Shown here: positions 1 to 28,963 of the stretch, piece by piece
Numbering within the stretch: position 1 is the stretch's first letter
Layout of the letters: each line of letters opens with the position of its first letter
DNA from: a virus
IMG/VR virus record: IMGVR_UViG_3300025423_000070
Location: 1 to 28,963 of that record
Direction: 5' to 3' (one strand)
DNA: 28,963 nucleotides
Notes under the pieces: model-generated
The model's database searches: none
What the model was told of the DNA's origin: nothing
Seen by the model: only the letters and a program-made list of their open reading frames with translations
Made by a program: the position numbers and the translations under genes

Positions 1-1683
1 TTTGGCCAGCCGCACAGCCCAAAGAAGTCGGTCATGCTCACCGGCGACGACCTGACGGCCGACGACCTCAGCGTACAGGGCATCAGCGTCGACGAGGTCC
101 TGCACTCGATGAACATCCTGCCAGCAGCGCCACAGGAGCACGTTCCTGCCGCGCCAAGGCCCCAGCCCACCCCTACCCCTATGGCCCCCGGTCTGGACGA
201 CTACAGCCGGTCCATCAATGCCATTCAGCACCTCGACCCTGACATCACGCACGACGAATGGGTGATGGTCGGCATGGCCTTGAAGGACGGCCTGCAGGAG
301 CAGGGATACCAGATCTGGCTGGACTGGTCAAAAAAAGGATCAAAGTTCACCTCGGAGCAAGAGTGCGAGCAGAAGTGGCGCAGCTTCAAGAAATCAGGGG
401 TGAAGATCAACACGCTGTTCGGCATGGCCCAGAGGGCTGGCTGGCAGAACCCGCGCAAGGGACTGCCAAAGCAAAAGCCATCTGCCTATCAGGAGTTCGA
501 GCCCTACATCACCAACCCGGGTATTGACCCTGACACAGGGGAAATCCTAGAACCACCACCGCCACAACTCCCAAATGGCTGGCCGGAGCTTGAATACAGC
601 CTTGGCAAGCTACCGGCCATTGACTACCTCATCGAAGGCTTCCTCGCCCACTCCTTTGGCGTCTTTGCTGGCCAGCCGGGGGTCGGCAAGACCACAGCGG
701 TGATCTCCCTTGCCCTCATAGTTGCCGGGTTCAACATCCCGGGCTCTGACTGCACCGCCAAGTCCAGACGCAAGGTGATCTACGTCTCCGAAGACTCAGC
801 ACAAATTGTCCGCAGCCTGTACGGCTACTGCAAGATATTCAACTTCGACCCACATGAAATCTCACAATGGTTGATCCTGATTGACTCGAAACGCAGCGAC
901 GTTGACGAGGTCCTGCAACTGGCGCACAACGTAATACGCCACACATTAAATAATGAACGCCCATGGCTAATTATAGATACCGCAAATGCAACTCTGGATA
1001 TTGAAAACGAAAACGACAATTCCGAGGTGGGTAAATATATTGCAGCGCTCAAGCAACTGATTTACACGAAACTGCACACCCCAATAACCATCGTCACGCA
1101 CACTTCAAAAACATCAGGGCGTGGCGACGACGCGGCCCTTGCGCGCGGCGCGTCGGCGTTCACCGGCGACGCGACTCTTACCGGGGCCATCTTCCTAGAC
1201 CAAGACGAAGAGCGCTATTTCAGGCTCACCAAGCACCGCTACGAGCCGGAATTCAAAGAGGTGAGGTTTGACACCCAGTTCCATGAGGCCACGGTCCTTG
1301 ACCGGCACGGCGACCCCCAGTCCCAGCGCTGCATTGTCGTGACCCCAATTTCATCATCCCAGACGGCCCGCCAAGTAGCACGGGAAGAGGCCCAGAGCGC
1401 TGAGCAGCAGGCCCGCGTGACCGACGTGCTGGACCGGGTCACCCTTTACGTGCGGAACCTGATCAACACCACGCCGCAGGGCGTCTGCATGCGCAAGGGC
1501 AGGCTGCCAAAGAACCCGCCGGTGGCCATGGCGGGCATGCACCGGCTGGCGCTGGATGAAATACGCGGGGCGGTTGAGGGCGCGTCTTCGAACGACGTGC
1601 GCGGTCGGCTGGTCTGGAAAATCATCCACGAGTTTGCGCCCTCGGCCGAGAACGCCGACAACCTGTGGGTGCGTCTGGCTTAA
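1..1683 (+). CDS. Primase/replicative helicase-like ATPase (PriCT-2 + RecA-like domain), 5' end outside window
   Basis: Likely replication protein that unwinds or primes phage DNA. The reading frame is open from base 1 with no stop before the first ATG at 34, so the gene probably begins upstream, perhaps with a prim-pol domain; this is inference. Counting from the ATG at 34, residues about 58-138 look like a PriCT-2 (primase C-terminal) domain (DEWVMVGMALKDGL ... GMAQRAGW). A RecA/RepA-type ATPase follows, with Walker A GQPGVGKT at 213-220 and Walker B PWLIID at 310-315. A THTSK segment and the RGASAFTGDA region fit AAA_25/RepA-like helicases. Codons at roughly 930-1110, which encode the Walker B region, are much more AT-rich than the flanks, suggesting a recombined patch. 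The iteron region directly downstream supports a role in origin recognition or replication. Confidence 0.85.
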   Translation, partial: FGQPHSPKKSVMLTGDDLTADDLSVQGISVDEVLHSMNILPAAPQEHVPAAPRPQPTPTPMAPGLDDYSRSINAIQHLDPDITHDEWVMVGMALKDGLQEQGYQIWLDWSKKGSKFTSEQECEQKWRSFKKSGVKINTLFGMAQRAGWQNPRKGLPKQKPSAYQEFEPYITNPGIDPDTGEILEPPPPQLPNGWPELEYSLGKLPAIDYLIEGFLAHSFGVFAGQPGVGKTTAVISLALIVAGFNIPGSDCTAKSRRKVIYVSEDSAQIVRSLYGYCKIFNFDPHEISQWLILIDSKRSDVDEVLQLAHNVIRHTLNNERPWLIIDTANATLDIENENDNSEVGKYIAALKQLIYTKLHTPITIVTHTSKTSGRGDDAALARGASAFTGDATLTGAIFLDQDEERYFRLTKHRYEPEFKEVRFDTQFHEATVLDRHGDPQSQRCIVVTPISSSQTARQVAREEAQSAEQQARVTDVLDRVTLYVRNLINTTPQGVCMRKGRLPKNPPVAMAGMHRLALDEIRGAVEGASSNDVRGRLVWKIIHEFAPSAENADNLWVRLA

Positions 1684-1724
1684 GGGTGCGGTCTTGAATG
1701 TGTTGAATGTGTTGAATGTGTTTA

Positions 1725-1741
1725 GACTGTGTTGCACAGTC
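1725..1741. repeat. Inverted repeat inside iteron block A
   Basis: GACTGTG and CACAGTC form a perfect 7-bp inverted repeat around TTG. It is nested in a larger, nearly perfect palindrome between 1712 and 1752, where TTGAATGTG faces CACATTCAA. Confidence 0.6.
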
Positions 1742-1773
1742 AACACATTCAAGAAAAGGCAGGGTCGGAGCGG

Positions 1774-1803
1774 TGCAGTGCGCGCTATAAAGCGCACTGC
1801 ACG
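1774..1803. repeat. 11-bp perfect inverted repeat between iteron blocks
   Basis: GTGCAGTGCGC (1774-1784) and GCGCACTGCAC (1793-1803) are perfect inverted copies separated by eight bases that include TATAAA. The inner GCGCT...AGCGC offers an alternative pairing. It lies midway between the two iteron blocks and could be an operator, a cruciform or part of the origin. There is no following T-run, so a terminator role is unlikely. Confidence 0.6.
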
Positions 1804-1820
1804 TCCACCATTCGGTCGAG

Positions 1821-1829
1821 TTATCCACA
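1821..1829 (+). promoter_or_regulatory. Perfect DnaA box
   Basis: TTATCCACA matches the bacterial DnaA-box consensus TTATNCACA exactly. It sits between the two iteron blocks, supporting recruitment of host DnaA to this locus. Confidence 0.55.
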
Positions 1830-1952
1830 GGTTGTAAGGTTTTGGTGGGCTTGACTGTGTTGAATGTGTTGAGTGTGTTTTCCCTATAGTCAACACATTC
1901 AAGACGACACATTCAAGAGAGATGGAGTTGCTTAAAAAAGAGGCAGTTGAAT

Positions 1953-2450
1953 ATGACAGAAAACTTACAGAAGGTTGGTGGTGGCGAGCATGTGGTCCTT
2001 GAGAAGTTGCGCGCCGATTTTGGGGGGGCTTGGCTCCGTGCAGGTGAGGACCCCGACGAGCGGGTTAAGTGCGTGGATTGTGCGCACCGGATGACCGTCG
2101 AGGCGACGCTCAAGTTCACCTCGGCGGACTTCGAGAAGGTGCGAAAGAGCAACCGGTTTCAATGGATGTACCCGGTGGCCAAGATCGCCCGGGGGGGGGT
2201 AACGGTGCCGTACCAGAACAGCTACTGCGCCAAGACCAAGCTGGATCCGATCCCGATCCCGCACCGGTGCGAACTGTTCAAGGCCAAGGCCAAATGCACG
2301 GAAGAGGCGCTAAACTGGATGGATGACGACGACACCCCAGCGCCAGCAGCGCCAAAGCAAGGAACACCAAGAGCAGGTCAAGCTGGTGATGTGGCTGCGC
2401 GCGTTCCGCCCCGACGTAATGCTGGCGGCGATACCGAATGGTGGCTATAG
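1953..2450 (+). CDS. Small cysteine-rich (possible zinc-binding) protein, unknown function
   Basis: Hypothetical protein of 165 residues from the ATG at 1953. This start is preferred over an in-frame TTG at 1947 because AAAGAGG (1937-1943) lies nine bases upstream. CxxC (CVDCAH) in the N-terminal half and paired cysteines further on (YC..., RCELF...KC) suggest a zinc site in a compact domain. Cysteines lie on both sides of a nine-G run (2191-2199) in the same frame, so the frame appears intact. The last ~40 residues are Pro/Ala/Arg-rich and overlap the VRR-NUC gene by 128 bp. That tail may be a by-product of the overlap. The gene sits between the putative origin and the nuclease, so a DNA-transaction role is plausible but unproven. 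Confidence 0.7.
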   Translation: MTENLQKVGGGEHVVLEKLRADFGGAWLRAGEDPDERVKCVDCAHRMTVEATLKFTSADFEKVRKSNRFQWMYPVAKIARGGVTVPYQNSYCAKTKLDPIPIPHRCELFKAKAKCTEEALNWMDDDDTPAPAAPKQGTPRAGQAGDVAARVPPRRNAGGDTEWWL

Positions 2451-2700
2451 GAAGGCCGCTGAGGCCATCAGGCTGAAAAGTGAGGGGGTGGTAGCTGGAA
2501 TGCCAGATCTCATGATATTGGAGCCCTCCCGTGCGTTCTGTGGCCTTTTTATTGAAATGAAAACTGAAGAGGGAGTTGTCAGCCCGGAGCAGCACAATAT
2601 TCACGCTCAGTTGATGGCGCGTGGATATGCGGTGCACACCTGCAGGTCATACGAGTCGGCTAAAAAAATAATACTGGAATACTTGAGCACAAAAAAATAA
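2323..2700 (+). CDS. VRR-NUC domain nuclease
   Basis: Stand-alone virus-type replication-repair nuclease of 125 residues, the usual size for phage VRR-NUC proteins. These are PD-(D/E)XK nucleases acting on branched or structured DNA. Visible motifs are an N-terminal EHQEQ helix (about 14-18), IPNGG (about 37-41), GMPDL with the catalytic Asp at about 62, IEMK (77-80) supplying the Glu and Lys, and SPEQ (87-90). The ATG at 2323 lies within the preceding gene; a GAAGAGG at 2301-2307 is a distant possible ribosome site. It is the last gene before the terminator at 2695-2722. Nearby replication genes suggest it processes replication or recombination intermediates. Confidence 0.9.
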   Translation: MTTTPQRQQRQSKEHQEQVKLVMWLRAFRPDVMLAAIPNGGYRKAAEAIRLKSEGVVAGMPDLMILEPSRAFCGLFIEMKTEEGVVSPEQHNIHAQLMARGYAVHTCRSYESAKKIILEYLSTKK

Positions 2701-2722
2701 ACCCGCCGAGGCGGGTTTATTT
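2695..2722. terminator. Bidirectional intrinsic terminator
   Basis: AAATAAACCCGCC (2695-2707) pairs perfectly with GGCGGGTTTATTT (2710-2722). Folded RNA would have a GC-rich core, a CGAG loop and an A/U stem extension giving a U-rich tail on both strands. It lies between convergent transcription units: the VRR-NUC gene overlaps its left edge, and the minus-strand operon ends at 2738. Confidence 0.9.
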
Positions 2723-2737
2723 ATTGGCCGGTGCAGA

Positions 2738-2827
2738 TCACCAGAAATAGAAGTACACGACAAACGGCCATCCAATCAGCGCGGCGATCAACACCGCACC
2801 GGCCAAGTCGTTCAGGAACTGTTTCAT
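2738..2827 (-). CDS. 29-residue membrane peptide, last gene of the minus operon
   Basis: Short ORF that begins MKQFLNDLAGAV and ends PFVVYFYFW. After a short polar N-terminus, residues about 8-28 form one hydrophobic, aromatic-rich span, predicting a single-pass inner-membrane peptide. AGGAG sits seven bases before the ATG, and the ORF starts 11 bases after the stop of the preceding gene, so translation is credible. It is followed immediately by the terminator. The function is unknown. Small phage membrane peptides can be holin-like, superinfection-related or regulators of host membrane proteins; nothing here decides between these. Confidence 0.65.
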   Translation of the reverse strand: MKQFLNDLAGAVLIAALIGWPFVVYFYFW

Positions 2828-2838
2828 GGCCGCGCTCC

Positions 2839-3204
2839 TTACAGGCTGGTGGTCTTGACCGAGAACCGGGCAGAGACCTTGGTGTGGCGCAGCAGGTCGG
2901 ACTCGACAGGCTGCAGGCCCAGCAACTCCTTGGCGCGCAGCGCGCCCTCGGGAGTGGCCGGGTCGATTCCGGTCCAGCGCACCACCGTGTCGGCCAGCAC
3001 CGCCACGTCGTTGACCGACTTGACGTTGGCCTCGATCACGGTGGCCTTGAACAGCGAGCCAATGAACACTTTGTCGCCACCGGCCGTGGCCTCGTCCTTC
3101 ATGGCGTCCTTGATGGCGTCGGCGGCCTTGGTGAGCTTGGCGATCTGCGCCAGCAGGTTGCCCAGTTGATCTGCAGGGCTCAGGGTGTCGATCGATTGGA
3201 TCAT
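2839..3204 (-). CDS. Conserved-type small phage protein, unknown function
   Basis: Protein of 121 residues. The ATG at 3204 is chosen over longer upstream extensions because GGAG lies eight bases before it, in the repeated leader used by several genes of this operon. The N-terminal half (DQLGNLLAQIAKLTKAADAI) is a predicted amphipathic helix or coiled coil. It is followed by a compact region with GSLFKATV and the C-terminal HTKVSARFSVKT strand. The pattern resembles a small early protein seen in several proteobacterial phages, recalled by style only. A promoter-like element lies about 60 bases upstream (3263-3285), so it may be transcribed separately as well as within the operon. Confidence 0.8.
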   Translation of the reverse strand: MIQSIDTLSPADQLGNLLAQIAKLTKAADAIKDAMKDEATAGGDKVFIGSLFKATVIEANVKSVNDVAVLADTVVRWTGIDPATPEGALRAKELLGLQPVESDLLRHTKVSARFSVKTTSL

Positions 3205-3233
3205 GTCGTTTTCTCCAGTTTCAGGTTTCAGGT

Positions 3234-3629
3234 TTAAGGGTTGTGTCGTGATGACGGGGACGATTCTAGCACAGTTTCCGGCAACTTCACGATCGTCCAC
3301 CAGAGCACCTTCGGGGTCCTGATGTAGCGTTGGGTTGGGTGCTTTGACCATATCACGCCGATCGGGAACATGGGCGGACGCAGGCCAATGGAGTACAGGC
3401 GGCCGTCCGGCGGCACCGGGGTGTATACGGCCCGGCGCTCGTAACTCAAGATTGCGCGCTGCACCGGCACGCCGAGCGTGCGCTTGAGGGCCGTCTTGGG
3501 GCTCAGGACCGGTCCCATGCGCATGGTGCACTGTTCGGTGTTGCGGCACAGCAGCACGCCACCGCCACAGTCCAGCACGGCCGTGGCCGCATGGTGCGCC
3601 ACCGCGCACGCGTGGCAGACGTACCTCAC
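3234..3629 (-). CDS. Hypothetical protein with N-terminal Cys cluster
   Basis: Predicted 131 residues from a GTG at 3629 that overlaps the TGA of the upstream gene (GTGA), implying translational coupling. The N-terminus has YVCHAC and further Cys residues (LDCGG, LLCRNTEQC), a possible zinc knuckle. The rest is basic and aromatic with no domain I recognise. Its final codons cover the GTTGCCGGAAAC element, so coding sequence and promoter-like element overlap. The frame is open well upstream of the GTG, but that stretch is antisense-frame overlap with the neighbouring gene. The start is therefore inferred from operon architecture. Confidence 0.6.
   Translation of the reverse strand: MRYVCHACAVAHHAATAVLDCGGGVLLCRNTEQCTMRMGPVLSPKTALKRTLGVPVQRAILSYERRAVYTPVPPDGRLYSIGLRPPMFPIGVIWSKHPTQRYIRTPKVLWWTIVKLPETVLESSPSSRHNP
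3263..3285 (-). promoter_or_regulatory. Promoter-like element (GTTGCCGGAAAC + extended -10), copy 1
   Basis: On the minus strand, GTTGCCGGAAAC is followed by TGTGCTAGAAT, an extended -10 (TGC plus TAGAAT). The same 19 bases TAGCACAGTTTCCGGCAAC (plus strand) recur at 5865-5883. No good -35 hexamer is visible, so an activator or extended -10 promoter is likelier than a classical sigma-70 site. It would serve the gene starting at 3204. Confidence 0.45.
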
Positions 3630-3955
3630 GGCTTCGACCTCACGACCGCCAGCACCTCCTCGATCATGCCGACGGCCGCCGGGTTGCGCGCGCCGACGTT
3701 CCAGTCGGTAATGTCCTGCACCGGGGTGCCGTGCTCCGGGCCGCAGTAATTGACGCCGTTCTTCCAGTTGTAGATGGCCGCCACGGTGCCGTCCTCGAAC
3801 TGGATGTCCCACTCGGCGTCGGATTTGTAATCGTCGAACTGGGGCGCGACGCGGCCGAACGCGGCCACCAGTTCGTTGTAGGTGGCCGTCAGGTAGCCCT
3901 GCAGGCTTGTGCCTTCGAGGTCGATCTCAGATTGGTTGTGGGTGATGTATTTCAT
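3626..3955 (-). CDS. Small acidic phage protein, unknown function
   Basis: Protein of 109 residues. The ATG at 3955 overlaps the upstream gene's stop (ATGA), and AGGAG lies eight bases before it. The centre reads FDDYKSDAEWDIQFEDGTVAAIYNW followed by KNGVNY, here split for length. This Asp/Glu-rich beta-type core recurs, as I recall, in small early proteins of many phages whose function is unknown. The gene is the second of a coupled trio (84-aa, 109-aa and 131-aa products) with overlapping stops and starts, so the products may be needed in fixed ratio or act together. Confidence 0.8.
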   Translation of the reverse strand: MKYITHNQSEIDLEGTSLQGYLTATYNELVAAFGRVAPQFDDYKSDAEWDIQFEDGTVAAIYNWKNGVNYCGPEHGTPVQDITDWNVGARNPAAVGMIEEVLAVVRSKP

Positions 3956-4206
3956 GCTGTCGCTCCTTGCAGTTGAGGGGGGTTGATGGGGGCTTGGCCA
4001 AGCTTGGCCAGCGCGGCTTGGCGCTCGCGCAAGGCGTCGATTTCGGCCCAGAGCTTGACGTAATACTCGTCGTCGGTGCTCAGGTCCTTGTGCAGCGCCA
4101 GCGTGTCGTGGCAGTCGTTCAGGGCCCGGCGGCAGGTGTACCAGTCGTACGCCCGGACCTTGTGGGTCATCAGGCCGTGCCACTGGCTGTAGGTGAGTCC
4201 TGTCAT
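3952..4206 (-). CDS. Hypothetical 84-aa helical protein
   Basis: Starts at the ATG at 4206, with TGGAG ten bases upstream, after a GC-rich hairpin that separates it from the DUF932 gene. The sequence is mostly helical and Trp/Tyr-rich (YSQWHGLMTH, YDWYTCRRALNDCHDT), with a charged amphipathic helix (LWAEIDALRERQAALAKL). No domain is recognised. Its stop overlaps the ATG of the next gene (ATGA), so the two are probably translationally coupled. Confidence 0.75.
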   Translation of the reverse strand: MTGLTYSQWHGLMTHKVRAYDWYTCRRALNDCHDTLALHKDLSTDDEYYVKLWAEIDALRERQAALAKLGQAPINPPQLQGATA

Positions 4207-4224
4207 GGTGGTGTGCTCCAGTGA

Positions 4225-4242
4225 CGGGGGCCGAGGCCCCCG
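4225..4242 (-). other. GC-rich intergenic hairpin
   Basis: CGGGGGCC and GGCCCCCG are perfect inverted copies around GA, just downstream of the DUF932 stop codon and upstream of the next ribosome site. No U-tract follows on the minus strand, so it looks like an mRNA-stabilising or processing hairpin rather than a terminator. Confidence 0.55.
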
Positions 4243-4248
4243 GGTTGA

Positions 4249-5115
4249 TTAAAGGTATGCGTGCTCGTGCTTGGCGACGAACTCGTCGACGCCCTGCTGG
4301 GACTTGGCCTGAGCCAGAGTGTCGGCCAGCACCCAGAGGGCCTTGTTGAGCTTGACGTTCTCGTTCACGCCGCCGACCTCGCGGGTGGTCATGCGGCGGC
4401 CGGTCTTGGCGCGCCCGGGCATGCCGCCCATCACGAGGTTTTCTTGCACTCGATTGAAGGTCGTCCACAGGTCGTCTTTGAAGTCCTCATGGCGGCGCGC
4501 GCCCAGCGCACGGTTGGCCGTCACCGGTGCGTCGTCGCCCCAGCGCAACTGCAGCGCAGCGCGTCCAAAGGCCAGCACCTCGGGTTGGCTGAGCTTCAGG
4601 GCCTTGTACTCGCTGATGCGCTCCATGACCTGCTCAGAGGCGTCTACGACGCGCCATGAGGCGTCAATGACGTCGTCGACCACGTTGCCGGTGTGGCGCA
4701 CGCGGATGTCGTCGTGTACGTTCCCGGCGATCAGGCCGTTGGAGCAGACCATGCGGAACACTCCGGACATGATCTGGTAGCTGCTGGTGCCGTCGTGGCT
4801 GTTGACCAGCACGATCTCAGGCACCTCGCCCTTGGCCTCGATCGCAGAGGCGTGGCGCAGGCGCACGAGGTGCTTGGTGTGCTCACGCTTGCCAGCGTCG
4901 CGCACGCGGGTCTGACGCACCTCGAAGGGCTGGAAGCCCTCGCTGCGCAGGCCGTCGATCACCTGCAGGGTGGGGATGAACGCGTAGCGCTCGCCACGGC
5001 TCTCATGCGCCTCGGAGGCCAGCACGCTGGGGGCGTAGCGGGCGATCTGGTCGTTGCTGAGGGCGTGGTTGGAGCGGAACACGGTCTGGTTAGAAGAGCG
5101 GCCGAATGCGTACAT
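4249..5115 (-). CDS. DUF932 domain protein
   Basis: Protein of 288 residues matching the DUF932 family found on phages and plasmids. Visible hallmarks are the N-terminal YAFIPTLQVIDGLRSEGFQP, VRQTRVRD, KHLVRLR, the central IVLVNSHDGTSSYQIMSGVF segment, RMVCSNGLI, and a helical C-terminal half. Family members are typically 250-400 residues, so this one is full length. Biochemical function is not established; an association with replication or DNA metabolism is often assumed from context. The ATG at 5115 has AAGGA eight bases upstream. It is the largest product of the minus operon and follows a hairpin repeat (5161-5208). Confidence 0.9.
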   Translation of the reverse strand: MYAFGRSSNQTVFRSNHALSNDQIARYAPSVLASEAHESRGERYAFIPTLQVIDGLRSEGFQPFEVRQTRVRDAGKREHTKHLVRLRHASAIEAKGEVPEIVLVNSHDGTSSYQIMSGVFRMVCSNGLIAGNVHDDIRVRHTGNVVDDVIDASWRVVDASEQVMERISEYKALKLSQPEVLAFGRAALQLRWGDDAPVTANRALGARRHEDFKDDLWTTFNRVQENLVMGGMPGRAKTGRRMTTREVGGVNENVKLNKALWVLADTLAQAKSQQGVDEFVAKHEHAYL

Positions 5116-5160
5116 GATGAAGTCCTTTTTTCGTTTACAGGTTTAAGGGTTTGGCGAGAG

Positions 5161-5208
5161 GGATTCCCACCGCACAGCCCAGCACGCCGGGCTGTACGTC
5201 GGGTCATC
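5161..5208 (-). repeat. Intergenic hairpin repeat, copy R1
   Basis: A 48-bp element shared with 6643-6690 and 6943-6990, beginning GGATTCCCACCGCACAGCCC. The inverted repeat arms lie at 5174-5183 and 5186-5195. This copy carries one substitution in an arm. In minus-strand RNA the change leaves a G-U pair, whereas in plus-strand RNA it would be an A-C mismatch. The preserved pairing supports function in the minus-strand transcript. Confidence 0.75.
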
Positions 5209-5830
5209 AGCCGACCAGCTTGGGGCGCTGGATGACCGTCTGCTTGACGCCGTCGCGCACGCCGTGCTCTTTGACCACGGCGGTGACGGTCAGACTGTCG
5301 CCCTTACCGCGCAGGCCGTCGCCGTCGGCCTTGAAAAAGAACGCGCCGGAATTGCCCTTGTAGACCACGACGTTCTGGTCGGCGTCTTCGCAGATGTACA
5401 GGTACGACGTGCCGTACGCGCTCTCCAGCGTCACGACGTGCACGATCGTTAGGGTGACAGTCAGCTTGGCACCGACCTCGCCCAAATGCACGCGTTTGGC
5501 GTTCAGGGCGGCCTTTTTGTCGGCCCACTCGGCCTTGCGGTCGGCCGCCTGCGCCATGGAGCGGCGCACCGCATCTGTCTGGTTGGGGGTCAGCTTGCCG
5601 TAGGTGTCCAGTGCGTAGGCCATTTTGGACAAGAACGTGCCGCCCTCAATCAGGCTGCCTCGGGCGTCGCGTGCCTCGCGTGCCATCAGGAAGTCGAAGA
5701 TGTCGCCGAAGTCAGGCGTGTTGCGAATGTAGGTGGTGCGTGCGTTGTGCAAGATGTTGCGCTTGACGGCCGCTTCGTATGCGCCGGGGTGCATGATGTG
5801 GCCAGCGTCGAGGGATTGCAGATCAGACAT
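5207..5830 (-). CDS. Putative OB-fold-type nucleic-acid-binding early protein
   Basis: Protein of 207 residues starting at the ATG at 5830, with GGAG seven bases upstream. The N-terminal half is helical and charged (KAEWADKKAALNAKRVH). The C-terminal ~85 residues form a beta-rich unit (AKLTVTLTIVHVVTLE ... YLYICEDADQNVVVYKG ... GDSLTVTAVVKEHG ... GVKQTVIQRPKL). The final GD...VKxH...G.KQT.I.R pattern resembles the OB-fold-like C-terminal units of phage and plasmid DNA-binding proteins; this is inference from pattern, not a search. A promoter-like element lies just upstream (5861-5883). Tandem stop codons (TGATGA) run into hairpin repeat R1. Confidence 0.8.
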   Translation of the reverse strand: MSDLQSLDAGHIMHPGAYEAAVKRNILHNARTTYIRNTPDFGDIFDFLMAREARDARGSLIEGGTFLSKMAYALDTYGKLTPNQTDAVRRSMAQAADRKAEWADKKAALNAKRVHLGEVGAKLTVTLTIVHVVTLESAYGTSYLYICEDADQNVVVYKGNSGAFFFKADGDGLRGKGDSLTVTAVVKEHGVRDGVKQTVIQRPKLVG

Positions 5831-5860
5831 TTTTAGCTCCAGTGGGTGATTGACGGTTCG

Positions 5861-5883
5861 AGTGTAGCACAGTTTCCGGCAAC
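5861..5883 (-). promoter_or_regulatory. Promoter-like element (GTTGCCGGAAAC + extended -10), copy 2
   Basis: On the minus strand, GTTGCCGGAAAC is followed by TGTGCTACACT, with TGC plus TACACT as a possible extended -10. It lies within the 62-bp gap between two genes, 30-50 bases upstream of the ATG at 5830. A TTGCAA at 5885-5890 could be a weak -35 at a 19-base spacing. Confidence 0.45.
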
Positions 5884-5892
5884 GCTTGCAAA

Positions 5893-6273
5893 TCAGCGCC
5901 AAGCCTCCTCGGCGGCCTCGCGGTGCTCCCACGCGAGGTCGTCGTCTTGACCATAGGCCATGTACGCGTCGGAGCCGTAGACCGGGCGGCCTTCGCGCCA
6001 AGCGTCGAACCCGACCGGCAGCTTGCCCAGCGCCAGACGGGCGTTCAGGGCCTCGCACAGGGCCTGCGCAACGGGCACGACGTCGCTGGCGTGGCCGGAC
6101 CCCATGGGAAGCTCCCACGTGTCGCCGTGGTCGTTGGCGGCCACCACGACGGCCCGGGTGCCGTAGGTGTATCCGCGCGGGTTGGACATGTCGGCGTTCT
6201 CAGGGTTCTGGCCAATGATGACCTCGTAGGGCATGACGTAGAACTGGGTGACGGCTTGGCGGTTTGCTTGCAT
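5893..6273 (-). CDS. Hypothetical 126-aa early phage protein
   Basis: Starts at the ATG at 6273, with GGAG seven bases upstream. The N-terminal QFYVMPYEVIIGQNPEN and GTRAVVVAANDHGDTWELP regions read as a small beta sheet. The C-terminal part (VAQALCEALNARLALGKLPVGF ... DDLAWEHREAAEEAWR) is helical and acidic. No family is recognised. GC-rich codon use matches its neighbours. A perfect hairpin (6312-6331) separates it from the upstream gene. Confidence 0.75.
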   Translation of the reverse strand: MQANRQAVTQFYVMPYEVIIGQNPENADMSNPRGYTYGTRAVVVAANDHGDTWELPMGSGHASDVVPVAQALCEALNARLALGKLPVGFDAWREGRPVYGSDAYMAYGQDDDLAWEHREAAEEAWR

Positions 6274-6311
6274 TTTGATCTCCAATGAAAAGGGGGTGAT
6301 GTGGGGGCCAG

Positions 6312-6331
6312 AAGGGCCCTTGCGGGCCCTT
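6312..6331 (-). other. GC-rich intergenic hairpin
   Basis: AAGGGCCC and GGGCCCTT pair perfectly around a TTGC loop between two genes of the minus operon. No U-run follows. It occupies the same position as the R1-R3 hairpins but has an unrelated sequence, suggesting that structure rather than sequence is what is kept at these junctions. Confidence 0.55.
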
Positions 6332-6337
6332 GGCGTC

Positions 6338-6607
6338 TCAGGCTGGCTGCAGGTCCTTGATGTCGTGGCCGGTGACCAGACGGCCGCACAGCGTGACGTG
6401 ATTGCGGACCTGCTCGATCGTAGGGCTGTGCAGGTAGCAGACGTCGATCCACTGGCCGCACAGGCGGGTGCCTTCAAACCACGTCAGGTAGACGTCGTGG
6501 CCGCGCACGCACACGACCGTGCGCACGGTCGCCTCGGGCGTTTCATTGATCACGACGAGGTCGCAGACGCGCAGGTCCTTGGCTTTGATTTTCTGGGGCT
6601 TTTTCAT
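6338..6607 (-). CDS. Hypothetical 89-aa protein, beta-rich
   Basis: The ATG at 6607 is preceded by the repeated operon leader (CCTGAAAACGGAGAAACCGAC), here naming only its GGAG core as the ribosome site. The sequence opens with a Lys-rich stretch (MKKPQKIKAKDL). It continues with alternating hydrophobic strands (CDLVVINETPEATVRTVVCV, HDVYLTWFEG) reminiscent of small SH3-like barrels, which is a weak inference. Function unknown. Flanked by hairpins on both sides. Confidence 0.75.
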   Translation of the reverse strand: MKKPQKIKAKDLRVCDLVVINETPEATVRTVVCVRGHDVYLTWFEGTRLCGQWIDVCYLHSPTIEQVRNHVTLCGRLVTGHDIKDLQPA

Positions 6608-6642
6608 GTCGGTTTCTCCGTTTTCAGGTTAATGGTTTGGCG

Positions 6643-6690
6643 GGATTCCCACCGCACAGCCCGGCACGCCGGGCTGTACGTTGGGTTATC
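6643..6690 (-). repeat. Intergenic hairpin repeat, copy R2
   Basis: Second copy of the 48-bp element, nearly identical to R3 exactly 300 bp away. Arms ACAGCCCGGC (6656-6665) and GCCGGGCTGT (6668-6677) pair perfectly. It follows the 70-aa gene and precedes the leader of the 89-aa gene. Confidence 0.8.
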
Positions 6691-6695
6691 AGACT

Positions 6696-6908
6696 TTATA
6701 AATTCGATACAACCCAATTAAATCCAGTAAAAATAGAGCGCTCATCTTGGCGCACTGGGTGACCATCAACATAGATTGTCAGAGTGCCTTGGCCGTATAG
6801 TTCTCCACGCACATATGCTCGAGCGGCTCGCACTGCTGCTCTTATAGACTTAGCTTTGCGACTGCCATTGAGGTAGCTATTATTGTTTTTTGCGGACCAT
6901 GTAATCAT
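6696..6908 (-). CDS. Hypothetical 70-aa basic protein, AT-rich cassette
   Basis: Starts at the ATG at 6908, with GGAG in the repeated leader. The protein is basic with a helical arginine-rich centre (KAKSIRAAVRAARAYVRGEL) followed by a beta hairpin (TLTIYVDGHPVRQDERS). The pattern recalls small phage proteins that bind nucleic acid, but no family is recognised. Its codons are clearly more AT-rich than those of every neighbour in the operon. It is bracketed by hairpin repeats R2 and R3, suggesting insertion as a cassette by recombination between repeats. Confidence 0.75.
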   Translation of the reverse strand: MITWSAKNNNSYLNGSRKAKSIRAAVRAARAYVRGELYGQGTLTIYVDGHPVRQDERSIFTGFNWVVSNL

Positions 6909-6942
6909 GTCGTTTCTCCGGTTTCAGGTTAAGGGTTGAGGT

Positions 6943-6990
6943 GGATTCCCACCGCACAGCCCGGCACGCCGGGCTGTACGTTGGGTCATC
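6943..6990 (-). repeat. Intergenic hairpin repeat, copy R3
   Basis: Third copy of the 48-bp element, with perfect arms at 6956-6965 and 6968-6977. It differs from R2 at a single base (C versus T near its right end). The stop codon of the 21-residue ORF lies inside its right edge, so the element begins at the end of translation. Confidence 0.8.
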
Positions 6991-7051
6991 CCTTGGGGGC
7001 GAACTGCGCTGGTGGGTTCTGGGTGTTCAGGTGGGCTGGGATGTGGAACAT
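6986..7051 (-). CDS. 21-residue ORF heading the minus operon (possible leader peptide)
   Basis: Begins MFHIPAHLNTQNPP and ends QFAPKG. It has the full repeated leader with GGAG eight bases before the ATG at 7051, identical around the start to the leader of the next gene. Its stop codon falls within hairpin R3. Its position as first ORF of the operon and the adjoining hairpin would suit a leader peptide or a tiny functional phage protein. No membrane segment is present. The evidence for translation is the ribosome site, not the length. Confidence 0.5.
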   Translation of the reverse strand: MFHIPAHLNTQNPPAQFAPKG

Positions 7052-7174
7052 GTCGTTTCTCCGATTTCAGGTTTAAGGGTTTAAGGGTTTAGTCAATGTC
7101 CGAAGACGGCACGATCTTCTCATGCCGTTGCCGGAAACGTCAACACAATTGTATCTATGCAAAAGCTCATGCTG

Positions 7175-7189
7175 ATAGTCCTGGACTAT
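7175..7189. promoter_or_regulatory. Palindrome, possible operator
   Basis: ATAGTCC and GGACTAT flank a single T, giving a 15-bp dyad upstream of the minus operon, near a possible -10. The dyad is compatible with binding by a dimeric repressor. No repressor gene is recognised in the window. Confidence 0.35.
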
Positions 7190-7435
7190 TGACTCAGGGT
7201 GCACCTGTGCGCCCTCCGGCCGCTGAAAAAACGCGCGATTCGGGCCTGCGCACGCGTAGCATGAACCGTGCCAACAGGCCAAAAATGGCCTATGCACCAA
7301 AATGGGGAAAACGCTTAAAAGGGCCCATTTCGGGCCTCGTTTCCGGCAACCTAGGGTAGGGGTGCCAAAAAAAGTTGTCGGCCGTTCTAGGGCCCTTCTC
7401 GTGCGTTTTAGACATGGTAGGGTTTACCCTGATTT

Positions 7436-7570
7436 TGTGGATAACTTGGCCTTTTTTGTCCTTTTTTGTGGGGACAACTCTGCGACCAGATGTGGATAAC
7501 TTTGGTTGTCCACAGTGTGGATAACTCTGTGGATAAGTTATCCACATGTTGTTCAGCAGGTTGTGGATAT
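7436..7570. other. DnaA-box cluster, candidate replication origin
   Basis: Perfect DnaA boxes (TTATCCACA or its complement) lie at 7436-7444, 7491-7499, 7516-7524, 7528-7536 and 7538-7546. Near matches lie at 7506-7514 (TTGTCCACA) and 7562-7570 (TGTGGATAT). The pair at 7528-7546 forms the palindrome TGTGGATAAGTTATCCACA. T-rich tracts (CCTTTTTTGTCCTTTTTTG, about 7450-7468) could serve as an unwinding element. Such density is typical of bacterial and plasmid origins, not of ordinary phage intergenic DNA. Alternatives are DnaA-regulated transcription or a DnaA-titrating decoy. Confidence 0.75.
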
Positions 7571-7608
7571 CTTGCGTTGCCTGCATTTGGTGTGATACAT
7601 TCGGGCGC

Positions 7609-8025
7609 ATGACAGACCTCGACCCAAATCAGCACACATCCTCACCAGCCGCTACACCTGCGCCCGCTGAGCGCAAAAAGGTGGGCGGTGCACGCGCGAA
7701 CAGCGGCGGCGCACGCGTCGGCTCTGGCAGGCCGAAGACCACTCCAGTGCAGCAGGTCATGGCCAAAGTCAAGGCCGACATGCTGGAGCGCGCAGTCAAA
7801 GAGTGCAAGATCACGCCACTGGAGTACATGCTGCAGGTGCTCAGCGGTGATCACCCTGACGCGCGTGGCCCTGCTGATCGACAGTGGGCCGCGACGGCCG
7901 CCGCGCCGTACATGCACGCCAGGCTGTCGCAGGTCAACAGCACCACTGAGGCCAGCGTCAAAGTGAGCGCTGAAGAGGCCGCGGCGGTGACCAAAGACAT
8001 CGTTGGCACCCTGTTCGGCGCGTGA
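7609..8025 (+). CDS. terS: Terminase small subunit (putative)
   Basis: Predicted 138-residue DNA-recognition subunit of the packaging motor. The ATG at 7609 is the first start that leaves the DnaA-box region untranslated, but no Shine-Dalgarno site is visible. A leaderless or unusual start is possible, with TACATT at 7596-7601 as a weak -10. A low-complexity N-terminus leads to GGARVGSGRPK (about 33-43), the Gly/Arg-rich segment common at the N-terminus of phage small terminases. A helical DNA-binding/oligomerisation region follows (VKADMLERAVKECKITPLEYML). It lies directly upstream of terL, and its stop overlaps a possible GTG start of terL. Confidence 0.75.
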   Translation: MTDLDPNQHTSSPAATPAPAERKKVGGARANSGGARVGSGRPKTTPVQQVMAKVKADMLERAVKECKITPLEYMLQVLSGDHPDARGPADRQWAATAAAPYMHARLSQVNSTTEASVKVSAEEAAAVTKDIVGTLFGA

Positions 8026-8027
8026 CC

Positions 8028-9455
8028 ATGGCAGCCGTCGCAGAGGCCCCAGCGCTGACCCGCGGCGACGTCGAGGCCAAGCTGTCCACGCTGCCCCTGT
8101 ACGCCCTCAAGGCCGTGCGCGCACGCACCGATTGGCTGGCAAAGGCCCATGACTACCAAGTGCCTGAGCGCGACGACCTGTGGTCCTCGTGCCACATTTA
8201 CCTGCTGCTGGCCGGGCGCGGTGCCGGCAAGACGCGTGCAGCGGCCGAGTGGCTGTGGTGGCAGGCGTGGACGCACCCCGGCACGCGCTGGCTGATCAGC
8301 GCGCCCACGGCCGCCGACGTGCGCGACGTGGCGTTCTCGGGCGACAGCGGCATCATGACGGTCTGCCCCAAGGAGATCATAAAAAGCTACATGATTACAA
8401 CGTCCGAAATCGTTTTCATAAATGGCAGTATTATCAAGGGCATACCGGCGTCTGAGCCTGAGCGCTTCAGGGGGCCCCAATTCCACGGAGGCTGGTTAGA
8501 TGAACTTGCAGCATGGGAAGATTTAGATGAAGCTTGGAACCAAATCCAATTTGGTTTAAGACTTGGTAAGCATCCCCGTTTAATGTGCACCACAACACCT
8601 CGACCCAAGCCATTAATTTTTGATTTGGTAGAACGAGATGGCCACGACGTTTGCTATGTAAGCGCAACAACATACGACAACCTAGAAAATTTAGCACCAA
8701 CTTTTAAGGCGCAAATTTTGCAGTACGAAAATACTGCGCTTGGTGATCAGGAAATTAACGCGGTACTTTTAGATCCCAGCGATCATGGAATCATTAAACG
8801 CGACTGGTTTCGCTTATGGTATACGGATCGTGCTTTGCCAAAATTTACTATGGTGATTCAGTCATACGACTGCGCCACCAGCGCAAAAACTCATAACGAC
8901 AGTACCGCCTGCATTGTTTTGGGGGTATTTAAACCAGAAGATCGGCCCACCAGCGTGATGGTAATTGACGCATGGTCAGAGCGCATGGAATACCCTGACT
9001 TGCGCGCCAAGGCAATTGAAGATTACCAAGTGGTCTATGGTGACCCGGATGAATTTGGCCAAGGCAAAAAAACTGATGTGATTTTGATCGAAGACAAGAG
9101 TGCCGGAATCCAATTAATCCAAGACATGCAGCGTGCCGGTCTGCCGGTGCGTTCGTACAACCCGGGCAGGGCAGACAAAATTATGCGTGCCAACTTGGTG
9201 GCCCCCATCATTGAGCGCGGCTTGCTGTACTTGCCTGAGAGCGACAAGAACCCCGGCACGTTTCGGTCGTGGTTGAAGGACGCCATATCGCAATGGACAT
9301 CATTCCCTGAAACGCGGCATGACGACTACGTAGATGCCTTGACGCAAGCTTTGCGATACCTCAAAGATGCTGGGATAATTCGCATAGACCCACTCGACAC
9401 ATACGACGAGTACGCGGACGACCATAAGTTCCGCGTCAACCCATACGCCCAATAG
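8028..9455 (+). CDS. terL: Terminase large subunit (packaging ATPase/nuclease)
   Basis: ATP-driven DNA translocase and headful or site-specific nuclease that fills the procapsid through the portal. Counting from an alternative GTG at 8022 (overlapping the terS stop), Walker A GRGAGKT is at 65-71 and Walker B GGWLDEL at about 156-162. The coupling motif TTTPRP is at about 190-195. The RNase-H-like nuclease shows SYDCAT (Asp about 282), ILIEDKS (Glu about 356) and RHDDYVDAL near 431-439. Length is normal. The ATG at 8028 is a conventional choice; neither start has a clear ribosome site. Codon use is strongly GC-rich up to about 8380 and AT-richer after it, with the frame intact, so the gene looks chimeric. 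Confidence 0.95.
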   Translation: MAAVAEAPALTRGDVEAKLSTLPLYALKAVRARTDWLAKAHDYQVPERDDLWSSCHIYLLLAGRGAGKTRAAAEWLWWQAWTHPGTRWLISAPTAADVRDVAFSGDSGIMTVCPKEIIKSYMITTSEIVFINGSIIKGIPASEPERFRGPQFHGGWLDELAAWEDLDEAWNQIQFGLRLGKHPRLMCTTTPRPKPLIFDLVERDGHDVCYVSATTYDNLENLAPTFKAQILQYENTALGDQEINAVLLDPSDHGIIKRDWFRLWYTDRALPKFTMVIQSYDCATSAKTHNDSTACIVLGVFKPEDRPTSVMVIDAWSERMEYPDLRAKAIEDYQVVYGDPDEFGQGKKTDVILIEDKSAGIQLIQDMQRAGLPVRSYNPGRADKIMRANLVAPIIERGLLYLPESDKNPGTFRSWLKDAISQWTSFPETRHDDYVDALTQALRYLKDAGIIRIDPLDTYDEYADDHKFRVNPYAQ

Positions 9456-9465
9456 GAGCACTGGC

Positions 9466-12030
9466 ATGGCAAGCATAGAAGAGTTGATTAATCAGGCCAA
9501 AAATTTTGTTGGTGGTGTCAAGGACCAATACAAGCAAGACGTGGCCACCATGGACCAGCCCCGTGCCGCCACGGATTTACTGAACCGTGGATTGGTTGCC
9601 GGTACTGTTGGCGCTCCAGTGGACATGGTCAACACCGTTTTGACTCCGTTTGGTTTGGGCAGTGAGCGACCCATGCTGGGCAGTGAGCACATTGGCGACT
9701 TGATGCAGAAATATGGCATGGTGTCCGGTACACGCCGCCCAGTGTTAGAAATGGCTGCCAATGTTGCGCCCATGCTTGTGGACCCTGCTTTGGCTGCTGG
9801 AAAAATGGCTGCCCGAGAGCTTGGTCCCATGGCTGCAGGCAAGCTGGAAGACATGATGGCCAAGCAGGGCATGATTTTGCATGCTGCTCCACGTGGAACA
9901 AAAGTTGTGAAAGCTGCTGAGGAAGCAGCGCCAGCAACTCCTCCTGTTGAGTTGACGCCCGCGCAACAAGAAGTTTTGAAAAACTGGGGCAGCAAGCATG
10001 AGCGTGAAGCCAAGCTGAAGCAACGCGTTGAAGAAGATGAAGCAGAACAATTGGCCAACGAATCTGCCGGTGCCAGCCCGGAAAAAAATGTGCGTGCCAA
10101 AGGATCCACTGCGGCCGTTCCTCCCGATTACTGGCGCAAGCTGGCTGAGACTGAAGGAGATGCAAAAGTCTTGGCTGGGGTCCGTGCAGGTAAGCATTTG
10201 CGCCCTGACGGCAATGGTGGGTATATCGGGGGGCCAAGGACTGTTACGAGCCCACAGGGTTTGGGCAAGATGCGCAAGGACATTGACACCGATTTTTCTA
10301 ATTCGGTGGACGCTATTCGCATGGCCGACCCAGAGCGTTTGGGAACATGGTACGACCGCGCCAAGTCTGGAATGGCGCAAAGTACTGAACCGCACCAACT
10401 GGACCCGGTGTTGGGGCAGCACGCTGCATACAGCGCAGGCGTGTCTCCAGAAAGCGAGCTTGGCTTTTCTTTGAAACACCACAACTCACGCGCATTGGGC
10501 GAGCCGGGCATGGCCTACCGTGGCGCGGTAATGCGCAAGCTGGATGAGGCCGAGGCTGAAGGCAGGCCGATTGAGCTGGCGTTTAAAACCAACAAGTACC
10601 GTGACATGAACGATCCACGCATTCCAAATGCTGGTTTGTTTGGCGTCAATGATTTCCGCCGCGCTCAAGGCATGGGTTACACAGATCCTCAGGGGAATCC
10701 ATGGAAAGCTGGCGTTTCCGATACCATGCACCCCTTTATGGATGCCGAGACTGCATTGCAGGTAGACCGTGCAAACAACCGTGGCATTGGCGGACGCACA
10801 GATTGGAACGGAGCCCACATCCAAGAACTGCCATGGGTGTATGGCAAAGGCCAAGACATTCACACTCGCGGTGAGAACAGCCGTTTTGCCGGTGAAGGTG
10901 TTGAGGGAATTTCCAAAGCATTGCGTGAAGCCAACAACACGGCACGTGATTACATTTACAAGCATGCCGGGTCGGCAACGCATGAAGCTGTTCCCGGTGT
11001 GTCAACTGGCCACGTACCGCATATGCTGGAGGCATCCCCTGAGGAAAAATTGGCATATGGCCAGCAAGGGCGCTGGGACGTTCCATCTGCGTATTCATTG
11101 GCAGAGGCCCCATCGGTTGGCGCTGGCCGTCGTGATGCCATCTATTCTGCGCTTGGGCTGCGCCAGATGCCGTCTGAGTTGGGCATTGGTGCATACAAAA
11201 ATTCTCAAGACGTTATGGAACACAATCCGCTGACGATTGCGCGTCCTTTGCTTGATTTCCCCACTGGCGGAGGGGAAGGAAGGATTGATCCATTGACGCA
11301 AAAAGCCATGGAAATATCTGAAAAATTTCGAGCCATCAATGATGCGCAAGAAGCGGGCGCTTTCAATTTACCAAACACCAAAAAAGCAGCGCCGGGGAAA
11401 AATGCTTTGGTTTTGGACACTCGTCACCGCAATACCAACAAAACAAATGACCCATCTATGGGTGTTTTGCCAACACAAGATGAGTTGGCCAAATTGATTG
11501 ACTTAATTGACCGACATGGCTTGAGTAAAAAATTTGGAGTTACTCCAACCTCTCGTGGCATAACAATTTTCCCGTATGATCCTGATGAATCATGGCGTTC
11601 TGTGGACAAGTTGCTGAAAAAAGCAGGTCCAGAAATTCAATCCATCTACCCATCTTTTGTTCAGAAGTCCATCAATAGTTCTGGTTACATACCCGGTATT
11701 GGCAAGTGGGGCGAGAAAGGAATTGATCCAACAACTCCGTACAGTGGCGAAGCTACGACCAATTTCTTGCAAGCTGCTGCCGAAGCCCCTCAAGAAATTT
11801 CTTCTCGCATTGGAGAGTCTGAAAGCGTGCGCAAAGCCATCAAGCAAAAAATTGCACGTGATGCAGCTTTGCCGGGCGCGCGCGGAGACATTCAAGAGAC
11901 GCGTCGTTTCTTTGCCGAAGCGGACTGGCCAAAGGCCGTCAAGTTGGTGCGCGAAGGAATGACACCTGCTGCCGCATTGGCTGCACTGGGATACTCTGCC
12001 AGCTCGATGGCAGGAGAAAAAACTAAATAA
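9466..12030 (+). CDS. Large virion-type protein of unknown function between terL and portal
   Basis: Protein of 854 residues, with GGAG upstream of the ATG at 9466. No enzymatic motif is recognised. The N-terminal ~130 residues include a small hydrophobic stretch (LVAGTVGAPVDMVNTVL) and Met/Ala-rich helices. A charged helical linker follows at about 160-210 (KQRVEEDEAEQLANE). The central part is rich in conserved-looking Trp/Gly/Asn segments (WNGAHIQELPWVYG). The C-terminus ends with a hydrophobic Ala-rich helix (TPAAALAALGYSAS). Size and position suggest a virion component, perhaps internal or ejected with DNA, or a polyvalent protein delivered to the host; this is inference. It overlaps nothing and is nine bases from the portal gene. 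Confidence 0.75.
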   Translation: MASIEELINQAKNFVGGVKDQYKQDVATMDQPRAATDLLNRGLVAGTVGAPVDMVNTVLTPFGLGSERPMLGSEHIGDLMQKYGMVSGTRRPVLEMAANVAPMLVDPALAAGKMAARELGPMAAGKLEDMMAKQGMILHAAPRGTKVVKAAEEAAPATPPVELTPAQQEVLKNWGSKHEREAKLKQRVEEDEAEQLANESAGASPEKNVRAKGSTAAVPPDYWRKLAETEGDAKVLAGVRAGKHLRPDGNGGYIGGPRTVTSPQGLGKMRKDIDTDFSNSVDAIRMADPERLGTWYDRAKSGMAQSTEPHQLDPVLGQHAAYSAGVSPESELGFSLKHHNSRALGEPGMAYRGAVMRKLDEAEAEGRPIELAFKTNKYRDMNDPRIPNAGLFGVNDFRRAQGMGYTDPQGNPWKAGVSDTMHPFMDAETALQVDRANNRGIGGRTDWNGAHIQELPWVYGKGQDIHTRGENSRFAGEGVEGISKALREANNTARDYIYKHAGSATHEAVPGVSTGHVPHMLEASPEEKLAYGQQGRWDVPSAYSLAEAPSVGAGRRDAIYSALGLRQMPSELGIGAYKNSQDVMEHNPLTIARPLLDFPTGGGEGRIDPLTQKAMEISEKFRAINDAQEAGAFNLPNTKKAAPGKNALVLDTRHRNTNKTNDPSMGVLPTQDELAKLIDLIDRHGLSKKFGVTPTSRGITIFPYDPDESWRSVDKLLKKAGPEIQSIYPSFVQKSINSSGYIPGIGKWGEKGIDPTTPYSGEATTNFLQAAAEAPQEISSRIGESESVRKAIKQKIARDAALPGARGDIQETRRFFAEADWPKAVKLVREGMTPAAALAALGYSASSMAGEKTK

Positions 12031-12038
12031 GGCGTTAC

Positions 12039-14633
12039 ATGGCAACCCAACTTCCACCTTCACAGCAAGATTTCACGGCCGGTCCCGAGGACGAGGACGG
12101 CATGATGTTTGACTTGGGTCCAGATGAAATATCTGACGTTGAAGAGCAGTCAGACGGCTCAGCCATTGTCCGCATGGAAGACATTGCTGGACCCATGGAG
12201 GAAGAAGACTTCTATGGAAACTTAACTAACCAGATCCGCGATTTTGAGCTGGGCTCGTTGGGAATGCAATATCTTGACTTGATTGACAAGGACAAGCAAG
12301 CGCGCGAAGACCGAGACAAGCAATACGAAGAAGGTTTGAAGCGCACCGGACTCGGCCATGATGCACCCGGCGGGGCAATGTTTCAAGGCGCAAGCAAGGT
12401 GGTGCACCCCATCATGGCCGAAGCATGCATTGACTTTGAGTCGCGCGCCATCAAAGAATTGTTTCCGCCAGACGGCCCGGTGCGCACCAACGTCAAAGGC
12501 GAGGCAGACGAAGAAGCAACGGCACGCGCGGACCGAAAGCGCGACTTTATGAACTGGCAGTTGACGGACCAGATCGTAGAGTTCCGCGACGAAGAAGAAC
12601 AAATGCTGACGCAGTTGCCCTTGGGCGGCTCGCAGTATTTGAAGCTTTGGTATGACGAACGCAAGAAGCGCCCGTGCGCAGAATTTGTTCCTATTGACAA
12701 TGTGATCTTGCCGTTTTCTGCTGGGAACTTCTACACCGCTCAGCGTGTCACCGAGGTTCACTACATCACGCAGCAAGAGTTTGAAAGCCGCGTCAAGGCT
12801 GGCATGTACCGAGACGTTGACATTGGGTTTGCCAGCATGGAACCGGAAACAACCGGACCCAGCAAAGCCAACGACAAAATTGAAGGCCGCCGGTGGCAGG
12901 ACAACGAAGACGGCCTGCGCCGCGTGTATCACATCTATGTGGACATGGCCCAAGAGAGCGACAAGTATTCGGGCGGCGAAGTTGCCCCATACATCTTGAT
13001 GGTGGACGAAAATTCCAGCGAAGTGCTGGGCCTGTACCGCAATTGGGAAGAAGGCGACAAGACAATGACCAAGCTGGACTGGCTGGTCGAGTTCAAGTTC
13101 ATTCCATGGCGCGGCGCATATGCCATTGGCTTCCCACACCTGATTGGCGGCCTGAGCGCGGCCTTGACGGGCGCGTTGCGCGCCTTGCTGGACACGGCGC
13201 ATATCAACAACAGCGCCACCATGATTAAGCTCAAAGGAGCCAAGTTCAGTGGCCAGAGCCAGAACATTGAGGTAACTCAGGTCACGGAGGTGGAGGCCGC
13301 GCCGGGCGTAGATGACATCCGCAAGGTGGCCATGCCCATGCCGTTCAACCCGCCTAACCCGGTCCTGTTCCAGTTACTTGGCTGGCTGACCGACGCGGCT
13401 AAGGGCGTAGTGACCACATCGGAAGAAAAAATTGCCGATGTCAACAGCAATGCCCCTGTGGGCACTACTCAGGCGTTGATTGAGCAAGGTGCTGCTGTGT
13501 TCAGCGCCATCCACGCACGCCTGCATGATTCTCAAAAGCGCGTGTTGAAAGTGTTGAGTCGCATCAACCGCTGGTATTTAGATGACATGCACATTCATGA
13601 TGCAGTGTCCGATCTAGAAATTCACCGGGAAGACTTCACCAAGAATGACGACGTCATTCCTGTTAGCGATCCTCACATTTTCAGTGAGACGCAACGCATG
13701 GCCCAGACCCAAGCGGTTATTGCGTTGATGGATAAGTACCCGGACAATTTTGACAAGCGGGCTGTGATTGAGCGCACTTTGCGCCAAATGAAGATTCCAA
13801 ACTTGAATGAGCTTATGCCCGCGGCAACCGAGCCTCAGGAAATCAATGCCGCGGCTGAAAACGCCGCCATGGCTCTGGGCCGCAATGCATTTGCATATCC
13901 TAACCAAAACCATTTGGCGCACATTCAATCGCATTTGGACTTTGCTTTGGATCCCATGCTTGGATCCAATCCCATGATGGCGTCCGATTGCTTGCCCAAA
14001 GAGTTGGACCATATCAAGCAACACATTACTTTGTGGTACATCCAGCAAATGGACGGCTATGTCCAACATTCTTTGGGCAAACCAATTGGCCAGTACGCCG
14101 ACACGCCGTTGACTGGTGAGATTGACAAGCTGTATGCCGTGGCGTCCCAGCACACCAAGCTTGACGTACAACAAGCATTTGCCAAAGTCGGCCCCGCAAT
14201 TGCGCAGCTACAGCAAATCATGCAACAAAACTCGCCCAAGCCTCCAATGAGCGCGGACGATCAGGTGCTATTACAAACATCTATGGCAGAAACGCAACGC
14301 AAAACTGCAAAAGACCAAGCAGATCAACAGTTGGCGCAACAAAAATTGCAAGTTACTTCTACATTGGAAGCGCATAAAATTGACAAAAAACAAGAATTAG
14401 AATCAAACCGGTTGCAATCACAGGCTCTTGAAAAGAATCGTGCCCAACAAATTGAAATTGCTTTGAATGCAAATAACAATTTGACTGAAGAACGCATTAA
14501 ATCTGCGGAACTGACGCATGACGCTGAAGTTTTGCAACATGAGCAGCAAAAAACTGCACTTACCGCGCTGCAAGGCGCTGAACATACTTTAGGAGGCCAA
14601 CATGGCACAACAGGAACTGGGTCAAATGAGTAA
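12039..14633 (+). CDS. Portal protein
   Basis: Dodecameric ring at the capsid vertex through which DNA is packaged and ejected. The 864-residue protein has the layout of large podovirus-type portals. It opens with an acidic N-terminus containing SDGSAIV (about 38-44), then an EGLKRTGLG...PGGAMFQGASKVVHPIMAEACIDF region. A central beta/alpha body follows (QLPLGGSQYLKLWYDE, VPIDNVILP, GAYAIGFPHLIGG). The wing and crown are long helices. Residues about 748-841 form a Gln/Lys/Glu-rich coiled coil (QRKTAKDQADQQLAQQKLQ) like a barrel extension. Adjacency to terL and scaffold supports the call. The start ATG at 12039 has only a weak AAGG upstream. Confidence 0.9.
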   Translation: MATQLPPSQQDFTAGPEDEDGMMFDLGPDEISDVEEQSDGSAIVRMEDIAGPMEEEDFYGNLTNQIRDFELGSLGMQYLDLIDKDKQAREDRDKQYEEGLKRTGLGHDAPGGAMFQGASKVVHPIMAEACIDFESRAIKELFPPDGPVRTNVKGEADEEATARADRKRDFMNWQLTDQIVEFRDEEEQMLTQLPLGGSQYLKLWYDERKKRPCAEFVPIDNVILPFSAGNFYTAQRVTEVHYITQQEFESRVKAGMYRDVDIGFASMEPETTGPSKANDKIEGRRWQDNEDGLRRVYHIYVDMAQESDKYSGGEVAPYILMVDENSSEVLGLYRNWEEGDKTMTKLDWLVEFKFIPWRGAYAIGFPHLIGGLSAALTGALRALLDTAHINNSATMIKLKGAKFSGQSQNIEVTQVTEVEAAPGVDDIRKVAMPMPFNPPNPVLFQLLGWLTDAAKGVVTTSEEKIADVNSNAPVGTTQALIEQGAAVFSAIHARLHDSQKRVLKVLSRINRWYLDDMHIHDAVSDLEIHREDFTKNDDVIPVSDPHIFSETQRMAQTQAVIALMDKYPDNFDKRAVIERTLRQMKIPNLNELMPAATEPQEINAAAENAAMALGRNAFAYPNQNHLAHIQSHLDFALDPMLGSNPMMASDCLPKELDHIKQHITLWYIQQMDGYVQHSLGKPIGQYADTPLTGEIDKLYAVASQHTKLDVQQAFAKVGPAIAQLQQIMQQNSPKPPMSADDQVLLQTSMAETQRKTAKDQADQQLAQQKLQVTSTLEAHKIDKKQELESNRLQSQALEKNRAQQIEIALNANNNLTEERIKSAELTHDAEVLQHEQQKTALTALQGAEHTLGGQHGTTGTGSNE

Positions 14634-14775
14634 CGAAGTGCCTATGCACAAGCGTCTTGCCATGGGTGAGAAGCTTGATGGCACCAACTTGGGAAGCAAG
14701 AGCGAAGCCAAATCTGCTATGCCCATGGAAAAACCCAAAAAAGAAGGCGGCTTGGCTGCTTTGCGTAAAAAGTAA
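14602..14775 (+). CDS. 57-residue basic protein overlapping the portal gene
   Basis: Short ORF starting at the ATG at 14602, after a perfect AGGAGG (14591-14596) inside the portal coding sequence, and overlapping it by 32 bp. The product is Lys/Met-rich with HKRLAMGEKLDG and a basic C-terminus KKEGGLAALRKK. This shares the Lys-Gly-Gly style of later virion-module proteins. Its stop overlaps the next start (TAATG). The strong ribosome site and coupling make it a real gene. Function unknown; a minor capsid or DNA-binding component is possible. Confidence 0.75.
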   Translation: MAQQELGQMSNEVPMHKRLAMGEKLDGTNLGSKSEAKSAMPMEKPKKEGGLAALRKK

Positions 14776-14957
14776 TGCGATACATCAGCGACTTTATCGG
14801 TGCTATTGAAGCTGAGCAAAGAAATATCGCCCAATCGTTGGTCATTGGCAATGCCAAGGACTACGAAACCTACCAGTTTTTGGTAGGACAGCACCAAGGG
14901 CTTGTAAAAGCTCTGGATATCTTAAATAGCCTTTTAAAAGAGGATGATGATGAGTGA
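14775..14957 (+). CDS. Hypothetical 60-aa helical protein
   Basis: The ATG at 14775 overlaps the upstream TAA (TAATG), so translation is coupled. The sequence is almost entirely amphipathic helix (SDFIGAIEAEQRNIAQSLV, FLVGQHQGLVKALDILNSLL) with an acidic end. Helical hairpins of this size between portal and scaffold genes recur, as I recall, in aquatic phages, possibly as assembly adaptors. It overlaps the start of the GroES-like gene. Confidence 0.75.
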   Translation: MRYISDFIGAIEAEQRNIAQSLVIGNAKDYETYQFLVGQHQGLVKALDILNSLLKEDDDE

Positions 14958-15384
14958 AATTGAACCGGGAGCTTCGTATGAAGCCGAGTTGCAGGAAGCA
15001 TTTCCAGCAGTTGATCCGGGTGCGGTAGCGGTTGGCGGTCGAATTCTTGTGCAGTGGAGAGCTGTTAAAGAAAAATACACCGCCAGTGGGATTTACATAC
15101 CTGAAGAGACCAAAGAAACCGAAAAGTGGAATACCCAAGTGGCAAAAGTCATTTCGATGGGTCCACTTGCTTTCAAAAAGCGCGACAGCTTGGAACCGTG
15201 GCCGGAAGGCAATTGGGTTCAGGTTGGTGACTATGTTCGGATGCCTAAATGGGGCGGAGATCGTTGGGAAGTTCCTTTTGAAACCGAAACATCCAAGGGC
15301 CAAGCATTGTTCAGCATTTTTAACGACCACGAAGTGATTGCAAAAGTCACTGGTGACCCATTGAAAGTAAAGGCATTCCTATGA
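14950..15384 (+). CDS. GroES-like co-chaperonin (Cpn10 family)
   Basis: Predicted lid for host GroEL, which would help fold phage capsid proteins, as T4 gp31 does. The 144-residue protein shows the Cpn10 core: VGGRILVQW, a mobile-loop-like segment with SGIYIPE (equivalent to the GGIVL tripeptide region of GroES), QVAKVISMGP, then VQVGDYVRMPKWGGDRW and a closing FSIFNDHEVIAKV strand. It is longer than bacterial GroES (about 97), with N- and C-terminal extensions. Three ATGs lie in tandem at 14944-14952. The third is preferred because GAGG ends six bases before it. It overlaps its upstream neighbour, and its stop overlaps the scaffold start (ATGA). Confidence 0.8.
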   Translation: MSEIEPGASYEAELQEAFPAVDPGAVAVGGRILVQWRAVKEKYTASGIYIPEETKETEKWNTQVAKVISMGPLAFKKRDSLEPWPEGNWVQVGDYVRMPKWGGDRWEVPFETETSKGQALFSIFNDHEVIAKVTGDPLKVKAFL

Positions 15385-16298
15385 ACTCAACAGAAAAACT
15401 TGAAATGCAAGTGGATGAAGAAAGTGACGGCTCTGCAACTGTATCGTTGCCGGACCACATGGAGTCCCCGGATGACATGGAAACCTCTTCCGAAAGAAAC
15501 GATGTAGATCCAGACCGTGAAGCGATCCGCGAGGCCCGTCGCGAAGAGCGTACGCTCAAAAAACGTCTGCACAAGGCCAAGGCCACCGAGTCCAATCATC
15601 TCATCACCTCATTGCGTCGCCAAAATGATCAGTTGGCTGAGCGTTTGGCCGCTTTGGAGAAGCGATCCGCAGGCGCGGACGTTGCCCGAGTGGACAAGGC
15701 CATTGAAGAAGCAGAGTACAAGCTGCAATATGCCAAAAATCAAATTAAGCAGGCCACCGAGCTTGCTGACGGTAATGCTTTGGCCAATGCGCAAGAAATC
15801 TGGTATGAAACCCGCAACCAGATTGAAAATTTGCACAATCTGAAAAAGAAGGTGGCGTCTGAAGCTGCGCCTGTAAATACACAGCGCGCTCCAGATCCCC
15901 GGCTCAAGAAAAACGCTGAAGAGTGGATTTCTCGCAATAACTGGTACGACCCCAACGGCAACGACACCGACTCTCAAATTGCCATTAAGGTCGATGAATC
16001 CATGCTTAAAGACGGTTGGGACCCCACCGACCCTGATTATTGGGATGAACTTGATAATCGTTTGCAAAAATATCTTCCGCACCACTATAATGGTGGTGAG
16101 AGATCATCTAGTCGGAGGCCCCGTTCAGTGGTTACAAGTTCTGGTCGTGAATCGTCAAGAAGCGCAGGAGGCAACGAGTTTCGTTTGTCCCCAGAACGAG
16201 TCCGTGCGATCAAAGAAGCAGGACGTTGGGAAAACCCAACTGAGCGCGAAAAAATGATTCGCAAGTACGCTGAATATGACCGCATGAACAGGAGCTAA
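15381..16298 (+). CDS. Putative head scaffolding protein
   Basis: Scaffold proteins guide procapsid assembly and then leave. This 305-residue protein lies between portal and capsid genes, is highly charged, and has a long coiled coil at about 45-165 (REAIREARREERTLKKRLHK, VARVDKAIEEAEYKLQYAK). The C-terminal section is basic and helical (LSPERVRAIKEAGRWENP ... MIRKYAEYDRMNRS), the usual capsid-binding end. The acidic N-terminus carries EESDGSATV, matching a motif near the portal N-terminus. The ATGA overlap with the co-chaperonin gene implies coupling. No protease motif is visible, so proteolytic removal would need another enzyme. Confidence 0.75.
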   Translation: MNSTEKLEMQVDEESDGSATVSLPDHMESPDDMETSSERNDVDPDREAIREARREERTLKKRLHKAKATESNHLITSLRRQNDQLAERLAALEKRSAGADVARVDKAIEEAEYKLQYAKNQIKQATELADGNALANAQEIWYETRNQIENLHNLKKKVASEAAPVNTQRAPDPRLKKNAEEWISRNNWYDPNGNDTDSQIAIKVDESMLKDGWDPTDPDYWDELDNRLQKYLPHHYNGGERSSSRRPRSVVTSSGRESSRSAGGNEFRLSPERVRAIKEAGRWENPTEREKMIRKYAEYDRMNRS

Positions 16299-16299
16299 T

Positions 16300-16842
16300 A
16301 TGCAACAAGATGATCGATTGAAAAAAGACCTCTCATTGGGTGGCCGCGAGTCTCGCGCAAAGCAAGACAGTGAACGTGGACCAGCTTCAGATGAGTTGGC
16401 AAGTCAACAGGAACGTCGCAGAATGTTCCGCAACGAGTGGGTTCAAGAATCCCTACCGACACCCCCACCTATACCGGGGTTTCATGTCATTTGGCTTTCT
16501 TCCACAAACGGGTATGACCCTATCCATAAGCGTCAGCGGATGGGATACACACCAGTTACCCTTGATGAGGTTCCGGGCTTTGAAAACTTTAAAGTTAAAG
16601 CAGGTGAGCACTCTGGTTTGGTCGCATGCAATGAAATGATTTTGCACAAGATTCCTCAGGACATCTATCAGCAAATCATGGAAGAGCTTCACCACTATGC
16701 ACCTCAGGATGAAGCGGACAAGATCCGCATTCAAGCTGAGCAGCAAGTGGGGCGCGACAGTAGCGGTAAGCGTTTGGGTCGGTTGGAAGGCGAAGGCATT
16801 GCTGAACTTGATAAACCTATGCCCGTTCCGGTATTTTCCTAA
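16300..16842 (+). CDS. Capsid-module protein, unknown function
   Basis: Protein of 180 residues starting after GGAG. The charged N-terminal helix (about 1-50, with SQQERRRMFRNEWVQESLP) leads to a compact domain (GFHVIWLSSTNGYDPIHKRQ ... YTPVTLDEVPGF ... GLVACNEMILHKIP). A final helical region ends in GRLEGEGIAELD and a hydrophobic tail. The location between scaffold and capsid genes suggests a head protein, perhaps a minor capsid or maturation factor; no homologue is named here. Confidence 0.75.
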   Translation: MQQDDRLKKDLSLGGRESRAKQDSERGPASDELASQQERRRMFRNEWVQESLPTPPPIPGFHVIWLSSTNGYDPIHKRQRMGYTPVTLDEVPGFENFKVKAGEHSGLVACNEMILHKIPQDIYQQIMEELHHYAPQDEADKIRIQAEQQVGRDSSGKRLGRLEGEGIAELDKPMPVPVFS

Positions 16843-16872
16843 CGGACTTGTTAACCAATTTGGAGTAAAAAT

Positions 16873-17472
16873 ATGTCAGCTACCTCTGCTCCGTTTGGCT
16901 TGCGCCCTGCGTTCCACCCTTCCGGGCTGGATCGCGCACAGGCGCTGGCTGGCGGAATTACCTCGGCTTACGCCACACAAATCCTCAAGGGCCAGCCTGT
17001 CGCTTATAGCGCAGGCGCTGGTGTCATCATTCCTCTGACTACTGCTCCCGCCGCTGGTTCGGCTGTAGCTTGGTCTGGCGCTTTTGTTGGCGTCGAGTGG
17101 ACTGATACCACCGGTCGTCGTCGCGTTTCGAACTATTGGCCTGCAAATACCGCATATCAAACTGGTTCCTGCGTGGCTTATTTCTACAACGACCCCAACA
17201 TCGTGTACGAAATCCAAGCAGACGGCTCTATGGCTCAGACCACCATCGGCTATGAGTACAACTTCACCAATACCACTTCTGGATCTTCCACCACTGGTTT
17301 GTCGCAATGTACTCTTGGCTCTGGAACCGTAGCAACCGCAGGATCTGGTCAAGGCCAAATGCGCGTTGTAAATTTGGGTCAATCGGTGGACAACGCATGG
17401 GGTGATTCCTATACGATTGTTCAAGTTGTGAACGCGCAGTCGCAATTCTTCGGTAGCGTTGTTTCTATCTAA
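16873..17472 (+). CDS. Putative capsid-associated structural protein
   Basis: Protein of 199 residues with GGAG nine bases before the ATG at 16873. Begins MSATSAPFGLRPAFHPSG, followed by a Gly/Ser/Thr-rich beta sequence (AGAGVIIPLTTAPAAGSAVAW, GAFVGVEWTDTTGRRRVSNY, IVYEIQADGSMAQTTIGYEY) typical of virion decoration or head-fibre proteins. It lies directly before the major capsid gene. Decoration of the capsid surface is inferred from composition and position only. Confidence 0.7.
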   Translation: MSATSAPFGLRPAFHPSGLDRAQALAGGITSAYATQILKGQPVAYSAGAGVIIPLTTAPAAGSAVAWSGAFVGVEWTDTTGRRRVSNYWPANTAYQTGSCVAYFYNDPNIVYEIQADGSMAQTTIGYEYNFTNTTSGSSTTGLSQCTLGSGTVATAGSGQGQMRVVNLGQSVDNAWGDSYTIVQVVNAQSQFFGSVVSI

Positions 17473-17488
17473 TAAAGGAGAATAAATA

Positions 17489-18403
17489 ATGGCTGCACCA
17501 ATGAGAAGTACGGACTTTCGTTCAATCGTCGAACCGATTTTGAACGAATGCTTCGACGGCGTTTACGATCAACGCAAAGACGAGTGGTCTCGTGTTTTCC
17601 GCGAGGAAAATGGTATTCCACGTAACTACCACGAAGAGCCCGTCCTGTACGGTTTCGGCGCGGCACCTCAGTTGCCTGACGGCACTCCGGTCTCGTACCA
17701 ACAAGGTGGTGTACTGTTCCTCCAACGCTATGTCTACCAAGTCTTTGGTTTGGCATTTGCTCTGACCAAAGTTTTGGTTGAGGACGGTGACCACATCCGT
17801 ATCGGTCAGGTCTACGCAAAGCACTTGGCTCAGTCGCTGATTGAGACCAAAGAAACTCTGGCTGCGAACGTGATGAACCGTGCGTTCAACTCGTCCTATG
17901 TCGGCGGCGATGGCGTGTCTCTGATCAGCACCGCTCACCCCATCGTGAACGGTACTTTCAGCAACCAACTGTCCACCTCGGCCAACCTGTCCCAGACATC
18001 TCTTGAGCAGATGTTGATCCAGATTCGACAAGCTGTGGATAACAACGGCAAGAAGATCCGTCTGGTGCCCCGCCAACTGGTGGTTGCCCCCGGCAATATT
18101 TTCCAAGCTGAAGTGCTGTTGAAGTCGGTCCTGCGCACCGGCACTGCAAACAACGACATCAACCCGGTAAAATCCATCGGTTTGCTGGACGAAGGTGCAG
18201 TGGTGTTGAGCCGCTTGACCAGCGCCAATGCATGGTGGGTCCAGACTGATGCTCCCGAGGGCATGAAGCTCTTGATGCGTCGCGAGTTGGAGAAAACCAT
18301 GGAAGGCGACTTTGAAACTGACTCGATGCGCTATAAGGCCACCGAGCGTTACCAAGTTGGCTTCACTGATCCCCGTGCAATGTACGGTACTGCTGGCGTT
18401 TAA
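17489..18403 (+). CDS. Major capsid protein (HK97-fold, Mu gpT-like)
   Basis: Main shell subunit, 304 residues. A strong AAAGGAG ribosome site precedes the ATG at 17489. The N-terminal part (RSIVEPILNECFDGVYDQRKDEW) is helical. The central pattern SLISTAHPIVNGTFSNQ, an LEQMLIQIRQAVDNNGKKI helix and RLVPRQLVVAPGNIFQAEVLL resemble Mu gpT-type capsid proteins. The C-terminus ends with MRYKATERYQVGFTDPRAMYG, as in HK97-fold proteins. It lies downstream of scaffold and decoration genes and upstream of a hairpin. There is no long N-terminal delta domain, consistent with a separate scaffold. Confidence 0.85.
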   Translation: MAAPMRSTDFRSIVEPILNECFDGVYDQRKDEWSRVFREENGIPRNYHEEPVLYGFGAAPQLPDGTPVSYQQGGVLFLQRYVYQVFGLAFALTKVLVEDGDHIRIGQVYAKHLAQSLIETKETLAANVMNRAFNSSYVGGDGVSLISTAHPIVNGTFSNQLSTSANLSQTSLEQMLIQIRQAVDNNGKKIRLVPRQLVVAPGNIFQAEVLLKSVLRTGTANNDINPVKSIGLLDEGAVVLSRLTSANAWWVQTDAPEGMKLLMRRELEKTMEGDFETDSMRYKATERYQVGFTDPRAMYGTAGV

Positions 18404-18418
18404 TCGCTGACGGCTTTG

Positions 18419-18441
18419 GCAGGGGAGCCGCAATCCCCTGC
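18419..18441 (+). terminator. Hairpin after the major capsid gene (weak terminator/attenuator)
   Basis: GCAGGGGA (18419-18426) and TCCCCTGC (18434-18441) pair perfectly around a seven-base loop, followed by the moderately T-rich TATCATTATT. It may partly terminate transcription or stabilise the capsid mRNA, setting a high capsid to downstream ratio. The T-run is interrupted, so full termination is doubtful. Confidence 0.45.
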
Positions 18442-18482
18442 TATCATTATTCACATCGGTCAAACTTTTCAAGGAGCAGACC

Positions 18483-19460
18483 ATGCCTCAATTCGCAGAT
18501 GACATTTTTCTGGGCGGTAATAACGGCCAGACTTACATGGGTACCGGCAACGCGCCCACCGTATCCGTATTCACTGGCACCATTGCCACCACCACACTGA
18601 CCGTAGTGTCTACCCAGACGGGTGATCCTTTGGTTGTTGGTCAGTACATTACTGGCTCAAGCGTTACCGCAAATAGCTACATTACTGCTGCAACAGGTCA
18701 AAACTCTAGCGGTCAAAACACCTACACCTTGTCCCAGTCGTCCACCGTGTCTTCCAACACGACCATGACGGCTTCTGGCAATGCATTGTTGGGTGATCCT
18801 TCTCCAATGTCTTTGGGTGTTGGCCCATTGGGTCGCATCTATGTGTTTGACACTGTGCCTCAGACTCTGCAAACAGCCAACATTGCTGCTTCTCAAACTG
18901 CATCTGCTGCTGGTGCATTGACATTGACTGCTGGTACTTCTGCTAAATCGGTAACTCGCACTGACGGTACTACAGTGATTCAGTTGGATGTACCTCGTGC
19001 AGTGCAGGTCAATTGCTCCACCACCGCTCGCGCTTTCACTGTTTCTGGCTATGACTACTACGGTCAATCCATGTCTGAATTGATTACCGTGGCAACCGCA
19101 GGTACTGCTGTTAGCGGTAAAAAAGCGTTCTATCAAATTTCAAGCGCGACTATTGCGGGATCTGCAACTGCTGCTGTTGTTGGAACGACCGACGTGATTG
19201 GTTTGCCTATTCGCGTGACTGATGCAGGCTATGTGATCAAAGTGGGCTGGAACAATACCTTGTTGCAAAACGCAGGTACTTTTGTTGCTGCCGATATGAC
19301 TGCAACCGCTACCACCAGCACTGGTGACGTGCGCGGTACATTCACTCCAACATCTGCTTCTGACGGAACCAAACGCTTGGTTATGTCTATTGCAGTGCCC
19401 GGTATCGCAGTCGGCCCCAATGCAACCCGCACTGGTGCTCTTGGCGTAACTCAAGCCTAA
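18483..19460 (+). CDS. Virion structural protein, Ser/Thr/Ala-rich
   Basis: Protein of 325 residues with AAGGAG upstream of the ATG at 18483. It opens with MPQFADDIFLGGNNGQTYMG and then consists of beta-type, Ser/Thr/Ala/Val-rich sequence with few charges. It contains a repeat-like region (TGTIATTTLTVVSTQTGDPL) and a more ordered block (VQVNCSTTARAFTVSGYDYY). The composition suggests a secreted or surface virion protein such as a decoration or head-fibre component. No domain is named with confidence. Confidence 0.7.
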   Translation: MPQFADDIFLGGNNGQTYMGTGNAPTVSVFTGTIATTTLTVVSTQTGDPLVVGQYITGSSVTANSYITAATGQNSSGQNTYTLSQSSTVSSNTTMTASGNALLGDPSPMSLGVGPLGRIYVFDTVPQTLQTANIAASQTASAAGALTLTAGTSAKSVTRTDGTTVIQLDVPRAVQVNCSTTARAFTVSGYDYYGQSMSELITVATAGTAVSGKKAFYQISSATIAGSATAAVVGTTDVIGLPIRVTDAGYVIKVGWNNTLLQNAGTFVAADMTATATTSTGDVRGTFTPTSASDGTKRLVMSIAVPGIAVGPNATRTGALGVTQA

Positions 19461-19472
19461 TAGGAGGGCATC

Positions 19473-20753
19473 ATGGCTGAATTTAAACCAATGATCAAGA
19501 TGGAAACCGACGAGCCTTCAGTTATTCTGAAGCTCAAAAAAGGTGGCCACGTTAGTTCTAAAGGGCATAAAGAAGAGCATGGCCATCGTTCCATGACTCA
19601 CATGGCCATGGGCGGACCTATGCCTCCCATGCCGCCTCAAATGGGTGGAAACGCTATGGCGCGCGTCATGGGCGCACGTCGTCCTATGGTTGGCGCAGGA
19701 ATGGCTCCTCGCAAGCCTATGATTCCCCCTCCTCCTGCACCTCAAATGGGTGGAGCTATGCCTGCCCCTCAAATGAATGCTCCTGCCATGCGTAAGGGCG
19801 GAAAAGTGCATCACAAGGCCAAGGGTGGCCATATGGAGTCTGCAAGCGAAGAGCGTTCAGAAAAACGTGAATTGAACTCACTTAAACGCGAATTAAAGCA
19901 CCATGAGCATGAAAAGGCCAGCAAGGCCCATCATGGTCTAAAGCATGGCGGCAAAGTGCACCACAAGGCCAAGGGCGGATCTATGGACTTGGGTGGAGAA
20001 GAAGATCGTTACGAATCTCGTGATGCTATTAAGGGCAACGAGGGCAAGTTCTTGCAAACCAAGATGGTAGGAGCTTCTGCGGACCGTGCCAGCGGCACCA
20101 AAGGCATTAAAGAAGCCAATGCGGGAGGTTACAAGCATGGCGGAAAGGTGCACCGAGTCAGTGGTCATCCTGAAGGCAGTGCAGAGCATCATAAGCACAT
20201 GGCTAAACATCACATGTCCATGCACAAAGAAGGTGGCTCTGCTCATCATCGCAAGATGCACGAGCATCACAAAGAGATGGCCAAGCTTTGCGGCGGCGGA
20301 TCCATGAAGAAGTATGCTGTCGGCGGCACCGTTTCCGACAGCGTTGCTAAGAAGTTTGAAAACACCATGGTGATGAGTGCAGACCGTCGTGATACTGCAA
20401 GCGGCACCAAGGGCATAAAAGAAAGCAATGCTGGCGGTTACAAGCATGGTGGCAAAGTACATCACAAGTATGCTAAAGGTGGCGCTGTTGAAAATTCCCC
20501 CAGCATGCACAGCGAGTGGGAAAATCGACCAGCAAGCGGAACTCCCGCAGGGAAAACCAATGGCACTACTGGCTCTGTAAAAGAAGCCAATGCTGGAGGT
20601 TATAAACATGGTGGGAAAGTTCACAAATATGCCAAGGGTGGCATGGTTGATTCCGGCCGGGCAGAAAAGATGCCACGCAAGGCACCCTCTGAGCCGGTTA
20701 GCATTACCAAGCTTTCTGGTACGTTTAAAAAAGGTGGACACGTCCGCTTCTAA
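19473..20753 (+). CDS. Lys/His/Gly-rich repeat protein with recurring KHGGKVHHKAKGG-type motifs
   Basis: Protein of 426 residues with GGAGG before the ATG at 19473. Low-complexity and strongly basic, with many His, Lys, Met and Gly. The motif GGKVHHKAKGG is at 109-119 and 159-169. Longer units KEANAGGYKHGGKVH (213-227), KESNAGGYKHGGKVHHKYAK (316-335) and KEANAGGYKHGGKVHKYAK (370-388) follow. KKGGHV occurs near both termini (22-27 and 419-424). A Pro/Met-rich segment spans about 46-105. The repeats differ at synonymous codon positions, so the amino-acid motif is conserved. Possible roles are condensing packaged DNA, binding metal through His clusters, or forming a capsid-attached flexible layer; all are inference. 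Confidence 0.75.
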   Translation: MAEFKPMIKMETDEPSVILKLKKGGHVSSKGHKEEHGHRSMTHMAMGGPMPPMPPQMGGNAMARVMGARRPMVGAGMAPRKPMIPPPPAPQMGGAMPAPQMNAPAMRKGGKVHHKAKGGHMESASEERSEKRELNSLKRELKHHEHEKASKAHHGLKHGGKVHHKAKGGSMDLGGEEDRYESRDAIKGNEGKFLQTKMVGASADRASGTKGIKEANAGGYKHGGKVHRVSGHPEGSAEHHKHMAKHHMSMHKEGGSAHHRKMHEHHKEMAKLCGGGSMKKYAVGGTVSDSVAKKFENTMVMSADRRDTASGTKGIKESNAGGYKHGGKVHHKYAKGGAVENSPSMHSEWENRPASGTPAGKTNGTTGSVKEANAGGYKHGGKVHKYAKGGMVDSGRAEKMPRKAPSEPVSITKLSGTFKKGGHVRF

Positions 20754-20759
20754 AATAGT

Positions 20760-20779
20760 GTGGGGGCTTATGCCCCCAC
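20760..20779 (+). other. Intergenic hairpin
   Basis: GTGGGGGC and GCCCCCAC pair perfectly around TTAT between the Lys/His-rich gene and the next structural gene. No T-run follows (TCTTCAATC), so it is more likely an mRNA-stabilising hairpin than a terminator. Confidence 0.5.
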
Positions 20780-20800
20780 TCTTCAATCATAGGTGCCAAC

Positions 20801-23422
20801 ATGTCCCAAATTTCCGTTTATACCGGCCCAACATCGCAGACTGATAACCAGTTGCGCATCCAGCAAGCACAACGCTCTGCTGCTTATGATCCAGTAGACA
20901 AGCTGCGTGTTTCTACACCTCAGTCGCTAATTGATACCGACTTTGAGTACGGTCAACAACCCACCAAGTGGGAACAAGTTTCCCTGCAAAACAATCGTCC
21001 TTCGTTGTATTACATTGGATCTGCTGCCCTGCCGGTGTCGGCAATTGCAGGAAACCAATCCAATGCTTATCAGTTGGTGATCACGTTCAGTTCCAATGTG
21101 ACAATTGCAACTGGAACCCCATTTTTTATTGAAGACACGCTTGATCCCAATGCCAATGGTTGGGGTTATGTTTACGCTGGCGTCAGTGCAGGCACCAGCA
21201 TCACGGTGCAGATGGCTCAATCCATCACCACCGCCACTTGCTATTCCGCTGCCACCACCTACTGCTATGTGGGCTACACCTACTCTGGCGCTGGCATCAA
21301 ATTGCCAAGCACCAGCGCGTTTACTTTTAGTGGATCAACCATCTCAGTAACCACGTCGTTCCCACACGGCCTGTCTGCTGGCTCGTACATTTACATTACT
21401 GGCACCACTGGCCCAACGACCGCAACATCGATCAACGGCCCTCAAATTGTTGCCACCACACCCACGGCGACCACCTTTACCTTTACGGCAGTTGCAGGAA
21501 CACCATCCACCACAATTGTGAACACGGCTGATCAGGCAAACCTATTTGCGCGTCCTGCTGGTTCGGTTGATACCCATGCCTATGATGGCTCTGTCAACTT
21601 CTCTGCTGGCGCTTCTGTGCCCAATCAGGTGCTGTTCCGCCAGACCCGTCGTTACTTCCGTTACCAATCAGGCAAGGGCATTCAGTTCTCTACTGGAACT
21701 ATTCTGAAGCCACAGCTTTTGTTCACCACTTTGACCTCATCGGGAACAACGGTGACGGTAACTTGCAAGCAACCACACAACCTTACCAAAAACACTTATG
21801 TGTTGGTGTCTGGCTTTGATCAGTCTGCTTACAACGGAACTTTTAAGATCCAGACGGTTCCATCGGCATTGACATTTACTTACACTGCGTTGACCACGCC
21901 ATCGGCAACTACTGCAACGTCTACGGTGCCTTTGATTCCTCACGTCAGCCCATCTTCTTGGTATGGCGGAGGCAACAAAATTGGTTTCTGCGACTCGCAA
22001 AATGGCATCTTTTTCTATTTTGATGGCCAAACCATCTATGCTTGCCTGCGTACCAGTGTGAACCAAATTACGGGTACGGTGACAGCCACCAATGGAAGCT
22101 GTTTGGTGACTGGAAGTGGCACACAGTTTAGTACGCAATTGGTTGTGGGTGACTTTGTGGTTATTCGCGGTCAGTCGTATCGTGTGTTGTCCATCACCAG
22201 CGATACTCAGTTGTATATCAGCAATGAGTACCGTGGTACAACCATCGCCAATGCGCTTCTGTCGCGCACCATTGATACCTTGATTCCTCAGTCTCAGTGG
22301 TGGGATCCATGCGATGGCACTGGCCCATCTGGGTACAACTTGGACTTGACCAAAATCCAAATGTTCTATTTGGATTACTCATGGTATGGAGCTGGTGTGG
22401 CTCGTTTGGGCTTCCGCGCCACGGGTGGTGCAATCATCTACATCTATGGCTTCCAGAACAACAATGTCCAGTACCAAGCCTATATGCGTTCGGGCAACTT
22501 GCCTTCGCACTATGAGCAAAACAACATCACGCCGATCACCACGATCACGTCGAGCGTTGGGGTTAGTGATACCACCATCAATGTGTTAAGCACCAACCAA
22601 TTCAACCCTGCTGGCGGAACTGCACGCTTGATTGGTAGCGGCACCTCTGGCGTGATTGAGTATTTCACCTATACTGGTTTGACCTCAACTTCCTTGACTG
22701 GAGTGACACGGGGCGCAACTGGTGGTTCTGCTGCCACGGCGTTTACCTATTCCGCCACAGCACCTGTGGCGGTTGAGTATGCATCGCCCGACTCTGCTGC
22801 TCAGTTGTCTCACTGGGGTTCTTCTGTGATCATGGACGGCGGTTTTACCAACGACGTTTCCTTGATTTACAACTACGGTATGACCTCTTCGGTATCCACT
22901 AGCAGTTCTACCGCGGTGCCAATCATGGCTATCCGTGTGGCACCATCGTCTGACAATGGAACCGTTGGTACTTTGGGCGTAAAAGAAGTTATCAACCGTC
23001 TGCAATTGCAGATGCGCGAGATTGCCATGTTGACCACCACCAGCTACTTGGTGCAATTCATTTTGAATGGTGTCATTGGTGGTACTAGTGGTTTTACTGC
23101 GTTTGCCTCCCCTACGCAAAACAACACCAATACCACGTCGATTGTGCAGGTGGCTACCAACACCAACACGGCGACCACCATTACTGGTGGCGAGTCGATT
23201 GCAGCCTTCTTTACCAATACCGCTGGTCAAACCACTTTGGATTTAACTGCGGTTGCACCATTTGGTAATGCAGCTTTGGGCGGTGGAACATCTAATACAG
23301 TTCCAACATCTCAGGCAAACTTTTACCCTGATGGCCCTGATATTTTGTATGTTACGGTCAGCCAGATTGGTAGCAACGGCACGGCGTTTGCGCGTCTGTC
23401 TTGGCAAGAATCGCAGGCTTAA
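20801..23422 (+). CDS. Large multidomain virion structural protein
   Basis: Protein of 873 residues, mostly beta and Ser/Thr-rich. A short N-terminal domain (ISVYTGPTSQTDNQLRIQQAQ) is followed by two related ~60-residue units, TISVTTSFPHGLSAGSYIYI (about 174-235) and TVTVTCKQPHNLTKNTYVLV (about 310-370). Both resemble the FCCH-like repeats found in phage structural proteins. Between them is RRYFRYQSGKGIQFSTG (about 282-298). A GTVTATNGSCLVTGSGTQF module (about 424-475) contains YRVLSITSDTQLYI, and a further module around 580-650 has VTRGATGGSAATAF. The likely role is a tail, neck or head-surface component. The ATG at 20801 has only a weak ribosome site (AGGTG). Confidence 0.8.
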   Translation: MSQISVYTGPTSQTDNQLRIQQAQRSAAYDPVDKLRVSTPQSLIDTDFEYGQQPTKWEQVSLQNNRPSLYYIGSAALPVSAIAGNQSNAYQLVITFSSNVTIATGTPFFIEDTLDPNANGWGYVYAGVSAGTSITVQMAQSITTATCYSAATTYCYVGYTYSGAGIKLPSTSAFTFSGSTISVTTSFPHGLSAGSYIYITGTTGPTTATSINGPQIVATTPTATTFTFTAVAGTPSTTIVNTADQANLFARPAGSVDTHAYDGSVNFSAGASVPNQVLFRQTRRYFRYQSGKGIQFSTGTILKPQLLFTTLTSSGTTVTVTCKQPHNLTKNTYVLVSGFDQSAYNGTFKIQTVPSALTFTYTALTTPSATTATSTVPLIPHVSPSSWYGGGNKIGFCDSQNGIFFYFDGQTIYACLRTSVNQITGTVTATNGSCLVTGSGTQFSTQLVVGDFVVIRGQSYRVLSITSDTQLYISNEYRGTTIANALLSRTIDTLIPQSQWWDPCDGTGPSGYNLDLTKIQMFYLDYSWYGAGVARLGFRATGGAIIYIYGFQNNNVQYQAYMRSGNLPSHYEQNNITPITTITSSVGVSDTTINVLSTNQFNPAGGTARLIGSGTSGVIEYFTYTGLTSTSLTGVTRGATGGSAATAFTYSATAPVAVEYASPDSAAQLSHWGSSVIMDGGFTNDVSLIYNYGMTSSVSTSSSTAVPIMAIRVAPSSDNGTVGTLGVKEVINRLQLQMREIAMLTTTSYLVQFILNGVIGGTSGFTAFASPTQNNTNTTSIVQVATNTNTATTITGGESIAAFFTNTAGQTTLDLTAVAPFGNAALGGGTSNTVPTSQANFYPDGPDILYVTVSQIGSNGTAFARLSWQESQA

Positions 23423-23423
23423 T

Positions 23424-23933
23424 ATGCCCAGCAAGTCCCCTGCCCAGCACCGTCTTATGGAAGCCGCTGCCCACACCAAGGGTGGGTATGGCGGCGTTCC
23501 CCAAAAAGTAGGCAAAGAGTTTGTCAAGGCCGACAATATGAAAGAAGGTGGTCTCTATGCCAACATCCACGCAAAACAAGAGCGCATCGCTCATGGCTCT
23601 GGTGAAAAGATGCGTAAGGTTGGTAGCAAAGGTGCGCCGACGGCTCAGGCCTTCAAAGAGTCTGCAAAAACGGCCAAAATGAAAGATGGCGGTCCAAGCC
23701 TTGCCGTTGGCCGGGGAGAAAAATTGTCGGTGGAAAAAGGTGCTGGTTTAACCGCCAAAGGGCGTGCGAAATACAATCGAGAGACTGGATCTCATTTGAA
23801 GGCACCACAGCCTCAAGGAGGGTCTCGGAAAAACAGTTTTTGCGCGAGAATGTCGGGCGTTGTGAAGCATTCCAAAGGTGATGCTCCGCGCGCCAAAGCT
23901 TCATTAAAACGCTGGGACTGCCCCGGCTGGTAA
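23424..23933 (+). CDS. Basic virion-module protein with DUF6321-like C-terminus
   Basis: Protein of 169 residues from the ATG at 23424, one base after the upstream stop. It has two recognisable parts. The N-terminal piece (MPSKSPAQHRLMEAAAH ... VPQKVGKEFVKAD) matches a short conserved unit found alone in other phages. The C-terminal piece (GLTAKGRAKYNRETGSHLKA ... SFCARMSGV ... SLKRWDCPGW) looks like DUF6321. Between them are Lys-rich stretches with MKEGG and MKDGG. The composition (Lys, Gly, few acids in the C-half) suggests nucleic-acid or capsid binding. Fusion of the two units in one protein is notable; family names are from pattern memory, not a search. Confidence 0.8.
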   Translation: MPSKSPAQHRLMEAAAHTKGGYGGVPQKVGKEFVKADNMKEGGLYANIHAKQERIAHGSGEKMRKVGSKGAPTAQAFKESAKTAKMKDGGPSLAVGRGEKLSVEKGAGLTAKGRAKYNRETGSHLKAPQPQGGSRKNSFCARMSGVVKHSKGDAPRAKASLKRWDCPGW

Positions 23934-23943
23934 AGGAAAAATC

Positions 23944-24744
23944 ATGGCCATCAATCGCATTATCAGCAAGAAAGAATTGGAAGATTCCGGTCTCAGCCTG
24001 CGCGACTATATGAACAAGTTACAAGGTTTGACTCGCAAACCTGATGCCGACGTTCAATTTAGCCAAACTTCCGACAAGCCGCGCATGCCAACGACTGGTG
24101 CCCCACGGTATTCCACAGATTACACCGGACCACGTGACAAGTTTGGCATTCCGGGTGCTACAGGAAGCCCTAGCGCCCCCGGGAAAGATACCATTGACAG
24201 CAGCGAACTGGGCCGCAACTTGTCCAACGCTGCAAATGCGCTTGCTGGACCGATTGCAAGCCTTGGTAGGATTGGCAAGGTTGGTAAAGCAATAGGTAAT
24301 GCTGTAGAGGCAGCAGAAGCGGCTCCAGAAGCCGCTGCTGCCGCTGAAAAAGCCGAACCGGTGGTTAAGGTGGCACGCGTGCGTATTACTAAGCCTGCTG
24401 CCGATTCTGACGTAATGGATGAGATCAATGCTGGTTTGAAAGCCGCACAGAAAAAATTAGGACCCGGCGGCGCGCCACGCCCGGTCAACAACCCAACCAA
24501 ATCTCAATCCGATTGGGCTGCTGGACCTCAAGGACCTTTGGGCAAAGCTGGACGTGAAATGCGCTCTAAAGCTGACACATTGGACGAGAATGGTTTGGCC
24601 ATGAAACGCGGTGGAGGTGTGAAGAAGTATGCCAAGGGAGGCCATGTAAAGGCCGTTAAGTCTCATGCTACAGGTGGTGCAATCAACCTCTCCAACTGTA
24701 AAATTACGACTCACATTCCGAGCAAAAAACAACCCAAATGGTAA
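23944..24744 (+). CDS. Virion-module protein with C-terminal KKYAKGG motif, unknown function
   Basis: Protein of 266 residues with AAAGGA before the ATG at 23944. The N-terminus is polar (SKKELEDSGLSLRDYMNKLQ), and the middle is an Ala-rich helix (AAEAAPEAAAAAEKAEP) followed by an alternating basic strand (VVKVARVRITKP). The C-terminal ~45 residues read MKRGGGVKKYAKGGHV, then KSHATGGAINLSNCKITTHI. The KKYAKGG motif matches that of the Lys/His-rich protein encoded at 19473-20753. No family is named. A structural or capsid-associated role is inferred from position. Confidence 0.7.
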   Translation: MAINRIISKKELEDSGLSLRDYMNKLQGLTRKPDADVQFSQTSDKPRMPTTGAPRYSTDYTGPRDKFGIPGATGSPSAPGKDTIDSSELGRNLSNAANALAGPIASLGRIGKVGKAIGNAVEAAEAAPEAAAAAEKAEPVVKVARVRITKPAADSDVMDEINAGLKAAQKKLGPGGAPRPVNNPTKSQSDWAAGPQGPLGKAGREMRSKADTLDENGLAMKRGGGVKKYAKGGHVKAVKSHATGGAINLSNCKITTHIPSKKQPKW

Positions 24745-24753
24745 GGGGAATGC

Positions 24754-25827
24754 ATGGCTTACTCTGGCACCGTCGGTCAGACCGTTATTACGGTCCAGCA
24801 ACTCATTGATCACGGCGCACGCCGTGCTGGGAAGCTGGCCGAGGAGTTGACATCTGAGCAAATTCTTTCAGCCAAAGAGTCCCTGTACTTTTTCTTGTCC
24901 AACCTTGCCAACCTTGGCATCAACTACTGGGCAATCAACAAGACCGTCATCGGTCTGAACCCCAACCAAGCAATTTACAGCTTACCGGTGGGGTCTATTG
25001 ACGCCCTAAACGTGCTGTACCGCACCATGGCTCAGCCAATTGGAAGCTACAGTTCGTCTGCAGGAGGAACTGCCGCATATGTTGCAGACGACAACATCAC
25101 CACCTATTGCCAACAAACATCGGCCAACGGCAGCATTACAGTTAATTACGGCACCAACAATCCCCAATACATTGGCTCTATTGGCTTGATGCCATATGTG
25201 TCTGGCGGAGGTTCTGCCACTTGGAGTTATTCATACCAAGCATCCTCTGACGGAACCAACTGGACTACTTTGTACACGGCAACTAGCGTGACGGTGACAG
25301 ATGGCCAGTGGATCTGGCAAGACATTGATCCCGGCGCAAACGTCATTTACTACCGTATTTTGGCATCAGGCAATACCACGCTGGCCATTCGCGAATGGTA
25401 CTTGGGAAACAACAGCCGAGAGATTGAAATGTCACGCTTAAACCGTGACGACTACACCAATCTGCCAAACAAGAACTTTACGGCCAACCAGCCCTTCCAG
25501 TACTGGTTTGACCGCACGATCCCGCAGCCCACTATGTACTTATGGCCAGTGCCATCGACCAGCTATGTGCAGATGACTGTTTGGTATTCACGCCAAGTAC
25601 AAGACGTTGGATCCCTGTCTGGTCAGCTTGAAATTCCTCAGCGGTGGTATGAAGCGGTTTTAATGAACTTGGCGCACAGGATGGCAATGGAGTTGCCGGG
25701 TATCAGTCTAGACCGAATTTTGCTGCTAGAAAAAATGTCTATGCAGTACTTGAACGACGCTCAGCAAGAAGAGCGAGACAAGTCACCAATTTATCTCGCT
25801 CCAAACATATCAGTTTATACGAGGTAA
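24754..25827 (+). CDS. P22 gp4-like head-tail connector with inserted discoidin-like domain
   Basis: Predicted tail accessory/connector protein that extends the portal. N-terminal residues about 10-90 (VQQLIDHGARRAGKL, ILSAKESLYFFLSNLANLG, YSLPVGSIDALNVLYRT) and residues from about 223 on (IEMSRLNRDDYTNLPNK, PFQYWFDRTIPQPTMYLWPV, QRWYEAVLMNLAHRMAMEL) form the conserved gp4-like body. Residues about 95-218 interrupt it with a beta-sandwich-like segment (GGTAAYVADDNITTYCQ ... YSYQASSDGTNWTTLY ... YYRILASGNTTLAIREWYLG) resembling F5/8-type C (discoidin) carbohydrate-binding domains. The surrounding order (structural genes, connector, zinc-ribbon protein, fibre) fits a podovirus neck. Confidence 0.8.
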   Translation: MAYSGTVGQTVITVQQLIDHGARRAGKLAEELTSEQILSAKESLYFFLSNLANLGINYWAINKTVIGLNPNQAIYSLPVGSIDALNVLYRTMAQPIGSYSSSAGGTAAYVADDNITTYCQQTSANGSITVNYGTNNPQYIGSIGLMPYVSGGGSATWSYSYQASSDGTNWTTLYTATSVTVTDGQWIWQDIDPGANVIYYRILASGNTTLAIREWYLGNNSREIEMSRLNRDDYTNLPNKNFTANQPFQYWFDRTIPQPTMYLWPVPSTSYVQMTVWYSRQVQDVGSLSGQLEIPQRWYEAVLMNLAHRMAMELPGISLDRILLLEKMSMQYLNDAQQEERDKSPIYLAPNISVYTR

Positions 25828-25830
25828 TTC

Positions 25831-26178
25831 ATGCCACGTTTTCTGAACACTGAAGGCATGGCATCGTTGGCAATCGCAATTTGCGATCGTTGCAAGATGA
25901 AGCGTGCCATTTCGGTTATGAGTCCGGACCCAAACTTTCCGGGGTTGCGTGTTTGCAATCAAGGATGCAAAGATCAATTTGACCCATACCGTCTTCCAGC
26001 ACGGCAGACTGAGCGCATCAATTTGCGCTTTCCTCGTCCTGACGAAAGTATTGCGGTAAATCCAAATGGAATTTCCATTGGTGGATCTGAACCATTTCTT
26101 ATTTCTCCTGAACAAAATACCCAGACACCTGAAAATAACGGGAACCTTGATACTCTTAGTCCATCACCGGGGCAATAA
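25831..26178 (+). CDS. Zinc-ribbon-like protein beside the connector
   Basis: Protein of 115 residues with a GAGGT ribosome site before the ATG at 25831. Four cysteines in ICDRCKM and VCNQGCKDQFDP suggest a treble-clef or zinc-ribbon fold at about 18-50. A basic, Pro-containing strand follows (RQTERINLRFPRPDES) and then an acidic, disordered tail. Small zinc proteins in this position recur in phages with gp4-like connectors, as I recall. The role may be virion assembly. Its stop overlaps the next start (TAATG). Confidence 0.8.
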   Translation: MPRFLNTEGMASLAIAICDRCKMKRAISVMSPDPNFPGLRVCNQGCKDQFDPYRLPARQTERINLRFPRPDESIAVNPNGISIGGSEPFLISPEQNTQTPENNGNLDTLSPSPGQ

Positions 26179-28127
26179 TGGCAAACGTAACGATCACCCA
26201 ACTTCCAAATGCCACCACTCTGGCTGGTACAGAGTCCGTACCCGTTGTTCAAAATGGGGTTACGGTTCAGACCACGGTAGGCGCAATTGCTAATGCGTAT
26301 TCGCAGACGCAAACCTATGTAACCGTCAATCAAGAATCAAGCCTTGCCAATAGCCAAGTGCTGACAGCAGGCACTGGTATCAATGTTACAAGCAGCGCCC
26401 CCCAAGGAAACATAACGGTAGCGCTTAAAACCTCTGGCGTGACGGCTGGCAGCTACACAGTGGCTAACATCACAGTGGACAGTTATGGTCGAGTCACTGC
26501 GGCATCAAGTGGCAGCAGTAGTGGGACAGGGACTGTCACGTCTGTTGCTGCAACAGTCCCATCATTTTTGTCTGTATCTGGAAGCCCAATTACCACCAGC
26601 GGCACATTGGCAATTAGCTACTCTGGGACTGCCCTTCCAGTAGTTAATGGGGGTACAGGCGTTACCACAAGCGTTGGATCTGGAAGCAATGTGCTGTCAA
26701 TCTCGCCTACGCTTGTTACTCCTGTTCTTGGTACTCCTACGTCTGTAACTTTGACAAATGCCAATGGCTTGCCCTTGACAACTGGCGTGACGGGAATTCT
26801 TCCTGTTGCCAATGGTGGAACAGGAACATCAACTCCTTCATTGGTGCAGGGTACAAACGTCACCATCACAGGAACTTGGCCTAACCAAACAATCAGCGCA
26901 AGTGGTAGTGGTGGGGGTGGTGTTACAAGCGTATCTGGAACAACTGGAAGAATCACTTCTACCGGCGGAACAACTCCAGTAATTGATTTGGCAACTACTG
27001 CCGTTACAGCAGGGACGTATACCGCAGCCAACATTACCGTTGATGCTTATGGACGTTTAACAGCTGCTGCAAATGGAACTGGCGGGGGTGGTGGAACAGT
27101 AACTTCTGTTGCTGCAACAGTCCCATCATTTTTGTCTGTATCTGGAAGCCCGATTACGACCAGCGGCACGTTGGCAATCACTTATTCCGGCACTGCATTA
27201 CCTGTTGCTAATGGTGGAACTGGTGTTACTGCTTCTAGCGGTGCAAACTCTGTTGTTTTGCGTGATGCAAATCAAAATATTTCTGTAAATTCAATTTCTG
27301 AAAGTTATTCCAATGTTGCTGCCGCTGGAACAACAACAGTTTTAACAGTTTCATCTTCTCCAAATTATGTTGTTACAGGATCTGGAGGGCAAACGTATCA
27401 ACTTCCAGATGCAACTACCCTGCCAAATGGCATGGATTTTACTTTTAATAATAATCAATCCAGCGGAACAATTATTGTTAAAAATAATTCTGGAACCACA
27501 TTAACTACTATCCAATCAGGTGGTTTTGTTGATGTAATTCTGTTATCAAATTCTACCGCCGCTGGTTCATGGGATACGCATTCTTATGCGCCATCAAATG
27601 TATCTTGGTCAACAAATACACTCAATTACGTTGGCTCAATTACTGGCGCAACTTGGAATGGTTCTGCTATTTCAGTATCATACGGTGGTACTGGAGCCAC
27701 CACGCTAACAGGTCTTGTAGTTGGCAATGGCACAAGCGCCATGACCACGGTGACTGCACCAAGCGGTACTGTAGTAGGAACAAGCGATACCCAGACGCTG
27801 ACCAATAAGTGGATCCAGCCTCGTGTCAATGCCACAACCGCAAACACCGCAACGTATTCTGTCAGTACTGACAGTTACGATATGCTCATCATTACTGGTC
27901 AGTCTGTTGCAATTACTTCTATTGCCACGACAGGAACACCAGTAAATGGTCAAAAATTTATTGTGTCTATCACTAGCACCAACACATCAATTACATTCTC
28001 AGCAACAAACTTTGAATCATCTGGTACTGTTACTTTGCCTACAACAGTGACATCAGGCGTGCGTCTTGACGTTGGTTTTATTTGGAACGTAGCCACAAGC
28101 AAATGGCGTTGCGTAGCATCGGCTTAA
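26178..28127 (+). CDS. Tail fibre protein with internal duplication
   Basis: Receptor-binding fibre candidate, 649 residues, almost entirely Thr/Ser/Gly/Val beta sequence. It begins MANVTITQLPNATTLAGTES, a fibre-attachment-like N-terminus. Repeats of the VNGGTGV type are typical of trimeric phage fibres. A unit containing ANITVDxYGR and GTVTSVAATVPSFLSVSGSP occurs twice, 188 residues apart, with 47 identical bases (26541-26587 and 27105-27151). The C-terminal ~110 residues (TLTNKWIQPRVNATTANTAT ... VGFIWNVATSKWRCVA) look like a distal tip or trimerisation domain. The ATG overlaps the preceding TAA. Confidence 0.85.
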   Translation: MANVTITQLPNATTLAGTESVPVVQNGVTVQTTVGAIANAYSQTQTYVTVNQESSLANSQVLTAGTGINVTSSAPQGNITVALKTSGVTAGSYTVANITVDSYGRVTAASSGSSSGTGTVTSVAATVPSFLSVSGSPITTSGTLAISYSGTALPVVNGGTGVTTSVGSGSNVLSISPTLVTPVLGTPTSVTLTNANGLPLTTGVTGILPVANGGTGTSTPSLVQGTNVTITGTWPNQTISASGSGGGGVTSVSGTTGRITSTGGTTPVIDLATTAVTAGTYTAANITVDAYGRLTAAANGTGGGGGTVTSVAATVPSFLSVSGSPITTSGTLAITYSGTALPVANGGTGVTASSGANSVVLRDANQNISVNSISESYSNVAAAGTTTVLTVSSSPNYVVTGSGGQTYQLPDATTLPNGMDFTFNNNQSSGTIIVKNNSGTTLTTIQSGGFVDVILLSNSTAAGSWDTHSYAPSNVSWSTNTLNYVGSITGATWNGSAISVSYGGTGATTLTGLVVGNGTSAMTTVTAPSGTVVGTSDTQTLTNKWIQPRVNATTANTATYSVSTDSYDMLIITGQSVAITSIATTGTPVNGQKFIVSITSTNTSITFSATNFESSGTVTLPTTVTSGVRLDVGFIWNVATSKWRCVASA

Positions 28128-28128
28128 T

Positions 28129-28963
28129 ATGACCCAAGTTGTAATAGCATTAACCGCAACCGCCAATGGCGTTTCTGGAAAATGGCGCGTCCCTGCGGAT
28201 TGCACCTCAATACAAATTGAAGCCCTTGGCGCAGGAGCTACAAATGACGGCTCTGGAAATGGCGGCGGTGGCGGTGCATATTCCAAAACAAATACGTTAA
28301 CCGTTACTCCTTTAACGTATCTTTATTTTAATTTTGCAGGAAATTACACCGGAAGCGGTGCAGATACTTATCTCTCTACTGTAAATAATTATCCATCAGG
28401 CACAAGTCAGGGTTGTCTTGCTGCCGGAGCAATTGGAATAACAGGCGGTCAATCTACATCTTCTATTGGTAACACTAAATTTAGTGGCGGTTCTGGTGGA
28501 GCTACTTTTAATGGCACAGGTCAACCTAATGGCGGGTATGGTGGTTCTGCGGGGCCGGGTGGAAATGGTGGTAATGGTGGTGCAGCATCTAGCAGTTCGG
28601 GTGGCGGCGGCGGTGGCGCTGGCGCAACTGGCAATGGGACTGCCGGAGGCGCAGGAGGAGTTAATGTAGGTGGAACCGCTGGAAGTCCCGGAGGCGGCAT
28701 AGGGGGTACGCCTAGTGCAAATGCTGGCAATGGTACTCAAGTAAATATTGCAGCTTGGACGGATTGGCTTGGAAATAATTATGGCCCAAGCGGTGGTGCT
28801 GGTGGTGCAGGAACTGTTACCAATGATGGAACAAACGGTTATGGTGCTGGAGGTACTAATTATGGAACCAATGGTCTAATTATCATTACCTATACCCCAG
28901 TAACTACTGCTGGAACGTATACCGAAGTAATTAGCGCAACCGGCCTGACAACATGGCGTACAC
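28129..28963 (+). CDS. Glycine-rich adhesin/fibre-tip protein, 3' end outside window
   Basis: Open from the ATG at 28129 to the end of the window (278 codons seen, no stop). It starts one base after the fibre gene stop. The N-terminal ATANGVSGKWRVPADCTSI resembles the W-x-V-P-A entry of phage glycine-rich domains. A long polyglycine region follows (NGGGGGAY, GGYGGSAGPGGNGGNGG, SGGGGGGAGATGNG) and then LIIITYTP. Polyglycine sandwiches of this kind form receptor-contacting fibre tips in some phages, such as T-even gp38 adhesins. The last visible residues (YTEVISATGLTTWRT) echo the N-terminus, suggesting a second glycine-rich unit beyond the window. Confidence 0.8.
   Translation, partial: MTQVVIALTATANGVSGKWRVPADCTSIQIEALGAGATNDGSGNGGGGGAYSKTNTLTVTPLTYLYFNFAGNYTGSGADTYLSTVNNYPSGTSQGCLAAGAIGITGGQSTSSIGNTKFSGGSGGATFNGTGQPNGGYGGSAGPGGNGGNGGAASSSSGGGGGGAGATGNGTAGGAGGVNVGGTAGSPGGGIGGTPSANAGNGTQVNIAAWTDWLGNNYGPSGGAGGAGTVTNDGTNGYGAGGTNYGTNGLIIITYTPVTTAGTYTEVISATGLTTWRT

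Follow-up and report, generated by a model that had tools for sequence, protein, structure and literature searches.

A cluster of perfect DnaA boxes, far denser than chance would produce, heads the terminase and structural genes of a lake phage, with its spacing and position conserved in relatives and a conserved promoter-like sequence beside it, and a second site behind the primase-helicase gene is accompanied by a change in GC skew. The original prediction for this DNA had offered three readings of the cluster (a DnaA-dependent phage origin, a decoy that titrates host DnaA, and a coupling of early/late switching to DnaA), and the last of these seems to fit the anatomy best. We prefer control of a late promoter to an origin because of the contact between boxes and promoter, the existence of a better origin candidate elsewhere, and the lack of a skew switch at the cluster. 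The full statement, a host-DnaA site that would control the late promoter with the aid of titration while replication starts at the second site, is put forward tentatively, as a whole that falls somewhat short of probable.

The window, by which we mean the whole IMG/VR record of 28,963 bases, is a linear fragment, and a second contig (L001), 100% identical over the overlap, continues the phage, in rightward genes, to 40.7 kb; no terminal overlap or end repeat was found in the window and this extension, the genome, like those of the relatives compared, being incomplete. At the far left are plus-strand replication genes for a primase-helicase and a VRR-NUC protein. The flanks of the cluster are as originally described, with minus-strand genes on the left occupying about 6.9 to 2.8 kb (one of them for a DUF932 protein) and, on the right, a TerS candidate and TerL followed by a portal-like protein and head proteins (Table 1). 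That the window is a chromosome fragment or a chimera was considered and rejected, as independent contigs show the same join and phage genes lie on both sides. A TerL-based scan of genome contigs for a host or prophage found no relative, and a scan of genome contigs with the core motif of the cluster gave one match, on a scaffold of 'Bacterium D16-51'. Rfam returned no credible structured RNA for 6400-8100. Leader-like repeats stand before minus-strand genes at 5122-5208, 6604-6690, 6905-6990 and 7049-7078 (the first three 84-91% alike over ~87 bp, the copy at 7049 shorter), each with a ribosome-site-like GGAGAAACGAC-ATG and a GC-rich hairpin upstream.

Table 1. Positions of the features of the window discussed in the text
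Feature	Position	Strand	Remarks
Primase-helicase (PriCT_2 + AAA_25)	34..1683	+	domain matches; 5' end cut at window edge
Alternative origin candidate	1690..1930		between primase-helicase and next gene; repeats, hairpins, DnaA box, skew
Near-palindromic operator-like site GTTGCCGGAAACG	7127..7139	+	100% complementary to 7338-7350
Conserved non-coding stretch upstream of box 1	7225..7435		carries TGCACCAAAATGGnGAAAACGC at 7293-7314
Second operator-like site CGTTTCCGGCAAC	7338..7350	+	
Palindrome GGGTTTACCC	7420..7429		directly before box 1; from sequence
DnaA box 1, perfect TTATCCACA	7436..7444	-	offset 0; core of conserved element
T-rich tract TTTTTTGTCCTTTTTTGT	7452..7469	+	first T6 invariant, remainder variable
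Weak DnaA box 1b, TGGGGACAA	7469..7477	-	two mismatches; offset 33
DnaA box 2, perfect	7491..7499	-	offset 55
Inverted DnaA box TTGTCCACA	7506..7514	+	one mismatch; offset 70
DnaA box 3, perfect	7516..7524	-	offset 80
Back-to-back pair of perfect boxes TGTGGATAAGTTATCCACA	7528..7546	7528-7536 (-), 7538-7546 (+)	
One-mismatch DnaA box ATATCCACA	7562..7570	-	last box; ends 1 bp before -35
Predicted late promoter TTGCGT-n18-TACATT	7572..7601	+	extended -10 (TGn); consensus inference
Terminase small subunit (TerS) candidate, 138 aa	7609..8025	+	phrog_15261 (unknown function); named from position before TerL
Terminase large subunit (TerL)	8022..9455	+	PF03237/PF17289, phrog_38/phrog_2

The five perfect and two one-mismatch boxes originally reported within 7436-7570 are all confirmed. 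The five exact TTATCCACA boxes span 111 bp, and elsewhere in the window this 9-mer has two copies only, at 1821 and 18034. Among 900 simulated windows (Markov order 1-3) it occurred 0.08-0.14 times per window and never more than once within 135 bp, and from its density outside the cluster the probability of at least five boxes in 135 bp is ~6e-13. One-mismatch boxes overall show no excess over chance (17 seen against 20 expected), so the signal consists of the perfect boxes and their spacing. It could be argued that a phage protein uses the 9-mers as operators, or that their match to the DnaA box is incidental, given that DnaA binding is predicted here from sequence and that the region has further palindromes of operator-like form; the repeated unit is, however, the strong DnaA box TTATCCACA to the letter, present in both orientations, and unrelated phages have clusters of this 9-mer too, and we consider such an explanation very improbable.

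When the locus was checked in close relatives, where a lack of boxes would have told against the original prediction, boxes were present with conserved spacing in all the nearest ones. A cluster precedes TerS-TerL in L036/L037/L120, L038, L121 and L119, whose TerL proteins are 79-86% identical to that of the window, and none was found in TerL relatives at 73% identity or below, including MW202545. Counted from box 1, the boxes lie at offsets 0, 33 (weak), 55, 70, 80, 92, 102 and 126 in the window, 0, 33, 54, 71, 85, 103 and 125 in L119, 0, 33, 55 and 79 in L118, 0, 54, 68, 80 and 97 in L036, and 0, 33, 54, 68, 80 and 97 in L121, the shared offsets being 0, 33, 54-55, about 68-70 and about 80. 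Box 1 is invariant in the window, L119, L118, L036 and L038/L121, and the box at offset 33 is perfect in L118 and L119 and has one mismatch in L121; the inverted box is found at offset 68 in L036 (where it is perfect) and L121, the offset-80 box is shared with the same two, and the last one-mismatch box has the same position in L119, as TGTGGACAA. The palindrome before box 1 is kept in five lineages, with GGGTTATCCC in L119, and the core GGGTTTACCC-n4-TTTGTGGATAACTTGGC-T6 is nearly invariant. The back-to-back palindromic pair to which the original prediction drew attention is real in the window but absent from the compared relatives, while the T-rich tract at 7452-7469 is also real, with its first T6 conserved (T6-n3-A8 in L118/L119), but does not form a strong melting site.

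Conservation extends beyond the boxes themselves, as non-coding positions 7226-7525 are ~77-78% identical to L120/L121 compared with ~72% for TerL coding DNA, and L118 keeps 223 bp of the cluster region at 73.5%. Judged by these comparisons, the cluster is under selection. A pac or cos site is an unlikely cause, because L118 retains its 223 bp despite a TerL that is only ~30% identical. The two operator-like sites of Table 1 form a GTTTCCGGAAAC-like pair that flanks ~200 bp and resembles operators of a phage regulator; relatives carry similar GTTTCCGGAAAC-like sites.

These features bear on the view that the cluster is a decoy, soaking up host DnaA and stopping initiation on the host chromosome during phage replication. 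As at a datA-like titration locus, high-affinity boxes are many (the five perfect ones), 5-7 strong boxes per genome would amount to hundreds of sites at usual phage copy numbers, and T5-like, Berlinvirus and Lactococcus 949-like phages also have non-coding box clusters. A pure decoy, however, needs neither the fixed spacing, the conserved T6, the flanking palindrome and the 200 bp of upstream sequence nor the placement against a promoter. A decoy function is possible, but by itself it leaves the conserved spacing and the conserved non-box letters unexplained, and as an account of the cluster we find it unlikely.

The placement against a promoter was recognised with a pattern drawn from comparison of the relatives and then matched to the window, TTGC(G/T)(T/C)-n18-TA(G/C)ATT with an extended -10, which has one match there; a general consensus promoter scan missed this TerS promoter. 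In four lineages (the window, at 7 nt, L119, L036 and L121) the predicted promoter precedes the TerS ATG by 7-8 nt, and the TerS mRNA may be leaderless or nearly so, because the -10 ends 7 nt before the ATG (7596-7611) and does likewise in three relatives. Both the window and L119 have the anatomy of a DnaA-regulated promoter, a sigma-70-type promoter with a box at or near the -35: the one-mismatch box ends 1 bp before the -35 in each, and the distance between box 1 and the -35 comes to 136 bp in the window and 135 bp in L119. The nearest clear box in L036 and L121 is ~60-90 bp before the -35, and box-promoter contact is therefore not universal; its absence from these two, together with the promoter-distal position of the core, weakens the reading that we favour. 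In L036, L038 and L121 the spot before the -35 is occupied by TGCTTAAnnnTTAAGCA-like palindromic sites. Palindromes of this kind (L036:2212-2330, L121:1431-1500, window 1930-1950) precede TerS in some relatives, and also the gene after the primase, and are possible operators of a phage regulator.

The promoter-distal core, whose best-conserved part (box 1/T6/box 1b) is at least 90 bp from the promoter, would suit a DnaA-dependent, oriC-like phage origin, at which host DnaA would melt the T-rich tract that separates box 1 from box 1b, and either the primase-helicase or the host helicase would be loaded. Consistent with such an origin are the dense perfect boxes with their fixed, partly helically phased spacing (0/33/54/68/80), the conserved T6 tract between two like-oriented boxes, a non-coding conservation that exceeds that of coding DNA, and the retention of the core where the terminase differs. 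The conserved box arrangement upholds one part of the original prediction of an oriC-like origin, but a GC-skew switch point and a clear DUE do not accompany it: a switch at 7.5 kb was looked for in the window and its 40.7-kb extension and none was found, the switch being at ~1.5 kb, and the T tract stands at the 18th percentile of 50-bp stability, with the lowest-stability point of the cluster at about the 3rd percentile. DnaA boxes near a phage origin can be dispensable: mutating those of P1 oriL had little effect on RepL-driven replication (PMC9948254). A better candidate, moreover, lies behind the primase gene, and an origin at the cluster itself we hold to be doubtful.

That candidate combines iteron-like TTGAATGTG repeats, present in both orientations, with three hairpins and a DnaA box at 1821-1829, and thereby has what marks an iteron origin, direct repeats and a DnaA box near a replication gene; an 11-bp hairpin is formed by GTGCAGTGCGC/GCGCACTGCAC. 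The single-stranded DNA fold computed for the site is much more stable than those of shuffled sequences (z -10.7, and -7.3 for its equivalent in L138). In L119 and L120 the second site has two tandem DnaA boxes 12 bp apart, and such a tandem pair is also found there in L141; in most members of the L136-L146 group DnaA boxes are absent from the post-primase gap. Relatives found through the primase (43-47% identity) have the same layout in other letters (GTCGACCGGAC, GTCGAAGGGACG, AGATACCTCG), and the hairpin arms therefore seem to change together. The cumulative GC-skew minimum of the window is at 1475, and the turn from falling to rising skew comes at the primase 3' end or no more than ~1.4 kb from it in the window, G036, G037, G039, G040 and G041, with the caveat that the genes there mostly share one orientation; the primases being homologous, the minimum at the primase end may also partly reflect the composition of the primase gene. 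The replication proteins recognised are the primase-helicase and the VRR-NUC protein only, a cognate Rep initiator not being among them in this incomplete genome. On the evidence of its sequence, 1690-1930 appears the better origin candidate, and the origin of the phage is probably away from the cluster.

Clusters of DnaA boxes are also found in other phages. The primase relatives L137, L138, L142, L145 and L146 have a box trio, 41 and 15 bp apart, in a matching place, which is just behind the TerS gene in L138 and was assigned by synteny in the others; these three-box clusters, of a second lineage found through the primase (43-47% identity), lie in the gap before the next genes. The 19-bp palindrome TGTGGATAAGTTATCCACA was found in 31 viral contigs, many of them with dense boxes, and the cluster lies at most 3 kb upstream of TerL in 7 of the 15 unrelated palindrome contigs with a detectable TerL where 2.0 would be expected, a proximity whose P of about 6e-4 is indicative only, because the 3-kb limit was set post hoc. 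In other palindrome contigs the cluster borders primase/helicase or DnaD/O-like genes. Box clusters are also present in non-coding DNA of isolated phages of the T5-like, Berlinvirus and Lactococcus 949-like groups; the T7-like Berlinviruses P483 and A7, for example, have 4-5 like-oriented TTATCCACA boxes in a non-coding early-end region (L131:3472-3574 and L130:3930-4043). Published discussion of the clusters in these three groups was found for the T5 region only (PMC13250531).

Of 30 palindrome clusters, seven are no more than 300 bp from a contig end, against 1.1 expected, which may reflect genome ends or an effect of assembly. The cluster might be part of a genome-end, packaging or DNA-entry signal, with DnaA as anchor or roadblock, as has been suggested for the injection stop signal of T5; it does adjoin TerS, and DnaA boxes are described within that T5 signal (PMC13250531). 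Sequence nevertheless continues through the site both in the window and in contig L001, which is identical to it, with no terminal overlap, and the core is retained in L118 beside a terminase of ~30% identity, unlike a pac or cos site. With the enrichment itself perhaps a product of assembly, we think a signal of this type quite improbable.

In the mechanism that we favour, control of a late promoter by host DnaA, the cluster would be a cis-acting site heading the packaging and structural (late) operon. Binding of host DnaA to the array would start from the conserved boxes 1, 1b and 2, and the resulting nucleoprotein complex would reach the -35 of the conserved host-type promoter before TerS and control late transcription. 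In the simplest form, the late promoter would be repressed while free DnaA is plentiful, and repression would be relieved as phage copies, each with 5-7 boxes, consume DnaA, with replication most likely starting at the separate iteron/hairpin site. Binding of DnaA to the cluster is, given these boxes, highly probable; promoter activity, the sign of regulation and titration we infer from the same letters, which together suggest that the phage senses or sequesters host DnaA as its late genes are switched on. DnaA is known to activate or repress promoters depending on its level, and in phage lambda it stimulates transcription at the origin (PMC8203912, PMC3985674). A bolder version, which is rather unlikely to hold in full, would make the cluster a copy-number counter: host DnaA would silence the late promoter early, phage boxes would then dilute DnaA, simultaneously halting host initiation and opening the packaging genes, and the clusters before the terminases of unrelated phages would be the same device.

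If DnaA does bind, the master replication initiator of the host would be used at the start of a phage late operon, and a single protein would connect the copy number of the phage with replication of the host and with the early-late switch. Recurrence of clusters near terminase genes would generalise the idea, which is easily tested. A further outcome of the analysis is an origin candidate of unusual structure, separate from the cluster, behind the primase-helicase gene.

Several known systems share parts of this arrangement. Phages of alphaproteobacteria in which CtrA sites confer 'lytic deferment' likewise have operons controlled through sites for a host cell-cycle regulator (PMC9437464), although the regulator is CtrA rather than DnaA; the same study reported that DnaA sites were not asymmetrically distributed in the phages it covered (PMC9437464). 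The T5 injection stop signal, the Berlinviruses and the Lactococcus 949-like phages resemble the window in having 4-5 TTATCCACA-type boxes in a non-coding region, but their clusters are in first-entering, early-end or other non-coding regions, whereas that of the window heads the TerS-TerL operon. With bacterial oriC the cluster shares a dense TTATCCACA array, fixed spacing, a T-rich tract and conserved non-coding flanks, and it differs in having no marked low-stability DUE, no skew switch and a rival origin candidate elsewhere in the genome. Iteron origins with DnaA boxes, such as P1 oriR and that of F, are matched by the repeats and DnaA box of 1690-1930, a site that differs from them in being dominated by hairpins, in lying 5.5 kb from the cluster and in having no initiator protein identified. 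From DnaA-regulated promoters (those of E. coli dnaA and nrdAB, and lambda origin transcription) the cluster differs in that 5-7 boxes head a phage terminase/structural operon, with a regulation that is predicted only; it is like them in its strong boxes near a sigma-70 promoter, and in these systems the direction of regulation depends on the amount of DnaA and on its nucleotide (PMC8203912, PMC3985674).
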